Shown: positions 1-64,000 of the stretch, piece after piece
Layout of the letters: every line of letters starts with the position of its first letter
Position numbering within the stretch: the first letter of the stretch is position 1
From: Leptotrichia sp. oral taxon 218
GTDB lineage: Bacteria; Fusobacteriota; Fusobacteriia; Fusobacteriales; Leptotrichiaceae
Direction of reading: 5' to 3'
Length of the DNA: 64,000 nt
Assembly: GCF_018128225.1 (NCBI RefSeq)
Contig: NZ_CP072377.1
Span: 1,798,001-1,862,000, forward strand
Notes under the pieces: model-generated
The model's input: the letters and a program-made list of their open reading frames with translations, nothing else
The model's database searches: none
What the model was told of the DNA's origin: nothing
Translations under genes and position numbers: made by a program

Positions 1-1
1 T

Positions 2-1306
2 TTAAATCAAAGTGACTTGGCAGATTTTGATGCTATTTGGCTGAAAAAAGATAATGCTGACTGGATTAATTCTTTGTTTAATTTGACTAGATATTTGTAT
101 GAAATTTCTGGAAAAAAAGTTGTTGTTTTGATAGATGAATATGACCAGCCAATAATTGATTCTTACATAAAAGGGAATTATGAGAAATGTATCGCATTTT
201 TTAAAGCATTTTATGGAAAAGTTTTGAAAGATAATAATTATTTGGAAATGGGAATTTTAACTGGAATATTACGAGTTGCAAAGGAAAATGTCTTTTCGGG
301 ATTGAATAATTTGGAAGTTCACACAATTTTAGATGATGAATTTACAGAATACTTTGGGATTATGGAAAATGAAGTTGAAAAATCTCTTGAAGATTTTGAC
401 TTAAAATATGAATTAAATGATGTTCAAAAATGGTACAATGGGTATCTATTTGGCGAAAAAAAAGTTTATAATCCTTGGTCGATTATTAATTTTTTAAATC
501 GTGGAAATTTAAAATCTTACTGGGTAAATACAAGTGGAAATGGATTAATCAAATTATATCTCCAAAAATTAAAAAATGATGTTTTTGACGATTTTTCAAA
601 ATTATTGAATAAAGAAAATATTCTTAAAAGAATAAACAACAATATGACTTTTGAAAATTTGAAAACTAATTTTGGAAAAAATATTTGGAATCTATTTTTT
701 CATAGCGGATATTTGACTTTGGCTGATAAGTATGATGTGATGAAAAAAAATGCTAGTATTAAAATTCCAAACAAAGAAATTCTAGAAATGTTTTCAGAAA
801 TGTTTATCGAAATTTATTTCAAAGATTCTGAAACCTTTCTGGATATGACTGATGCACTTACAACTGGAAATATTGAAAAATTTAAATTTGAATTGAATAA
901 AATTTTATTAGAAAATATTGGTATTTTTGATGTAATCGGAATTTATAAAGAGCAGTTTTATCATGGATTAATGTTAGGACTAATCTTAATGTTAAAAAAT
1001 GAATATGAAATTTCATCAAATAATTTTTCAGGAAAAGGTCGATACGATTTACTTTTGAAACCTAAAAATATTTTTGAAAAAAAAGAAGGAATTATCATTG
1101 AATTAAAAGCAATAAATATAGATAATTTGAAATTAGATTCAGAAAAAATTCACGAAAAATTGTTAAATGAATGTGAGGTTGCACTAAATCAAATTGAAGA
1201 AAAAGAATATACTTCAATTTTGAAAAATGCTGGAATTGACAATATTTTAAAAATTGGAATTGCATTTTTTGGAAAAGAATTTGAAATAAAATTTGAGAGA
1301 GAATAA
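2..1306 (+). CDS. AAA-ATPase-like / PD-(D/E)XK nuclease family protein, 5' end cut by window edge
   Basis: The frame is open from the first bases of the window, so the N-terminus, including the Walker A loop expected in this family, lies outside. A Walker B-like strand VVVLIDEYDQP is visible near residues 41-51. Near residues 340-365 the pair RYDLLL ... IIIELKA has the D...ExK layout of a PD-(D/E)XK nuclease fold. This is the architecture of the AAA-ATPase-like plus DUF1703/PD-(D/E)XK proteins that occur in many copies in anaerobic bacteria. Their biological role is not established, and a mobile or defence function is only a guess. A TTG codon at 17 is not the real start, because coding continues upstream of it. 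No partner gene is adjacent. The next gene begins about 180 bp downstream. Confidence 0.85.
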   Translation, partial: LNQSDLADFDAIWLKKDNADWINSLFNLTRYLYEISGKKVVVLIDEYDQPIIDSYIKGNYEKCIAFFKAFYGKVLKDNNYLEMGILTGILRVAKENVFSGLNNLEVHTILDDEFTEYFGIMENEVEKSLEDFDLKYELNDVQKWYNGYLFGEKKVYNPWSIINFLNRGNLKSYWVNTSGNGLIKLYLQKLKNDVFDDFSKLLNKENILKRINNNMTFENLKTNFGKNIWNLFFHSGYLTLADKYDVMKKNASIKIPNKEILEMFSEMFIEIYFKDSETFLDMTDALTTGNIEKFKFELNKILLENIGIFDVIGIYKEQFYHGLMLGLILMLKNEYEISSNNFSGKGRYDLLLKPKNIFEKKEGIIIELKAINIDNLKLDSEKIHEKLLNECEVALNQIEEKEYTSILKNAGIDNILKIGIAFFGKEFEIKFERE

Positions 1307-1482
1307 TTCATGAAAAATTTTTTGTAATTTGAAATTAATTTTTTTAATTAATTATATGTTTGAACCTATTTAAAACCAAACTACTAAAATTGTATACATT
1401 TGGATTTTAAGTAAGTAGCCATAACTTTTGAGTTTAGTTTTAAAATAATTTTATTATAAATGAAAATTAAGAGGTAAAAACA

Positions 1483-1980
1483 ATGAAAAAGAACATCTAT
1501 TTTTATGAAACAAACACTCCGATTGGAAAAATTGGAATCGTCACAACTCAAAATGATTCTCACATTACAGATTTAATTTGGGAATCAGATTTTGAAGATT
1601 TTAAAAAACATAATAATTTTAAAATTTGTGAAACTGAACTGATTAAACAAGTGAAAAAACAACTTTTTGAATATTTTGAAAAAAAACGAAAAAATTTTGA
1701 TTTGCCACTTTTGAAAGAAGGAACACCATTTCAAATTTCTGTTTGGAGTGCTCTTGAAAAAATTCCTTATGGCGAAACTTGTTCTTACAAAGATATTGCA
1801 ATCGCAATTGACAATCCAAAAGCTGTTCGTGCAGTTGGAATGGCAAATAATCGAAATAAAATTGCTATTTTTATTCCATGTCATCGTGTGGTTGGTGCAG
1901 ATGGAAAATTGGTTGGTTATGGTGGGGGACTTCATATTAAGCGATTTTTGTTGGAATTGGAAGAGTTTAAAATAAAATAA
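1483..1980 (+). CDS. ogt: Methylated-DNA--protein-cysteine methyltransferase
   Basis: Suicide repair enzyme that transfers the alkyl group of O6-alkylguanine in DNA to its own cysteine. The 165-residue length fits the Ogt/MGMT family. The active-site motif IPCHRVV is present with the acceptor Cys at about residue 133. It is preceded by the helix-turn-helix segment with the conserved PYG (IPYGETCSY) and followed by the closing motif LVGYGGGLHIKRFLLELE. AAGAGG lies just before the ATG at 1483. It stands alone between an ATPase-family gene and an exported protein, and nothing suggests Ada-type regulation because no AraC-like domain is attached. Confidence 0.95.
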   Translation: MKKNIYFYETNTPIGKIGIVTTQNDSHITDLIWESDFEDFKKHNNFKICETELIKQVKKQLFEYFEKKRKNFDLPLLKEGTPFQISVWSALEKIPYGETCSYKDIAIAIDNPKAVRAVGMANNRNKIAIFIPCHRVVGADGKLVGYGGGLHIKRFLLELEEFKIK

Positions 1981-2067
1981 TTTTTATTTAAAATAAAAAA
2001 TGAGATTATGAAAAAATTTCTTTATAAAAAAATAATAAAAATAAAATAAAAAAGGAGAACTTACTTA

Positions 2068-3006
2068 ATGAAAAAAATAATTTTGATAAAATTTTTGATT
2101 TTAAGTATTTTAACTTTTTCTTTTACAAGAGAAGAAAAAATACAAAATAGTTTGCAAAAACTGGGAATTAATCAAGAAATTATTAATGAAACGGTAAAAG
2201 CTGACTATGATGCAAGAGACATTGTGGCTTTTCAAACTGATGAAGTTGTCATTGGACAAATGCTGCAACGATTTTCAAATATTTTGAAAAAAGATGAAAG
2301 AAATTATATTGCTTCTGAAAATATTATTACAATTTATGAATCAAAAATTGGAAAAGATTACAAGAATTACTTAGATTTATTTGTAAAATACACACCTTAT
2401 GACTTTGAGAAAACTTTTGCCAAAATGGTTTACGAGCGAAGCTATGGAAGTCAAAAAAAATATGATAAATATTACTCACAATTAAAAGAAAAATACAAAA
2501 ATACGCCGATTTTGGAAATGATAAAAATTTACACAACAAAAGATAAAACGCAAAGGCAAGCACAAATAAAAAAAGTGTTAAATTTATTAAAAGATGAAAA
2601 TGTGAAAAAAGAGCTGGGCCTGGCTGATGAGGACATTCATTCAATGAATTTGACCTACACGCTTGTAGAAGCAAGAAAATATTATAACAGTGGACAAATT
2701 GAAAAAGCTGTTTCAGAATATATACAAAATATTGTAAACAGTAATGTTTCTGACAATATTAGAAAATATAACGAAAGAAAAGAAACTTTGCTATTTTTAA
2801 ACATTTTGATGATAAATGAAGAGATTAAAAATTCTGCTCTAAAAAAAGAAAATTTGAAAAAACTAGAAAATACATTTATTGCAAAAAAAATAAAATTGGA
2901 AACTGCAAAAGATAGAGATTATTTGGAAAAATATTTGGAAGGAACTGAGTTTGAGAAAAATAGTGAAAATTTAGAAGAAATTTTTGAAAATAATAATATG
3001 ATATAA
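2068..3006 (+). CDS. Exported protein of unknown function
   Basis: A 312-residue protein that I do not recognise. The first 20 residues (MKKIILIKFLILSILTFSFT) form a typical Sec signal peptide, so it probably acts in the periplasm or at the cell surface. The rest is charged, mostly helical-looking and lysine/glutamate-rich, with no cysteine pairs, membrane segments or obvious catalytic motif. A helical-repeat (TPR-like) fold is possible but not demonstrated. A clear AAGGAGA ribosome binding site precedes the ATG. The gene is monocistronic and ends at a hairpin shared with the convergent gene downstream. Confidence 0.75.
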   Translation: MKKIILIKFLILSILTFSFTREEKIQNSLQKLGINQEIINETVKADYDARDIVAFQTDEVVIGQMLQRFSNILKKDERNYIASENIITIYESKIGKDYKNYLDLFVKYTPYDFEKTFAKMVYERSYGSQKKYDKYYSQLKEKYKNTPILEMIKIYTTKDKTQRQAQIKKVLNLLKDENVKKELGLADEDIHSMNLTYTLVEARKYYNSGQIEKAVSEYIQNIVNSNVSDNIRKYNERKETLLFLNILMINEEIKNSALKKENLKKLENTFIAKKIKLETAKDRDYLEKYLEGTEFEKNSENLEEIFENNNMI

Positions 3007-3010
3007 AAAA

Positions 3011-3040
3011 GACCCTATTCGTAATGAATAGAGCCTTTTT
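3011..3040. terminator. Bidirectional intrinsic terminator
   Basis: CTATTC (3015-3020) pairs with GAATAG (3026-3031) and T-runs lie on both sides. Read on the minus strand the stem extends to 10 bp through G-U pairs. It separates the convergent genes ending at 3006 (plus) and 3051 (minus). Confidence 0.75.
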
Positions 3041-3050
3041 TCTCAATTTT

Positions 3051-3389
3051 TTATCTTTTTACCGCATAAACCACAACCGCAAAAGCAATTACAGTTATAA
3101 TAACCATAAAAAGTCCACTTAATATCATCGAAAAAATATTCATCAAATTTCGATTTTCTCGATTTTTAATACATAAAATAGATAGAACAAAAGAACATAA
3201 AATACATAAAATATTTGCAATACCAAATAGGTGTGACACTGTATAATGCACTTTAAAAAATGCAATAAATTGGCTTAAAATTGGGATTAAACTCATAATT
3301 AATGCAATTTTACTAATTTTTTGATGTTGTTCCTTGTCTGAAAGAAAAACTCTTTTTTCAGTTGTTTTTTTGATTACTTCATTGTTCAT
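3051..3389 (-). CDS. Small integral membrane protein of unknown function
   Basis: A roughly 112-residue protein with a charged N-terminal tail and three predicted membrane helices (around IALIMSLIPILSQFIAFF, LFGIANILCILCSFVLSILC and IFSMILSGLFMVIITVIAFA). The family is not recognised. An ATG at 3398 directly abuts the GAGAGG ribosome binding site and is too close to use. The ATG at 3389, nine bases after that site, is the better start (N-terminus MNNEVIKK). It is transcribed divergently from the two-component system, with 191 bp between the two start codons, so a common regulatory region is possible. Confidence 0.7.
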   Translation of the reverse strand: MNNEVIKKTTEKRVFLSDKEQHQKISKIALIMSLIPILSQFIAFFKVHYTVSHLFGIANILCILCSFVLSILCIKNRENRNLMNIFSMILSGLFMVIITVIAFAVVVYAVKR

Positions 3390-3533
3390 AGAAATCATCC
3401 TCTCATTATTTTTTTTATTTTGTTTCTTCCTTTTCTATATTCATATATTACCACATCAACCTTACGGCAACATTTTCACTACTTTACATTTACCTTACTT
3501 TTTGGAAATTTGGGAAGTTGGGAGTGATTTTTG

Positions 3534-3542
3534 TGATATAAT
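3534..3542 (+). promoter_or_regulatory. Extended -10 promoter of the two-component operon
   Basis: TGATATAAT is an extended -10 element (TGn plus TATAAT at 3537-3542) with no convincing -35. Transcription would begin near 3549. That excludes the upstream ATG at 3548 as a start and supports initiation at 3581. Confidence 0.6.
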
Positions 3543-3580
3543 GATTTATGAATTTTAGTGATAATTGGAGGAAGTTTGAA

Positions 3581-4285
3581 ATGGTTGAAAAATATTTGAG
3601 AGATAAATGTATTTTAATTGTGGATGATGAGCAGGAAATTTTGAATATGGTTGTGTCGATTTTGGCAGATGGAGGTTATGAAAATACAAGGACTGCTAGA
3701 AATGTGAAAGAGGCTTTAAAATGTGTTGAAGAAAAGAAACCTGATTTTGCGATATTGGATGTGATGCTTCCAGATGGGAATGGTTTTGAGTTGCTTGAAA
3801 AGTTGAGAAAGGATAGTGATTATCCAATTTTATTTTTAACAGCACGAGGGGAGGATGAGGATAAATTTAAAGGATTTGGATTGGGAGCGGACGATTATAT
3901 TGTAAAACCTTTTTTGCCAAAAGAACTTTTGTTTAGGATTACGGCAATTTTGCGACGGACTTACAAGGAAGAGAATTTTATTGTGAACTTGAATGGCTGT
4001 CAGATTGATTTTTCACGAGGAGAAATTGTAAAAGATGGGGGAAAATTTTCCTTAACTGCAAAGGAATACGAACTACTAAAAACCTTATATAGAAATGCTG
4101 GACGAATTGTAACGATTGATTCGCTCTGTGAAGCTATTTGGGGAGAAAATGCTTATGTTTACTCAAATTCTTTGATGACTCATATTAGACGGATTAGAGA
4201 AAAAATTGAGAAAGAGCCGTCACATCCAGTTTCTCTTATAACAATGAAAGGATTAGGTTATAAATTAATCGTGGAGGGAAAATAG
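3581..4285 (+). CDS. OmpR-family response regulator
   Basis: DNA-binding response regulator, 234 residues from the chosen start. The receiver domain (about residues 10-120) has the acidic pair IVDDE at 13-17, the phosphoacceptor Asp in AILDVMLPDG at about D60, and the conserved KPF lysine. The C-terminal winged helix (about 135-230) contains the expected SLMTHIRRIREKI recognition segment and ends GLGYKLI. GGAGG precedes the ATG at 3581 by nine bases. The frame also contains an upstream ATG at 3548, but that lies at the predicted transcription start. It is followed after one base by the sensor kinase gene and is almost certainly its partner. The signal and target genes cannot be read from the sequence. 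Confidence 0.93.
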   Translation: MVEKYLRDKCILIVDDEQEILNMVVSILADGGYENTRTARNVKEALKCVEEKKPDFAILDVMLPDGNGFELLEKLRKDSDYPILFLTARGEDEDKFKGFGLGADDYIVKPFLPKELLFRITAILRRTYKEENFIVNLNGCQIDFSRGEIVKDGGKFSLTAKEYELLKTLYRNAGRIVTIDSLCEAIWGENAYVYSNSLMTHIRRIREKIEKEPSHPVSLITMKGLGYKLIVEGK

Positions 4286-4286
4286 T

Positions 4287-5675
4287 ATGAAAAATATATT
4301 AAAACTTATACGCCGTTTTGTAATAACAATAATATTAAGCATATTTTTGCTTCTATTTTTAAATATTTTTTTGTTTGAATTTATATTTTTCAAATATTCG
4401 ACAGATGATTCTCCTTCAGATAAAACTTTTGAAATAGCGAAAATGATAAAATTTAAAGATAGAAAATATTTTTTGCCAGATAAAGAAATTTCCAATTTGA
4501 AAAAGCAAAATATTTGGGCAATTGTGATTGACAATGATTCTAAAAAAGTGATATGGCAAACAGAAAACTTGCCAGGCGAGATTCCAAAAGAATATTCGGT
4601 ATTCGATATAGCGCTATTTTCACACGCTTACATAAAAGGCTATCCAGTTTTTACAACAAAAATTAGAAATGATTTACTTGTATTAGGATATCCAAAAGAC
4701 AGTTACTGGAAATATTCCACAGCTACCTGGAACTATCGTTTAATTCAAAATGTTCCTAATTTTTTTCTTATATTTTTACTATCCAATATATTCTTTGTAT
4801 TTTTGATTTACATTTTTTCAAATTCAAAACTTTTAAAATCAGTAAATCCAATAATAAAAGGTATACAGGGTTTGCCAAAAGATAATCCAGTAAATATAGA
4901 TGAAAGAGGCGTTTTATCCGAACTTGCAAAAAGTATAAATAAAACTTCTGAAATTTTGCAAAATCAAAGAGAACAACTGCGAAATAAAGACACGGCACGA
5001 GCAAACTGGATTGCAGGAGTTTCCCACGACATTCGTACTCCATTGTCAATGATAATGGGCTATGCAAGTCAATTAAAAACATCTTCAGATTTATCAGATG
5101 AAATGGCAAAAAAACTTTCTGTTATTTTGAAACAAAGTGAGCGTATAAAAAATCTAATAAATGATTTGAATCTTGCTTCAAAATTAGAATATAATATGCA
5201 ACCTTTTGAGAAGAAAAAAGAAAATGCAGTTGCAGTCGTTCGGCAAGTTATTGTTGATTTTTTAAATATGGATATTGACGAGAAATTTCCGATAGAATGG
5301 AAGACGAAAAATGAATTTGTATCCTGCTTTGTTAATGTTGACAAAAATCTGATAAAACGAGCTTTGGCGAATTTAATCCAAAATAGTATTAATCACAATG
5401 AAAATGGTTGCACAATTTATGTTTCAGTAAAAGAAGATGAAAAAAATTGTATAATTTGTGTTGAAGATAATGGAATAGGAGTTTCTGATAAAGAGCTAGA
5501 AAAGCTCAATAATACGCCACATTATATGGTTTGTGACAAAAATACGACAGAACAGCAGCACGGTTTAGGGCTTCTTATTGTAAAACAAATTATGGATGTC
5601 CATAATGGACAAGTTGAGATGAAACATAGTGAATATGGGGGATTTAAGGTTGTTTTACAGATTCTTGAAATGTGA
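4287..5675 (+). CDS. Membrane sensor histidine kinase
   Basis: Autophosphorylating kinase expected to pass phosphate to the regulator encoded one base upstream. Membrane helices lie at about residues 10-34 and 158-178 and enclose a roughly 120-residue extracytoplasmic sensor region. A short linker leads to the dimerisation helix with the H-box GVSHDIRTPLS (His about 247). The ATPase domain shows an N-box (NLIQNSINHN), G1 (VEDNGIGVSD) and G2 (HGLGLLIVKQI). All catalytic motifs are intact. The sensor region has no recognisable ligand-binding fold. No terminator is obvious immediately after the gene. Confidence 0.93.
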   Translation: MKNILKLIRRFVITIILSIFLLLFLNIFLFEFIFFKYSTDDSPSDKTFEIAKMIKFKDRKYFLPDKEISNLKKQNIWAIVIDNDSKKVIWQTENLPGEIPKEYSVFDIALFSHAYIKGYPVFTTKIRNDLLVLGYPKDSYWKYSTATWNYRLIQNVPNFFLIFLLSNIFFVFLIYIFSNSKLLKSVNPIIKGIQGLPKDNPVNIDERGVLSELAKSINKTSEILQNQREQLRNKDTARANWIAGVSHDIRTPLSMIMGYASQLKTSSDLSDEMAKKLSVILKQSERIKNLINDLNLASKLEYNMQPFEKKKENAVAVVRQVIVDFLNMDIDEKFPIEWKTKNEFVSCFVNVDKNLIKRALANLIQNSINHNENGCTIYVSVKEDEKNCIICVEDNGIGVSDKELEKLNNTPHYMVCDKNTTEQQHGLGLLIVKQIMDVHNGQVEMKHSEYGGFKVVLQILEM

Positions 5676-5762
5676 AGGGATTTTTTCTTCTTATAATCTT
5701 GTAAATAATTAAATAAAAAAGTATAATATAAAATAGTTGTATTTTTTGGATGGAGGGAAAAC

Positions 5763-6419
5763 ATGATAAAAAGATTTGTGATTTTTTTGAATGGAGAGTA
5801 TAAATATTCGCAGGAATTTATGGATAGATTGGTTTCGGAAGAGACGATTTGCTTTTGTGCGGATGGTGGCGCAAATTTTGCTTTTCAGTATGGGAAGGTT
5901 CCTGAAATGATTATTGGGGATTTGGATTCGATTGAGAAAAAAGTTTTGGAATATTATAAAAGTAAAAATATTTTGATAAAAAAATTCCCAAAAGACAAGG
6001 ATTTTACAGATTTTGAGCTGATTTTGAAAGAAATTAATAAAATTTCGGAAAATAAGAATTTTGTTGAGAAAATATTTGTTGTTGGTGGGCTTGGGAAACG
6101 AATTGATATGACTTTGAGCAATTTATTCATAATGGAAAAGTATAAAAATCTTGTTTTTTTGCAGGAAAATGAAGAAATTTTTTATGCAGAAAAGTCTTTT
6201 GTCCTAAAAAATAAAAAGGAATGTGAATTTTCAATCATTCCAATTAGTGAAAAAGTTGAAAAATTGACATTAAAAGGCTTTAAGTTTGAAACGGATAAAA
6301 TTGATGTGAAAAGGGAAAATTCCAGACTTGTGAGCAATGTTATTCTTGAAAATGAGGCTAGCGTGGAATTTGAAAATGGAAAACTGATAATTATTTTGAA
6401 AAATAATAATAAAAAATAA
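5763..6419 (+). CDS. thiN: Thiamine pyrophosphokinase
   Basis: Transfers pyrophosphate from ATP to thiamine, making thiamine diphosphate. The 218-residue length is normal. Diagnostic motifs are CADGGANFA (about 32-40), IIGDLDSI (about 51-58) and KDKDFTDFE (about 76-84), which together form the ATP/Mg and thiamine site. The C-terminal half is the beta-rich thiamine-binding domain. GGAGGG lies upstream of the ATG. It sits 19 bp before a pseudouridine synthase gene and is probably co-transcribed with it. No TPP riboswitch is visible upstream, so the enzyme may work on salvaged thiamine. Confidence 0.92.
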   Translation: MIKRFVIFLNGEYKYSQEFMDRLVSEETICFCADGGANFAFQYGKVPEMIIGDLDSIEKKVLEYYKSKNILIKKFPKDKDFTDFELILKEINKISENKNFVEKIFVVGGLGKRIDMTLSNLFIMEKYKNLVFLQENEEIFYAEKSFVLKNKKECEFSIIPISEKVEKLTLKGFKFETDKIDVKRENSRLVSNVILENEASVEFENGKLIIILKNNNKK

Positions 6420-6438
6420 AAAAGGAAGTGCATAAATA

Positions 6439-7677
6439 TTGAAAAAATTTAGGATTGAGAAGGAACATCAGAGAATGAAAATTTCCCAGTATTTGCGAGA
6501 AGTGCAGAATTATTCGGGGAGAAGTTTGAGAAATGTGGAAGTTTTTTTGAATGGGAAGCAAGTTAGGCTTACGAAAAAATTGCCGTCGCATGGAAATTTG
6601 AAGGTTGTGGAGAAGAAGAAAGGGACTGATATTAAGCCAATTAAATTGCCGATTGATATAGTGTTTGAAGATGAAGATATTTTGGTTGTGAATAAGGAGC
6701 CGTTTTTGTTAACACATCCAACACAGAAAAAGGTTGATTTTACTTTGGCAAATGGGGTTGTGAATCATTTTTTGGAAAAATATGGTGAAGTGAGAGTGCC
6801 ACGATTTTATAACAGACTCGATATGAATACATCTGGATTGATTATTATTGCTAAAAACAGCTTTGCACAGGCGTTTTTGCAAAATTTTTCGATTTTTGAG
6901 AAAAAATATTTGGCGATTGTGAATGGAATTATTGATGATGAAGAAATTTCTAGAATTAAAGATGAATTGGCAAAAGATGGGGAAAATCATAAAATTCAGG
7001 ATTTTGAGAAAGAAAATTTGAAAGCTGAAGTTGAAAAAGTTAATTTTGGAAAAATGAAAAAGTATGATGAAATTGAGAAAATTGAAAATAATTCAAATTT
7101 TGAAAATAAAGATAACAAAATTGGAGAAAATATAAATTTTGACAGTAAAAAAGAAAATAATAATTTAAATCTGGAAAGTAAAAGCAATTTTGAAAATATA
7201 AATTTTAAAATAAATAAAAATATAGATTTTGACAGCAAAAATACAAAATATAATTTAAATTTGAAAGATAAAAATGATTTTAATAATGAAATTTTGGAAA
7301 AAAATGGAACAAATAAAATAATTATCGAAAGACGGATTTTTCGAGATGGCGATAATTTGGAGAGAATTATTGACGAGAGAGGTCAGTATGCGAAAACGGC
7401 TGTAAAAGTGTTGAAAACTTATCCTGAAAAAAATGTGACGCTTGTGGAATGTGAGCTTTTTACGGGAAGAACACATCAAATTCGTGTGCATTTGAAATCA
7501 ATTGGGCATACAATTGTTGGGGATGAGCTTTATGGAACTGGCTTAAATAAAGAGCTTGGGATAAATAGACAATTTTTACATGCTTACAAGGTAAAATTTA
7601 CACATCCTGCGAGTAAAGAGGAAGTTGAATTGGAAATACCTATTTTTACTGATATGAAAGACTTTTTAGAAAAATAA
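6439..7677 (+). CDS. RluA-family RNA pseudouridine synthase with a low-complexity insert
   Basis: Isomerises specific uridines in rRNA or tRNA to pseudouridine. The N-terminus (about 1-60) resembles an S4 RNA-binding domain. The catalytic motif RFYNRLDMNTSG holds the nucleophilic Asp at about residue 131, and the C-terminal motif GRTHQIRVHLKSIGH is intact. Residues about 175-300 are an extra segment rich in Asn, Lys, Asp, Phe and Glu, with loosely repeated NFEN/NFDSK-like units. It falls where normal RluA proteins have a short loop. The start is a TTG (6439) preceded by AAAGGAAG. A GTG at 6428 hits a stop at once. The length of 412 residues against about 300 for the family reflects the insert. 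Confidence 0.88.
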   Translation: MKKFRIEKEHQRMKISQYLREVQNYSGRSLRNVEVFLNGKQVRLTKKLPSHGNLKVVEKKKGTDIKPIKLPIDIVFEDEDILVVNKEPFLLTHPTQKKVDFTLANGVVNHFLEKYGEVRVPRFYNRLDMNTSGLIIIAKNSFAQAFLQNFSIFEKKYLAIVNGIIDDEEISRIKDELAKDGENHKIQDFEKENLKAEVEKVNFGKMKKYDEIEKIENNSNFENKDNKIGENINFDSKKENNNLNLESKSNFENINFKINKNIDFDSKNTKYNLNLKDKNDFNNEILEKNGTNKIIIERRIFRDGDNLERIIDERGQYAKTAVKVLKTYPEKNVTLVECELFTGRTHQIRVHLKSIGHTIVGDELYGTGLNKELGINRQFLHAYKVKFTHPASKEEVELEIPIFTDMKDFLEK

Positions 7678-7753
7678 TTTTTATTAGTTGAGATAAATAA
7701 TTTTACAGAATAACGATAGATAAAGAATAATTAAAATTAAAGAAAGGAGAAAA

Positions 7754-9127
7754 ATGAAAAAATTTAATTTTTCTGTTGATTTAATAAACGACAACATTTT
7801 GAAATCACTACTGATTTTTTCAATACCAATTTTAGTGTCAAATATTTTTCAGCAACTTTACAATATGGCGGACATTGCTATTGTTGGACATACTTTAGGA
7901 GACAATTCACTTGCAGCAATTGGGGCCTCAGCAGCAATTTTTGAGCTAATTTTTGGTTTTGCGCTTGGAATTGGGAATGGGCTTAGTATGGTTACAGCGA
8001 GAAGTTACGGAGCGAATAATAAAAATCTTTTGAAAAAATCGGTTGCAGGTTCGATTGTTATTGGACTTATGGTAACAATTGCCGTGATGATTTTATCAAG
8101 ATTTATTTTAATGCCGTTGCTAAAAATTTTACATACACCTGAAAATATCATAAATGAAGCATTTGAATACATAAACATTATAACAATGTTCATAGGAGTA
8201 ACTTTTTCCTATAATTTGTCATCAGGACTTTTGAGAGCAATCGGAAACAGTTTTATGTCGCTTGTATTTTTAGTAATTGCCTCAATTTTGAATATTTTTC
8301 TTGATATTTATTTCATAACTTCCCTAAAAATGGGAATTGGTGGTGCAGCAGTCGCAACTGTTATCGCACAAGCAATATCTGTAATTTTAAGCGTAATTTA
8401 CATTTACATAAAAGAACCAATTTTAATTCCAAGAAAAAAACATTTCCGATTCGACGCAAAATTATACAGAGAATTGCTCGGACAAGGAATTTCAATGGGA
8501 TTAATGATTGCAATTGTATTAACAGGATCACTAATTTTACAATACGCAATAAACGGATTTGGCTATTTAATCATCGCTGGACATACTTCGGCAAGAAAAT
8601 TAATGGGATTTTGCAACATTCCACTAACAACAATGGCACTTGCACTAGCAACCTTCGTTTCTCAAAATAAAGGAGCCGACAGAGTCGACAGAATACGAAA
8701 AGGCGTATTTTATGCAAACCTAATGGACATCTTTTTTGCAATCGGAATCACAATTTTCGTTTACCTATTTTCAAAAAATATGATTCACCTAATGTCTGGC
8801 TCAAACTCCGAAGTAGTCCTTTACAACGGCTCAACCTACCTAAAAATCGCCTCTCCATTTTTCACAATATTAGGCGTTTTATTCAACTTAAGATACGCTT
8901 TACAAGCTCTAGGAGAAAAAGTAATCCCTCTAGTTTCCAGTATAATCGAATTTTTTGGGAAAATAATTTTCGTAATTTTTATTGTGCCAAAGTTGGGGTA
9001 TTTTGGTGTGATGATTTGCGAGCCGCTGATTTGGATTGTGATGACTGGGCAGTTGGCTTGGGCGTTTTATGGGAATGAGTATATTAGGAAAAAAAACTGG
9101 AATAATAAAAAAACAGGGCATTGTTAA
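7754..9127 (+). CDS. MATE-family multidrug/cation antiporter
   Basis: Integral membrane exporter of about 12 helices in two homologous halves, probably Na+- or H+-coupled efflux of toxic organic cations. Typical family sequences are present: SIPILVSNIFQQLYNMADIAIVG near the N-terminus and the matching second-half opening at about residue 245. The 457-residue length is normal. The start has a good AAAGGAG site. Base composition changes along the gene: the stretch about 8450-8940 is C-rich on the coding strand, while from about 8955 it is rich in G and T. This suggests a mosaic origin. The substrate is not deducible. Confidence 0.9.
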   Translation: MKKFNFSVDLINDNILKSLLIFSIPILVSNIFQQLYNMADIAIVGHTLGDNSLAAIGASAAIFELIFGFALGIGNGLSMVTARSYGANNKNLLKKSVAGSIVIGLMVTIAVMILSRFILMPLLKILHTPENIINEAFEYINIITMFIGVTFSYNLSSGLLRAIGNSFMSLVFLVIASILNIFLDIYFITSLKMGIGGAAVATVIAQAISVILSVIYIYIKEPILIPRKKHFRFDAKLYRELLGQGISMGLMIAIVLTGSLILQYAINGFGYLIIAGHTSARKLMGFCNIPLTTMALALATFVSQNKGADRVDRIRKGVFYANLMDIFFAIGITIFVYLFSKNMIHLMSGSNSEVVLYNGSTYLKIASPFFTILGVLFNLRYALQALGEKVIPLVSSIIEFFGKIIFVIFIVPKLGYFGVMICEPLIWIVMTGQLAWAFYGNEYIRKKNWNNKKTGHC

Positions 9128-9140
9128 AATGATGTCCTGT
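9113..9140 (-). terminator. Intrinsic terminator overlapping the MATE gene 3' end
   Basis: ACAGG (9113-9117) pairs with CCTGT (9136-9140), extended by CAT/ATG past one mismatch and followed on the minus strand by seven T. It ends the exported-protein gene at 9160 and may also serve the MATE gene. Confidence 0.55.
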
Positions 9141-9159
9141 ATTTATAATTTATAAAAAA

Positions 9160-9573
9160 TTAATTTGTTATAAGACTGCAAAGTTTCTTGTTATCTGAAA
9201 TACGATATAAATCCATTTTAGGTCTATTCTTTTTGTCAAATGAATAAGATAATTTGTAATCTGAAAAAACTTGTGTTTTATCATTTAAGTTTGTAAAATA
9301 GATAGAATTTTCATTTTCTTTTACTTCGTAATCTAATTGTGAAAGTTCAAGCGAAACTTTTCCTGTTTTTAATGCTGCACGATTATCCAATATGCTAACT
9401 GAAATAGACGGCTTGCCATTTTCATTCAAGAATTTTATATAAGTAAGCCCCTTAAAAGTTCTGTCAACAGAATGAGGGCATCTCCAAACCTCTTTGGATA
9501 TTATGTCAATATCAGAATTAGAAAAACTTAAACTAAAAGTCAGTAAAAATAACGCAAATATAATTTTTTTCAT
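9160..9573 (-). CDS. Small exported protein of unknown function
   Basis: A 137-residue protein with a clear signal peptide (MKKIIFALFLLTFSLSFSNS) and a mature beta-rich region. The mature part has two cysteines, in EVWRCPHS and near the C-terminus in KKLCSLI, that could form a disulphide. The family is not recognised. Its promoter region (9574-9648) is short and AT-rich. It lies between the MATE pump and the SDR gene on the minus strand, with 75 bp to the SDR stop, so limited read-through from the SDR gene is possible. Confidence 0.65.
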   Translation of the reverse strand: MKKIIFALFLLTFSLSFSNSDIDIISKEVWRCPHSVDRTFKGLTYIKFLNENGKPSISVSILDNRAALKTGKVSLELSQLDYEVKENENSIYFTNLNDKTQVFSDYKLSYSFDKKNRPKMDLYRISDNKKLCSLITN

Positions 9574-9648
9574 AAAATCACTCCCAAATAATAATTTTTT
9601 TATATTTTATAATATTTTTTTAGGAAAATCAACAATAAAAACTAATAT

Positions 9649-10428
9649 TTAAAATTTCATATTATTTTTAGAACTAAACGCATTTTGAAAAAATCCATCG
9701 GATAAGTCAAATTCAAAAGTTTCACGATTGATGTAACCGACAGTTTTGTCGCTTTCGTAAAGTTGAATGATAAAATCTGCCATTTCTTCGGATGTATGAT
9801 AGTTTGGATAAGATTTATCATAATCAAAATCAGTTTTACCAGTTGCGACATTTCCAAAGTTAGTTTTGGTTGCAGCGGGTGCTAGGACTTTTGCTTTTAA
9901 TTGTGCGTTATTTTGCTTTAATTCTAGTGCGAGTCCCTCTGTGAAGGCGTTTACGTAAAATTTTGTGGCACAGTAGACAATTCCATTCGGGACGATTGTG
10001 TAGCCTCCTGCTGAGGAGATATTGATTAATTGAGATCCTTTTTCGTTGTGGTAATCTTGGACGTATAAGGAAGATAACAAAGTTAATGCTTCTACATTGA
10101 GATGAAGCATATCTGAAATTTTATTTAAAGGCTGCTCTTTTACATCACCATACATTCCAAATCCAGCATTGTTTATTAAAGTTTCAATGTGATAATTGTT
10201 TAATTTTGAATATAGTTCAGGGATTTTACCGACATCAGTTAAGTCAAAATCTATTACAATAATGTCCAAATCAGGATTTTTCTTCAAAATTTCGCTTTTT
10301 AGATCCTCTAGTAAATTCTTTCTTCGTGCAATCAGAATAAGATTTTTATTTCTTTCTGCAAATTTTAGAGCCACAGCCTTTCCTATTCCCGAACTTGCTC
10401 CTGTTATAACAGTATATTTTGTTTTCAT
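9649..10428 (-). CDS. SDR-family NAD(P)-dependent oxidoreductase
   Basis: Classical short-chain dehydrogenase of 259 residues. The Rossmann nucleotide motif TGASSGIGKA lies at about 8-17, NNAG at about 86-89, and the catalytic Ser and YxxxK appear as NISSAGG and YCATKF. Basic residues after the second strand (LIARRKNL) favour NADP(H). The substrate is unknown, but ketone or aldehyde reduction is typical. The ATG at 10428 follows GGAGG (10437-10441). A complete IStron ends one base before that site, so the gene's promoter is now 1.9 kb away beyond the element. A divergent MerR regulator there and a 19-bp-spaced promoter suggest MerR control. Confidence 0.9.
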   Translation of the reverse strand: MKTKYTVITGASSGIGKAVALKFAERNKNLILIARRKNLLEDLKSEILKKNPDLDIIVIDFDLTDVGKIPELYSKLNNYHIETLINNAGFGMYGDVKEQPLNKISDMLHLNVEALTLLSSLYVQDYHNEKGSQLINISSAGGYTIVPNGIVYCATKFYVNAFTEGLALELKQNNAQLKAKVLAPAATKTNFGNVATGKTDFDYDKSYPNYHTSEEMADFIIQLYESDKTVGYINRETFEFDLSDGFFQNAFSSKNNMKF

Positions 10429-10441
10429 AGTTATTACCTCC

Positions 10442-10520
10442 CTGAACCTCCCACGACTAAAGTCGCAGGGTTCTAAAATCTTTAAAAATATTTAAAAATT
10501 TTCTAAGAAATTTGATAGTC
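10442..10520 (-). ncRNA. Putative omega-RNA scaffold / IStron right end with 3' splice site
   Basis: Downstream of tnpB the minus strand folds CCCTGCGACT against AGTCGTGGG (about 10450-10470) and ends GGTTCAG. In IS605 elements this region, together with the 3' end of tnpB, is processed to the guide RNA, whose guide is the flanking host sequence. Here the guide would begin GGAGGTAATAACTATG, over the SDR start. The same bases form the intron 3' splice site. Position inferred by family analogy. Confidence 0.6.
10471..10500. repeat. Right arm of a 30-bp inverted repeat around tnpB (copy 1)
   Basis: Matches the reverse complement of 11827-11856 at 27 of 30 positions by eye. In the element RNA the two arms would pair and loop out tnpB, leaving the ribozyme core next to the 3' splice site. 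Confidence 0.8.
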
Positions 10521-11768
10521 TTATGCTATCCTTATTCTTTTAGGTGTGTTCAGCTCACCTCTATTGTATAGGACGCTTAAGTCCACAACTTTACTTTTTC
10601 TTAATATATTTAATGCCCCGTTACAATCTGCATTTAATTGATAGCCTTTACTTGTTTGATATAGTCCTCTTTTTATCCTTTTTCCACTGAATATATATTC
10701 TTTTTGATTTTCTTTATCATATATCGGGATTTCATCTCCATCAAAGAAACTTGCTTTTGATGTATAACTCTCTTCTTGCAGTTTAAATTCTATTCCATAT
10801 AGTTTACATAGATATATTAATTTATCTCTTAATTTTCCATATGGTATATTTACAAAGTTTTGATTATTTATACTTCCTATATTTGATTTCCTTTGAAAAT
10901 CTTCATTGTATCCTAGAACTAGTTTTCCTATATCATTATTAAGACAATAATTTATTATTATTCTTGCTGCTTTTGAAAGATAATCTTCTATACGATTATT
11001 TCTCTTTCTAGCTATTCTCTTTTGCCTTAATGTTATATGCTCTATCTTTTGCTTATCTTTAATGCTTTGCAATTTTGCATTTGTCTTATTATAGTATTGA
11101 TTTATTGATTTTAATTTTCTACCATCTATTATGAATGATGCTCCGTTATTAGTTACACAAGTACAAAGATTATCTATACCTAAATCAATTCCTAGTCCAT
11201 TTTCTTTATTTAATTCCCTTTGAACTTCTTCTACTTCATAAGTATATTGAATTTCAAAGTACCTAGAATGTTGTTTTGGTATTATTCTAATTTCTTTTAT
11301 CTTCTTACCTTTCAATACTGGTGGCAGCTTAATTTTAACTTCCTGATGAGTTTTCTTAAACGAATTTGAATAAGGAACTATCAGAATATCATCTTTTAAT
11401 CTAACAAAACCTATAACAAGAGTTGTAAATCCATCTTTAGCAAGATATTTAGGTAATTTTATTTTCTTATTATCATATTGACCATTTTTAGCAAGTTTTA
11501 AAAGTCCAAAAAATGATTTGAAACTTCCGTCTACTTCTTTTAGAATTTGTTGAGCCATATTAGAATTTAATTTCTTGTAATTTTCACTATTTTTAAGCAT
11601 TTTATAGTTTTCGTTATAATTTAAATACTTTTTATTTTGAAAATAGTGTTGTCTAATATTATATATAGCTTCATTAGTTAAGTTCTTGGCTATATGGCAC
11701 AAATATTTTAAATTTCTAAACTCTTTTTTACTAAGATGTTTTACCTGTTGTTTTAATGTTAAATACAT
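10521..11768 (-). CDS. tnpB: TnpB-type RNA-guided nuclease of IStron copy 1
   Basis: 415-residue IS605 OrfB/TnpB protein. RuvC motifs appear intact: GIDLGIDNL (Asp about 192), LGYNEDF (Glu about 287) and NADCNGALNIL (Asp about 380). The usual CxxC...CxxC zinc ribbon before the last motif is absent. The region instead reads YTSKASFFDGDEIP, a variant I associate with Clostridium-type IStron TnpBs. TnpB proteins cut DNA guided by an omega-RNA from the right end and help retain the element. The start is the ATG at 11768, nine bases after GGGAGG. A GTG at 11777 lies against that site. It appears full length and functional. Confidence 0.9.
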   Translation of the reverse strand: MYLTLKQQVKHLSKKEFRNLKYLCHIAKNLTNEAIYNIRQHYFQNKKYLNYNENYKMLKNSENYKKLNSNMAQQILKEVDGSFKSFFGLLKLAKNGQYDNKKIKLPKYLAKDGFTTLVIGFVRLKDDILIVPYSNSFKKTHQEVKIKLPPVLKGKKIKEIRIIPKQHSRYFEIQYTYEVEEVQRELNKENGLGIDLGIDNLCTCVTNNGASFIIDGRKLKSINQYYNKTNAKLQSIKDKQKIEHITLRQKRIARKRNNRIEDYLSKAARIIINYCLNNDIGKLVLGYNEDFQRKSNIGSINNQNFVNIPYGKLRDKLIYLCKLYGIEFKLQEESYTSKASFFDGDEIPIYDKENQKEYIFSGKRIKRGLYQTSKGYQLNADCNGALNILRKSKVVDLSVLYNRGELNTPKRIRIA

Positions 11769-11795
11769 AGATATCACCTCCCTTTCATCAGAGAT

Positions 11796-11801
11796 ATTAT
11801 A
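11796..11801 (-). promoter_or_regulatory. Extended -10 promoter of tnpB inside the IStron
   Basis: The minus strand reads TGGTATAAT, an extended -10 element, about 28 bp before the tnpB ATG. It would allow tnpB and omega-RNA transcripts that lack the intron core and therefore cannot splice. Confidence 0.6.
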
Positions 11802-11826
11802 CCATGTATTCTACATTTTATCTGTT

Positions 11827-11856
11827 TATTTTTAAATATTTTTAAAGTTTTTAAAA
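11827..11856. repeat. Left arm of a 30-bp inverted repeat around tnpB (copy 1)
   Basis: Partner of 10471-10500. It begins directly after the P9-like helix of the intron. The same pair is conserved in copy 2 (20686-20715 and 21288-21317). Confidence 0.8.
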
Positions 11857-12330
11857 CCCCACAACAGTGGGAAGCGTCGTTCACATAAGTGCGCTACTAC
11901 TTATGCAGTTCTCTCATGAACTTCTTGTTATCTCTAACAAGCACAGACTATATCTTATCCTTATCCTATTTCAAGGACTTAGGCGAAACCACTTCCAATA
12001 CCTATCGCTTGTATTGTACTCCCCTCACGAGGGATAGTCGTTGAACTTTCCTTTTCAGGTTTAGCTGCTGATTGTCTATTATCATAATGTTTAGGATTTA
12101 ACCTTGCACCATCTAGTATATTTTTTCTGCTTTCGCGACCTTCACACCTATACCATATGCTCACTTAGGTATTATGTTGTGGTTATACCAGCTTTAAGAG
12201 TTCTCAGCAATTCAGTTTCTTTGTTGCACGGTTTTGATCCGTGTCTACATACAAGTTTCCCTATATGCTTACTAAAATTTTCGTGCAATTTATCTCACGA
12301 CTAAAGTTGCGAGTGTTCTTGTACTATTTA
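11857..12330 (-). ncRNA. Group I self-splicing intron core (IStron copy 1)
   Basis: On the minus strand the four conserved group I sequences occur in order: P (AATTGCTGAGAA, 12212-12201), Q (AATCAGCAGC, 12073-12064), R (GTTCAACGACTA, 12046-12035) and S (AAGATATAGTC, 11956-11946). P and Q pair over seven bases to form P4. GACTAT in R pairs perfectly with ATAGTC in S to form P7. The left end carries a hairpin (CTCGCAACTTTAGTCGTGAG) and a CACGG/CCGTG hairpin, probable P1/P2 elements. CCCAC/GTGGG near 11870-11857 looks like a P9 helix. The 3' splice site would be the terminal G at 10442, beyond tnpB. Confidence 0.88.
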
Positions 12331-12347
12331 ATAAATTTGATAAATAA

Positions 12348-12378
12348 AGAATAGCAGTTAGAGTATAGTATAAGTCAA
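12348..12378 (-). promoter_or_regulatory. MerR-type promoter/operator for the SDR gene
   Basis: The minus strand has TTGACT (12378-12373), a 19-bp spacer and TATTCT (12353-12348). The over-long 19-bp spacer holds the imperfect dyad ACTTATACT/ACTCTAACT, typical of promoters activated by MerR-family proteins. A MerR gene begins 190 bp away in the opposite direction. Transcription would start about 11 bases before the IStron. Confidence 0.55.
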
Positions 12379-12564
12379 GAGTTTTTTAAAAAATTTTCCC
12401 AAATTAATTTTTTCTAACAAAGTTTCCATTTTACCTCCAAAATTTTTTATTTGAGTTGTTTTCATTTCATATATTTAGTATAATATAAAATAACCAAAAT
12501 ATTTATAATTAATATTCAACTATTATTTTTAGTTATAATAAAGAGAAGGAGAAAAAATAGAACA

Positions 12565-12924
12565 ATGCAAATAAAGGAATTTTCAGAAAAAACAGGCTTA
12601 ACTCCATATACAATAAGGTTTTATGAAAAAAAGGACCTGTTTCGTGTAAAAAGAGACGAAAAGAATAGAAGAATATACGATGAAACTGATATTGAATGGA
12701 TAAAAATGTTAAAAAGATTAAAAGACATGGGAATGAAATTGAGTGAAATTAAGAAATATTCAGATTTGCGATATGAAGGGAACGGAACGATAAAAGAAAG
12801 AATGAAAATTTTGACAAATCATAAAAAATATGTAAACATAGAAATTGAAAAGTGGCAAAAATATTTACAAAATCTTGATGATAAACTTGAGATTTATGAA
12901 AATTATTTGAAAAATAAAAAATAA
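12565..12924 (+). CDS. MerR-family transcriptional regulator
   Basis: 119 residues. The N-terminal winged helix reads MQIKEFSEKTGLTPYTIRFYEKKDLF, the canonical MerR recognition region (split here by its HTH and wing), followed by DIEWIKMLKRLKDMGM and a C-terminal coiled-coil helix with no metal-binding cysteines. It most resembles the AdhR/NmlR type, which control aldehyde or electrophile detoxification genes such as SDR reductases. The divergent SDR gene, now separated by the IStron, is the likely target. A 45-codon fragment of a close relative lies at 16386-16520. AAGGAG precedes the ATG by about 13 bases. Confidence 0.88.
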   Translation: MQIKEFSEKTGLTPYTIRFYEKKDLFRVKRDEKNRRIYDETDIEWIKMLKRLKDMGMKLSEIKKYSDLRYEGNGTIKERMKILTNHKKYVNIEIEKWQKYLQNLDDKLEIYENYLKNKK

Positions 12925-13019
12925 AAATCATTTACAGTTATATTTTTTGACCATTTTAATAAAAAAATTTATATTAATTCTTTTCTTAAATATTTTTTAA
13001 ATTTATCAACTTTATTTTT

Positions 13020-13190
13020 GTTAAAAAAATATTTAAAAATAATAAAATTTTTCAAAATAGATTGTAAATTTTTTCGTAAAAAGTTAAAATATAAAATATG
13101 TTATAAAAATTTTTGAAAGGAGGCAGTATTTCATACTGTTAGAAAATTTATGAAAAAATTTGGCTTGACAACTAGAATTATGATTGGACT
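13020..13190 (+). repeat. Duplicated promoter region and first codons of the symporter gene
   Basis: About 170 bp nearly identical to 17412-17584, covering the upstream region, ribosome binding site and first codons (MKKFGLTTRIMIGL) of the dicarboxylate symporter. The copy stops at the 8-bp sequence ATTGGACT, where ISLre2-like sequence takes over. Confidence 0.9.
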
Positions 13191-13572
13191 TAAGCGCTAC
13201 AGACGGCTTTCTGAGGAGCTGATTTTTACTATACTTTTTGAATATCAGCATACTGCGGCTTCATTTATTGCAAAAACTTACGGTATTTCAAAAGCTACCG
13301 TGTATAATCTTGTCAATTCTTTTGAAATGCCAAAACTTAATATTGAAAGGTTCGAAACTTTCTTTGCAAACTACGGCAAGGATAGGGACAAGGCTCACAA
13401 AGTGTATTTTAATGGGGCAAGATCGGATACAATGGAAAAAGTAATAGAAACAAATTGTTTGGCAGATATTATTAGCGAAGCAGGAAAAGGGACAAATATT
13501 CCATATTTAAGAGGAGGAGAAAGATTGATAAGGGAAGTTCTGAAGGAAATATCACAAAGCAGAATGATTTAA
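13150..13572 (+). pseudogene. Chimeric ORF: symporter N-terminus fused to transposase fragment
   Basis: A 140-codon open frame. Its first 14 codons are those of the symporter at 17544 and the rest equals the C-terminal part of the ISLre2/UPF0236-like transposase at 15633-16322. The switch occurs at ATTGGACT (13183-13190), which is present in both parents (15933-15940 and 17577-17584). This points to joining at microhomology. The transposase part itself carries an internal deletion, since the helix-turn-helix-like TYGISKATVYNLV runs straight into C-terminal sequence. It keeps the symporter's translation signals, so a protein may be made, but no activity is expected. Confidence 0.85.
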
Positions 13573-13634
13573 AAAAGACAGCCAAAAATATTTTATTATG
13601 TTATTTTGGCTGCCCCTATATTTTTTACTCTGTC
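13183..13634 (+). mobile_element. ISLre2-like element, left-truncated copy
   Basis: 452 bp almost identical to 15933-16384, with the same right terminal inverted repeat (ending ACTCTGTC). The left half was lost at the junction with symporter sequence. Together with 15521-16384 it forms direct repeats around the malolactic enzyme gene. Confidence 0.85.
13579..13612 (+). terminator. Intrinsic terminator within the IS copy
   Basis: CAGCCAAAAATA pairs with TATTTTGGCTG around a 10-base AT loop, followed by a T-rich tract. An equivalent hairpin lies at 16329-16362 in the second copy. Confidence 0.7.
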
Positions 13635-13636
13635 AA

Positions 13637-15271
13637 TTAAAGTTTTTTGTATTTAGGAATCCATTTTGTATTTTTAATTGCTTCTTTTAAATCATCAACA
13701 GGATCTCTATTTAATTTTTGTTCTAATACACTTTCTCCTACTGCAAGTGCTACCGTTTCAGAAAATTCTGTTAATTTCGATACAGGTGGAAGTACTGCAG
13801 CACCAGGTTTGTTTGTATCAATAATTCCCCCTAATGAATGAGCTGCTGCTGAAATTATCTTGTTATTTACAAGTCTTGATTTTGTTGCAATAATTCCAAG
13901 TCCTAATCCAGGATAAATTAATGCGTTATTAGCTTGTCCAATTTCATAAACAATTCCTTTATATTCTATAGGATCTGATGGAATTCCTGTTGCAATAAGA
14001 GCTCTTCCATCTGTCCATTCAATAAGATCCTTCGCAGATGCTTCTGCTAATTTTGTAGGATTACTTAATGGAAAAATTATAGGTCTTTTTGTATGTTTTG
14101 CCATTTCTTGTATGATCTCTTTTGTAAAAGTTTTTGGTACCGTTGAAGTTCCTACTAAAATTGTTGGTTTTATAGCTTTAACTGCTGCTTCTAAATTTAT
14201 TAGTTCATCAGAATTTTCAAATTCATCACGTTTTCTAGCAAAAGGAATTTGTTCTGGTGTCAATCCTTCTGTATCTTCAAATAATAATCCTTGCTTATCA
14301 ACTAAATAAAAACGTTTTTTTGCTTCTGTTTCAGAAAGTCCTTGTTCAATCATTTCATCAAAAATTCTTTTAGCAATTCCAGCTCCAGCAGTTCCTGCAC
14401 CAAAACACATGTAAACTTGATCCGTAAGTTTTTCACCAGAAATTTTTAATGCTCCTAAAATTCCAGCTAAAGTAATAATTCCTGTTCCCTGTATGTCATC
14501 ATTAAAAGTTGCAATTTCATTTTCATACTTTTTCAAAATATTAGCAGCATTTAATCTTCCAAAATCTTCCCAATGAAGATACAAATCCGGGAAAATTTTC
14601 TCAGCTGTTTTTACAAATTTATCAATAAAGTTATAATATTCGTCACCTCTAACTCTTTCAAATTTATTTCCCAAATAAAATTCATTTTCCAACAATTCTT
14701 TTCTATTCGTACCTGCATCAATCACAACTGGAAGAACTGTAGAAGGATCAATTCCAGCTGCAGCAGTATAAACCATTAACTTTCCAACTGAAATATCCAC
14801 TCCATTAGTCCCCCAATCCCCAATTCCTAAAATTCCTTCAGCATCAGTAACAACTATCAATCGAACGTTTCTATCACTTGATGCATTTTTTAAAGTTATT
14901 TCTATATTTTCTGGTTCTTTTACTGACAAATAAGCCGCATTCTGAGGATTTACAAATAATTCGCTGTAATTTTCTATACTTTCTGCAATTACAGGATCAT
15001 AAACAATAGGCATAAACTCAACAACGTGTTCATTAAATAAATAATAAAATAATGTTCTATTTGTGTTAAAAATTTCCATCAAAAAATGTCTTTTTTCTAT
15101 TAATTTATCTTTCGCTTGAAATTGTTTGTAAACTTGTTTCGCTTGAGTTTCTATCGTTTGGAATTGTGCTGGCAATAGTCCCAATAATCCATATTTTTCT
15201 CTTTCTTCTTTTGTAAATGCTGTTCCTTTGTTAAGAAAAGGATCATTCAAAATTTCATAACCTGATTTCAT
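13637..15271 (-). CDS. mleS: Malolactic enzyme / NAD-dependent malic enzyme
   Basis: 544 residues. Either decarboxylates L-malate to L-lactate (malolactic enzyme) or to pyruvate (malic enzyme), using NAD and Mn2+. The N-terminus [16 protein letters not shown] and the C-terminal [16 protein letters not shown] closely resemble lactic-acid-bacterial malolactic enzymes, hence the symbol. Catalytic features include [15 protein letters not shown], the metal site [17 protein letters not shown] and the Rossmann loop [10 protein letters not shown]. The dicarboxylate symporter nearby could import malate. The gene lies between two direct copies of an ISLre2-like element, and its stop codon is three bases from one of them, which suggests acquisition or relocation. 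Confidence 0.85.
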
Positions 15272-15361
15272 AAATAATCACCTCTAAATTTTTAAAATAA
15301 TTTTGATAAGTCAAGTATAACATGGAATAATAGAGAAATTGATTTTTTTTTACTTTAAATT

Positions 15362-15520
15362 AAAGGAGAGTGTCGTGGTACAATACATATGTAACAAAAA
15401 AGAAGAAAAAAAGAAAGGTTTCTGATATAATGTAAGCCAACCAAAACTACATAAGGAGAAACCTTTCTATGAATAGTATATCAGAAGAGTACCGTGTTCC
15501 TCAACGGGCAGTTGAGTATG
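15362..15520 (+). mobile_element. Left-end remnant of an unidentified insertion sequence
   Basis: About 160 bp with a promoter-like TGATATAAT (15423-15431) and a start region ATG (15469) encoding MNSISEEYRVPQRAVEY. It is then interrupted at 15521 by the ISLre2-like element. Its leader architecture (inverted repeat around the promoter, see 15412-15468) copies that of the adjacent IS, which is why I read it as an IS relic. The family is not identified. Confidence 0.5.
15412..15468 (+). promoter_or_regulatory. Leader inverted repeat occluding a transposase start (remnant IS)
   Basis: AGAAAGGTTTC (15412-15422) and GAAACCTTTCT (15458-15468) are perfect inverted arms. The TATAAT lies between them and the right arm touches the ATG. 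RNA from the internal promoter lacks the left arm. RNA entering from outside can fold and mask the start. Confidence 0.55.
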
Positions 15521-15578
15521 GACAGAGTAAAAAATATAGGAGCAAATAAATTTAATAAAATTTTTAATTAACAAAAAA

Positions 15579-15631
15579 GAGGAAACCAGTTACAATATAA
15601 TCCCTCAATCCTATTGAAAGGTGGTTTCCTC
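15579..15631 (+). promoter_or_regulatory. Leader inverted repeat occluding the ISLre2-like transposase start
   Basis: GAGGAAACCA (15579-15588) and TGGTTTCCTC (15622-15631) flank TATAAT (15596-15601), and the right arm ends one base before the ATG at 15633. The layout suits protection against read-through transcripts, as known for IS10 and IS50. Confidence 0.55.
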
Positions 15632-15632
15632 T

Positions 15633-16322
15633 ATGATTAGAATATCAGATTTTTATTCACTTGTAAAGATTTTTTTTTAAAATATTTTTTCCTTCAAACT
15701 TTCGTTTGAACAACAATTTAAACTATTTATCACAAAGGCTTTTGAAATATTGTTTAGAGTTTATGTCAAAAAAGTTGATGACAGATTTTTTCATTCCAAT
15801 GAAAGAAAGGATAGATTTAAAAGCAAAGAGTTTATCAAAAAAACTGTTACTACTGCTTTTGGGTATGTAACTTTTGAACGTCGAAAATATGTAGACAAGA
15901 AAACAGGCGTCTGCTACTACATTGATGAAAAAATTGGACTTAAGCGGTACAGACGGCTTTCTGAGGAGCTGATTTTTACTATACTTTTTGAATATCAGCA
16001 TACTGCGGCTTCATTTATTGCAAAGACTTACGGTATTTCAAAAGCTACCGTGTATAATCTTGTCAATTCTTTTGAAATGCCAAAACTTAATATTGAAAGG
16101 TTCGAAACTTTCTTTGCAAACTACGGCAAGGATAGGGACAAGGCTCACAAAGTGTATTTTAATGGGACAAGATCGGATACAATGGAAAAAGTAATAGAAA
16201 CAAATTGTTTGGCAGATATTATTAGCGAAGCAGGAAAAGGGACAAATATTCCATATTTAAGAGGAGGAGAAAGATTGATAAGGGAAGTTCTGAAGGAAAT
16301 ATCACAAAGCAGAATGATTTAA
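15633..16322 (+). pseudogene. ISLre2/UPF0236-family transposase, frameshifted and deleted
   Basis: The reading starts MIRISDFYSLVKIFF and hits a stop at a T9 tract (15680). It resumes in another frame as FEQQFKLFITKAFEILF and runs to 16322. Family-like segments are FGYVTFERRKYVDKKTG and LKRYRRLSEELIF, then the helix-turn-helix TYGISKATVYNLV. About half of the expected 450-500 residues, including most of the catalytic core, is missing. The longest open stretch begins near 15750. Not expected to be functional. Confidence 0.75.
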
Positions 16323-16328
16323 AAAAGA

Positions 16329-16362
16329 CAGCTAAAAATATTTTATTATGTTATTTTGGCTG
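16329..16362 (+). terminator. Intrinsic terminator within the second IS copy
   Basis: Same hairpin as at 13579-13612, with one base change (CAGCTAAAAATA against TATTTTGGCTG). A T-rich tract follows. Confidence 0.65.
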
Positions 16363-16385
16363 CCCCTATATTTTTTACTCTGTCA

Positions 16386-16520
16386 GAAAGAATGAAAATT
16401 TTGACAAATCATAAAAAATATGTAAATATAGAAATTGAAAAGTGGCAAAAATATTTACAAAATCTTGATGATAAACTTGAGATTTATGAGAGTTTTTTAA
16501 AAAGTATTTCTGAAAAATAA
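16386..16520 (+). pseudogene. 3' fragment of a second merR gene
   Basis: Open in one frame from ERMKILTNHKKYVN to the stop at 16518-16520. The first 36 codons equal the corresponding part of the MerR gene at 12565-12924, but the tail differs (ESFLKSISEK against ENYLKNKK), so it comes from a paralogue rather than a simple copy. The 5' part is missing and ISLre2-like sequence abuts it directly. Confidence 0.85.
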
Positions 16521-16555
16521 AAAGGTCATAAATATATAGAAATTAAGGAGAAAAT

Positions 16556-17275
16556 ATGCTTGCATATACAAATATAACTTGGGGATTTGTCTTGTTATCC
16601 CCTTTTATAATTCCAATATTAATTTTATTAACTTTCTGGTTTTTTGTTTCAAAACGAAAGTTTAATTTTCTTATCGCATTTACAATTTTATCATTATTAT
16701 TTGTTAGGTATCTTCGTTTTCCTTATGACACAGTTAATCGTAACAGCGAACTTGAAATATCAAAAAATTTTTTGATAAAGAGAACTTTAAGCTCAGATTC
16801 GGAACATGAAGTTTATAAACTTGTAGATAAGACAAAACCTGAGGATTTAATCTTGTATTTAGATGGATTATCTAAAATTAATAATAATTGGATTGGCTAT
16901 ATCGAGGAAACAGATTCTTATGAAGGAAAATATGGTGTCAAACCAGAAACATATTTTTGGATTAACGGTAATAAAATTGAATATAACTTAGATGAAAAAA
17001 TTTTAGAAAAAAAATTAAATCTAAAAGAAATAAAATTACAGGATGCAGAGCACTTAGTTGATAAATTTGGAAGTAAAAAAGAAATTCTGTATCTATATCA
17101 ATTAGATAAAACAGGAGATTTAGATGAAAATATTTCTTTAAATTCGGAATTAAGTAAGAAATTGGAAACAAAGTATAAAAAAGATAGAGCATTCTATTTG
17201 ATGTTTTGGAGTGTAATGTTGCTTATAGAAATTATTTATCTGTATATAAAAAATAGAAAAAATCACGAAAAATAA
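16556..17275 (+). CDS. Membrane protein of unknown function
   Basis: 239 residues. Two N-terminal membrane helices (about 10-31 and 36-52), a soluble charged domain (about 55-205) and a C-terminal helix (about 211-230, LMFWSVMLLIEIIYLYI) followed by a lysine-rich tail. I do not recognise the family. AAGGAG precedes the ATG by eight bases. It follows the merR fragment and precedes the symporter by 268 bp. That order may be the original neighbourhood before the rearrangement that produced the copy at 13020-13190. Confidence 0.7.
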   Translation: MLAYTNITWGFVLLSPFIIPILILLTFWFFVSKRKFNFLIAFTILSLLFVRYLRFPYDTVNRNSELEISKNFLIKRTLSSDSEHEVYKLVDKTKPEDLILYLDGLSKINNNWIGYIEETDSYEGKYGVKPETYFWINGNKIEYNLDEKILEKKLNLKEIKLQDAEHLVDKFGSKKEILYLYQLDKTGDLDENISLNSELSKKLETKYKKDRAFYLMFWSVMLLIEIIYLYIKNRKNHEK

Positions 17276-17508
17276 ATGAAAATACATCAATGTTTGCACC
17301 AACATAGCAAAAAATTTATATTTTCTCACATATTTTTTACACAATCAAAATATTTTTTAGCGATAAAGTTAACGAAATATTAGATGAAATAAATTTAAAA
17401 GAAAACAAATATATTAAAAAAATATTTAAAAATAATAAAATTTTTCAAAATAGGTTGTAAATTTTTTCGTAAAAAGTTAAAATATAAAATATGTTATAAA
17501 AATTTTTG

Positions 17509-17543
17509 AAAGGAGGCAGTATTTCATACTGTGTAGAAAATTT
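17509..17543 (+). promoter_or_regulatory. Hairpin-bridged ribosome binding site of the symporter
   Basis: The strong site AAAGGAGG (17509-17516) is 27 bases from the ATG at 17544, too far for normal initiation. CAGTAT TTC ATACTG (17517-17531) forms a small stem-loop in between. Folding it shortens the effective spacing to about 12 bases. The arrangement is unchanged in the duplicate upstream of 13150. Confidence 0.5.
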
Positions 17544-18782
17544 ATGAAAAAATTTGGCTTGACAACCAGAATTATGATTGGACTGGCACTTGGAGTTGTA
17601 TTTGGAATGATTTTGAGTCCTTTTGCAGCTAATCCGTTTGTAAAAGATGTTGTTATTGATTCAGTTCTTGCGTTTTTTGGAGGAATGTTTATCAATCTTA
17701 TGAAAGTTATGATTGTACCGCTTGTCTCTATTTCTCTTGCAATGGGAGCAGCTTCCATTGGAGATGTAAAAAAACTTAGAAGAATTGGGACAAAAGTTTT
17801 AGGATTTTATTTTGCAACTACTGCGATTGCCGTAGCTATTGGACTATTTGTAGCGAGAATTTCCAATGTTGGAAAAGGAATGATTCACGGAAATCTTCCA
17901 AAAGGAGAATTTGAAATTGCTCAGCAAAGTAAACTTATTGATGTATTGCTTGATATGATTCCAAAAAATATCGTAAATGCGATGTCAGAGGAAAAAATGT
18001 TAGCAATAATAATATTCTTCTTGCTTTTAGGAGTTGCAATTACAGCTTTGGGAGATAAAGTTAAAAATTTAAAAACTTTACTTGAAGAAGCAAATGAACT
18101 TGTGTTAAAAATGGTAGAACTTATAATGCAAGTTGCTCCACTTGGAGTTTTTGCACTAATTTCAAAAGTGGTTGCTTCAACAGGAGTGGATGTGCTAGTT
18201 AAATTAGTAGGATTTGTTGTCGTGACATTAATAGCTTTTGTAATTCATACAGGAGTTTATCAAATAATGCTTGTAAGTATGGCAAAAATGAATCCAATTA
18301 AGTTTTTCAAGAACTTTTTAAATGTTATTTCAGTAGCATTTTCTACATCGAGCAGCAATGCGACAATTCCAGTAAATATTGAAACATTATCAGAAAAATT
18401 CGGTGTTTCAGAAGAAATTAGCTCATTTACAATTCCATTGGGAGCAACAGTAAATATGGATGGAACTGCGATTATGCAAGGAGTTGCGGCAGTATTTATC
18501 GCAAATCTTTATAACATTCAGTTAGGACCAACACAATATATTGGAATTATTTTAACAGCGGTACTAGCTTCAGTCGGTACGGCAGGGGTTCCAGGAGCTG
18601 GAATGCTTATGTTGTCACTTGTGTTAAAACAAGCTGGATTACCGCTTGAAGGAATTGGAGTTGTAATTGGTGTTGACAGAATTCTTGATATGTTTAGAAC
18701 AGTTGTAAATATTACAGGAGACGCTGTCTGTACAATTGTTGTGGCAAAGAGTGAAAATGAAATTAGAGAAGTAAATAACTAA
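17544..18782 (+). CDS. Dicarboxylate/amino acid:cation symporter (DAACS family)
   Basis: 412-residue membrane transporter of the GltP/DctA type, importing acidic amino acids or C4-dicarboxylates with Na+ or H+. Signature regions are the serine-rich re-entrant loop FSTSSSNATIP (about 267-277) and the substrate/cation motif VNMDGTAIMQGVAAVFIA (about 304-321), both intact. Proximity to the malolactic/malic enzyme suggests malate as a substrate, but this is inference. The first 14 codons and the upstream region are duplicated at 13020-13190. Initiation uses a structured spacer. Confidence 0.9.
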   Translation: MKKFGLTTRIMIGLALGVVFGMILSPFAANPFVKDVVIDSVLAFFGGMFINLMKVMIVPLVSISLAMGAASIGDVKKLRRIGTKVLGFYFATTAIAVAIGLFVARISNVGKGMIHGNLPKGEFEIAQQSKLIDVLLDMIPKNIVNAMSEEKMLAIIIFFLLLGVAITALGDKVKNLKTLLEEANELVLKMVELIMQVAPLGVFALISKVVASTGVDVLVKLVGFVVVTLIAFVIHTGVYQIMLVSMAKMNPIKFFKNFLNVISVAFSTSSSNATIPVNIETLSEKFGVSEEISSFTIPLGATVNMDGTAIMQGVAAVFIANLYNIQLGPTQYIGIILTAVLASVGTAGVPGAGMLMLSLVLKQAGLPLEGIGVVIGVDRILDMFRTVVNITGDAVCTIVVAKSENEIREVNN

Positions 18783-18846
18783 AATTTTTCTAATTAAAAA
18801 AAATATTTATGAAAAATATAAACATTAAATTAATAAAAAAAGAAAA

Positions 18847-18870
18847 AAGGCTGTCTTTTTCGACAACCTT
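18847..18870. terminator. Bidirectional intrinsic terminator
   Basis: AAGGCTGTC pairs with GACAACCTT (one G-U when read on the minus strand), with A- and T-runs outside. It separates the convergent symporter and flavin reductase genes. Confidence 0.75.
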
Positions 18871-18876
18871 CTTTTT

Positions 18877-19572
18877 TTATCCAAAATTATCAATTTTTAC
18901 TTTTTTATTGTCAACACCTTTATCTTTTAATGCCATTCTCATTGATTTAATAAATTCTTTAGTTCCTACGATATAATAAACATAGTCATTTAGATCTCCA
19001 ACATGAGCTTCAATAAAATCTCCATCAATTCTTTTTTGAACTCCTGTCAAAACTTTTATATATTCGTAATTATCGCCAAGCGGATAATTTTCCAATTCTT
19101 TGTCATAAGTTACAATATCAGGTGTACGATTGCTGTAAAATAATTTTATTTTTCCTTCATGTTTTTCATCTTTCAATTTTTTGAAAAATGGTAACACTGG
19201 CGCAATTCCAATTCCTGAAATTAAAAGAGCTATATTTTGGTCTTTAGGAATTTCTACTGGAATAAAGTTTCCAAGTGGTCCAAAAAGTGAAACAGGATCT
19301 CCCATTTTAATTTCTTTATACATTTTTTTAAAATCACTTTCACTTTCACGAACTACGAATTTTAGTACATCTTCTTCAGGATGTGAAGCAATAGATAGTG
19401 GTCTCATCATATTGTCTTTAGTTTCAAAATATGGTTCTGGAAATTTAAAATTAACATACTGACCTACTTCATATTCAAATCCTTCAGGTTTTGAAACAGT
19501 GATTTCAAAAGTTTTATTTGCAACTTTATCTCTTTTCAGGACTTTTGCCGCCCAATCTTTTTTTATACTCAT
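18877..19572 (-). CDS. FAD/NAD(P)-binding oxidoreductase, ferredoxin reductase type
   Basis: 231 residues with two domains. The N-terminal FAD-binding barrel (about 1-98) has the motif RPLSIAS at about 57-63. The C-terminal NAD(P)-binding Rossmann fold has LLISGIGIAPVLPF, then KLFYSNRTPD. It lacks the C-terminal cysteine cluster of PyrK-type electron-transfer subunits and any ferredoxin domain, so it needs a separate electron partner that is not encoded nearby. It may act as a flavodoxin/ferredoxin-NAD(P) reductase. A good AAGGAGAG site precedes the ATG. Monocistronic. Confidence 0.82.
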   Translation of the reverse strand: MSIKKDWAAKVLKRDKVANKTFEITVSKPEGFEYEVGQYVNFKFPEPYFETKDNMMRPLSIASHPEEDVLKFVVRESESDFKKMYKEIKMGDPVSLFGPLGNFIPVEIPKDQNIALLISGIGIAPVLPFFKKLKDEKHEGKIKLFYSNRTPDIVTYDKELENYPLGDNYEYIKVLTGVQKRIDGDFIEAHVGDLNDYVYYIVGTKEFIKSMRMALKDKGVDNKKVKIDNFG

Positions 19573-19789
19573 TTCTTTTTCTCTCCTTCTACATTACAGA
19601 CAACAATATCTATATTTTTTTATTATATTAAAATAATTATGATTAAAAAATCATATCACTTTAAAATAATACCTTTAATTTGAGAAAAAATCAACCTTTT
19701 TTTGTAATAAATATTATTTTGTAAATAAAACAATTTTATACAAAAACAATATTTTGAAATTCAAATTTTTATTTTTAATTTTAATTTTA

Positions 19790-20656
19790 CTAAAATTTTT
19801 TTATAAATATTTCATAAATTATTCCAAGTAAAAGACTAATAATTACAGTAACAACAGATTTAAAAATCATCTCATCACTAAATTTCACAACAATTTTTAA
19901 AACTAATAAATGTACTAAAAATCCAAAATATGTTGAATTTGCAATAACTTTAATTATCTCATTTCTATTTTTAAAATCAAATTTTATAAAAAAGGTAAAA
20001 AATGAAATTGTCATAAAAATGTTCCAAGTGAATTTTTGTCAAAAAAATCACTGATTCTATTTCCTGTTTTTAGTAAAACATATTTTGTGGAAATTGCACT
20101 TATAAAAAAACCAACTAAATAAACTGCGATTATTATAAAAAAAGGTATTTTTTTTATTTTATCTCTATCAACTTTTATGTAATATCCTAAAATATAATAA
20201 CCAATAAATTCTGTTATTGGAAAATGTGAAAATGGAATTCTTGGAAGATCAAATTTTATCAAATGTGGATTTAATATATTACACAAAAACCACAAAATTA
20301 ATACAAAAAAAGTTTCTTTTTTAGCAAATTTTAGAACTTTTTGAAGCCAAGGGGTAATAAAATACAAACCTAAAATCATATAAATATACCAAAAATGTGG
20401 TGCTACAATTTCTTTCCCTTGTGATCCTTGTATTATTTTTATTTTATTTGCAAAAATATAAACTATATTAAAAAATATAAAAAGTGGAAGTATTCCTTTA
20501 ATTCTTTTTTTAAAAAATATCGACATTTTTTCTGATTTATCCAGCAGCAAATATCCACTAATCATTATAAATAAATTAACTCCTATAGAAATTATCCCAT
20601 ATAACAAGATCCAAATGTTCTCACCATATTGAGTATTAACTGTATGAAGAAGCACT
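19790..20656 (-). pseudogene. Acyltransferase-3 family membrane protein, 3' portion, frameshifted
   Basis: Multi-pass O-acyltransferase of the OafA/WecH type, which usually modifies cell-surface sugars. This portion starts just after the IStron (VLLHTVNTQYG, with the conserved H of the family's opening helix) and runs to a stop at 20011. The remaining C-terminus (ISFFTFFIKF through GFLVHLLVLK to the stop at 19790) is in another frame. The break falls in a T5 tract near 20016-20020, where one extra T would restore the frame. The first 41 coding bases lie on the far side of the element (21829-21869). Function depends on both splicing and the frameshift. Confidence 0.8.
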
Positions 20657-20685
20657 CTGAACCTCCCACGACTAAAGTCACAGGG

Positions 20686-20715
20686 TTCTAAAACCTTTAA
20701 AAATATTCAAAAATT
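20686..20715. repeat. Right arm of the inverted repeat in IStron copy 2
   Basis: Pairs with 21288-21317 with three differences, two of which are tolerated as G-U pairs in RNA. Conservation in a copy whose tnpB is dead supports a role in the RNA fold. Confidence 0.75.
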
Positions 20716-20735
20716 TTCTAAGAAGTTTGATAGCT

Positions 20736-21264
20736 TTACACTACCCTTATTCTTTTAGGTGTGTTCAGTTCACCTCTATTGTATAGGACACTTAAGTCCA
20801 CAACTTTACTTTTCCTTAATATGTTTAATGCTCCATTACAATCTGCATTTATGAGTTTACCTGCACTTGTTTGATATAGTCCTCTTTTTATCCTTTTTCC
20901 ACTGAATATATATTCTTGCAGATTTTCTTTATCATATATTGGAATTTCATCTCCATCAAAGAAACTTGCTTTTGATGTATAACTTTCTTCTTGCAGTTTA
21001 AATTCTATTCCATATAGTTTACATAGATATATTAATTTATCTCTTAATTTTCCATATGGTATATTTACAAAGTTTTGATTATTTATACTTCCTATATTTG
21101 ATTTTCTTTGAAAATCTTCATTATATCCTAGAACTATTTTTCCCATATCATTATTAAGACAATAATTTATAATTATTCTTGCTACTTTTGAAAGATAATC
21201 ATTTATACGATTATTTCTCTTTCTAGCTATTCTTTTTTGTCTTAATGTTATATGCTCTATATTT
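20736..21264 (-). pseudogene. tnpB: tnpB remnant of IStron copy 2 (C-terminal half)
   Basis: Open in frame from IEHITLRQKRIARKRN to the normal C-terminus, about 175 codons. The RuvC-II (LGYNEDF) and RuvC-III (NADCNGALNIL) motifs remain, but the N-terminal half and RuvC-I are deleted. No start codon or ribosome binding site lies at the deletion edge. The first internal ATG is at 21146. It cannot cut DNA, though its 3' part could still supply omega-RNA sequence. Confidence 0.85.
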
Positions 21265-21287
21265 TAAAAAAAGTAATATTTTTTATT

Positions 21288-21317
21288 TATTTTTAAATAT
21301 TTTTAAAGTTTTTAAAA
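21288..21317. repeat. Left arm of the inverted repeat in IStron copy 2
   Basis: Partner of 20686-20715, located directly after the intron core as in copy 1. Confidence 0.75.
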
Positions 21318-21828
21318 CCTCACAACAGTGGGAAGCGTCGTTCACATAAGTTCGCTACTACTTATGCAGTTCTCATGGCATATATACTCCTTAATAAATT
21401 AAGGAGATTAGCCTTGAACTTCTTGTTATCTCTAACAAGCACAGACTATATCTTATCCATATCCTATTTCAAGGACTTAGGCGAAACCACTTCCAATACC
21501 AATCGCTTGTATTGTACTCCCCTCACGAGGGATAGTCGTTGAACTTTCCTTTTCAGGATTAGCTGCTGATTGTCTATTATCATAATGTTTAGGATTTAAC
21601 CTTGCATCATCTAGTATATTTTTTCTGCTTTCGCCACCATCACACTTATACTATATTCGCACTTAAATATTATGTTGTGGTTATACTAGCTTTAAGAGTT
21701 CCCAGCAATTCAGTTTCTTTGTTGCACGATTTTTCTACGTGTCTACATACAAGTTTCCCTATATGCTTACTAAAATTTTCGTGCAATTCATCTCACGACT
21801 AAAGTTGCGAGTGCTCTTGCACTATTTA
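21318..21828 (-). ncRNA. Group I self-splicing intron core (IStron copy 2)
   Basis: The P, Q, R and S sequences are all unchanged at their critical bases: ATTGCTGGGAAC, AATCAGCAGC, GTTCAACGACTA and AAGATATAGTC. P7 is preserved. Relative to copy 1 it carries about 40 extra bases in the P9 region (21375-21415) that form their own hairpin, CTCCTTAAT/ATTAAGGAG. The left-end stem has compensating changes (TTGCAC here, TTGTAC in copy 1). Likely still able to splice. Confidence 0.82.
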
Positions 21829-21869
21829 ATAAAAATAAAAGCTAAAATTCTAATAATATCAATAGCCAT
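21829..21869 (-). other. First exon of the IStron-split acyltransferase gene
   Basis: 41 bases from the ATG at 21869, reading MAIDIIRILAFIFI up to the insertion. This matches the usual opening of acyltransferase-3 proteins (D-I-L-R-I-x-A). TAGGAT precedes the ATG. Joined to the 646 bases from 20656 down to 20011, it gives a 687-base frame. Without excision, translation stops two codons into the element. Confidence 0.8.
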
Positions 21870-21902
21870 AATTATCCTACCCAAATTTTTTTAATAAAAA
21901 AT

Positions 21903-21937
21903 GACCGTTCCCAAAATAGTAAATTTTAGAAACAGCC
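21903..21937 (-). terminator. Intrinsic terminator downstream of pgk
   Basis: On the minus strand GGCTGTTTCTAAAAT pairs along 15 positions (including G-U) with ATTTTGGGAACGGTC, followed by ATTTTTTATT. It is the nearest strong terminator for pgk, now separated from it by the 198-bp element at 21941-22138. Confidence 0.75.
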
Positions 21938-21940
21938 ATA

Positions 21941-22138
21941 AGTGAACTACTCCCGCTTTTAGAAGTGGGAGCTTCTTGGGAAGTATCTGCTTCTGTTAGC
22001 CAAATATATTTACCAAGCTCTTCGGGCAGTCCCTGCCCTGATGTACGAGTATTATACCATATAATAATTATTATTTCAAGTTATGTTCTGCAATTCATCT
22101 CCCTCTTGTAGAAGAGGGAGACTTCTTGCTAGATATTG
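21941..22138 (-). mobile_element. MITE-like derivative of the IS605-type element at 56519-57910
   Basis: About 198 bp made only of the two ends of the larger element. The right-end segment (21941-22050) carries the hairpin CTCCCGCTTTTAGAAGTGGGAG and a 110-bp near-identical block. The left-end segment (about 22095-22138) carries CTCCCTCTTGTAGAAGAGGGAG. The tnpB between them is gone. Stem positions differ from the parent in compensating pairs. It lies between pgk and its terminator. Confidence 0.8.
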
Positions 22139-22190
22139 TTAAAATGAAAAAATTATATATAATAACAAGCTTTATTTTTTATCTTTCACC

Positions 22191-23393
22191 TTATTTTTCT
22201 GAAATAGCTGCTACACCTGGTAATACTTTACCTTCTAAGTATTCCATTGAAGCTCCTCCACCAGTTGAAATGTGAGAGAATTTATCAGCAAATCCTAATT
22301 GAATTGCTGCTGCTGCAGAGTCTCCTCCACCAATAATTGTTTTAGCGTCTTTCAATTCAGCGATTGCTTTACAAACACCAATTGTTCCGTTAGCATAGTT
22401 AGACATTTCGAATACTCCCATAGGTCCGTTCCATACTACAGTTTTAGCACCTTCTAAAGCTTTTTTGAATAATTCTACAGATTTTTCACCTATATCTAAT
22501 CCCATCCATCCATCTTCAATGTCATCCACTGAAACTGTTTTAAATGGTACATCGTTACTGAATTCTTGAGCTACAACAGCATCTACTGGTAACAATAATT
22601 CAACACCTTTTGTTTTTGCTTTTTCGATTAATGATTTAGCTAAATCTACTTTATCAGCTTCTAATAATGAAGAACCTGTATTTTTTCCTAATGCTTTTAA
22701 GAAAGTGAACATCATTCCTCCACCGATAATTACTTTATCAGCTTTTTCTAATAAGTTATCAATAACTCCAATTTTATCAGAAACTTTTGCTCCTCCTAAA
22801 ATAGCTACTAATGGTCTTTCAGGATTATCAACAGCTCCTCCGATGAATTTAATTTCTTTTTCAATTAAGAATCCAACTGCTGATTCTTTGATATTTGAAG
22901 CAATTCCTACATTTGAAGCGTGTGCTCTATGAGCAGTTCCAAATGCATCATTTACGAATACATCTCCTAAAGAAGCCCAATATTTTCCTAATTCAGGATC
23001 ATTTTTAGATTCTTTTTTACCATCTAAATCTTCAAATCTAGTATTTTCAAACATTAAAATTTCTCCTGGTTTTAATTCAGCAACTGCTTTTTCCAATTCT
23101 GGTCCTCTTGTTACAGGTACAAATTTAACTGGTTTTCCTAATTTTTCAGCTAATACTTTAGCAACTGGTGCCAATGTTTTTGAAACTTTGTCTTCTTCAG
23201 TTTTAACTTTTCCTAAGTGAGAAAAAGCAATAACTGCTCCACCGTTGTCCAAAATATAGTTTAATGTAGGCAATGCAGCAGTAATTCTGTTATCATTCCC
23301 AACAACTCCGTCTTTTATAGGTACATTAAAGTCAACTCTTACTAAAACTTTTTTACCTTTTACATCTAAATCTTTTAAAGTTTTTTTAGCCAT
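22191..23393 (-). CDS. pgk: Phosphoglycerate kinase
   Basis: 400-residue glycolytic enzyme transferring the acyl phosphate of 1,3-bisphosphoglycerate to ADP. The N-terminal substrate signature [16 protein letters not shown], the basic FSHLGK and AHRAHASN regions, and the C-terminal nucleotide site GGGDSAAA ... [13 protein letters not shown] are intact. It is not next to gap or tpi, so glycolytic genes are scattered here. GGAGG lies seven bases before the ATG. The high conservation of codons suggests strong expression. A MITE and a strong terminator follow. Confidence 0.97.
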
Positions 23394-23494
23394 TAGTGCC
23401 TCCTAAATTTATTGTGTTTATTATTTTATTTTCTACTAAAATTATATCACTCTTTAATCTAATTTTCAAGTTATTTATTGCACATAGTTTAATT

Positions 23495-24106
23495 TTATTT
23501 AAAAAAATTTTTTTTATTTTTTTTAAAAATGATTTCTATTTTTTTCTTGTCAACTTGTGATATTTTTTTCAATTTTTCAGGTTCATTTTTATGCTCTAAA
23601 ATTGCTTTATGAAACCAAGTTACACCTATCCATTTTCCAAATTTATAGCCAGAATTTGCAAAAATTCCAATTTTTTTAAATCCAAAACTTTCGTGTAATC
23701 TGTCACTTTTTTCATTTGGAAAAGTTACGCAGCCATACACATTTACGACATTTTGCAACTTCAAAATTTCAATTAATATTTTATACAATTTTTTTCCTAA
23801 GCCATTTTGGACATAGTCTTTATCAATGTAAACAGAAAGTTCAGCATCCCACATGTAAGCTGCTCTTTCCCAAACTTTATGAGCATAGGCGTAACCTAAT
23901 ATTTTATTTTCACATTCACAGACAATATATGGATACTCTGGCAAAATTTTTTCTATTCTCTCTTTAAATTCCAAAAGTGTTGGTACATCATATTCAAAAG
24001 TTATAGTCGTATTTTTTATATAATATTCATAAATTTTTAAAATTTTACTTGCATCTTCAACTGTCGCAAATCGAAATTTTATTTTTTTTTCGTCTATTCT
24101 TCCCAT
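23495..24106 (-). CDS. GNAT-family N-acetyltransferase, phosphinothricin-acetyltransferase-like
   Basis: 203 residues. The acetyl-CoA signature appears as YVQNGLGKKLYKIL, a Q/RxxGxG/A pattern. The order FRFATVEDASKILKIYEYY at the N-terminus, WDAELSVYID in the middle and LHESFGFKKIG in motif B is typical of Pat/Bar-like acetyltransferases, which acetylate amino-acid-like toxins or methionine sulfone/sulfoximine. The true substrate is unknown. Its ATG overlaps the end of the GH13 gene by 13 bases, indicating translational coupling. A lysine-rich tail of about 30 residues extends beyond the domain. Confidence 0.82.
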   Translation of the reverse strand: MGRIDEKKIKFRFATVEDASKILKIYEYYIKNTTITFEYDVPTLLEFKERIEKILPEYPYIVCECENKILGYAYAHKVWERAAYMWDAELSVYIDKDYVQNGLGKKLYKILIEILKLQNVVNVYGCVTFPNEKSDRLHESFGFKKIGIFANSGYKFGKWIGVTWFHKAILEHKNEPEKLKKISQVDKKKIEIIFKKNKKNFFK

Positions 24107-27100
24107 TTATGCCCTTTTTTTAAAATCTTTCCTTCTTTCGGTTTTAAATTTAATTTTACCTTTCCATTACTAGCAGAATAAAATGTATTTCCGTCTATTA
24201 AATTTATAAATTTTTCGTCTAAATAGTCAGTTGAAAATTCGATTTCCTGTTCATAAAAAGAATTATTGATTACAACAATTATTGAATATCTGTCATTAAT
24301 TCTTTCATAGACAATGACATCCTTTTCGTTATCTGCCATTATTTCTTTAAATTTTCCATAGACTAAAACTCTATTTTCTTTTCTTATTTTTATTAATTTT
24401 TTGTACCATTGAAATAAATCAGTGTCAACTTCTTGTGAATAACTTTCATTTTGATTTATGTATGACGGATTTTTTTCGTCGTCATAGATAAATTCTTCCC
24501 ATAACATTGGCTTTCTGCAATAAGGGTCAGTTGCTCCCCACATTCCTACTTCATCACCATAAAATAACATCGGTGCTCCAATATAAGTCATTTGAAAAAT
24601 TGAAATTAACTTTAAAACATCTTTTGGTTTAATTTCACTATTTCTCCAGTCAATTGTCGTATTTGGATGATAATTTCCAGCAAGACACGGTTTTATACTG
24701 TTGTAACCCTTTTCTAACTGTTTTCCTTCTTCCAGATTTCTTCCAATTCCATCGTTGACTATTCTCGAATAAAGTCTATCTGTATCATGAGAACCATTCA
24801 AATTTTGACTGGCTTGAAGCGCTTGATACGGATACCAAGATCTTTTTTCACGAAGTTCGTTAAAAAAGTCCTGTGCTTTTAATTTATATTGATACCCACC
24901 TTGACTGCTTTGATTTACAAAAAATCCAATCACAGTTTTTAGCCATTCATAGTTCATAACTGTATCAAATTTATTTCCATTATTTATGTCAACTGACGCA
25001 TTTCCCCATAATTCTGCTGTTATGTAGGAATCTTTCTTGCTTTCTTTTACAACTTTTCTCCATTCGTTCCAGAAACCTTGATTTTCCAAGCAGTTTGGCA
25101 CATCTAGTCGCCATCCGTCAATTCCGTCATCTTCTTGCCAATTTTCACTTTCAACTCCATCTGGACCATACATCCATTTTCTTGTGATATTAAAGATGTA
25201 TTCTTTATATTCCTGATTAAATGTATTAAATTCTGGAAGTGAATTAAATCCTGCCCAAGCATTGTAACGAACTTTTTTCTTATTAATTATAAGCGTTTCA
25301 TAAGCTTGTGCATCAGTCATATCATCAGTTATAGGAACATGGTCGCTAAAATCAGTAAATTTATACCAATCTTTATATTTTGAACTTTCTCCTTGAGCCA
25401 TTACAACATCAAATGACCAGTGTCTGTCACTGCTGTGATTAAAAACTCCGTCAAATATAACTCTTATTCCGTTTTTATGAAGTTCTTTTATTAAATCTAC
25501 CATTATCAAATCTGATTCTGTCCAAACCCAAGTTGCTGGATCTTCAGTTTCTCCATAACCATTTTTACCTCTGTCTTCTCCTTTCAAGTTCACTTGCAAT
25601 AACTCTAATTCACTATTATTTTTTACATTTGAACCAAGTACATCCACATAAGATTTATTTCCAAATTTATTTTCTTTGTTAATTTCTACGCCATATTCTT
25701 TTCCGCTTGTCTTAATTGTTCCAAAGTCAGGAGAAATATGTCTAAAGTCATTTGCCCCATACTTATGATTTTGATATGAGAAAAATACTGGATTTAACCA
25801 TATTGCTGTTATTCCAAGTTCTTTTAAATATGGTATTTTTTCTTTTATTCCCTGCAAATCTCCACCATACATTCTTGCATATTTTAAACTATAATCTATA
25901 TTCTGCTCTCCAATTCTTTCCCATCCAACTTTATCTTTAAAATCAGCTGTCCAACGGTTTCTATCAAATTTTCCATATAAATTATTAACTTTTTCCCATT
26001 TATATTTTTCTATAAAGTTTTGTTCATGAAGTTCATTTCTCATAAATACTTCTGGTCCAAATTCATTAAAAACGGGATCATTATAGTGATTTTTATTATA
26101 AAATCTATCTGGAAAAATATTGTACCAAATAACTTCTTTAGCCCAGTCTGGAATGCTAAAAATTTGAATTTCGTCTGATTTTGTATCAATTACAATCTTT
26201 GGTGGAACTTTATAATCTAAGTTTTTTCCATTAAAGTAAGCTTTTACTCCACCATCTTCCAAAATAAAATAATAACGAATTTTATCAACTTGTTTTCCAA
26301 AATCTATGATTCTCTCAAAATAATCAAATCCATTTGTTCTATCACGAAATCGCTCAAGTTCATAAATCATTTCATAGTTGTCTTCTTCATGTAAAACTAT
26401 GCTTATATAGACTTTTTCCACATCATTCATCTGTGTTCTAAGTTTAAATTCATATTCTCTATCGGAAATTTTATTAAAATACTGTAAATTTTTGTAGTTA
26501 TGTGCAATCGCTTTTAAGCTCACATTTTTGTCAATTGCTTCATACACAAATTTTCCAGTTCCCAAATCTCCTTTAGGAAACAAATCTCCGTTTTCTCCAA
26601 TTATTAATTTTTTATTTGCACCTTCTGGATACCATTTTCCATCAATTTCATATTTATATTCATAACTTCCTTCAGGAATTGCCAAAATTACTTCATAATT
26701 CGTCTTATCAAGCTGTTTAATCGGCTCATCTTCCAGTTTCCAGCCGTCGTAATTTGTCGCAATTTTTATACTTTTTGCTTCACTCAATCCAAATTCAGCT
26801 ATATCTAAATTCATTTTATAAAATTTCATTTTTTTCAAAATAAATTTCTTTTCTTCAGGTACAAATATAATTAAAATGTCAACTCCCTTTTGAAAACCTG
26901 TTATTGGTTTAGCCGATGCATTTTTTTCGACAACAGCATCAAAAGTTTCTGCAAATGGAGCAGTGTGGTTATATGTAACTCCGTAACTTTCATCATTTTC
27001 ATCTTTTATTTCAAAAAAATAACTTCCTTTATCAACATTTTCCCATTTATAAATTAAAAGTTTATCCCCTTTTTCTCTGAAATCGGCTTTTTTATAAAAC

Positions 27101-27135
27101 TTATTATCTTTGTATATCTCTATTTTATAGCTCAT
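24094..27135 (-). CDS. GH13 alpha-amylase-family glycoside hydrolase with N-terminal starch-binding regions
   Basis: 1013 residues, no signal peptide, so probably cytoplasmic breakdown of glycogen or imported maltodextrins. The first 330 residues hold beta-rich carbohydrate-binding-like modules, one resembling CBM48/AMPK-type glycogen-binding domains (YEYKYEIDGKWYPEG, about 150-165). The catalytic barrel follows from WYNIFPDRFYN. Catalytic residues fit the family: nucleophile in DGWRLDVPN (about D679), acid/base in TAELWGN (about E708) and third Asp in GSHDTDR (about D783). An insertion of about 50 residues after GANDFRHISPDFG is unusual. Overlap with the acetyltransferase gene downstream suggests an operon. 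Confidence 0.9.
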   Translation of the reverse strand: MSYKIEIYKDNKFYKKADFREKGDKLLIYKWENVDKGSYFFEIKDENDESYGVTYNHTAPFAETFDAVVEKNASAKPITGFQKGVDILIIFVPEEKKFILKKMKFYKMNLDIAEFGLSEAKSIKIATNYDGWKLEDEPIKQLDKTNYEVILAIPEGSYEYKYEIDGKWYPEGANKKLIIGENGDLFPKGDLGTGKFVYEAIDKNVSLKAIAHNYKNLQYFNKISDREYEFKLRTQMNDVEKVYISIVLHEEDNYEMIYELERFRDRTNGFDYFERIIDFGKQVDKIRYYFILEDGGVKAYFNGKNLDYKVPPKIVIDTKSDEIQIFSIPDWAKEVIWYNIFPDRFYNKNHYNDPVFNEFGPEVFMRNELHEQNFIEKYKWEKVNNLYGKFDRNRWTADFKDKVGWERIGEQNIDYSLKYARMYGGDLQGIKEKIPYLKELGITAIWLNPVFFSYQNHKYGANDFRHISPDFGTIKTSGKEYGVEINKENKFGNKSYVDVLGSNVKNNSELELLQVNLKGEDRGKNGYGETEDPATWVWTESDLIMVDLIKELHKNGIRVIFDGVFNHSSDRHWSFDVVMAQGESSKYKDWYKFTDFSDHVPITDDMTDAQAYETLIINKKKVRYNAWAGFNSLPEFNTFNQEYKEYIFNITRKWMYGPDGVESENWQEDDGIDGWRLDVPNCLENQGFWNEWRKVVKESKKDSYITAELWGNASVDINNGNKFDTVMNYEWLKTVIGFFVNQSSQGGYQYKLKAQDFFNELREKRSWYPYQALQASQNLNGSHDTDRLYSRIVNDGIGRNLEEGKQLEKGYNSIKPCLAGNYHPNTTIDWRNSEIKPKDVLKLISIFQMTYIGAPMLFYGDEVGMWGATDPYCRKPMLWEEFIYDDEKNPSYINQNESYSQEVDTDLFQWYKKLIKIRKENRVLVYGKFKEIMADNEKDVIVYERINDRYSIIVVINNSFYEQEIEFSTDYLDEKFINLIDGNTFYSASNGKVKLNLKPKEGKILKKGHKWEE

Positions 27136-27147
27136 TTATATTCTCCT

Positions 27148-28521
27148 TTATATTTCAAAAAACACTTTATACGCTTTATATGTTTCATACAAATCAGCTT
27201 TCGAAGAAATTTCAAATAGCGAATGCATAGATATAAGTGCAGGTCCTGCATCTATCGTCCTTATTCCATAATAAGCTAAGAATTTTGCGACAGTTCCTCC
27301 ACCGCCTTCGTCTACTTTGCCAAACCCTCCAATCTGATATTCTATGGCATTTTTCTCGAAAACTTCTCTAATTTCCTGGATAAATTCTGCGTCAGCATCA
27401 CTTGATCCATATTTTCCACCACTACCGGTATATTTTGCAAAAGCTATTCCATAAGATAATCTAGCCGCATTATCTAAGTCGTGAACTGAAGAAAAAACTG
27501 GATTTACAGCTGCTGTCACATCTGATGACAACGCTTTTGAATTCCATAATGTTTCTCTTAACATTTGGTCATTATAATTCTTTTCTGTCATTGACAAAAT
27601 TTTTCCTACAATATATTCTGGTAATGTTGATTTTAATCCTGTTGAACCTTCACTTCCGATTTCTTCCTTATCTGTTAAATAAACCATAACCGTTTTTCTA
27701 GGATCTTTTACTTCATATAGTGCTGCAAGGGAAGTGTATGCACAAATTCTGTCATCTTGTCCGTAACCACCTATCATAGTTTCATCTAGGCCCACATCTC
27801 TTAATTTACCAGCTGGAACAATTTCTAACTCCGCTGTAAAAAAGTCATCTTCTTCCATTCCATATTTTTCTTTTAATTTATTTAAAACCCATTGTTTTAC
27901 TTTTTTATCAATATTTTTATCTTTTACAGGCGTATTTCCAAAAAGGAGTTTCAATTCTTCACCTTTTATCACCTCTGCCGTTTTTCTGTCTCCCTGTACT
28001 TTTCGAGCTAAATGTGGTAAAACATCAGGCACGCAAAATACTGGCTCTCCTTCTTGTTCTCCAATCGCCAAAGTCACTTTTGTTCCATCTTTCAAGTAAA
28101 CTACCCCATGAAGCGCAAGTGGAGTTGAAGCCCACTGATATTTTTTTATTCCCCCATAATAATTTGTGTTAAGTAGTGCAAATTCTTCTTGCTCTTTAAT
28201 TGGATTCGGTTTTAAATCAAGTCTTGGTGAATCCAGATGTGAAACAATCATATTAATTCCATTTTTTATATCTTCTTTTCCGATAATTATTGCAACAATA
28301 TTTTTATCTCTGTTATTAAAATAAACTTTATCCCCTTCTTTTAAAGTTTCTTTTGTTTTTATATCAACAAAACCATTTTTTTTCAGTTTTTTTTCTGTCA
28401 CTACGACAAATTCTCTTTCTGTCTTTGCCAAATTCAAATACTTTTTATATTCTTCAGCAAATTCAAATACTTTTGATTTTTTTTCTTCGGAATAGTTTTT
28501 CCATAAATTCTCTTTTGTCAC
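27148..28521 (-). CDS. M18-family metallo-aminopeptidase
   Basis: 457 residues. Di-zinc aminopeptidase that removes acidic or neutral N-terminal residues in the cytoplasm. Metal and catalytic motifs are visible: SHLDSPRLDLK (His and Asp), GGYGQDDRIC, DKEEIGSEGSTG (general-base Glu and metal Glu) and a late SMHSLFEISS. The start is a GTG at 28521 preceded by AAGGAG at seven bases. It ends 12 bases before the GH13 gene start and is likely in the same transcript. The length and motif order are normal for bacterial M18 enzymes. Confidence 0.92.
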   Translation of the reverse strand: MTKENLWKNYSEEKKSKVFEFAEEYKKYLNLAKTEREFVVVTEKKLKKNGFVDIKTKETLKEGDKVYFNNRDKNIVAIIIGKEDIKNGINMIVSHLDSPRLDLKPNPIKEQEEFALLNTNYYGGIKKYQWASTPLALHGVVYLKDGTKVTLAIGEQEGEPVFCVPDVLPHLARKVQGDRKTAEVIKGEELKLLFGNTPVKDKNIDKKVKQWVLNKLKEKYGMEEDDFFTAELEIVPAGKLRDVGLDETMIGGYGQDDRICAYTSLAALYEVKDPRKTVMVYLTDKEEIGSEGSTGLKSTLPEYIVGKILSMTEKNYNDQMLRETLWNSKALSSDVTAAVNPVFSSVHDLDNAARLSYGIAFAKYTGSGGKYGSSDADAEFIQEIREVFEKNAIEYQIGGFGKVDEGGGGTVAKFLAYYGIRTIDAGPALISMHSLFEISSKADLYETYKAYKVFFEI

Positions 28522-28719
28522 CGCTAGCTCCTTCTTTTTTTATTTTTTCAAAATTTATTTCAACATATTCTTTAAACTTATTTTCCCTTAAATTTTTAAA
28601 TTTTCTAAATAATTAACTTTTTAGAAAAAACTAATTTAAAAATTAATATTACACCTATCCTAATATATTTTACATCTTTTTTATAAAAAATCAAGTTATT
28701 TTTAAAATAAATAAAAAAA

Positions 28720-28755
28720 AAGTTATTTTTTAATTTTTTTACTAAAAAATAACTT
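28720..28755 (-). terminator. Intrinsic terminator downstream of pgi
   Basis: AAGTTATTTTTTA (28720-28732) and TAAAAAATAACTT (28743-28755) are perfect 13-bp arms, with a T-run on the minus strand. It separates pgi from the aminopeptidase gene. Confidence 0.8.
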
Positions 28756-28786
28756 TTTTATTATTTTTATTTTTTAAAAAAATTTT

Positions 28787-30142
28787 TTATTTTATTTCTT
28801 TTAATTTTGCTTCTAATTCTTTTCCAGCTTCTTCATATCCTGGTTTTCCAAGTAATGCAAACATATTTTTCTTGTAAGCTTCAACTCCTGGCTGATCAAA
28901 TGGATTTACACCCAATAAATATCCACTCACTCCACATGCTTTTTCAAAAAAGTAAAATGCATATCCCAGTTGATAAGGAGTTGCTTCAGGAATATTTACT
29001 GATAAATTTGGTACTCCACCATCGACATGAGCTAAAATAACTCCATCTCTTGCTTTTTTATTTACATAATCCATAGTTTTTCCTGCCACAAAGTTAAGTC
29101 CATCCAAATTTTCTGCATCTTCTTCAATTTCAAATTCAACTTCTGGTTTATCAATTGAAACAACAGTTTCAATGAACACTCTTTGTCCTTCTTGAATAAA
29201 TTGTCCCAAAGAATGTAAATCAGTCGAAAAATCAGCTGATGATGGATAAAGTCCTTTTCCATCTTTTCCTTCAGATTCTCCAAACAATTGTTTCCACCAT
29301 TCAGCAAAATAATGTAATCTTGGTTCGTAATTAACCATTAATTCCACACTTTTACCTTTTCTAAGTAAAATATTTCTAACAGCTGCATATTGTAGAGCTT
29401 GGTTTTCTTCCAATTTTTTGCTAGAAAAATCTTTTACAGCATCAGCTGCTCCTCGCATCAACTCATCAATGTCTATTCCAGCTGCAGCGATTGGCAATAA
29501 TCCAACTGCTGTTAAAACAGAAAATCTTCCTCCAACATTATTCGGTACAACAAAAGTTTCATATCCTTCACTTGTAGCTAATGTTTTAAGCGCTCCTTTT
29601 ACTTTATCAGTAGTTGCATAAATTCTTTCTTTAGCACCTTCTTTTCCATATTTTTCTTCTAACAATTTTTTAAATACTCTGAAAGCAATTGCTGGCTCAG
29701 TTGTTGTTCCAGATTTTGAAATAACATTTACTGAAAAATCTCTGTCTCCGATTGCTTCAATTAAGTGTTTTAAATAAACTCCACTCATATTTGTTCCAGC
29801 AAAATAAATTTCTGGAGTTTTTCTTTTTTCTTTTGTTAAATTGTTGTAAAAGCTGTGTGATAAAAATTCAATTGCAGCTTTTGCTCCTAAATAAGAACCA
29901 CCTATTCCGATTACAACTAATACTTCTGAATCGTTTTTAATTTTTTCGGCAGCTTTTTTAATTCTATCAAATTCTTCTTTGTCATAGTCGCAAGGTAAAG
30001 TTGTCCAACCTAAAAAATCGTTCCCCGCTCCTTCCTTGTTTACTAAAACTTCATTTGCCAATTCTACAAATGGTTTTAGTTGAGTAATTTCTTTTTCATC
30101 AAAAAAATTTTTTGCAAATTTATAACTAAATTCCAATTTCAT
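28787..30142 (-). CDS. pgi: Glucose-6-phosphate isomerase
   Basis: 451 residues, the short form typical of Firmicutes and Fusobacteria. Interconverts glucose-6-phosphate and fructose-6-phosphate. Signature segments are [14 protein letters not shown] (about 76-89), [12 protein letters not shown] (about 141-152) and the C-terminal [12 protein letters not shown] with the catalytic lysine. GAGGAGAAAA precedes the ATG. Transcribed alone, with a strong terminator after the stop. Confidence 0.97.
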
Positions 30143-30330
30143 CTTTTTTTCTCCTCAAATCTATAAAATATTTTTTTTACATTTTAAGTATATCAAAAAA
30201 AAATATTTTTTTCAAATAAAAAAATATCGAACTAAAAATTTATCTTTAAAATCTTCACTAGTTCAAAAAAATATGTTAAAATAACATAAAGATTCAAAAT
30301 TTAATTTAATTAAAAGGAGTGTTTAATTAT

Positions 30331-30999
30331 ATGAAAAAGCTACTAACTTTTCTCTTACTAACTTTGTCAATCCAGCTATTTTCAGACAATTATAAAGTTA
30401 TTCAAAAAAAAGGTGTCACTTTATCACAGCAAGAACTGAATAAGAATAATAAAGAAATCGAAATTGCAGCTAAAAGAGACTATAATTTAATTTTACAAGG
30501 AGCATCAATTGGGACGAAATCAATGCTTTCCCGAATGATGAATCAACAATTTCAAGCGTCTAAAAATAATAATCAGATGCTTAAAAATTATCAAAAAAAG
30601 ATAGAAAAATTTTCTAGTGATATGATTGATTATATGTTAAACAACAATAAAATTGAAATTGAAAAAATAAGATATGTTAAAAATGATGTCGTGGAAGTTA
30701 CATTAAATATAAAAATAAAAATGCCAGATGTGGCAGGAAGCTACAAAAAAATATTTGAATTAATGACAAACGAAGATTTTATAAGCAAAAAAGAATTGAA
30801 GAATCTGTCAGAAGATGAAATTTTTGATAAAATAACAACAAAAATGTTTGAAACTGTGAAAAAAACTTTGGAACAAACACAAGAATATTCATCTTCAAAA
30901 GCTACAATTTATTTGGAAAAAGACAATGGAAAATGGGGAGTTGCTGAACTTGAAGAAAAATTAGAAAATTATAGACAAATGTATAAAATTTCAAAATAA
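30331..30999 (+). CDS. Exported protein of unknown function
   Basis: 222 residues from the ATG at 30331. A GTG four codons upstream overlaps the AAGGAG site and is not used. A signal peptide (MKKLLTFLLLTLSIQLFS) is followed by a helical, lysine-rich mature part with a central beta-like segment (KIEIEKIRYVKNDVVEVTLNIKIKMP). No lipobox and no recognised domain, though DUF5105-like bacterial exported proteins have similar layouts. A terminator follows at 31020-31049. Confidence 0.7.
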   Translation: MKKLLTFLLLTLSIQLFSDNYKVIQKKGVTLSQQELNKNNKEIEIAAKRDYNLILQGASIGTKSMLSRMMNQQFQASKNNNQMLKNYQKKIEKFSSDMIDYMLNNNKIEIEKIRYVKNDVVEVTLNIKIKMPDVAGSYKKIFELMTNEDFISKKELKNLSEDEIFDKITTKMFETVKKTLEQTQEYSSSKATIYLEKDNGKWGVAELEEKLENYRQMYKISK

Positions 31000-31019
31000 T
31001 TATATAAATTAAGTTCATA

Positions 31020-31049
31020 AAAGGGCTATCTTATAAAAAGATAACCCTT
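31020..31049 (+). terminator. Intrinsic terminator
   Basis: AAGGGCTATCTT (31021-31032) pairs with AAGATAACCCTT (31038-31049) with one mismatch and is followed by AATTTTTTATT. Confidence 0.8.
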
Positions 31050-31094
31050 AATTTTTTATTACTCTTGTTCTTCTATGTAAATCTTATAAAATTA

Positions 31095-31406
31095 CTATTT
31101 TTTAAATACACCAGTAACTTTATTTGCTAAGCCCTTAGCCCCTTCTACTGTCTTGTCTACTGCTTCCTCAGTGCCTTTTTTCACATCTTGAACAATTTTA
31201 CTATTTGAAGCTTTTTCTGCTAAATCTTTTGCGCCTTCCACAGTTTTTTCAAAAACTTCTTCTGTTCCTTTTTTAATATTCTGAGCAACTTCGCTTCCTG
31301 CAACTTCCTTTGCTTTTTCAGCAGCCTTATCAGCTAAATTTTTTGCTCCTTCTTCAGTTTTCTTTAAAGCGTCTTCCGCTCCTTTTTTCAAATCATCAAG
31401 TTTCAT
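31095..31406 (-). CDS. Small repeat protein, amphipathic alanine/lysine-rich (LEA-like)
   Basis: 103 residues made of three repeats of about 33 residues, each with the pattern KKGTEEAxxKTVEGAKxLAxKA. The heptad-like spacing and Ala/Lys/Glu content predict long amphipathic helices and high solubility. Similar repeats occur in LEA-like and apolipoprotein-like stress proteins. No signal peptide. The ribosome binding site AGAGGTG is close to the ATG. The protein's function is unknown, and protection of membranes or proteins under stress is only suggested by composition. Confidence 0.7.
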   Translation of the reverse strand: MKLDDLKKGAEDALKKTEEGAKNLADKAAEKAKEVAGSEVAQNIKKGTEEVFEKTVEGAKDLAEKASNSKIVQDVKKGTEEAVDKTVEGAKGLANKVTGVFKK

Positions 31407-31486
31407 AATTTCACACCTCTATTTTCTTTTATTTTATTATTTTTATTTTTTATATTTTTTATAAATATCAAATATTCTTTTTTTAT

Positions 31487-33315
31487 TTATTCTACAGTTA
31501 CTGATTTTGCCAAGTTTCTTGGTTTATCCACATCATTTCCTTTTAATTTTGATAAATAATATGCTAACAACTGATGGATGATAATTGACAAGAATCCTGT
31601 ATATTCATCTTCAACTGCTGGTATATAAAATACTTCATCAGCAACTTCTTCCACCAATGTATTTCCTTCTTTTGCAACCGCAATTACATAAGCTCCTCTT
31701 GCCACAACTTCTTTTATATTTGAAACTGATTTATCGAATAAATCTGATTGAGTAACATTTATTACAACTGGCACACCTTCGTCAATCAACGCTATTGTTC
31801 CATGTTTTAATTCTCCCGAAGCAAATGCTTCTGAATGAATGTAAGAAATTTCTTTAGATTTTAGTGCACCTTCTACGGCTATCATATAATCTAATCCTCT
31901 TCCCAAATAAAAAATACTTTGTTGATTCAATATTTTTGCAGCTACTTTTTCAACTTTTTCTGAATGTTCCAACACTTTTTCAACTTTTTCTTTAAGATTA
32001 TAAAGTGAATCTATATCATGTTCATATTGCTCTTTTGTAATTTTATTAAATTTATAAGCCATATCAATTGCTAATAAGTACAAAATCATCATTTGAGTGC
32101 TGTAAGCCTTAGTTGAAGCAACGGCTATTTCAGGACCTGCCCAAGTGTAAATTACATGATCCGCTTCTCTTGCAATTGAAGAACCGACAACATTAGTTAT
32201 TGCCACAACTTTAGCACCTTTTCTTTTACCTTCTTTCATAGCTTCCAAAGTGTCCAAAGTTTCTCCAGATTGACTCAATACAATAATTAGCGTATTTTCA
32301 TCAATAACTGGATTTCTATATCTGAATTCTGAAGCTAATTCGACATCCACTTTTATTCTAGTTTTTTTCTCAATTATGTATTTTCCAACCAATCCTGCGT
32401 GATATGCAGTTCCACAAGCTACTATATATACATTGCTTACACCTTCTAAATATTCTTTTGTAAGTCCAGCGTCTTCAAAATTAATTTTTTTATTTTCATC
32501 AATTCTGCTGTTCAAAGTTTCCATCAAAACTTTTGGCTGCTCATAAATTTCTTTTTCCATGAAATATTCGTAACCGCCTTTTGAAGCAGCTTCCAAATCC
32601 CACTCAACATGAGTTACATCTCTTTTTACTTCATTTCCTTCAGTATCCATTATTTTAACAGAATCTTTTTTTATTTCTACAATTTCATTATTTTCAATTA
32701 AATATATATCTCTTGTATATTTTAAAATTGCTGGAATATCAGAAGCGATAAAGTTTTCCCCTTTTCCAAGTCCCAAAATTAATGGACTTTCCTTTCTTGC
32801 AGCAATAATTCTATCTGGCTCTGAAATTGACATCATTCCTAGTGCATACGCACCTTTAATAATTTTTAACATTTTTTTTACGGCTTCCAGCAAATCACCT
32901 TCATAAAGGCTATCTAGCAAATGAGCCACAACTTCCGTATCAGTTTCAGAAATAAATTCATATCCTTTTGAAATCAAATCTTTTTTAATTCCAAGTAATT
33001 TTCAATAATTCCATTGTGAACTACAACTAAAGTCTTATCTTTATTAAAATGCGGATGAGAATTTACATCAGATGGTTTTCCATGAGTTGCCCATCTTGTA
33101 TGCCCAATTCCAATATTACCTTTCAAAGGATTCTCTTTTAAAGCATTTTCCAAATTTTTTAATCTTCCAACTTTTTTTACAATGTCAAATTTTGACTTTC
33201 CAGTATTTACAGCAATTCCAGCTGAATCATATCCCCTGTATTCCAATTTCTCTAATCCATCAATTACAAAATCTTGAGCATTTTGTGAACCGATGTAACC
33301 TACTATTCCACACAT
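31487..33315 (-). CDS. glmS: Glutamine--fructose-6-phosphate aminotransferase, with a one-base frameshift
   Basis: Makes glucosamine-6-phosphate for peptidoglycan and LPS. The start is the ATG at 33315 (MCGIVGYIG, so Cys becomes the N-terminal nucleophile), preceded by AAGGAG. A 10-codon upstream extension is not used. The glutaminase part ([17 protein letters not shown]) ends at a frameshift near 32984, and the isomerase part ([12 protein letters not shown], then the C-terminal KSVTVE) continues in the other frame. The break is TTAAAAAAGAT: 0-frame reads L-K-K-I-stop, while one more A or a -1 slip gives L-K-K-D-L-I-S-K. A self-cleaving glmS ribozyme lies upstream. Confidence 0.9.
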
Positions 33316-33403
33316 AGCGTTCTCCTTTACAAATATAAAATTCAAAAAGAATAATCACTATAATATTTTTGTTTTATAATTTCTTATAACTTTTGTATAT
33401 TAT

Positions 33404-33488
33404 TCAGGTTGTGATAACCCAAAGAGCATCCGCCGAATTTTCGATAACTCTTTTTCCTCGTCTCCTTTTTTAAAAAGGTCTGGCGCTA
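33404..33488 (-). ncRNA. glmS self-cleaving ribozyme/riboswitch
   Basis: The minus strand upstream of glmS carries the conserved order AGCGCCAGACC (cleavage between A33487 and G33486), GACGAGG, GTTATCGA, TTCGGCGGATGC and the P4-like GGGTTATCACAACC. These match the glmS ribozyme core, which cleaves itself when glucosamine-6-phosphate binds and so lowers glmS mRNA. The P1 stem is short (CCTTTTTT/AAAAAAGG). Confidence 0.93.
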
Positions 33489-33586
33489 TTTTTAATTTTT
33501 ATTCTTTTTGTTAAATAATTATATCAAATTTACTATTTTTTTTCAATATTTTATTTTTTTTATAAATTATAAAATTTAAAATAAAA

Positions 33587-33610
33587 AAAACTGTCTTTTT
33601 AGACAGTTTT
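33587..33610 (-). terminator. Intrinsic terminator after tRNA-Gln
   Basis: AAAACTGTCT and AGACAGTTTT form a perfect 10-bp stem with T-runs on the minus strand, 30 bases after the tRNA. Confidence 0.8.
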
Positions 33611-33640
33611 ATATAAATAACTATTTTAAATTTTTAAAAA

Positions 33641-33715
33641 TGGCTGGGCTGAATGGATTCGAACCATTGCATGCTAGAGTCAAAGTCTAGTGCCTTACCG
33701 CTTGGCGACAGCCCA
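33641..33715 (-). tRNA. tRNA-Gln (TTG)
   Basis: Cloverleaf on the minus strand with acceptor TGGGCTG/CAGCCCA, anticodon arm CTAGA-CTTTGAC-TCTAG giving anticodon TTG, T-loop GGTTCGAATCC, and an encoded CCA end. Confidence 0.95.
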
Positions 33716-33890
33716 ACAAGTCATAACTTTTACGACTATGTAAGTATATCAAAAAAAAATAATTTTGTCAACACTTTTTTTTATTTTAATTGAAAAAAAT
33801 TTTTTTATTATTTGATTTAAAGTTCAAAAATATAGAGAATATCGAACCTTTCTTTCAATATTCTCCATCTTCAAAACTTACTTTTTCAAA

Positions 33891-34430
33891 TTAAATATGC
33901 CACATAAAAAAGTCTTCTTCAGCTTTTTGAATAATTCTTGCGGGAATTCCAACAGCTACGGCATTGTCGGGAACATCTTTTAAAACAACGGAATTTGCAC
34001 CTATTTTTACATTATTTCCGACCGTTATATTTCCCAAAATTTTAGCTCCCGCACCAACTGTCACATTATTTTTTAATGTAGGATGTCTTTTTCCTTTCTC
34101 GGTCGTCACTCCACCTAAAGTCACACCGTGATAAATTACACAATCATCGCCAATTTCAGCAGTTTCTCCAACTACAATTCCCATTCCGTGGTCAAAGAAA
34201 ATTCGTTTTCCTAAAGTTGCTCCTGGATGAATTTCTATTCCAGTAAAAAATCTTGAAATTTGAGAAAAAAGTCTAGCCAAGAAAAAAAGTTTTTTCTTTT
34301 GAAAAAAATGCGCTATTTTGTGATTTATTACCGCATGTAGCGACGGATATAATAAAATTTCTAATTTATGTCTGGCCGCTGGATCTTTTTGAGCGATATT
34401 GTCAAATTCTTCTTTTAATTGTTTAAAAAT
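33891..34430 (-). CDS. cysE: Serine O-acetyltransferase with an apparent ATT start codon
   Basis: Makes O-acetylserine for cysteine synthesis. 179 residues from the ATT at 34430. The left-handed hexapeptide-repeat domain contains [19 protein letters not shown] (catalytic His/Asp region), HGVTLGG and [10 protein letters not shown]. The helical N-domain ([20 protein letters not shown] through [14 protein letters not shown]) is complete and matches family proteins that begin MFK. In this sequence the M position is ATT, eight bases after GGAGG, and no in-frame ATG, GTG or TTG is suitably placed. A TTG start at 34280 would remove 50 conserved residues. cysK lies upstream in the same direction. Confidence 0.85.
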
Positions 34431-34573
34431 GGCAAACTCCTCCTTTTTAATTTTTTTATTTTTTATTTTTTTACTGTTACATATGCTTAAATTTAATAAA
34501 ATTTATAAAAAAATTTCAAGTAAATAATTTATTAATACTTGAATTATTTTCATATTTATATATTTTGTAAATT

Positions 34574-34597
34574 AAGGGAGCAAAAATATACTCCCTT
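34574..34597 (-). terminator. Intrinsic terminator after cysK
   Basis: AAGGGAG (34574-34580) and CTCCCTT (34591-34597) form a 7-bp stem just past the cysK stop. The T-run is strong only on the plus side, so termination towards cysE may be partial. Confidence 0.6.
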
Positions 34598-34603
34598 TTT
34601 TTA

Positions 34604-35521
34604 TTATAAACTGTTTCTAAATGCTTCAACTGACAAATATTTTTCTCCGCCATCTGGTAATATAGCTAGTACTTTTTTACCTTTTCCTAATTTTTTAGCT
34701 ACTTTGTAAGCTGCAGCTATTGCACTTCCTGAAGAAATTCCAACGAATAATCCATTTTCTTTTGCAGCTCTTGTAGAAAATTCTATAGCTTCCTCATTTG
34801 TTACTTTTACAATTTCATCAACTACGCTGCTGTCATAGTTACCAGGAACGAATCCAGCTCCAAGTCCTTGTTGCAAATGTTTTCCAGGTTGTTCTCCTGA
34901 TAATACAGCTGATGAAGAAGGTTCTACAGCATATATTTTTGTATCTGGTCTTTCTTCTTTTAATCTTTTTCCAACTCCAACAAGAGTCCCAGCTGTTCCA
35001 ACTCCTGAAATATAAGCGTCTAGTACAGGAAAATCATCTAAAATTTCTTTTGCTGTTGTTTCATAGTGTTTTGCAGGGTTAGCAGGATTTTTAAATTGTT
35101 GTGGCAAGAAGTATCCATTTTCTTTTGCAAGTTCTTCAGCTTTTGCAATTGCACCTTTCATTCCTTTTGCACCTTCAGTTAAAATTAATTCAGCTCCATA
35201 AGCAGCTAAAATACTTCTTCTTTCAATACTCATTGAATCTGGCATAATAATTATAACTTTGTATCCTTTTGCTTTTCCTATCATTGCTAATGCAATTCCT
35301 GTATTTCCTGATGTTGGTTCTACAATTGTTCCACCTGGTTTTAATTCTCCAGATTTTTCTGCAGCTTCAATCATTCCAAGAGCCGCTCTATCTTTTACAC
35401 TTCCCCCAATATTATATTTTTCCAATTTTACATAAATATCAGCAACATCGTCACCTTTTAAAAAATTTAATTTTACAACTGGTGTATTTCCAATTAAATC
35501 AATAATATTTTCGTATATCAT
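34604..35521 (-). CDS. cysK: Cysteine synthase A (O-acetylserine sulfhydrylase)
   Basis: 305-residue PLP enzyme that joins sulphide to O-acetylserine. The PLP lysine is in GGSVKDRAALGM (about K44). The substrate loop PTSGNTGIALA (about 69-79) and the phosphate-binding GVGTAGTLVGVG (about 175-186) are intact. The C-terminus LAILPDGGEKYLS is typical. GGAGG precedes the ATG. Together with cysE, transcribed downstream after a hairpin, it forms the two-step cysteine pathway. No sulphate assimilation genes are nearby, so sulphide is probably the sulphur source. Confidence 0.96.
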   Translation of the reverse strand: MIYENIIDLIGNTPVVKLNFLKGDDVADIYVKLEKYNIGGSVKDRAALGMIEAAEKSGELKPGGTIVEPTSGNTGIALAMIGKAKGYKVIIIMPDSMSIERRSILAAYGAELILTEGAKGMKGAIAKAEELAKENGYFLPQQFKNPANPAKHYETTAKEILDDFPVLDAYISGVGTAGTLVGVGKRLKEERPDTKIYAVEPSSSAVLSGEQPGKHLQQGLGAGFVPGNYDSSVVDEIVKVTNEEAIEFSTRAAKENGLFVGISSGSAIAAAYKVAKKLGKGKKVLAILPDGGEKYLSVEAFRNSL

Positions 35522-35663
35522 ATATTTTCCTCCATAATTTATTATATTTTTTCTCTCATATTTGTATCTACAATTAGTATACCACTAAACATTTGTAAAT
35601 GCAAGTAAAAAAATTTATTTAATCATATATTTTTTTTATAATTTAATATATTTTATTTATAAT

Positions 35664-37357
35664 TTATAATTTCATATCATCAACGCTGTCTAAATATTCT
35701 TTTATCTTTGGAACAACTTCAGATAATACACCTTTTTCAAATGGATTTTTCAAATTTGCCGACTTCATTAATTCAAAAAACGGTTTGCTTCCTCCTAATT
35801 TACATAAATTTAAATATTCACTCCAAGCCTTTTCTCTATTTTCATTGGCTTTAATCCAAAACTGGAATGCGCAAACTTGCGCTAAAGTGTAATCTATATA
35901 GTAAAATGGGGATGAAAAAATATGTCCTTGTCTAAACCAGAAAATTCCTTCTTTTAGTTCTTCGATTTCACCATAATCTCTTGTTGGAAGATATTTTTTT
36001 TCAATTTCAAGCCATTTTTCTCTTCTTTCTTGCGGCGAAACTTCTGGATTTTCGTAAACCCAGTGCTGAAATTCGTCCACAGTTACTCCATATGGAATGA
36101 ACAAAAGCGCTTCTGATAAATGATTAAACTTATATTTTTCAGTATCTTCTTCAAAAAACAAATTCATCCACGGCCAAGTCAAAAATTCCATGCTCATCGA
36201 ATGAATTTCACAAGCTTCGTAAGTTGGCCACAAATATTCTGGAACTTCATAGCCACGACTTTGATAAACTTGAAAAGCGTGTCCAGCTTCATGTGTCAAA
36301 ACATCGACATCGTGCGAAGTCGCATTGAAATTTGCAAAAATAAATGGTGATTTGTAATCTGGAATGTAAGTGCAGTATCCACCGCTCATCTTTCCTTTTT
36401 TGAAAGCAAGTCAAGTAAATTATTTTCAGTCATAAATGTAAAAAATTCGTCAGTTTCTTTAGATAATTCTTTATACATTGTTTTTCCATTATTTAAAATC
36501 CATTCAGGTGAACCATGCGGATCGGCATTTCCAGAATTAAATTTTATCGCTTCGTCATAAAATCTCAATTTTTCTACACCCAATCTTTTTTCCTGTCTTT
36601 TTCTAAGTTCTGTATGAATTGGCACAATGTTTTCTAACACTTGTTTTCTATATCCAGCGACCATTTTTGCGTCATATTCAAGTCGAGATAATCTTTTGTA
36701 GCCAAATTCCACATAATTTTTGTAACCCAATTTTTTTGCCATCTTATCTCTAACTTTTACAAGCGAGTCGTAAATGTTGTCAAATTCTTCTTTATTTTCA
36801 GAAAAAAAATTAGCAACTTTTTTAGCCGCTTCAATTCTCACATTTCTGTCTTTTGACTGAGTGTAAGGCACCATTTGTGATAAATTTAGCTCTTTTCCGT
36901 CAAACTCAATTTTTGCACTTGCGATAAGTTTTTCATATTTACTTGTAAGTCTATTTTCTTCCTGAAAATCTGGGATGACTTCGCTAGAAAATGTTTTTAG
37001 TGTATTTTCAGCTTTTTCAAATAAAAATTTCCCGTATTTTTGGGTTAACTCTTTTTTAAATTTAGAATTTACAAGCGCTTTATAAAAATCATTTGTAAAA
37101 CTAAATAAAATTGGACTAATTTCGTCCATATATTCGTTTTCCTTATCGTAAAATTCATCAGTTGTATCAATGCTATGTCTAATTGACACAAGTGTCTGCA
37201 TCGTATCCAAATAATTTCTAAGTTTTATAATTTTGTCAAAATATTCACATTGTTCTTCCACATTTTTAGAATTTTCAAAATTTTTAATATTTTCAGAAAA
37301 TTCAGCTTTTATTTTTTCCACTTCAATATGTTCATATTTGTAGTCATTAAAGTTCAT
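35664..37357 (-). CDS. pepF: M3-family oligoendopeptidase F-like protease, with a one-base frameshift
   Basis: Cytoplasmic zinc peptidase that cuts short peptides. The N-terminal helical part (37357 to the break) includes KYEKLIASAKIEFDGKELNL. The catalytic part has the zinc motif LTHEAGHAFQVY and C-terminal EIHSMSMEFLTWPW. The frame breaks near 36397 in TCAAAAAAGGAAAG: 0-frame reads S-K-K-E-R-stop, while -1 or one added A gives S-K-K-G-K-M-S-G-G-Y, the normal family sequence. Total length after repair is about 564 residues, as expected. Whether this is a real mutation, a sequencing error or recoding is open. Confidence 0.88.
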
Positions 37358-37678
37358 CTTTTTACTTCCTTTCGTTTAGTTAATTAATTTATTTAAATTA
37401 TTTATTTTTCATATCAAAAGATTACCACAGTTATGGAAAAAAAGCAATTTTTTATTTGAAATTTATAAAATAAAAAAATTTTATTTTTATAATTTTTTAA
37501 TTAAATATAAAAAAATAATATTTTTATAATATAAAACAATAAAAAATAAAGTATAATATTAAAAATATGTCTAAAATTTTAATATTACGAAGAGAAAAAT
37601 ATGAAAAAATTTATTTTTATAAATTATAGAATTACACTGTAATATTAAATATTATAATTTTTGAGAAAGGTAGGAAAT
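37358..37678. other. AT-rich divergent intergenic region
   Basis: About 320 bases between the divergent pepF and J-domain genes, nearly all A and T. TATAATATT-like sequences near 37550-37560 could serve as -10 elements for the rightward gene. No reading frame, RNA motif or repeat was recognised. Confidence 0.5.
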
Positions 37679-38299
37679 ATGAATAAACAAATAGTCAGAA
37701 TTATTCAGTTTACGATAAATTCAGTCTTAATTTTTGTAACTGTAACTAGTGGAATTCTAGGATTTCTTCTTTTGATTCCTCTTGCAATAACAGCTCTTAT
37801 AAGTTTTTTTGCTCATAATTGGAGCTTCTTTTGGAATTTTTTGGTTATAGTAGCTATTTTGCTGGGAGTTGCATTTTCTTTAGATACATTAAGTTTTAAA
37901 CTGCCAGAAATGTTTGGAAAATTTTTTGAAGAAGATAAAGATGATGAAAAAATACATCAAGAATATGAAAATTGGTACAGCGAATGGTTCCAAAAAGAAT
38001 ACGAAAAATATGAGCATGCAAGACAAGAGCAGCAAAAGCAACAAGGATATGGAGCTCAATATTCCACAGAAGATATAATCGAAAAATTTGAAGAAAATTT
38101 AAAAATACTTGGATTGGAGACAAATTCACAACTTTCACTTCAAAATATCAAAAAAGCACATAGAACAAAAGCAAAAGAATATCATCCAGATAGAAATCCA
38201 GGAAAAGATACAACCGTTGAAATGCAGAAAATTAATGCAGCTAAAGAATATTTAGATGCCAATTTGGAATATTATTTATCTAAAAAATTTCAAAATTAA
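37679..38299 (+). CDS. Membrane-anchored J-domain (DnaJ-like) protein
   Basis: 206 residues from the ATG at 37679, which follows AAAGGTAGG. A TTG six codons upstream overlaps that site. Two N-terminal membrane helices (about 7-35 and 38-65) precede a Gln/Glu/Lys-rich linker (about 85-125). The C-terminal J-domain (about 127-200) has the HPD motif in EYHPDRNPG, needed to stimulate DnaK ATPase. No G/F or zinc-finger region, so it is a type III J-protein that would recruit DnaK to the membrane. It heads a row of small membrane and exported genes. Confidence 0.85.
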   Translation: MNKQIVRIIQFTINSVLIFVTVTSGILGFLLLIPLAITALISFFAHNWSFFWNFLVIVAILLGVAFSLDTLSFKLPEMFGKFFEEDKDDEKIHQEYENWYSEWFQKEYEKYEHARQEQQKQQGYGAQYSTEDIIEKFEENLKILGLETNSQLSLQNIKKAHRTKAKEYHPDRNPGKDTTVEMQKINAAKEYLDANLEYYLSKKFQN

Positions 38300-38374
38300 A
38301 AATATTAAAAGTTGAAATTTTTTATAAAATACATGATAATATTAAATAAATAAGTATTATTAGGAGGAAATATT

Positions 38375-38851
38375 ATGAAATGTTTTTATCATCACGATAA
38401 AGATGCTCACGCAATATGTAAAAATTGTGGTAAAGCAATTTGTAGTGATTGTTCGATAACTCGAAAAGATGAAGCATATTGTCCAGACTGTTTTAGTAAT
38501 CTTATTGCCTATCATGAAAAAAACTTATCAAAAATGAGAATGATATACATTGTAAGTATAATTACAGCCGCTGTAGTATTTTTTATGAATGTTGAAAAAA
38601 GTTTTGAAGGAGCATTACTTATGGCTATGTGGTTTGGAAGCATTCCAATAGGATTATATTATGCATTTAGGGCACGAAGTCCTTATGTGGCAATTACTCT
38701 TGAAGGATTTGGACAGCTACTGTTAATAAGATTAGTAGTAGCACTTTTATTTGGACCAATTTATACATTACTTTCAGTTATTAATTATTTAAAAGCAGCA
38801 GCAATACTTCGAAAAAATAAAGCTCTACTTGAAGAAATAATATCTCGTTAA
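38375..38851 (+). CDS. Membrane protein with N-terminal B-box-like zinc finger
   Basis: 158 residues. The first 45 carry a cysteine/histidine cluster (CFYHHDKDAHAICKNCGKAI with CSDC and CPDC following) of the B-box-like type found at the N-terminus of many bacterial membrane proteins. Three hydrophobic segments follow (about 56-70, 80-97 and 108-135). A coiled tail ends the protein. AGGAGG precedes the ATG. Likely co-transcribed with the J-domain gene 75 bp upstream. Function unknown. Confidence 0.78.
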   Translation: MKCFYHHDKDAHAICKNCGKAICSDCSITRKDEAYCPDCFSNLIAYHEKNLSKMRMIYIVSIITAAVVFFMNVEKSFEGALLMAMWFGSIPIGLYYAFRARSPYVAITLEGFGQLLLIRLVVALLFGPIYTLLSVINYLKAAAILRKNKALLEEIISR

Positions 38852-38974
38852 AACAATAAAAAATAAAAAAATTTTTTTAATTTATTAAATATTTGGTATT
38901 ATCGTGTATTTTATAAAAATTTCAACTTTTAAAATTATAAAAATATTATAAAATTAATAAAGAAGGAGATTAAT

Positions 38975-39445
38975 ATGAAATCTAAAGAATATAATTATAT
39001 AAAACTTTGCTATCTGATAAAATATGTTTTTATTGCAATTTTTGTTATAAGAGCATTATTTTTTGTTATTTTTTTAGAAAAAGAAACAAGTGATGTAATA
39101 ATTGGTCTTATAATTTGGTCTGCCATTATTCTTTACATTTTTAAAGGTTTTAATTTAGAAGGTTCATTGATAAGAAGAGAGCTGAAACGAAGAATGGAAA
39201 AATTGCCAATACCAAAGGAAAATAATTTCAGCTGGTCAGAAAAAGGTGAAACAGGAGTATTCTTTACCGATCCTGAAAAGGGAACATTTTGGTTTTGCAG
39301 CAATCAGACAAATTATGATCTATATGTTTATCCCATAATGGAATTTAAAATATATGAGAATAACACTACAATTTTTTTTGAAAAAATAGCAGGAGATTGT
39401 GATTTAAAAAAATTTAAAATTTTAAAGCCAAAACAAGAAAATTAA
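38975..39445 (+). CDS. Membrane protein of unknown function
   Basis: 156 residues. Two membrane helices (about 10-32 and 42-59) are followed by a soluble domain of about 90 residues containing SWSEKGETGVFFTDPEKGTF. I recognise no family. AAGGAG lies before the ATG. Position within the 37.6-43.1 kb series of envelope genes is the only clue to its role. Confidence 0.65.
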   Translation: MKSKEYNYIKLCYLIKYVFIAIFVIRALFFVIFLEKETSDVIIGLIIWSAIILYIFKGFNLEGSLIRRELKRRMEKLPIPKENNFSWSEKGETGVFFTDPEKGTFWFCSNQTNYDLYVYPIMEFKIYENNTTIFFEKIAGDCDLKKFKILKPKQEN

Positions 39446-39481
39446 AATTTATAAAAATTAAAAAAAAAGGAAGTGAAAATA

Positions 39482-39940
39482 ATGAAAAATTTATTATTAG
39501 TTGGATTATTACTAGGAAGTTTTGCGTTCGGACAAACAATCGTAACAAAAAAAGGAAGCTATTGCACAGGAATTACATCTATTGGTGGAGACCACGGTTC
39601 TGGAGCGGGAGAATTTTTTAGATTTTATAAAGTTTGTAACATTAACGGCAAAGAATATAACGATGTGGCTCTTGGATATACTTGGGGAAGAAGCGATAAT
39701 GTAGCGCCGTATAAATTTTTTAATAAAAAATTGAAAGCTAATCATAAAACATACTTTAATGCGGGTACAAAATTAAATTTTGAAAAAAATTATACTGTAG
39801 AAATGCGTGGAACAGGTTACTCAAAATCATCTGACCTTGGCTTTGAAAATGTTGGATTTTTTGAGAAAACTGTAAAAAACTATTTTGGTTTTGAAGCGGC
39901 AGATTATAAAAAATTGCCATTTACTGATGAAATTAAATAA
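39482..39940 (+). CDS. Small exported protein of unknown function
   Basis: 152 residues from the ATG at 39482. A GTG three codons upstream lies at the AAGGAAG site. The signal peptide MKNLLLVGLLLGSFAFGQ is clear. The mature protein has two cysteines (GSYCTGI and YKVCNIN) that may form a disulphide, and a Gly- and aromatic-rich beta composition. No family recognised. It is followed by a lipoprotein gene and is probably in the same transcript. Confidence 0.65.
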   Translation: MKNLLLVGLLLGSFAFGQTIVTKKGSYCTGITSIGGDHGSGAGEFFRFYKVCNINGKEYNDVALGYTWGRSDNVAPYKFFNKKLKANHKTYFNAGTKLNFEKNYTVEMRGTGYSKSSDLGFENVGFFEKTVKNYFGFEAADYKKLPFTDEIK

Positions 39941-40036
39941 CTTTGATAGAATTTTGAAAAGAAAATTCAGGATTGTCAAACAAAAATTATAAATATGAGC
40001 AGTCCAAAAACAGCTAAAGAAAGGAAATATTTAAAT

Positions 40037-41206
40037 ATGAAAAAATTATCAATCACAATTCTTATTTTAGCATTTATGGTATCTTGTTCAAACCAAAATA
40101 AAGATAATAATGCAAAAGATACTAGATATCAATCAGCTACTTATACAAAGCCGCAAAATCCACAAGGAGCTACGGTTGCATTAAATTCAACTGATTTTAG
40201 GGTTGACAACGATTTTATCTATTATAAAGGAGCAATTTTTACAGGAAAAATTACATTTGATCTTCCACAAAAAAGCGGATATTTCTTTGTAAGCAACGGA
40301 AAATTGCAAGGGGAAACTGAAATAAATTATAAATTGACTGGAACAAAGAAAGTGCAAGTTTATGAGGAAGGAAAACTTATGCAGCTTACTCAGACTGAAA
40401 ATAATGTCACAACTGTCGTAGATTATTCTGATGATCCTGCTTCTATTGATAACCGAAAAATTGTAAAAGTTGCTACAAAATATGATAAAAACTCGTATTC
40501 AATGGATTTTGTAACTTTGGATGGAGAAATTAAAAAAGATGGAAAAACTTTGAAGGATTTGGAAGTAAAAGAAGAAGATTATCAAAAATATGTAAGCGGA
40601 GTAATTGGAGAAAATGGCGGAATTTATAAAATTTACTATAGCTTTGACAAATCAACTGGAGAAGTTACTGAAACACAATATAAACTTGATTCTAAAAAAC
40701 AAAAAATCGAAACATTGTCTGGAATTAGAAAATTAAGTGAAATTAATATGGTACTTGAAAATGGAATGACTTTATTTAGAAGAATAATGTCAGATACTGG
40801 AGAAAGTGCCACTCCTGCTGCTGCAACTCCAGTTCCAGGACAATCAGGACAGCCTGCCGCTCCTGCTCCAAATGCAACAAATTCAGCAAATACAACTAAT
40901 CCTAATCCAATTACTCCATCAGCGCAGTCTAATCAAAATGACGATGATTTGGCGACATTGGACAGAGTTTACGATGAGGTTATGCATAAAAACAACAAAG
41001 ACATACTAAAAACTTTTTCAAAACAAAAATTGGGATATATAAGAAATACACTATTTGCAAAAAAGGGATATATATTCACAAAAAGTCGTGAATATGCTGA
41101 TTATTTTTCTAAAAAAAGTTGGTATAACGGAAGATACAACACAGATGAAATTTTAAATCCAGAAGAGAAAAAATTTGTTCTTATAATAAGAGAATATGAA
41201 CAATAA
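40037..41206 (+). CDS. Lipoprotein with C-terminal YARHG domain
   Basis: 389 residues from the ATG at 40037 (AAAGGAAAT upstream). A possible in-frame start at 39995 lacks a site and would bury the signal. The signal MKKLSITILILAFMVSC ends in a lipobox-like MVSC, with Cys as the lipidated residue. A repetitive beta-rich region (about 45-235) resembles MORN-type toxin_15 antitoxin-like proteins in rhythm. A Pro/Ala/Asn-rich linker (about 255-310) follows. The C-terminal 70 residues (GYIRNTLFAKKGYIF ... YFSKKSWYNG) fit the YARHG domain, an extracellular module thought to act in peptidoglycan-associated or peptidase functions. Confidence 0.8.
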   Translation: MKKLSITILILAFMVSCSNQNKDNNAKDTRYQSATYTKPQNPQGATVALNSTDFRVDNDFIYYKGAIFTGKITFDLPQKSGYFFVSNGKLQGETEINYKLTGTKKVQVYEEGKLMQLTQTENNVTTVVDYSDDPASIDNRKIVKVATKYDKNSYSMDFVTLDGEIKKDGKTLKDLEVKEEDYQKYVSGVIGENGGIYKIYYSFDKSTGEVTETQYKLDSKKQKIETLSGIRKLSEINMVLENGMTLFRRIMSDTGESATPAAATPVPGQSGQPAAPAPNATNSANTTNPNPITPSAQSNQNDDDLATLDRVYDEVMHKNNKDILKTFSKQKLGYIRNTLFAKKGYIFTKSREYADYFSKKSWYNGRYNTDEILNPEEKKFVLIIREYEQ

Positions 41207-41279
41207 TCTATATAAATTATTTTAGATTTATACTAAAAAATATAAAATTATTTTGTTTATGTAAAAAATAGGAGGAAAA

Positions 41280-42755
41280 ATGGATAATAATAATAATACA
41301 GAAAATAAAACAAATAATCAAAATTCAAATGCAAATAATAATTCTGGAAATATTTCACAATCAGGATTCTTAGATAATATTCTACAAAAAGATAATGAAA
41401 ATAATAAACTTTTTTTGAAAATAGTATTCTGGCTGACTGCAGCCGCTTCAGTTATACTTCTTTATACTGGAATAAAAGGTTTAAGTTTATACCTTAATGC
41501 AAAAAAAGCTGCTTCAGAAGCTAGTTCAGGATCTTTAGATAATTTGTTTAGTAGTGGTGCAAATTTACTGGGAAAAGGGATGGATTTCTTTTCAACAGCT
41601 AAAACAATGCAAGGGATTTTAAATTTAATAGTAATTGCTGTAATTGTGGCTGCTGTTTTGATTTATCTAAAGGCAAAAAAAGAAAATAAAATAGAAAAAT
41701 TAAAAAATCTAAATTATTATTTTATTGGTGGATTTATAATATTTGGACTTTTAGAAATGTATGCAGTGCATGGACTTATAAAAGCATTAACTTCTTTATC
41801 AGGTATGTTTGGAGCAGCTACAGGCTCAGCACCAAATTTTGGTTTAATAAAATTTTCTTTAGCATTGACTTTCATAACTTCATTAGGTTCGGTAATAACT
41901 AATTATTTTGTTATTTTTAGAGGAAAAAATATAGAAATTGAAGATATAAAATCAGAATGGAATAACGGAGCTGAAAAAATAAATGCAATAGATCCTGAAA
42001 AAAAGAAAAAATATACAGCTATTGGAATAGCTATAGTTGGAATTATTGCATTATACTATATTTGCGCAAATTTCATATTTTTGCAAAATTTTGACTTTAA
42101 TAAATATTATACAGTTAGAATCGATGGAGCTTCTGGAAGCGGGAAAATAACAAATTATCAAAATCCTGAATTTCCGCTAGAAACTGCAAATGGCAATACA
42201 GAAAAACCTAAAAAAGAGGAAGAGTTTGCAAAAGAAGGAGGAATTACATTTAATTTTTCCAAAACTGAAGGAATACAAAATGGAGATACAATTGATGTTG
42301 AAGTTTCTTATAATAAAGATGCAGCAAAAAAATTAAAGATTCGTCCTCAAAACAGTAAATTTAAAATAAAAATCAATGGACTTCTTGAATATGCTAAAAA
42401 TGCTAATCAAGTAAAAGATTTGAAAAATTATATTACAAAACTTGCACAGAGAAAAATTGAATTGCAAAAAGATGATAATCCTTCTGATAATCCTAATTTA
42501 TCAGGAATTTATTACAAACAAGATGAAAATGGAAATTTATCAATTAAATACTTCATTCAAAACACATTTGCTGGATTCCTTGGCAATACTGAATCTTTTG
42601 AACCAGTTGAAATTGGGAACATAGTTTTAGATAAAAATAACAACATTACTTCTTATGAAGAAATAAAATCTAACTCTTTTTCTTCAGAAAAATATAATAA
42701 CGCTGGAGAAGTTCAAGCTGCGATGAGTTCACAAGGATATACTTTATTAAATTAA
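41280..42755 (+). CDS. Large membrane protein with Asn-rich N-terminus
   Basis: 491 residues. The first 35 are an Asn/Ser/Thr-rich disordered tail. Four membrane helices lie within about 42-225 (VFWLTAAASVILLYTGI, GILNLIVIAVIVAAVLIYL, YYFIGGFIIFGLLEMYAV and LALTFITSLGSVITNYFVI), and a fifth at about 243-262 leads into an external region of about 225 residues with a beta-rich segment rich in Lys and Asn. The layout recalls TcaA/YvbJ-like membrane proteins, but the usual zinc ribbon is absent. Family uncertain. GGAGG precedes the ATG. Confidence 0.65.
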   Translation: MDNNNNTENKTNNQNSNANNNSGNISQSGFLDNILQKDNENNKLFLKIVFWLTAAASVILLYTGIKGLSLYLNAKKAASEASSGSLDNLFSSGANLLGKGMDFFSTAKTMQGILNLIVIAVIVAAVLIYLKAKKENKIEKLKNLNYYFIGGFIIFGLLEMYAVHGLIKALTSLSGMFGAATGSAPNFGLIKFSLALTFITSLGSVITNYFVIFRGKNIEIEDIKSEWNNGAEKINAIDPEKKKKYTAIGIAIVGIIALYYICANFIFLQNFDFNKYYTVRIDGASGSGKITNYQNPEFPLETANGNTEKPKKEEEFAKEGGITFNFSKTEGIQNGDTIDVEVSYNKDAAKKLKIRPQNSKFKIKINGLLEYAKNANQVKDLKNYITKLAQRKIELQKDDNPSDNPNLSGIYYKQDENGNLSIKYFIQNTFAGFLGNTESFEPVEIGNIVLDKNNNITSYEEIKSNSFSSEKYNNAGEVQAAMSSQGYTLLN

Positions 42756-42816
42756 AATAATAAACAAAAAAAATAAAAAAATAAAAAAAAATAAAAAAAG
42801 AAAGAAGGAAAAATAT

Positions 42817-43065
42817 ATGAAAAAAATTATACTATTATTAACACTTGTAATATCTTTATTTTCATTTTCAGCAAATAAAAGTTCTAAAAACACAAAAAGA
42901 AATACAACATCAACTAGAACAAAATCTACAAAAAAAGATGCTATGAATATGAGAAGGTTTAGTTTTCTCGATTTAGCAAAATATCCTGACCCCAATCGAA
43001 AACCACCTACTAATTACAAAAAAGTAAGAGAAGAATATTTTAAGAAACATCCTGAATTAAAATAA
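42817..43065 (+). CDS. Small exported basic protein
   Basis: 82 residues: a signal peptide (MKKIILLLTLVISLFSFSA), a Lys/Thr/Ser-rich basic stretch and a conserved-looking tail with FLDLAKYPDPNRKPP. No family recognised. The basic middle region could bind anionic cell-wall or membrane components, which is inference. It is the last gene of the 37.6-43.1 kb series and is followed by a strong terminator. Confidence 0.65.
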   Translation: MKKIILLLTLVISLFSFSANKSSKNTKRNTTSTRTKSTKKDAMNMRRFSFLDLAKYPDPNRKPPTNYKKVREEYFKKHPELK

Positions 43066-43099
43066 TAAATAACAACAGTAGAATTATAAATAGTTTAAT

Positions 43100-43129
43100 G
43101 AGCAATTTTATTACAAAATAAAATTGCTC
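43100..43129 (+). terminator. Intrinsic terminator of the envelope gene series
   Basis: GAGCAATTTTATT and AATAAAATTGCTC are perfect 13-bp arms around a 4-base loop, followed by TATTTTATTTT. Confidence 0.9.
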
Positions 43130-43204
43130 TATTTTATTTTGAATATTTTTACTGCAACAATAAAATTACAAATATAGAAAAAAATAGCGTAACAATTCAA
43201 AATA

Positions 43205-43213
43205 TGATATAAT
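43205..43213 (+). promoter_or_regulatory. Extended -10 promoter of the ligase fusion gene
   Basis: TGATATAAT at 43205-43213 lies 30 bp before the ATG at 43243. No clear -35 is present. The same extended -10 form is used by the two-component operon. Confidence 0.6.
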
Positions 43214-43242
43214 TTTTTTATCTAAAAAGAGGAGGAAAATAT

Positions 43243-45723
43243 ATGTTTTTACAAAGAACGGATAGACTTGCTTTAGTCGATTTTAAAAATAGACATATAA
43301 ATTATACCGAGCTTATAAATAATATTAAATATTTTTCAGAATATGTAGTAAATTTAGAAAAAGACAGATTTGGACTTATAATTATGGAAAATCGTCCTGA
43401 GTGGATTTACGGATTTATGGCTATTTGGGATAAAAATTCGGCAGGAATTGCACTTGATGCGAATAGCAACCCTCAAGAAATTTTGTATGTGTTAAATGAC
43501 GCAAATCCTGATATTATTTTGTGTTCTGATGAGACTCAAAAAAATATAATTGATGCTGTTAATCAATATGAATTTAAAGATAAAATAAAAATAATTAATG
43601 TTGATAAAGTTAAAATTGATGAAGAAAAATTAAATTTTATAAAAAATTTAGATTTTGAGCTAAACAATCCAACTGGAGATGAAACTGCTGCAATGCTCTA
43701 CACTTCTGGAACGACTGGAAATCCTAAAGGAGTTATGCTCTCATTTGACAACTTAAATTCTGAAATGGAAGGAATTTATGAAAAAGGAATTTTTGACTAC
43801 CGTGACCAAATTTTGGCACTACTTCCATTTCATCACATTTTGCCACTTACAGCGACTGTGCTTTTGATGTTAAAATATCAGACTTCTATCGTTTTTGTGG
43901 AAAAAATTGCAAGTAAAGAGATTTTCGAAGCTCTTGAAAAAAATAGAGTTACAGCGCTAATTGGGGTTCCAAGAGTGTTTAAATTATTTTATGATGGAGT
44001 TATGGAGCAAATTAATGCAAAATTTTTAACAAGAACTATTTACAAAATTATGAAAAACTCAAATTCTATAAAATTAAAACGAAAAGTATTCGCAAAAGTT
44101 CACAAAAAATTTGGAGGACATTTGGATTTTATCGTCGTTGGTGGAGCAAAAATGGATCCTGAAATTTCAAGATTTTACGAAACTCTGGGAATTTATGCTC
44201 TGGAGGGTTACGGACTTACTGAAACTTCGCCAGTTATTGCAGTAAATTCTAAAAAAGAGAGAAAAATTGGAACTGTTGGGAAAAAACTTTTTAATGTCGA
44301 AGTAAAGATTGAAAATGAAGAGCTTATGGTAAAAGGACCAATTGTGATGAAAGGTTATTATAATAAGCCGGAAAAAACAAAAGAAGTGATTACTGAAGAT
44401 GGATGGTTTAAAACAGGGGATTTAGCGACAATTGACAACGAAGGATTTGTCACAATTCGGGGAAGACGAAATACGATGATTGTTTTATCGAATGGTAAAA
44501 ATATTGATCCTGAAACCCTAGAAGATAGAGTTCTAAAAAAAAGTGACGGACTTATAAAGGAAATCGGAATTTTTAATCATAAAAATAAACTTGCGGCAAT
44601 AATTGTTCCCGATTTATTGGAATTTAGAAAAAGAAATATTACAAACACAAAAACTTACATAAAAAATATTGTAGAAGACTACAACTTAAAAGCTCATAAC
44701 TATGAAAAAATACTGGATTATAAACTTTTTGAAAATGAATTGCCAAAAACTCGAGTTGGAAAAACAAGAAGATTTATGTTGCCTGACTTATACGAAAAAG
44801 GTGAAACAGATAAAAAAGAAAAAGTAATCGAGCCAGATAACGAAATTTACAGAATTTTAAAAGAATATGTCAAAAAGAATAAAGGAATTGCTCCACAGCC
44901 ACAAGAAAATCTGGAACTTGAAATTGGAATGGATTCGCTTGACATCGTCGAATTTTTTGCATATATTGAAAGTAACTTTGGAATTAGACTAGATGAAGAT
45001 GAGTTTTCTAAAATGCCTAATTTACTTTTGCTTTCTGAATATATCAACCAAAAAGCTACAAAAATTGAAGATAATGAAGTTGACTGGAAAAAGATAATTG
45101 ATGAAACTAAACCGATTGTTGACAATAAAAATCGTTGGGTTACAAAAATTTTAAAACCACTTCAACCAATAGTTGATTTGTATTTTAGGACAAAAAAAAT
45201 AAATAAAAAAAATCTTACGGCAGAACCTCAAATTTTTGTCTCAAACCATCAAAGTTTTGTTGATCCAGTTGTATTAGGAACTCTGCTTCCACGAAAAATA
45301 TTAAATAACACTTTATTTTTAGCAATTGACTGGTATTTTAAAAAAGGATTTATGAAACTTCTTGTAAGTCACGGAAATGTTATTTTAGTTGATATAAACA
45401 AAAATATAAGAAAAAGTGTGGAAGAAATTGTTGGACATTTAAAAAGCGGTAAAAGTGTGCTTATTTTCCCTGAAGGTGCTAGGTCAAAAGATGGAAAAGT
45501 TGCTGAGTTTAAAAAAGTATTTGCGATCATAGCTAAAGAAATGGATGTAGATATTCAGTGCCTAGGTATAAAAGGTGCATTTAACGCATATTCAAGATAT
45601 ATGAAATTTCCAAGACCGAAAAAAATTGAAGTTGCGGTGCTAGAAAAATTTAAACCATCTGGCAGTTATGACGAAATTTGCAAGAAAGCACAAAATATTA
45701 TAAAAAAATACATGGAAAATTAA
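43243..45723 (+). CDS. Trifunctional acyl-AMP ligase / acyl carrier protein / 1-acyl-glycerol-3-phosphate acyltransferase
   Basis: 826 residues with three domains. The AMP-binding ligase (about 1-520) has the phosphate loop YTSGTTGNPKG (about 152) and GYGLTETSP, then the hinge KTGDL. An ACP-like domain (about 540-605) has the phosphopantetheine serine in IGMDSLDIVEF (about S565). The PlsC-type acyltransferase (about 645-826) has NHQSFVD (NHx4D) and FPEGARSKDG. It could activate a free fatty acid, hold it on its own ACP and acylate lysophospholipid, like Aas but with a built-in carrier. Promoter and GGAGG are close to the ATG. Monocistronic. Confidence 0.88.
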   Translation: MFLQRTDRLALVDFKNRHINYTELINNIKYFSEYVVNLEKDRFGLIIMENRPEWIYGFMAIWDKNSAGIALDANSNPQEILYVLNDANPDIILCSDETQKNIIDAVNQYEFKDKIKIINVDKVKIDEEKLNFIKNLDFELNNPTGDETAAMLYTSGTTGNPKGVMLSFDNLNSEMEGIYEKGIFDYRDQILALLPFHHILPLTATVLLMLKYQTSIVFVEKIASKEIFEALEKNRVTALIGVPRVFKLFYDGVMEQINAKFLTRTIYKIMKNSNSIKLKRKVFAKVHKKFGGHLDFIVVGGAKMDPEISRFYETLGIYALEGYGLTETSPVIAVNSKKERKIGTVGKKLFNVEVKIENEELMVKGPIVMKGYYNKPEKTKEVITEDGWFKTGDLATIDNEGFVTIRGRRNTMIVLSNGKNIDPETLEDRVLKKSDGLIKEIGIFNHKNKLAAIIVPDLLEFRKRNITNTKTYIKNIVEDYNLKAHNYEKILDYKLFENELPKTRVGKTRRFMLPDLYEKGETDKKEKVIEPDNEIYRILKEYVKKNKGIAPQPQENLELEIGMDSLDIVEFFAYIESNFGIRLDEDEFSKMPNLLLLSEYINQKATKIEDNEVDWKKIIDETKPIVDNKNRWVTKILKPLQPIVDLYFRTKKINKKNLTAEPQIFVSNHQSFVDPVVLGTLLPRKILNNTLFLAIDWYFKKGFMKLLVSHGNVILVDINKNIRKSVEEIVGHLKSGKSVLIFPEGARSKDGKVAEFKKVFAIIAKEMDVDIQCLGIKGAFNAYSRYMKFPRPKKIEVAVLEKFKPSGSYDEICKKAQNIIKKYMEN

Positions 45724-45809
45724 TAATAAATAATTAAAATTTTTATGAAAAATAAAAATACATAAAAATTAAATTTATAAAAAACAATTTTTTCTTAACA
45801 TAAAAACAA

Positions 45810-45850
45810 AAAAAGATAAATTTTAGATATTTTCTAATTTTTATCTTTTT
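45810..45850. terminator. Bidirectional intrinsic terminator
   Basis: AAAAGATAAA (45811-45820) and TTTATCTTTT (45840-45849), with inner TTAG/CTAA pairs and a T-run. It lies between the convergent ligase fusion and PSP1 genes. Confidence 0.7.
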
Positions 45851-45971
45851 TAATTTTTTATTTTATAGTAAAACTGCTTTAAAATCGAACTCAAAAACTA
45901 TGACTATTTTACTCAACTTCTAAATTTATATAATTTTTAATAATTTAATTTTAAATAGATTTGAGTAAATT

Positions 45972-46484
45972 TTACCAATAAATCTCTCTTCCATATTTTC
46001 CAAATGCTGATAAAATACGACCTTCATCATTTACTTTAATTTGATAAAACTCCACTCTCTTTTTAAAAGTTCTGTTCACTTCTTTTACCAATTCCCTAAA
46101 ATCAAGTCTTTTTTCCGCCGTAAAATAAAAAATTAGCTTATTTTCATCAAAAGTATACTCGCCAATTACAAGATTCATTTCAGGAAGAAATCTTTTTACA
46201 ATTTTTTTACATATAAAATAAGCTTCGTCTGCCTTTTTATCAAGCTCCGTAAGTTTATTTATTTCACTTTCATTCAATTTTCGCTTAACTTCACGCATTT
46301 TTAGTTCTTCTTTTTCCTCCAAAATCTTTTCCTGATTCAACACAGCGTCCAAAACAATCCCAATCTGCTCTCCACGAATGGTATCAACCAAGACATAATC
46401 TCCCTTTTTATAATTTTCCACTTCATTAATTATAAACGGATAAACTTTTTTAGTTTTCCTAAATTTTATATTTATTATTTTCAC
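45972..46484 (-). CDS. PSP1-domain protein (RicT/YaaT-like), short form
   Basis: 170 residues. The N-terminal VYPFIINEVENYKKGDYVLVDTIRGEQIGIV and the later FYFTAEKRLDFRELVKEVNRTFKKRVEFYQI segments follow the PSP1 family order (each continues beyond what is quoted). In Bacillus the homologue YaaT/RicT forms an Fe-S complex with RicA/RicF that affects RNA processing. Its cysteine-rich C-terminus (GPCGR.LCC) is replaced here by FGKYGREIYW, so no Fe-S ligands remain. The gene overlaps radC by 4 bases and is translationally coupled to it. Confidence 0.8.
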   Translation of the reverse strand: MKIINIKFRKTKKVYPFIINEVENYKKGDYVLVDTIRGEQIGIVLDAVLNQEKILEEKEELKMREVKRKLNESEINKLTELDKKADEAYFICKKIVKRFLPEMNLVIGEYTFDENKLIFYFTAEKRLDFRELVKEVNRTFKKRVEFYQIKVNDEGRILSAFGKYGREIYW

Positions 46485-47179
46485 AATATTCCACCTTCTA
46501 AAAAACTGAAATATCCCCGCTCACTAATTATCAAATGATCCAAAAGCTGTATTTCTATCTTGTCAAAAAGTTCTTTTATCTTTCTTGTCAAAAAAATATC
46601 TGAATCTGATGGCTTTAACGATCCAGATGGATGGTTATGCACAATAATTATTGACTTAGCATTATAATTCAATATCTTTTTTATTAATTCCCTAATATAA
46701 ACTGTACTTCTATCCAAAGTCCCAAAAAATAACTCTTCTTCTTTCAACAATTCATTTTGACTGTTTAAAAACAAAACTTTAAAAACTTCAATATCTCGTT
46801 TCAAAAGAGAACAACTCAAATAGTTTAATAATTTAATATTACTGGATATTTCAATTCTTTTGTTATAAATTTTTTTATACAATCCATTTTCAATTACTTC
46901 AAATATCAATTTCAAAAAAACAACAGCTCTTTCCGTCATATTTTTATTTTTTTGCAATTCTTCACTAGATTGCTTCAAAATAGAATACAAATCTCCATAT
47001 TTCAAAAGCAATTCTTTAGCAATCCCCCTGCAATTTTTTCGCACAATTGTATAAGTCAAGAGCAATTCCAAAATTTCATAATCCTGAAGCCCTTTAGTTC
47101 CAACAGTCAAAAATTTTTCTCTCAACCGCTTACGATGTCCTTTTTCTTTTTCTTCATCTTTTTTTAAAATTTCTTCCAT
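46481..47179 (-). CDS. radC: RadC-family protein (JAB-domain)
   Basis: 232 residues. N-terminal UPF0758 helical region (KGHRKRLREKFLTVGTKGL) and C-terminal JAMM/MPN metalloprotease-like domain with HNHPSGSLKPSDSD, the HxHPSGx7D zinc motif, intact. Called RadC for an old DNA-repair phenotype. The biochemical role is unsettled. It overlaps the downstream PSP1 gene by 4 bases. The nearby tRNA cluster is on the same strand upstream, with about 120 bp between. Confidence 0.88.
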   Translation of the reverse strand: MEEILKKDEEKEKGHRKRLREKFLTVGTKGLQDYEILELLLTYTIVRKNCRGIAKELLLKYGDLYSILKQSSEELQKNKNMTERAVVFLKLIFEVIENGLYKKIYNKRIEISSNIKLLNYLSCSLLKRDIEVFKVLFLNSQNELLKEEELFFGTLDRSTVYIRELIKKILNYNAKSIIIVHNHPSGSLKPSDSDIFLTRKIKELFDKIEIQLLDHLIISERGYFSFLEGGIL

Positions 47180-47301
47180 TACAATCCCCTCAATTTTTTA
47201 ACCCTTTTTTATTATATCGTATTTCCCTTTTTTTTTCAACAAATAAAAAAAAAGATGTCTTTTTAAAACATCATACTTTAAATATAAGTTAGTGAATTTA
47301 A

Positions 47302-47377
47302 TGGTGCCCAGACGCGGAATCGAACCACGGACACAGGGATTTTCAGTCCCTTGCTCTACCGACTGAGCTATCTGGGC
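47302..47377 (-). tRNA. tRNA-Phe (GAA)
   Basis: Acceptor GCCCAGA/TCTGGGC, anticodon loop CTGAAAA, T-arm GGTTCGATTCC and encoded CCA. Last of eight tRNAs in transcription order. Confidence 0.95.
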
Positions 47378-47380
47378 ATA

Positions 47381-47467
47381 TGGCGGGTGAACTGGGATTC
47401 GAACCCAGACATCTTGCGATTTCGCCGGTTTTCAAGACCGGTCCCTTAGCCGTTCGGACATCCACCC
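47381..47467 (-). tRNA. tRNA-Ser (TGA)
   Basis: Class II tRNA with a long variable arm, anticodon arm CCGGT-CTTGAAA-ACCGG giving TGA, acceptor GGGTGGA/TTCACCC, CCA encoded. Confidence 0.95.
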
Positions 47468-47535
47468 ACAACTTAAAAATTTATATCGTAATTACTTCAA
47501 AAAAATACCACAATTAATATGGTTTTTAAAAAAAA

Positions 47536-47610
47536 TGGTACGGCCTAGGGGAGTCGAACCCCTGTTGCCAGGATGAAAACCTGGAGTCCTAACCACTAGA
47601 CGAAGGCCGC
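47536..47610 (-). tRNA. tRNA-Glu (TTC)
   Basis: Acceptor GCGGCCT/AGGCCGT, anticodon arm CCAGG-TTTTCAT-CCTGG giving TTC, CCA encoded. Confidence 0.95.
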
Positions 47611-47622
47611 ATAAAATTTAAA

Positions 47623-47699
47623 TGGTGGATCCAGCTGGACTTGAACCAGCGACCGCTCGGTTATGAGCCGAGTGCTCTAACCAGCTGAGCTATGGATCC
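47623..47699 (-). tRNA. tRNA with CAT anticodon (Met elongator or Ile2)
   Basis: Acceptor GGATCCA/TGGATCC, anticodon arm CTCGG-CTCATAA-CCGAG, CCA encoded. The sequence around the anticodon and T-arm (GGCTCATAACCG, GGTTCAAGTCC) resembles bacterial tRNA-Ile2, whose C34 is changed to lysidine, more than elongator Met. The paired acceptor excludes an initiator. Identity cannot be settled by eye. Confidence 0.9.
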
Positions 47700-47702
47700 A
47701 TA

Positions 47703-47779
47703 TGGCGTGCCTGAAGAGATTCGAACTCCTGGCCCACGGCTTAGAAGGCCGTTGCTCTATCCAACTGAGCTACAGGCAC
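47703..47779 (-). tRNA. tRNA-Arg (TCT)
   Basis: Acceptor GTGCCTG/CAGGCAC, anticodon arm ACGGC-CTTCTAA-GCCGT giving TCT, CCA encoded. Confidence 0.95.
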
Positions 47780-47791
47780 ATATGGTAAAAA

Positions 47792-47867
47792 TGGTGAGCC
47801 ATACTGGGATCGAACCAGTGACACCTTGATTAAAAGTCAAGTGCTCTACCGACTGAGCTAATGGCTC
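47792..47867 (-). tRNA. tRNA-Lys (TTT)
   Basis: Acceptor GAGCCAT/ATGGCTC, anticodon arm CTTGA-CTTTTAA-TCAAG giving TTT, CCA encoded. Confidence 0.95.
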
Positions 47868-47873
47868 ATATTT

Positions 47874-47949
47874 TGGAGCGGGAGACGAGGGTCGAACTCG
47901 CGACATTCAGCTTGGAAGGCTGACGCTCTACCAACTGAGCTACTCCCGC
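47874..47949 (-). tRNA. tRNA-Gly (TCC)
   Basis: Acceptor GCGGGAG/CTCCCGC, anticodon arm TCAGC-CTTCCAA-GCTGA giving TCC, CCA encoded. Confidence 0.95.
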
Positions 47950-47962
47950 ATAAATATGATTG

Positions 47963-48050
47963 TGGTGCCTCGGGCCGGACTTGAACCGGCACGGAATAAT
48001 ATTCCACAGGATTTTAAGTCCTGTGCGTCTACCGATTTCGCCACCAAGGC
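47963..48050 (-). tRNA. tRNA-Leu (TAA)
   Basis: Class II tRNA, first of the cluster. Acceptor GCCTTGG/CCGAGGC, anticodon arm CAGGA-CTTAAAA-TCCTG giving TAA, long variable arm, CCA encoded. Confidence 0.95.
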
Positions 48051-48364
48051 ATAATCCAATTTTGATTTTTTTCAAAATCCTTAACTACTCAATTATTATA
48101 TCATATATTTTATTTGTTGTCAACACTTTTTTTTAAATTTTTATTTTTTTATAAAATAAGTGTATTTCACAATCAAACGCAATAAAAAATATATAAAAAA
48201 CATAGTAAAAATGATATACTAAATTATTTTTCTAAAATAACATATTTTACAATATATATATATTCTTTAATTATTTTTTTTAACAAAAAATATGCCATTC
48301 ATCTCACAATTAAAGTTGCGAGTCTTCTGGCATAATTAATAATAATATAAATCTAAAAAAGTCA
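48051..48364. other. Intergenic region between esterase gene and tRNA cluster
   Basis: About 310 AT-rich bases. They should contain the tRNA promoter near 48060-48130 (TTGACA-like TTGACAACAAAT on the minus strand at about 48123-48112) and end with the IStron-like hairpin at 48291-48335. No reading frame was recognised. Confidence 0.5.
48291..48335 (-). repeat. Isolated hairpin matching the IStron left end
   Basis: CATCTCACAATTAAAGTTGC (from 48300) closely matches the left-end P1/P2-like stem of both IStrons (CATCTCACGACTAAAGTTGC in copy 2), and the outer stem ATGCCA/TGGCAT replaces GTGCAA/TTGCAC by paired changes. No intron core or tnpB follows. It lies just downstream of the esterase gene, and a T-run follows on the minus strand, so it may act as its terminator. 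Confidence 0.6.
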
Positions 48365-49978
48365 CTAAAAATTTTTATCTATTTTTATTTTGCTTTTCTT
48401 CTGAAAATTCATCCACTCAAACACATTTTCAAATGTTTTCCCTTTCAACTTAGCCTTTTCACTTCCACCTTTCCCAACATTACTCGGTTCAAACCCAAAA
48501 GTTGTCTCATCTTTAGAATTTCTTATTTTATCTCGATTTTGTACACCTTCTACTTGATTATTCAAAAAATATATCCATGAAAAATGTCCTGGAAATCTAG
48601 AATTGGGTTCATCTGTTCCAATCACATTTTCATAATATGAGTACCAAGCATTGTCAGCTCCAGCCTTCAATAAATCTCTATATGTTGGAAGCGAGAATTT
48701 CTGCGGTGTAACAATTCCATCATCTGCCGCTGCAATAAACCAAACTGGTGTTTTTTTCATTTTTTGAATTTTTTCTTTTGTTACCCATAATTTTTTAGTT
48801 TCCTCAAATTTTGAAGCTGCACTATTTTCTCCACCTGCAGAAACTTCAATATCTTTTGCTTTGTAAGTTCCGTCTGCATTTCTAGCATACTCATGGTAAG
48901 CATATGCCTCACAAATTGGTACAGCTGCTGCAAAATAGTCTGGATAAGTGATTATCATGTTTACTGTCATATATCCACCATTTGAATCTCCAGCAAGATA
49001 AATTCTTTCTGTATCAACAGATGGATTATGTTTCACATATTCTTTAATTGTATCCATTAAAATTTGCGTATATCGTGAAACTCCACTTCCGTTACCATTT
49101 GTCCCGTCACCTTCGTCCATCCAATAAGTAGGCGATTGAACAGCCAATACAAAAGCTCCTTTTGTATCAGTTCCTTTCGTAGTAAAATATTTTTGAATTT
49201 CTTCTTTCGCAAGTGCCGAAGTTTCTGTACCCAAAATATCAATATCAGGATCTGTTCCACCTTCACCTTGTCCATGAAGCCAAATAATTAATGGTTTTTT
49301 ATCTCCTTTTTTCAAAATTTCTGGCTCATAAGCCGCCATTTCCAATTTCAAATTTTCCACTTTTTTCGTAATCGGATTTTTGTAATTTCCACTAAAAGAA
49401 TTTCTATAAGTGAACAATTCCGTATCAGTCGAAACTCGATTATTAATTACATCCTCCTTTTTATTAACTGAATAATCTTTCCCATCAACAGTAACTTTTC
49501 CATCAATTTCTACAACATATTCTTTCGCCCATTCATTAAAAAATTTCTTCATGTTATAAGAAAATGGAGAACCTTCATATTTCAAAGTTTTCTGATTAAA
49601 TACATTTTCCAATTCAAGCGTAACAATCCCAGTATCAAAGGCTTTTTCTCCTTTATTATCCGAAACATACACATTAGTTACCTTTCTCTCAACTCCATTC
49701 GTCTTAACTTTCCAGTCATTTTTATCAAGCCCTGTAATTCGATAATCATCCATTTTCATAATAATTTTACTCACAGTAGGCCCACTCTCAAAACCTTTTA
49801 CAAAAATACTGATTTTTTTTATTCCGTTATAATTTTTTAAATTCATAATTTTTTCATTTTCCTCTCTAATTTCAACTCTTTTAACATTTATTTTTCTTTT
49901 ATTTTTTGGCGCACCATTTCCAAGTATGCCAGTAATTAGAGCAGCAAATAAAATAACTACACTTAAATTTTTTTTCAT
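48365..49978 (-). CDS. Secreted alpha/beta-hydrolase, esterase/depolymerase type
   Basis: 537 residues with a signal peptide (MKKNLSVVILFAALITG). An N-terminal Ig-like beta domain (about 30-190) precedes the hydrolase domain. The oxyanion segment IIWLHGQGEGGTDPD leads to the nucleophile elbow YLAGDSNGGYM (Ser about 332). A late Asp (AADDGIVTP) and His (FPGHFSWIYF) complete the triad. This layout matches PHB-depolymerase/prolyl-oligopeptidase-like esterases. A paralogue (51210-53162) lies two genes upstream with aroC between. The substrate is unknown. GGAG precedes the ATG. Confidence 0.82.
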   Translation of the reverse strand: MKKNLSVVILFAALITGILGNGAPKNKRKINVKRVEIREENEKIMNLKNYNGIKKISIFVKGFESGPTVSKIIMKMDDYRITGLDKNDWKVKTNGVERKVTNVYVSDNKGEKAFDTGIVTLELENVFNQKTLKYEGSPFSYNMKKFFNEWAKEYVVEIDGKVTVDGKDYSVNKKEDVINNRVSTDTELFTYRNSFSGNYKNPITKKVENLKLEMAAYEPEILKKGDKKPLIIWLHGQGEGGTDPDIDILGTETSALAKEEIQKYFTTKGTDTKGAFVLAVQSPTYWMDEGDGTNGNGSGVSRYTQILMDTIKEYVKHNPSVDTERIYLAGDSNGGYMTVNMIITYPDYFAAAVPICEAYAYHEYARNADGTYKAKDIEVSAGGENSAASKFEETKKLWVTKEKIQKMKKTPVWFIAAADDGIVTPQKFSLPTYRDLLKAGADNAWYSYYENVIGTDEPNSRFPGHFSWIYFLNNQVEGVQNRDKIRNSKDETTFGFEPSNVGKGGSEKAKLKGKTFENVFEWMNFQKKSKIKIDKNF

Positions 49979-50077
49979 AATTTTATTCTCCTTATTTTCT
50001 TTTTTTTATATTTTTAAAAAAATAGGAGTCAAAAACTCCCACTATAATCTACAACTTTAATTAAACTATTCTTAATT

Positions 50078-51175
50078 TTACAATCTATATTTCTTAGCTT
50101 CCAAAAATCTATCCAAAATCACAATCGCAGTCGCACATTCCAATACAACAATTGCTCTTGGCACAATCACTGGATCATGTCGACCTTTCACTTCCAAAAT
50201 ATCTGATTTTTTTGTTTCTAAATTCACTGTTTTTTGTGCCTTTGAAATCGAAGGCGTTGGTTTTATCGCAACTTTAAAGCTAATCGGCATCCCAGTCGAA
50301 ATTCCTCCAACAATTCCTCCATTATTATTCGTATACGATTTTATATTTCCATTTTCATCAAAATACATCTCGTCATTCGCTTCATATCCAGTCATCTTAG
50401 CAATTCCAAATCCTGCTCCAAATTCAATACCTTTCACAGCTGGAACAGAAAAAATCATTCTTGAAATTTCACTCTCAATCGATTCAAAAAACGGATCTCC
50501 AATCCCAGGTTTCACCCCTGTAATCATCACTTCCACAATTCCACCCAAAGAATTTTCTTCTTCTCTAGCTTTCATTATCGCATTTTCCATCTTTTGAGCT
50601 ATTCCATCTTCCAAAGTCGGCAAAATCATTCCATGTAATTTATCAATATTCTCTTGAGTAATATCACTTTCCACAAAATCTCTTTCTTCAATATCATAAA
50701 GTGATTTTATATGAGCTCCAATCAAAATTCCTTGACTTTTCAAAATCTGTTTCGCAATCGCACCAGCAAATACAATCGAAGTCGTTATTCTCCCTGAAAA
50801 ATGCCCACTTCCACGAATATCATTAAACCCATCATATCGATTAAATCCACTCCAATCAGCATGTCCTGGTCTTGGTTTTCTTCTAAGTTCACTATAATCC
50901 TTTGATCTCTGATCCCTATTTCTAACAATCATCGCAAGTGGCGTTCCAGTCGTTCTTCCATCAAAAAATCCACTCAAAATCTCAAATTCATCTTTTTCCA
51001 CTCTAGGCGTTGTCAATTTTGATCTTCCAGGTGCTCTTCTTTTCATTTCCTGCGAGATAAATTCTAAATCTAGTTCAGTTCCCGCTGGAACTCCGTCAAT
51101 ATTCACTCCCAATGCCGTTCCATGCGATTCTCCAAACAATGAAATTCTATAATTTTTTCCAAAATTTGCTCCCAT
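50078..51175 (-). CDS. aroC: Chorismate synthase
   Basis: 365 residues. Final step of the shikimate pathway: removes phosphate from EPSP to give chorismate, using reduced FMN. Signatures GESHGTALGVNIDGVPAG at the N-terminus, RPRPGHADW in the middle and GRHDPVIVPRAIVVLE near the end are intact. AGAAGGAG precedes the ATG. It lies between two esterase genes with 34 bp to the upstream one, and is part of the same-strand aromatic cluster. Confidence 0.97.
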   Translation of the reverse strand: MGANFGKNYRISLFGESHGTALGVNIDGVPAGTELDLEFISQEMKRRAPGRSKLTTPRVEKDEFEILSGFFDGRTTGTPLAMIVRNRDQRSKDYSELRRKPRPGHADWSGFNRYDGFNDIRGSGHFSGRITTSIVFAGAIAKQILKSQGILIGAHIKSLYDIEERDFVESDITQENIDKLHGMILPTLEDGIAQKMENAIMKAREEENSLGGIVEVMITGVKPGIGDPFFESIESEISRMIFSVPAVKGIEFGAGFGIAKMTGYEANDEMYFDENGNIKSYTNNNGGIVGGISTGMPISFKVAIKPTPSISKAQKTVNLETKKSDILEVKGRHDPVIVPRAIVVLECATAIVILDRFLEAKKYRL

Positions 51176-51209
51176 TTTCTAGCTCCTTCTCTTTTTTAAA
51201 TTTAAAATT

Positions 51210-53162
51210 CTATTTTTCTGCTTTTACCAATTCATCATAATTTGTAACTTTCTTTTTGTCCTCTTTTGAAAGTAAATTATACAATTTATGAACCATTTCT
51301 AAATATGATTTTTTCGTGTATTTTTCACCAGTTCTATTATTCAATACTATTTTTTCTGCATTTGGAATATCACTTATCAATTTACTTACAATAACATAAG
51401 GTTTCCAATCTTCTATATAGGTATCATTTTTTCCATTAGGTGTATATTGAGCCGTGTTCAATCCAGCAGTTCCTGAACCCTTTTTAATATTTCCATTTTT
51501 ATCACGACCAATCCATTTATTTTTTAGTTGTTCCACTTTTCCACGAGCTTGAGCAGTTTCACGTCTTTGTTCAAATAACCATTCAAATGGATAATCTATT
51601 TGATATCCATATTTCCAAGTCGACATATGAGAACCTCTACTAAATTCTCCCCAGTTTATTCCTGTACCTGGTTTTGTATTATCATGAGTTGTCATTTTTT
51701 TATCAATTTTATTTTGCTCTTCAACAGAAAGATAAGGATCCCATTCGTTGTGTGAAATTTCAACTCCTGTAGCCTTAAAATATTCCTGAATTGTTTTCCA
51801 CAAACTTGTTGCCATCAAATCATCTGCAGCCGTATGAACCAATATATTATCATCAGAAATCATATAATACCAATTCTGATAATTCTTTTTATCAAGTCCA
51901 AATCCATTAAAACTAATCAGATCATTTTGTGGCGAACGAGCTGCTGCACCATTATTTTGAAAATCTTTATTATAATTATTAGACCATTGAGATCCTAAAA
52001 TTGCTACTCCTGCAAAAAAATTATCTCTTTGTGCTGCCATATCTAAAAGAAGCATTCCTCCCATAGATTGACCAGTTCCATAAATACGGCTTTCATTAAT
52101 ATATCCTTTATATTCCTTCAAAACAGAATCCAGAAGTTCCCAAATTGCTGTATTTGCTTCACTTGAAGAAACAACATCATTTGTAGAACGACGACTTTCT
52201 TCAACTTGTGGAACAATGATTATTGCTGGATTTTTCTCTTGAAGTTCTTTACTCGCCATTTTTGCAGCTGCTTTTGTAGAAGTAAGCGAAGCCATTGGAT
52301 CAATGTCATTTGCCCCTGCGTGTTCCATATGAAGTACAACCGAGATATTTCCTTTATTTTTTTCTAAAACTTCTTTATTTGGAACATAAATTGCATAAGG
52401 CATTTCAAAATCCTCATATTTTCCAGTATATTCACTATATGCCTTAGTTGCTTTAAATCCTCCATTTCCAATATAATTTATTTTCCATCCACTATTTTTG
52501 TCAAACTCTGGCAAAATAATTTTATTTTTATCTGCTTTAATAACAGTTTGCTTAACTGTTTCACCTGTTGGTCTAGTTTGCGTTTTATCTTCCAAAGTAT
52601 AATTTGAAATTTCCCTCGTTCCAGCAGCAATTTTTCCATTCTTACCAACAACTTCTCCAATTTGTTTCACACCAGCCATCATTGTACTTGTATAGGATAA
52701 ATTTTGTCCAGTAAGCATATAATCTGTATTCACTTCAATAATTACATATTTTCCTTCTTTAGTACCACCATTTTTAGAAATTTCTGGCTTATCGTTAACA
52801 TAAACTTTTGTGATTTGCCCTTCATTCCCTTTTGTATTATCCCTATCAATTTCCACAGTCTTCTCAAAACCATCTTTTTTCTCGCTGTAAATCGCATAAT
52901 CTGTAATTTCATAATCATTTTTATTTACAGAATCAGCTTTAATATTCTGATTATACTCAACAATAATTGCCGAAGTTTTAGCACCTTCTAAATCAACAAA
53001 ACCATAAGATTTGACATCAACAATCGCATTATCAGCCGAAACCGATTTTATAATTTTACTTTTATTCACAGTTTTTGCAAAAGAAACTGTACTAAATGCC
53101 ATTCCTGTCAAAAATAAAGCCATCATTCCAAAATATATTTTCTTTTTACAATCTAATTTCAT
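51210..53162 (-). CDS. Secreted alpha/beta-hydrolase, large paralogue of the esterase at 48365
   Basis: 650 residues with a signal peptide of about 29 residues (GMMALFLTGMAFSTVSFA). An N-terminal Ig-like domain (SADNAIVDVKSYGFVDLEGA onward) precedes the hydrolase with YGTGQSMGGMLLLD (nucleophile Ser about 365), the acid/His region around TAADDLMA and THDNTKPG, and a C-terminal extension of about 100 Lys/Asn-rich residues absent from the smaller paralogue. Similar to bacterial secreted esterase/peptidase-like hydrolases. AAGGAAG lies before the ATG. Its position between aroA and aroC is probably incidental to aromatic synthesis. Confidence 0.8.
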   Translation of the reverse strand: MKLDCKKKIYFGMMALFLTGMAFSTVSFAKTVNKSKIIKSVSADNAIVDVKSYGFVDLEGAKTSAIIVEYNQNIKADSVNKNDYEITDYAIYSEKKDGFEKTVEIDRDNTKGNEGQITKVYVNDKPEISKNGGTKEGKYVIIEVNTDYMLTGQNLSYTSTMMAGVKQIGEVVGKNGKIAAGTREISNYTLEDKTQTRPTGETVKQTVIKADKNKIILPEFDKNSGWKINYIGNGGFKATKAYSEYTGKYEDFEMPYAIYVPNKEVLEKNKGNISVVLHMEHAGANDIDPMASLTSTKAAAKMASKELQEKNPAIIIVPQVEESRRSTNDVVSSSEANTAIWELLDSVLKEYKGYINESRIYGTGQSMGGMLLLDMAAQRDNFFAGVAILGSQWSNNYNKDFQNNGAAARSPQNDLISFNGFGLDKKNYQNWYYMISDDNILVHTAADDLMATSLWKTIQEYFKATGVEISHNEWDPYLSVEEQNKIDKKMTTHDNTKPGTGINWGEFSRGSHMSTWKYGYQIDYPFEWLFEQRRETAQARGKVEQLKNKWIGRDKNGNIKKGSGTAGLNTAQYTPNGKNDTYIEDWKPYVIVSKLISDIPNAEKIVLNNRTGEKYTKKSYLEMVHKLYNLLSKEDKKKVTNYDELVKAEK

Positions 53163-53260
53163 AAACTTTCCTTCCTTCTTTCTTTCATTTATTCAATATT
53201 ATTTGTATAAACAAACTTTATATAAAAAATAAAAGATTTTCTTAATTAATTTGTAATTTT

Positions 53261-54556
53261 TTACTTCTCAATAACTTCAATCTCTCCACCCATTTTTACA
53301 AAATCATCCCAGAAATGCGGATAAGATTTTCTGACACTTTCAGCTTCTTCCAAAACAATCTCTTTTTCACATCGAGATGACGCAACTGCTAGAGACATCG
53401 CAATTCTATGGTCATTCCAAGCACTCACCGTAACTCCACCAGTAAATCCTTGTACACCTTGAGTAATCAAGCTATCCCCTTTCTCAGCCACATTCGCACC
53501 AAGTTTATTAAGCTCAGTTTTTATTGAAGTAATTCTATCTGACTCCTTAATTCTAAGTCTTTCTCCATTAATAATCCGAGTCTCCCCTTCACTCAATGCA
53601 GCAAGCACAGTCAAAATCGGTGCAATATCAGGACATTGAGAAATATCAATCACAGTTCCTTTTGTTTTAGATGGCTTCACAATCACATAATCATCAAAAA
53701 TCTCAAGATTTGCACCCATTCTAGTAACAATCTCAATAATTTCCCTATCTCCTTGCAACGAATTTTTATTCACATGCAAACATTTCACTTCATTATCACG
53801 ATTCGCCGAAATTATCCCCGCGACAATCCAAAATGCCACTTGCGAATAATCACCTTCAACAGTATAATCAAAAGGCTTATAACTCTGATTACCTTTTATC
53901 TCAAACGATTTATAATCATTATTTTTTATCTCAATCCCAGCTAACTGCAAAATTTCCAGCGTCAAATCAATGTACCCCTTCGACTCCAAATTTTTATTAA
54001 TAATCAGCTTAGAATCCCCATCAAGAAGTGGCAAAGCATACAAAAGCCCAGTAATAAACTGCGAACTAATATTTCCGTCAATCTCATAATTCCCAGCCTT
54101 CAATTTTCCATTAACTGTAAGTGGCAATTTCCCAACAGTCGTCTCATACTTCAACCCTTGCTCCTCAAAAATTTTATAATACGAATCCAGCGGTCTATCC
54201 ACCAATTTCCCTTTCCCATCAAAAATCAATTCATTCTCGCTCGTAATCCCAACAGGAATCAAAAATCTAATCGTAGACCCCGACTCATTACATTGCACAT
54301 ACTTATCCTTCGGAACAACTTTCCCATCATTCCCAACAATCTCAAGAGCACTTTCAAATCTTTTAATTTTCGCTCCCCAATTTTCCATAATATCCGTTGT
54401 TGTAGTAATATCCACAGAAAACTTTAAATTATCAATCATCGACTTCTTCTCACTTTCGGCTAATGCCGCTGCAATCACCGCTCTATGCGAATAACTTTTT
54501 GACGGTGGTATTTCTATTTTTCCATTTAATGTACTTGGTTTTATTTTTATTTTCAT
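53261..54556 (-). CDS. aroA: 3-phosphoshikimate 1-carboxyvinyltransferase (EPSP synthase)
   Basis: 431 residues. Joins PEP to shikimate-3-phosphate. The substrate-binding segments PPSKSYSHRAVIAAALAES, CNESGSTIRFL (GSTxRF-type), RIKESDRITS and DHRIAMSLAVA are all present. The AxxSGST region reads CNESGSTI, the class carrying Glu before Ser-Gly as in class II-like enzymes, which may lower glyphosate sensitivity (inference). GGAGAAAAA precedes the ATG. Upstream is a DUF2262-like gene and then aroB. Confidence 0.95.
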   Translation of the reverse strand: MKIKIKPSTLNGKIEIPPSKSYSHRAVIAAALAESEKKSMIDNLKFSVDITTTTDIMENWGAKIKRFESALEIVGNDGKVVPKDKYVQCNESGSTIRFLIPVGITSENELIFDGKGKLVDRPLDSYYKIFEEQGLKYETTVGKLPLTVNGKLKAGNYEIDGNISSQFITGLLYALPLLDGDSKLIINKNLESKGYIDLTLEILQLAGIEIKNNDYKSFEIKGNQSYKPFDYTVEGDYSQVAFWIVAGIISANRDNEVKCLHVNKNSLQGDREIIEIVTRMGANLEIFDDYVIVKPSKTKGTVIDISQCPDIAPILTVLAALSEGETRIINGERLRIKESDRITSIKTELNKLGANVAEKGDSLITQGVQGFTGGVTVSAWNDHRIAMSLAVASSRCEKEIVLEEAESVRKSYPHFWDDFVKMGGEIEVIEK

Positions 54557-54684
54557 AAATTTTTCTCCTTTTACATTGTTTTTTTCCTCTTCATTTTAAG
54601 TCTAAAAGAAACCCTTTAAACCAAAACCTTTATTCAAAATCTTATCCTTATCAAAATTCTCTTTCAACACTCAAAACTAAAAAT

Positions 54685-55221
54685 TTATCCTACAATATCC
54701 GCTTCACCTCTAAATTCCCCGTTAATATTCCCCATTAATTCAATCCCATGCCCTGCAAAAAATACTTCATCATCATAATAGTACACCGTAAAATCTCCAT
54801 CAGAAGTTATATGCAACCCTTCAAGATAAATCCCATTTTTAAAAACTTCTTTTGAAACTTTTTGTTCTTTTAACTCTTCCTTTTCTTTTTCCGTAAATTT
54901 AGAATTTGAATTTTTTTCAAGTATTTCTATCATTTCATCCACATCTTCCTCATCTACTGAAGAAAACCAATCTTCTGCTAACCAACGCAAATCTTCCACA
55001 ATTCTATCCCTTATTCTCTCATCCCATTCTTTTTGATTAAGATACATAATTTTAAATTGTTCAATTGCTCCTTTAACTTCTTCTACTTTTTTCTCTTCAC
55101 TCCAATTATGCCCAATTCCACCATCAAAACTCACACTTATTTTTCTCCCAAGCCACTCAACTTCAGTTTCAAAATTTTTTATTTCTCCAAAAATTTCATC
55201 TTTAATAATTTTATTATCCAT
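54685..55221 (-). CDS. DUF2262-like protein
   Basis: 178 residues from the ATG at 55221, which follows GGAGGAATAAG. An upstream in-frame GTG (55278) has no site and would add 19 residues. The C-terminal DGDFTVYYYDDEVFFAGHGIEL resembles the conserved end of DUF2262 proteins, which are of unknown function and often lie beside toxin/immunity-like or housekeeping genes. Highly acidic. It sits between aroB and aroA, and no role in the pathway is evident. Confidence 0.7.
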   Translation of the reverse strand: MDNKIIKDEIFGEIKNFETEVEWLGRKISVSFDGGIGHNWSEEKKVEEVKGAIEQFKIMYLNQKEWDERIRDRIVEDLRWLAEDWFSSVDEEDVDEMIEILEKNSNSKFTEKEKEELKEQKVSKEVFKNGIYLEGLHITSDGDFTVYYYDDEVFFAGHGIELMGNINGEFRGEADIVG

Positions 55222-55339
55222 CTTATTCCTCCATTTTATTCTTTTCCAATTCAAGATTTTAATAACTTTATCAGACACCGCCTAACCTTTTCAATTTTCC
55301 AATATAATCACACATTTCTATTTCCACACTTGCAAATGC

Positions 55340-56431
55340 TTACTCAAAAATCTCTTCCGCCCCAATCTTCATAATCTCAACTTCCCCAATTTCCTTCAAA
55401 ATTACAAAATTAATCCCGTCATTCGTACTTTTCTTATCCCTTTTCATAATCTTAGCAATCTCATCTTTTGGATACTCAATTTCAGTTGGCAAATTCAATG
55501 CTTTAAGCAATTTCGCAATCTTCACAGCTTCCCCTTCTTTAGTAAATCCTTTTTTCTCTCCAATTTTCGTAATATCCACCATCCCAGCAGAAATCGCCTC
55601 TCCGTGCGAATATTTTTCATAATTTGTAAACTGCTCAATCGCATGACCAATCGTATGCCCAAAATTCAATATCATTCTCAAGTTGCTTTCCTTCTCATCT
55701 TTTTCCACAACTTCCTTCTTTATCTCACAAGAACGATAAACAAGCTCATTCACATACTTCATCAAATGTTCACGCAATTTTTGTATATAATTTTCATCAT
55801 CTTGCGAAACCCCAACTTTTTCCACAATTTCCACAAGTCTATCAAAAAAATTCTTATCATAAATACATCCATATTTCACAATTTCCCCAAATCCATCGTA
55901 AAAATATCTATCAGTTAATGTATTTAAAAAATAATTATCAATTAAAACAAGTTTTGGCTGATGAAATGCCCCAACAAGATTTTTCCCCTCAGGCAAATCA
56001 ACTCCAACTTTTCCTCCAACACTGCTGTCAACTTGCGAAACTATTGTTGTAGGAATTTGAATAAACCCAATCCCACGCATATAACTAGCCGCTGCAAATC
56101 CAGCAATATCTCCAACAACTCCGCCACCAAATGCAACAACCATATCCTTTCTCGTAAGCCCTTCATTCACCATAGCCGAATAAATCGAAGGCATTATCCC
56201 AATATGCTTATGTTTTTCTCCAGCTTGTAGCACAAATATACTATAATTAAATCCTTTAAACATTTCTTTATACTTTTCTTCATAAATCTCATGAACATTC
56301 GAGTCTGTAATTACAAACAATTTTTTCCCAGTATAAACTTCTCCAATATATTTTGGAAATTCCTCAAAAAAATTTTCCCCAATCATAATATCATAAGAAT
56401 TTTTTCCCAATCCAACATGTAATTTTTCCAT
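55340..56431 (-). CDS. aroB: 3-dehydroquinate synthase
   Basis: 363 residues. Second step of the shikimate pathway: cyclises DAHP to dehydroquinate using NAD+ and a divalent metal. NAD-binding GGGVVGDIAGFAAASYMRG, the VDSSVGGKVGVD loop, the metal ligands in EIVKYG and the HxxxH region NFGHTIGHAIE are intact. AAAGGATGG precedes the ATG. A TnpB element lies just upstream (56519-57910) and separates it from the tyrA/DAHP synthase genes, so it may depend on read-through or a promoter in or near the element. Confidence 0.97.
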   Translation of the reverse strand: MEKLHVGLGKNSYDIMIGENFFEEFPKYIGEVYTGKKLFVITDSNVHEIYEEKYKEMFKGFNYSIFVLQAGEKHKHIGIMPSIYSAMVNEGLTRKDMVVAFGGGVVGDIAGFAAASYMRGIGFIQIPTTIVSQVDSSVGGKVGVDLPEGKNLVGAFHQPKLVLIDNYFLNTLTDRYFYDGFGEIVKYGCIYDKNFFDRLVEIVEKVGVSQDDENYIQKLREHLMKYVNELVYRSCEIKKEVVEKDEKESNLRMILNFGHTIGHAIEQFTNYEKYSHGEAISAGMVDITKIGEKKGFTKEGEAVKIAKLLKALNLPTEIEYPKDEIAKIMKRDKKSTNDGINFVILKEIGEVEIMKIGAEEIFE

Positions 56432-56518
56432 AATTTATCCATCCTTTTAATCATAATTTTTCATTTAATACTAAATTTACATTTCAAATCAATATTATTT
56501 TCCTAAAAACAATTGTAT

Positions 56519-56630
56519 AGTGAACTACTCCCGCTTTTAGAAGCGGGAGCTTCTTGGGAAGTATCTGCTTTTGCTAGCCAAATATATTTACCAAGCTCTT
56601 CGGACAGTCCCTGCCCTGTTTTTTTATTTC
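56519..56630 (-). ncRNA. Putative omega-RNA scaffold of the TnpB element
   Basis: Directly follows tnpB. Read on the minus strand it runs GGCAGGGACTGTCCGAAGAGC ... and ends in a GC-rich hairpin GCTCCCGC/GCGGGAGT then AGTTCACT (first motif quoted is split at its stem). Its sequence is preserved in the MITE despite loss of tnpB, as expected for a structural or transposition-end role. The guide would be the flank beginning ATACAATTG. Confidence 0.6.
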
Positions 56631-57728
56631 CTAATATTTCAACATTTCTTTTCCAACATCTCTTATATTAAGTGCCGCATTGTAATCTCTATCAATCTCA
56701 ATTCCGCAACACTCACATTTATAGCTTCTTTCTGATAATTTCAGTTCCTCTTTAATATTTCCGCATTTACTACAAGTTTTCGACGACGGAAACCACTTAT
56801 CTATCTTCAAAAATTGTTTCCCTAAAAACATCAACTTATACTCAAGCATCCTCAAAAACATTCCCCATCCATTATCTCCTACACTTTTCCCAAAATTTAA
56901 TGCCTGGCTCATCCCTTTCATATTCAAATCCTCGACAATCACAGCATTATGTTCTTTGGACAATTTTTTTGATAATTTATGCAAAAAATCTCTTCGACAA
57001 TTTTTAATATATTCATGTAATTTTGATATTTTTGCTTTTTGTTTATACCAATTTTTAGAAAACTTTACTTTTCTTGATAATGATTTCTGTAATTTCTTCA
57101 ATTTTTTCTCCAACATCCTAAAATATCTTGGATAATCAGCCCTTTGGTTTTCAGAGCTGACAAATAATTCAGACATTGAAAAATCAAGTCCAATCACTTT
57201 ATCATTACTTGGTATTTTTTGAATTTCTTTTTCAAATTCCGTCAAAACAGAAACATAGTAATTTCCATTACTATTTGTCAATGTTACTGACTTTATCTTG
57301 TAATCTTTTGTTATTTCTCTATGATATTTTAATTTAACTTTTTTCAATTTTGGCAAAACCAAATATTTATTTTCTTCAATTCGTATTGAATTATTCACAC
57401 AATTTGTTGTATAACTTTTAACATTATTCTTTTTAGATTTGAACCTTGGAAATTTCGCTCTCTTTTGAAAGAAATTCGTAAACGATCGTTTTACATTCAA
57501 TTGAGCATTTGAAAGTGCCAGGCTGTCTACTTCTTTCAAAAATTGGTTTTCACTTTTCAAACTGGCAGGTGTAATTATTTTATTTTTTCCAGTTTCTTCA
57601 TAAATTTTATTAGCAGTGTACAAAATCGTATTGTAAACAAAACGAACACATCCAAAAGTCTTGTCTATCAACAATTCTTGATCTTTATTTGGATAAATTC
57701 TATATTTGAATGCTAAATTATATTTCAT
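56631..57728 (-). CDS. tnpB: TnpB-type RNA-guided nuclease with intact zinc ribbon
   Basis: 365 residues, full length. The N-terminal helix-turn-helix (FKYRIYPNKDQELLIDKTFG), RuvC-I VIGLDFSMSEL (Asp about 180), RuvC-II VIVEDLNMKG (Glu about 264), zinc ribbon CSKCG ... CECCG (about 320-342) and RuvC-III DRDYNAALNI (Asp about 347) are all intact. It differs from the IStron TnpB, which has no zinc ribbon, so two independent TnpB lineages coexist in the window. AAAGGAGG precedes the ATG. Confidence 0.93.
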   Translation of the reverse strand: MKYNLAFKYRIYPNKDQELLIDKTFGCVRFVYNTILYTANKIYEETGKNKIITPASLKSENQFLKEVDSLALSNAQLNVKRSFTNFFQKRAKFPRFKSKKNNVKSYTTNCVNNSIRIEENKYLVLPKLKKVKLKYHREITKDYKIKSVTLTNSNGNYYVSVLTEFEKEIQKIPSNDKVIGLDFSMSELFVSSENQRADYPRYFRMLEKKLKKLQKSLSRKVKFSKNWYKQKAKISKLHEYIKNCRRDFLHKLSKKLSKEHNAVIVEDLNMKGMSQALNFGKSVGDNGWGMFLRMLEYKLMFLGKQFLKIDKWFPSSKTCSKCGNIKEELKLSERSYKCECCGIEIDRDYNAALNIRDVGKEMLKY

Positions 57729-57969
57729 AAAATTACACCTCCTTTTGACTTTGAATATTATTTCTTTAGAAATTTTATCATTAATGATTTCTCTTCAATA
57801 TTTTATACAAAAATTTTATCATGGATGTATCCTTTTTTCAATTTTTTTTACAAAAAAAAAAGCAATTCATCTCCCACTTGTAGAAGCCGGAGACTTCTTG
57901 CTATCTTTTGTTAAAATATAGCAAAACCACTAAATCCAACAATTTAAAATGATTTTACTATATAATTTT

Positions 57970-58572
57970 TTATTTCAAGTTATATCTTTTTTCAAGTTCT
58001 CTTTTTATATAAACCGACTGAAACTCTTCTTTTAACATATCCATTATAATAATATCATAAGTTTTTCCCATAATTTCAACCGCTTTCCGTAACCGTCCTA
58101 CTTCCTTAAAGCCAATTTTTTTATACATATTATAGGCTGGTTCATTATATTCGAATACTTTTAGCGATATATTTCTCAAATTTAAAAATGAGAAACCATA
58201 ATCAAGTATTAATTTCAGAGCTTCTGTTCCATAACCTTTTCGCTGATGTTTAGTATTTCCTATTAGAACTCCCAATGCACCGTTTCTATTTACCATATCT
58301 AATGAATTAAATCCAATATTTCCCAAAAGTTCATCGTTTTCAAGTAGTCTAACAGCAAACATTTTTTCTTTTTTTATTAAAGTTAAAAATTCCTTTTCAC
58401 TTTCAAAATCTGTAATATTTGTATAAGAAACAGAGCCTAAACCAACTGAAACTTTTATATCATTAACCATCTCAGTATACTTTTCAATATCATCAAGAGA
58501 AATTGGTGAAAAATAAATATTATCTCCAACTAGTGTTTTCAAATACTTTTTCTTTTCAGAATTATTTTCCAT
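57970..58572 (-). CDS. GNAT-family N-acetyltransferase, RimJ/RimL-like
   Basis: 200 residues. The order IYFSPISLDDIEKYTEMVND, NDELLGNIGFN, LGVLIGNTKHQRKGYGTEAL (acetyl-CoA motif QRKGYG) and NLRNISLKVFEYNEPAYNMY is typical of ribosomal-protein-alanine-like acetyltransferases or spermidine-type relatives. Substrate unknown. It starts 25 bp after tyrA and is likely co-transcribed with it. The TnpB element follows directly. Confidence 0.82.
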   Translation of the reverse strand: MENNSEKKKYLKTLVGDNIYFSPISLDDIEKYTEMVNDIKVSVGLGSVSYTNITDFESEKEFLTLIKKEKMFAVRLLENDELLGNIGFNSLDMVNRNGALGVLIGNTKHQRKGYGTEALKLILDYGFSFLNLRNISLKVFEYNEPAYNMYKKIGFKEVGRLRKAVEIMGKTYDIIIMDMLKEEFQSVYIKRELEKRYNLK

Positions 58573-58597
58573 TTCATTCCTCCCAAGTTAATTTCTC

Positions 58598-59488
58598 TTA
58601 ATCTATTTTCTCCCTACGTTTCGTAGAAATTATAAATTTCTCTTTTAATGTCCCCAAATCATTATTATTCAAGGCATCTTTAATTACATCCAGTTCTTTT
58701 TCAAACTGCTGTATCATTTTCAAAAGATTTTTTTTGTTCCCCATAAACAGCTCTGCCCACAAATCTTCATTTATTTTTGCAATTCTCGTCAAATCTCGAT
58801 AAGAATCTCCAATAAAACGATTTGTATCATACTTCTCACTATCACTATTCACAAGTGAAACCGCAATCGCATGAGTAAGCTGACTCGTAAACGCAATAAT
58901 CTCATCATGTTCCTGTGCCGTAAGAAAACTAACCTTCTTGAATCCCATCAATCTTACAATTTCCGAAAGTAATTCCAAATTTTCCTTTTTATTTTTTTCA
59001 TCCTTAATAATTATATAATTTGCATTTTGAAAAACACGATTATCCGCAAAATCAATTCCTCTTTTTTCACGCCCTGCCATCGGATGTCCAAAAATAAAGT
59101 CAATATTTTTCCCATTCTTTTTATTACTTTCCTCAATAATCGGATCAATATCTCCAATAATTTTCTCCTTAATACCCACAACATCAGTAATTATGGCATT
59201 TTCCTTAAAATTATCAATATTATTCACAAAAAACGATTTCATCAAGTTAGGATAAAGAGTAATTACAACAAAATCTGATTTTTCCAAAGGGTCCTTAGTT
59301 TCAAGAAACCCTTTATTTATCATATTTTTCTCCTCTGCCTTTTTCAAAGTTTCCTCATCAATATCAATTCCATAAATCGTCTTAATACCAATCTCCCTAA
59401 AACTCTGTGCAAAAGCAGCTCCAATCACTCCAAGCCCAACAATCGTTACTGTCAAATCTTCTATTTTTTTCAAATTATTTTTCATCAT
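58598..59488 (-). CDS. tyrA: Prephenate dehydrogenase
   Basis: 296 residues. Oxidises prephenate to 4-hydroxyphenylpyruvate for tyrosine. NAD-binding GLGVIGAAFAQSFREIG with an Asp after the second strand (GIDIDEE) indicates NAD+ preference. GHPMAGREKRGIDFA holds the catalytic His, and QLTHAIAVSLV is typical. No fused chorismate mutase and no ACT domain, so it lacks the usual tyrosine feedback module. It follows two DAHP synthase genes by 63 bp, forming a tyrosine-directed operon. Confidence 0.94.
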   Translation of the reverse strand: MMKNNLKKIEDLTVTIVGLGVIGAAFAQSFREIGIKTIYGIDIDEETLKKAEEKNMINKGFLETKDPLEKSDFVVITLYPNLMKSFFVNNIDNFKENAIITDVVGIKEKIIGDIDPIIEESNKKNGKNIDFIFGHPMAGREKRGIDFADNRVFQNANYIIIKDEKNKKENLELLSEIVRLMGFKKVSFLTAQEHDEIIAFTSQLTHAIAVSLVNSDSEKYDTNRFIGDSYRDLTRIAKINEDLWAELFMGNKKNLLKMIQQFEKELDVIKDALNNNDLGTLKEKFIISTKRREKID

Positions 59489-59551
59489 AATCTTATCTCA
59501 TTTCACAATTTACTCTTAAATTACAACAGCTATACCACTTCAGCTAAATAA

Positions 59552-60577
59552 TTATTTTGATTTAAAACTTTTCCCCAACACATTTGCAATTTTTTCCACA
59601 TTTTCCATCAAATGTTTAAATACATCTTCTTTCAACGATTGTGGTCCATCTGACAACGCTTTATCTGGTTCTGGATGAACTTCTACCATAAGTCCATCTG
59701 CTCCTGCTGCCACTCCTGCCATTCCAAGTGGTTCTACCATCCAGTATTTTCCTGTAGAGTGAGCTGAATCAACTATTATTGGTAAATGTGTCAATTTTTT
59801 TATCATCGGAACTGCATTTAAGTCAAGCACATTTCTATAAGCTGTTTCATAAGTTCTTATCCCTCTTTCACAAAGAACTACATTTTCATTTCCTCCTGCC
59901 AAAATATATTCAGCTGACATTAGCCATTCTTCTATTGTCGCACTAAGTCCTCTTTTTAAAAGTACTGGAATATTTGTTTTTCCAACTGCTTTCAATAAAT
60001 CAAAGTTTTGCATATTTCTTGCTCCAAGCTGAATCATATCAACATGTGGACCGAATTCATGCAATTGTGCAATCGACATTACTTCACAGATTATTGGAAG
60101 TCCTGTTTCTTCTTTTGCCTTTTTCATCAATTCAATTCCTTCCATTCCTAGTCCTTGGAACGCATATGGCGATGTTCTAGGTTTTACTACTCCACCTCTC
60201 AACATTGTTGCTCCATATTTTTTCACTATTCTTGCCGCTGTCATAATTTGTTCTTCATTTTCAACCGAACAAGGTCCTGCCATCATCACAAGATTATTTC
60301 CTCCAATTTCTACATCTCCAACTTTTACAATTGTATCTTCTGGATGAAATTTTCTACTTGCTCTCTTGTACGGCTCTTGAACCCTTTGAACATCAATTAC
60401 ATATTCTAAAGATTGAATATGCTTAATATCAATAGAGCTAATATCTCCAACTAACCCTAAAATTGAATATTCTGCCCCAATAATTGGCTTCACTTTAACA
60501 TTATTTTCTTCTTCCAATCTTTTTATCAATCTTTCTAATACGCTTTTATCAATTTTCCCATCTACTTTTATAATCAT
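59552..60577 (-). CDS. aroF: DAHP synthase, second tandem copy
   Basis: 341 residues. First step of the shikimate pathway: condenses PEP and erythrose-4-phosphate. Type I-beta class with an N-terminal ferredoxin-like regulatory domain (about 1-70) and the catalytic barrel (PCSVENEEQI, RGGVVKPRTSPYAFQG, LLKRGLSAT, DSAHSTGK). From about residue 72 on it differs from the first copy at only four positions by eye, while the N-terminal 60 residues are strongly diverged. AAAGGAAA precedes the ATG. No separate promoter was recognised in the 215-bp gap upstream. Confidence 0.95.
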   Translation of the reverse strand: MIIKVDGKIDKSVLERLIKRLEEENNVKVKPIIGAEYSILGLVGDISSIDIKHIQSLEYVIDVQRVQEPYKRASRKFHPEDTIVKVGDVEIGGNNLVMMAGPCSVENEEQIMTAARIVKKYGATMLRGGVVKPRTSPYAFQGLGMEGIELMKKAKEETGLPIICEVMSIAQLHEFGPHVDMIQLGARNMQNFDLLKAVGKTNIPVLLKRGLSATIEEWLMSAEYILAGGNENVVLCERGIRTYETAYRNVLDLNAVPMIKKLTHLPIIVDSAHSTGKYWMVEPLGMAGVAAGADGLMVEVHPEPDKALSDGPQSLKEDVFKHLMENVEKIANVLGKSFKSK

Positions 60578-60792
60578 AACTTTATTTTCCTTTCTCTTAT
60601 TTTATTTTTATTTTTTTATTTTATCTTATTTTATTTTCTATTATTATATTGAATTAAACTGTATTGTATTTATTATATTATTTATGTCATATTTTATAAA
60701 ATTTTCTAACTTTTGGTAATGTCATTGCTAACATCTTTTTTATAATTTCAAATATTTCAAAATTTTAAAAACAAAATCTATTTTTCAAAAAA

Positions 60793-61815
60793 TTATTTCG
60801 CTTTAAAACTTTTCCCCAATACATTTGCAATTTTTTCCACATTTTCCATCAAATGTTTAAATACATCTTCTTTCAACGATTGTGGTCCATCTGACAATGC
60901 TTTATCTGGTTCTGGATGAACTTCTACCATAAGTCCATCTGCTCCTGCTGCCACTCCTGCCATTCCAAGTGGTTCTACCATCCAATATTTTCCTGTAGAG
61001 TGAGCTGAATCAACTATTATTGGTAAATGTGTCAATTTTTTTATCATTGGAACTGCATTTAAGTCAAGCACATTTCTATAAGCGGTTTCATAAGTTCTTA
61101 TTCCTCTTTCACAAAGAACCACATTTTCATTTCCTCCTGCCAAAATATATTCAGCCGACATAAGCCATTCTTCTATTGTCGCACTTAGACCTCTTTTCAA
61201 AAGTACTGGAATATTTGTTTTCCCAACTTCCTTTAATAAATCAAAGTTCTGCATATTTCTTGCTCCAAGCTGAATCATATCAACGTGTGGACCAAATTCA
61301 TGCAATTGTGAAATCGACATCACTTCACATATTATTGGAAGTCCTGTTTCCTCTTTTGCCTTTTTCATCAATTCAATTCCTTCCATTCCTAGACCTTGGA
61401 ACGCATATGGCGATGTTCTTGGTTTTACTACTCCACCCCTTAACATTGTTGCTCCATATTTTTTCACTATTCTTGCCGCTGTCATAATTTGCTCTTCATT
61501 TTCAACCGAACAAGGTCCTGCCATCATCACAAGATTATTTCCACCAATTTCTACATCTCCCACTTTTACAACCGTATCTTCTGGATGAAATTTTCTGCTC
61601 GCTCTTTTGTACGGTTCTTGCACTCTTTGCACATCAAGCACTCCTTCAATTGCCAAAACTCTGTTCACATCTATAACACTTGTATCTCCAACTAATCCAA
61701 TTATTGTATATTCACTTCCATAAGACAAATGTGGCTGTAAATTAAGCTCTTCCACTCTTTTCAACAATTTTTCCATATTTTCCTGTGAAATATTTTCATC
61801 TACTTTTATAATCAT
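60793..61815 (-). CDS. aroF: DAHP synthase, first tandem copy
   Basis: 340 residues, same enzyme as the copy at 59552 and first in transcription order. The N-terminal regulatory domain (MIIKVDENISQENMEKLLKR onward) differs strongly from the second copy, whereas the catalytic domain is nearly identical, with changes V/I, S/A, E/A and A/S. That pattern suggests that the copies keep the same catalysis but respond to different feedback ligands. Upstream lies a promoter, a leader of about 350 bases and an attenuator-like terminator. GGAGG precedes the ATG. Confidence 0.95.
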   Translation of the reverse strand: MIIKVDENISQENMEKLLKRVEELNLQPHLSYGSEYTIIGLVGDTSVIDVNRVLAIEGVLDVQRVQEPYKRASRKFHPEDTVVKVGDVEIGGNNLVMMAGPCSVENEEQIMTAARIVKKYGATMLRGGVVKPRTSPYAFQGLGMEGIELMKKAKEETGLPIICEVMSISQLHEFGPHVDMIQLGARNMQNFDLLKEVGKTNIPVLLKRGLSATIEEWLMSAEYILAGGNENVVLCERGIRTYETAYRNVLDLNAVPMIKKLTHLPIIVDSAHSTGKYWMVEPLGMAGVAAGADGLMVEVHPEPDKALSDGPQSLKEDVFKHLMENVEKIANVLGKSFKAK

Positions 61816-61860
61816 TACTTTTCCTCCATTTATTTTTTGTTTTAATTTTTTTATTTTGTA

Positions 61861-61890
61861 ATAAAAAAACTCTCTATAATAGGAGAGTTG
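61861..61890 (-). terminator. Attenuator-like terminator before the first DAHP synthase gene
   Basis: On the minus strand AACTCTC, loop CTATTATA, GAGAGTT, then a T-run directly upstream of the gene's ribosome binding site. Since the promoter lies about 300 bases earlier, it would stop transcription before the gene unless countered. A GAGTTT about 60 bases upstream could pair with the first arm as a weak antiterminator. Confidence 0.7.
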
Positions 61891-62071
61891 AAAATCGCAC
61901 TTACATTTTATATATCAAAATTCAATAAAATAAATTTATAAAAAGAAACTCATTGACAGAATTTTTATTACTAAAAAATATTTAATTTATAAACTAAAAT
62001 TTACAAATCACTAATTTAAAAAAAATTTATTAAATTCAATACTACTAAATTATGCAAAAACGCATATTTTC

Positions 62072-62101
62072 CTACCAATAACTACATTTTATAATTTTCA
62101 T
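62072..62101 (-). CDS. Candidate attenuation leader peptide MKIIKCSYW
   Basis: A nine-codon frame in the aroF leader with GGAAG seven bases before the ATG. It ends in Tyr-Trp immediately before the stop. Adjacent aromatic codons at the end of a leader peptide are what a ribosome-stalling attenuator for this pathway would use. Too short to prove. Confidence 0.4.
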   Translation of the reverse strand: MKIIKCSYW

Positions 62102-62173
62102 TTTCACTTCCAAAATTTGCAAAAAGTGCAAATTATACCTACTATCCTACATTTTTTTATTTTTTACTTGTTC

Positions 62174-62202
62174 ATTCTATCAAAAATATAATTAATTGTC
62201 AA
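62174..62202 (-). promoter_or_regulatory. Sigma-70-type promoter of the DAHP synthase/tyrA operon
   Basis: Perfect -35 TTGACA (62202-62197), 17-bp spacer and TAGAAT (62179-62174) on the minus strand. Transcription would begin near 62167. Confidence 0.75.
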
Positions 62203-62252
62203 CTGCTAACCTAAAAAATTCTCAAATTTTTATTTCTTTAATAAGTAACTTG

Positions 62253-62281
62253 CAAGGAGAAATCAAAAATTATTTCTCCTC
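62253..62281 (-). terminator. Hairpin after the Cof hydrolase gene
   Basis: AGGAGAAAT and ATTTCTCCT are perfect 9-bp arms 21 bases past the stop. The following bases are not T-rich on the minus strand, so termination may be weak. Confidence 0.5.
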
Positions 62282-62301
62282 AGAAAAAATAAATAAAAAA
62301 A

Positions 62302-63111
62302 TTATTTTAAAAACAATTCCTGCAATTTTAGCGCTTCACCATCTTCCATATTTTTTCCTACATATTCAAAATCACTTGGCAATAAATTTTTCAGTCTATC
62401 AATGGCATTTCCCATAGCGTAACCTTTTCCAACCATCGTAAGCAGCTCAAAGTCATTTTCTCCATCGCCAAAAGCTATAGCTTCTTCCAATTTTACATTT
62501 TCCTTTTCCAGCAAAAATTTCGCTGCAAGTCCTTTATTAGCTCCTTTTGACATAATTTCCATACATTGGTCTGTAACAAAAATCACATTTACACCTTTAG
62601 TCACCTTCAAAATTTCCTTTTCCAATTTTAAAAGCTCTTCGTGGTCACCGATATAAAAAATTTTTAAAATATCCAAATTTTTTAATTCTGTTTCTGGAAC
62701 TTCCCTAAAATTAACTTTTACCTGATTAGTTATTCTGTCAAAAACATCTTGCGCTGTCCCTTTTGTTATAATCCATTCATTCCCAGAAAAAATATTAAGA
62801 TGAGATTTTTTTGCAATATTTTTATAATCTAAATCAAGTATTGCATCAGAGTCTTCTTTATTTAATCCTCTTTCATAAATCAACTTCCCATCTCCATCAA
62901 AAATTCTTGCACCATTTGCAGCAATCACAGGAATTTTTATGTCAAGCTGTTCAGTCACATAACCAATTTGCTCATAACTTCTTCCAGAAGCAATATAAAA
63001 TTTAATACCTTTTGCCATTATTTTTTTTATCGTATCAATGGTAACAGGCGAGATATAATGTCCTTTGGCAATTAATGTTCCATCCAAATCGCTAATAACT
63101 GCTTTATACAT
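62302..63111 (-). CDS. Cof-type HAD-IIB family phosphatase
   Basis: 269 residues. Soluble phosphatase of sugar phosphates or nucleotides. HAD motif I DLDGTL (about 8-13) with nucleophilic Asp, motif II IASGRS, lysine motif NKGLAAKF and motif IV FGDGENDFELL are intact, with a C2B cap between. A paralogue (63611 onward) lies beyond a CheY-like gene. No clue to the substrate. Confidence 0.92.
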   Translation of the reverse strand: MYKAVISDLDGTLIAKGHYISPVTIDTIKKIMAKGIKFYIASGRSYEQIGYVTEQLDIKIPVIAANGARIFDGDGKLIYERGLNKEDSDAILDLDYKNIAKKSHLNIFSGNEWIITKGTAQDVFDRITNQVKVNFREVPETELKNLDILKIFYIGDHEELLKLEKEILKVTKGVNVIFVTDQCMEIMSKGANKGLAAKFLLEKENVKLEEAIAFGDGENDFELLTMVGKGYAMGNAIDRLKNLLPSDFEYVGKNMEDGEALKLQELFLK

Positions 63112-63160
63112 TTTTTTAATCCTTTCATTTTAGTTATTTATTTTTTAGTTGATCTAAATT

Positions 63161-63523
63161 TTATAAAAATAATTTCGAAAATGCTTCCACAAACTCTTCG
63201 TCAGTAAACGGTTTTGATAAAAATGACTTAGCTCCAGCTTCAATTCCCATTTTTTGATAATTTGGAAACATTACCATTGTGCTGCAAATCATTATTTTTG
63301 CATCTTTGTCATAATTTGAAATTTCTTTTGTAGCTGCAAGACCGTGCATATTTGGCATATTTATATCCATTGTTACAACTTGCGGTTTTACCTTTTTATA
63401 CATTTTCAACGCTTCCAGTCCATCATTTGCTTCATAAACTTCATATCCCATTTCTTCTAATATATCTCTTATATCTTCTCTTATGTAAGGTGTGTCGTCG
63501 ACAACCAACGCTAATTTTTTCAT
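63161..63523 (-). CDS. Stand-alone CheY-like response regulator receiver
   Basis: 120 residues consisting of a receiver domain only. The acidic pair VVDDTPY, the phosphoacceptor Asp in VTMDINMPNMHG (about D54), the conserved Ser/Thr (MICSTMV) and Lys (LSKPFTDEE) are all present. No output domain, so it must act through protein contacts. No chemotaxis or kinase gene is adjacent. It sits between two Cof-type phosphatase genes. GGAAATTG precedes the ATG. Confidence 0.9.
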   Translation of the reverse strand: MKKLALVVDDTPYIREDIRDILEEMGYEVYEANDGLEALKMYKKVKPQVVTMDINMPNMHGLAATKEISNYDKDAKIMICSTMVMFPNYQKMGIEAGAKSFLSKPFTDEEFVEAFSKLFL

Positions 63524-63610
63524 AACAATTTCCTTTCAAAATAATTTTTTATATTTTTTTGCAACTTTTTGTAACTTTTTATAATTTTTTACAACTTTTT
63601 TAAAAATAAT

Positions 63611-64000
63611 TTACAAATTAAATATTTCTCGAACTTTTTTAGCCATTCCATCACTCTTATTACTTTCAATAATCTCTGTATCAGAAAGTTTTTCAAGCAA
63701 TCTGTAAATGGAATTTTCCATCGCAAATCCAAGCCCTGTCTGCGTGATTAAATCGTAATCATTGACTCCATCTCCAAAAGACACCGCATCTTTCAATGTT
63801 AGCCCATCTTTTCGTAATAAAAAATTAGCCGCAACAGCTTTATCACAAGTTTTTGAAAAAATTTCTAAACTTCTTTCATTTACAAAAACGATATTTGTTT
63901 CATCATTTGTAACTCGTTTAACTTCTTTTTCCAATTCCAGTAATTTTTCATGGTCTCCTAAAAAAAACATTTTTGAAAAATTTTTTTTGCTAAAATCTTC
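63611..64000 (-). CDS. Cof-type HAD-IIB family phosphatase, N-terminus beyond window
   Basis: The frame is open to the last base of the window, so only the C-terminal 130 codons are seen. The ATG at 63970 is internal. Visible motifs are FFLGDHEKLLELEKE, matching YIGDHEELLKLEKE of the paralogue at 62302, then DKAVAANFLL (lysine motif) and FGDGVNDYDLI (motif IV). Motif I lies outside. A second, more diverged member of the same pair flanking the CheY-like gene. Confidence 0.88.
   Translation of the reverse strand, partial: EDFSKKNFSKMFFLGDHEKLLELEKEVKRVTNDETNIVFVNERSLEIFSKTCDKAVAANFLLRKDGLTLKDAVSFGDGVNDYDLITQTGLGFAMENSIYRLLEKLSDTEIIESNKSDGMAKKVREIFNL

Follow-up and report, generated by a model that had tools for sequence, protein, structure and literature searches.

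The window analysed here, 64,000 nucleotides of contig NZ_CP072377.1 of Leptotrichia sp. oral taxon 218, contains on its minus strand a complete 1889-bp IStron, i.e. a group I intron, occupying roughly the first 460 bases of the element, fused to an IS200/IS605 tnpB gene. The features of the locus, with those of the element given in its own 5' to 3' direction and with copy counts referring to the 58 full-length copies compared, are as follows.

12565-12924, plus strand: MerR gene, beside the promoter-like site of the next line.
12348-12378, minus strand: TTGACT-N19-TATTCT, a putative MerR-type promoter-like site before the insertion (a pattern composed after viewing the sequence, so not an independent test).
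12331-12335, minus strand: TTTAT, the insertion target, which also forms the final five bases of the 5' exon; precedes 58/58 copies (7 genomes).
10442-12330, minus strand: the whole IStron.
12294-12313, minus strand: left-end palindrome CTCGCAACTTTAGTCGTGAG, within the P1 loop, as read from the sequence.
12268-12276, minus strand: internal guide sequence TTTAGTAAG, present in 58/58 copies.
11924-12272, minus strand: group I intron catalytic core (RF00028, 48.1 bits, E 2.7e-11, model positions 1-253, i.e. full).
12201-12213, minus strand: P element, kept in 57/58 copies.
12061-12073, minus strand: Q element, kept in 55/58 copies.
12035-12046, minus strand: R element, kept in 56/58 copies.
11946-11956, minus strand: S element, kept in 58/58 copies.
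11875-11884, minus strand: GTGAACGACG, the GAACGA motif at which the IS part starts in IStrons according to PMC4227781; exact in 41/58 copies.
11796-11804, minus strand: TGGTATAAT, a putative extended -10-like site ahead of tnpB, by pattern match.
10521-11768, minus strand: tnpB, 415 aa, without zinc ribbon (NF040570 209 bits, cut-off 100; PF01385, PF07282).
10442-10635, minus strand: tnpB 3' end and right end, the presumed omega-RNA scaffold, with a predicted 3' splice site after TTCAG.
10450-10470, minus strand: right-end palindrome CCCTGCGACTTTAGTCGTGGG, as read from the sequence.
9649-10428, minus strand: downstream SDR gene (PF00106), whose ribosome site, GGAGG, comprises the first bases past the element.
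20657-21828, minus strand: second IStron copy, with an internal tnpB deletion; its intron scores 49.4 bits with RF00028.

The promoter consensus list includes neither the TGGTATAAT -10-like site nor the TTGACT-N19-TATTCT site. The element runs from 12330 (TAAATAG...) to 10442 (...GGTTCAG), and identical ends are found in 27/27 full-length copies in the genome. Eleven congener loci hold the downstream SDR gene; in ten of them the sequences bordering the window copy adjoin precisely, as TTTAT|GGAGG, the left-flank match being absent at the eleventh (L055). These clean empty sites indicate insertion after TTTAT without target duplication. The TTTAT count includes L007, which fits once one extra T is assigned to the element. 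As the insert lies between the MerR-type promoter-like site and the SDR ribosome site, splicing would restore the SDR leader. Some 146 bases before the insertion (12391-12536) are missing between matching pieces in seven congener loci.

The original prediction, made from sequence, was of a complete IStron at this position and strand, and it is borne out by the RF00028 match, the 415-aa tnpB and the exact borders. Its components also hold: P, Q, R and S are all located on the minus strand, the tnpB frame is open at full length with the NF040570 match given above, a right end of IS605 type with its palindrome can be read, no tnpA lies inside the element, and none of the CxxC pairs seen in the genome's other TnpBs is present, in keeping with the proposed lack of a zinc ribbon. 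The borders, proposed from alignment with the second copy, are confirmed by the shared ends and the abutting flanks. A search with the Rfam group I model, proposed as a check, was successful in part: a 461-base scan gave the match at E 2.7e-11, but at 1.9 bits short of the gathering score of 50, and larger scans missed it, with none at gathering on the whole window or in nine loci scanned, and none at E<=1 in a 2.2-kb scan around the window copy. The intron of L011, which reached 58.4 bits in a genome-wide scan, was likewise missed in the nine-locus gathering scan, so the misses are read as filter effects. The genome-wide scan gave 17 places (12 above gathering), comprising 14 of the TTTAT family (13 full copies and the internally deleted one) and three of a second IStron family; 14 full TTTAT-family copies, including that of the window, are not among them. 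The window also has a glmS ribozyme (33349-33498, 76.5 bits), a cluster of eight tRNA genes (47305-48050) and a ninth tRNA gene (33644-33715).

The guide TTTAGTAAG pairs, as read from the sequence, with TTTAT|TAAA to form P1, with a U.G at the 5' splice site. TTTAT occurs with AGTAAG in 58/58 copies of the window family, and TTGAT with AGTCA in 14 other introns aligned (eight of the second family and six stand-alone), such that P1 covaries between the two IStron families, U-A in one and G-C in the other. The core motifs are conserved although the mean dS between intact tnpB genes is 0.23. All 58 copies have the 3' end TTCAG, and hence the TCAG of group A IStrons. The right end (query 1699-1889) has a consensus fold with little covariation and is retained in the ends-only copies described below. 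The cobalt-precorrin-6A reductase gene (CbiJ/CobK) of G007, G012 and G011 appears to be split by a pair of stand-alone group I introns, each of which follows TTGAT (exon 2 of L125 is 1832-2248, minus, and L126 and L127 are arranged likewise; the middle exon matches PF02571 with E 7e-30).

Within its 2.17 Mb the genome carries 27 copies of full length, one with an internal deletion and three that are ends-only. The 58 copies compared are these 27 together with 31 from congeners, the latter being the full-length ones among the matches listed, and come from 7 genomes; within the genus, the element is matched in at least 10 of 13 genomes, and at full length in at least 7, including the present one. 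Close TnpB relatives occur in 9/98 phylum genomes: 7/13 of the genus, one of another genus of the family and one, partial, in another family. Identity reaches no more than 97.8% for any pair among the 58, which does not support a recent burst of copies. The second copy in the window retains an intact-looking intron and, by eye, lies in-frame and sense within an acyltransferase-like ORF. At L090, L102 and L107 one insertion site is common to three genomes; L090 and L102 share 97% identity in their flanks, while the elements are only 91-93% identical, which suggests that copies have undergone conversion or that the site was used for insertion again.

Six intron matches in the same genome (L056-L061), with 75-78% identity over the core, make up the second IStron family. 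Further afield, a Selenomonadaceae MAG encodes a TnpB 63% identical to that of the window, with an intron core upstream by eye, and TnpBs 65-67% identical in the best segment are present in L034 (a Mollicutes MAG), L130 (a viral contig) and L036 (a Synergistaceae MAG), upstream of which no intron motifs were found. L036 has no intron, its TnpB is broken, and its left-end hairpin is shared with the window family. Since there are relatives both with and without an intron, introns and the window-family TnpB clade have probably been joined or separated on more than one occasion, in line with the argument of PMC4227781 on IStrons generally.

The positions of the copies relative to host genes are informative. 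By a 70-codon rule, 50 of the 58 score as sense insertions into genes, one frame being open to either side, one as antisense and seven as intergenic, to be compared with 237 sense (30%), 342 antisense (44%) and 203 intergenic among the 782 TTTAT sites of the 64-kb window, the null model being taken from the window and not the genome. When the site shared by L090, L102 and L107 is entered once, 48/56 sites are sense (p 1e-17), and sense exceeds antisense by 48 to 1. L004 and L011 fall below the rule though sense frames run through them (68 and 67 codons); the antisense score of L017 (87 codons on one side, 0 on the other) is probably due to a shadow frame of the downstream gene; and L001 and L006 score as sense because the junction creates an ATG, the L001 insertion being, in our view, in a 5' leader rather than at a true start. 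The second family is sense in 6/6 cases, compared with 170/261 window TTGAT sites. By contrast, 16 intronless IS605 copies from this genome score as two sense, four antisense and ten intergenic; 8/46 TTTAAC sites are intergenic versus 10/16 of these copies (p 7e-5). The control set is 16 of 20 loci taken from a longer TnpB list, with L068, L076, L083 and L084 excluded owing to an unmatched left end, a different element or a right end that was not found. One intronless TTTAAC-type IS605 tnpB copy (L072) lies in the window at 56661-57710, minus strand. PMC4227781 describes IStrons as mostly within genes (118/202 insertions) and IS elements as mostly outside; the comparison of IStron and intronless copies within one genome adds to that statement.

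Part of the sense bias may stem from replication-strand targeting, as 24/27 own copies follow a chromosome-half orientation. That Y1 targeting of one replication strand, combined with gene co-orientation, accounts for the bias without selection for splicing is, however, unlikely: L021 and L025, the gene-located exceptions to the two-half pattern, are sense all the same; sense and antisense each account for 38% of the minus-strand TTTAT sites in the window, yet the copies score 48 to 1; and intronless IS605 copies are mostly between genes. Host translation meets a stop within two codons of the junction in 19/20 own gene insertions tested, which would keep ribosomes out of the ribozyme. No claim is made of a phase preference for such an immediate stop, the sense-frame phases of TTTAT in the window being 100, 86 and 62.

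L006 is inserted between the AT and the G of the guanylate kinase (gmk) start codon, where the ATG made by the junction is the real gmk start. A single gmk family member was found in the genome, as in each of the 13 genus genomes, and an ATG occupies the corresponding place in 10/12 congeners, the site not being matched by the search pattern in the other two (L148, L151). The 40 codons that follow in the unspliced gmk frame include no ATG, GTG or TTG; upstream there is a single TTG, within the right end of the element, before a stop 28 codons away. Guanylate kinase is essential in Escherichia coli. As the start codon of the only gmk found is split, with no ATG, GTG or TTG in the 40 codons after it, the strain probably requires the IStron splice for gmk, and this dependence of a host on an IStron ribozyme is directly testable.

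The gmk case also bears on whether the intron is a relic within an otherwise ordinary tnpB-only IS element and no longer splices. A score below the Rfam gathering value would suit such a relic, but 55-58 of the 58 copies keep each core motif, sense insertions have open frames on both sides when 10/16 intronless copies are intergenic, and a start codon is split, all of which render it improbable, somewhat more so than strand targeting. Hardly credible is a structured leader or regulatory RNA of tnpB in place of an intron, for although the position upstream of tnpB and the use of structured RNA by TnpB systems would suit it, the group I match is full-length with P, Q, R and S, and the guide fits the flanking target in 58/58 copies. 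Judged from motifs and positions, the IStron can probably reside in active genes and be excised from their transcripts.

The TnpB frame is open at full length in 22/27 own copies and in 28/31 of the congener copies listed, with a dN/dS of 0.17 (50 ORFs). The zinc ribbon (two CxxC pairs) that many TnpBs have, and that occurs in both other TnpB groups aligned, is absent from the window-family TnpB. D195 and D381 are invariant across 14 sequences; in the same alignment the canonical RuvC-II Glu has no counterpart, and nuclease activity is therefore described as predicted. An alternative Glu just ahead of the zinc finger is reported for Fanzors and some TnpBs (PMC10711439), and near the equivalent place a conserved EESYTSKASF stretch is a candidate site. 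It is kept as a lead because the AlphaFold model (mean pLDDT 65.8; <50 at 289-306 and 334-355) is poor there, too poor to place a catalytic Glu. With this model, the best Foldseek matches are Cas12f and TnpB (E 8e-12); a phmmer search of the PDB yielded no match at E<=0.01.

A mechanism can be proposed on this basis. An IS200/IS605 Y1 transposase, presumably supplied in trans, would insert the IStron after TTTAT with no target duplication. In the host transcript the intron would fold, its guide UUUAGUAAG pairing with UUUAU|UAAA and setting the U.G at the 5' splice site, and two transesterifications would then ligate TTTAT to the flank that follows ...TTCAG; the motifs and the pairing are seen in the sequence, the splicing steps being predicted from them. 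The expected splice product is TTTAT-GGAGGTAAT, for which the support is comparative. TnpB with the right end, using the flank as guide, presumably cuts empty sites, as inferred from its family, so keeping or restoring the element. Taken as a whole, 10442-12330 is very probably a group A-type IStron, presumably mobilised in trans as DNA and predicted to self-splice as RNA.

Among the matches listed, there is also a spreading ends-only derivative of the window IStron, with 8 copies in 5 genomes (L028, L062, L063, L118, L119, L121, L122 and L123), 302-320 bp long and 91-97% identical, that lacks the ribozyme core and tnpB and consists of the left end (~1-87), a short pre-tnpB piece with a -10-like site, and the last ~190 bases. 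There were 11 candidates, of which L065, L120 and L124 were discarded as half-elements. Seven of the eight start after TTTAT, the left end of L028 being changed. By the 70-codon rule six are intergenic, L122 is sense, its junction creating an ATG followed by two more, and L028 is antisense (81 codons). L028 lies just ahead of an ORF resembling, by eye, a Cas3-type HD protein. Intron-bearing, intronless and ribozyme-less relatives occur in one genome, a natural comparison bearing on the idea that the ribozyme permits life in genes.

How IStrons without tnpA move is left open in PMC4227781. L083, a 2117-bp intronless element inserted after TTTAT, encodes a Y1 TnpA and a larger TnpB. Its right end (45 bases) is 91% identical to that of the second family and 73% to that of the window family, compared with 47% for a TTTAAC element; for the left end (60 bases) the values are 58%, 54-55% and 40%, respectively. 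Of the 13 genus genomes, only G000, with two copies, and G008, with one, have a close TnpA of this kind. With its tnpA and similar ends, L083 is a candidate mobiliser in these two genomes, and to that extent a candidate answer to the mobility question. As a general answer, its TnpA acting in trans is rejected, since G006, G007, G009, G011 and G012 carry IStrons without a close TnpA. A 2024 Science paper reportedly had the conflict of splicing and guide RNA as its subject. It may be, though this is a speculative and somewhat doubtful scheme, that three tiers operate: a tnpA element (L083 and its sister copy) that would move the IStrons; gene-dwelling IStrons, on whose splicing the only gmk would depend; and ends-only copies that would act as promoter-driven solo guide-RNA genes, lending new guides to TnpB in trans, mostly outside genes and free of a splicing/guide conflict.

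The original prediction gave the range of IStrons as Clostridioides and the Bacillus cereus group; this needs correcting, as Fusobacteria are already on record (PMC1924603, PMC4227781). Five IStrons are described in F. nucleatum subsp. polymorphum (PMC1924603), and the 16 IStrons of PMC4227781 include FnISt1, FnISt2 and the Leptotrichia LbISt1 (Table 1). The latter work gives TTGAT, ATTAT or TTTAT as group A targets, with up to 24 copies per strain, and ORF A as often truncated or missing. IStrons in Fusobacteria are, therefore, known; what is added is the copy number, the same-genome control, the covariation of target and guide between two families, the gmk case, the ends-only class and the mobiliser candidate. 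No report of the gmk case, an ends-only class or a same-genome control was found among the matches listed from the open-access literature.

The overall likeness of the window element to the group A IStrons (CdISt1, FnISt1, FnISt2, LbISt1) extends to a group I intron that precedes an IS200/IS605 ORF B, a T-rich pentanucleotide target, a 3' TCAG, no target duplication, a GAACGA-type border and the absence of ORF A. It differs in that its TnpB lacks the zinc ribbon (FnISt2 being set apart by description, not by sequence), in having 27 full copies in one genome versus a maximum of 24 in the 2014 survey, and in that its close TnpB relatives, in 9 of 98 phylum genomes, fall mostly in one genus. The TTGAT IStron of the same genome (L056-L061) has a homologous intron, the TTCAG end and the same preference for sense gene insertion, but uses a different target, with the guide AGTCAG, and has a zinc-ribbon TnpB only ~21% identical. 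L034, L130 and L036, conversely, have TnpBs like that of the window family but are intronless, and L083 has the TTTAT target and a right-end likeness in common with the window family, while differing in having no intron, a TnpA and a larger TnpB.
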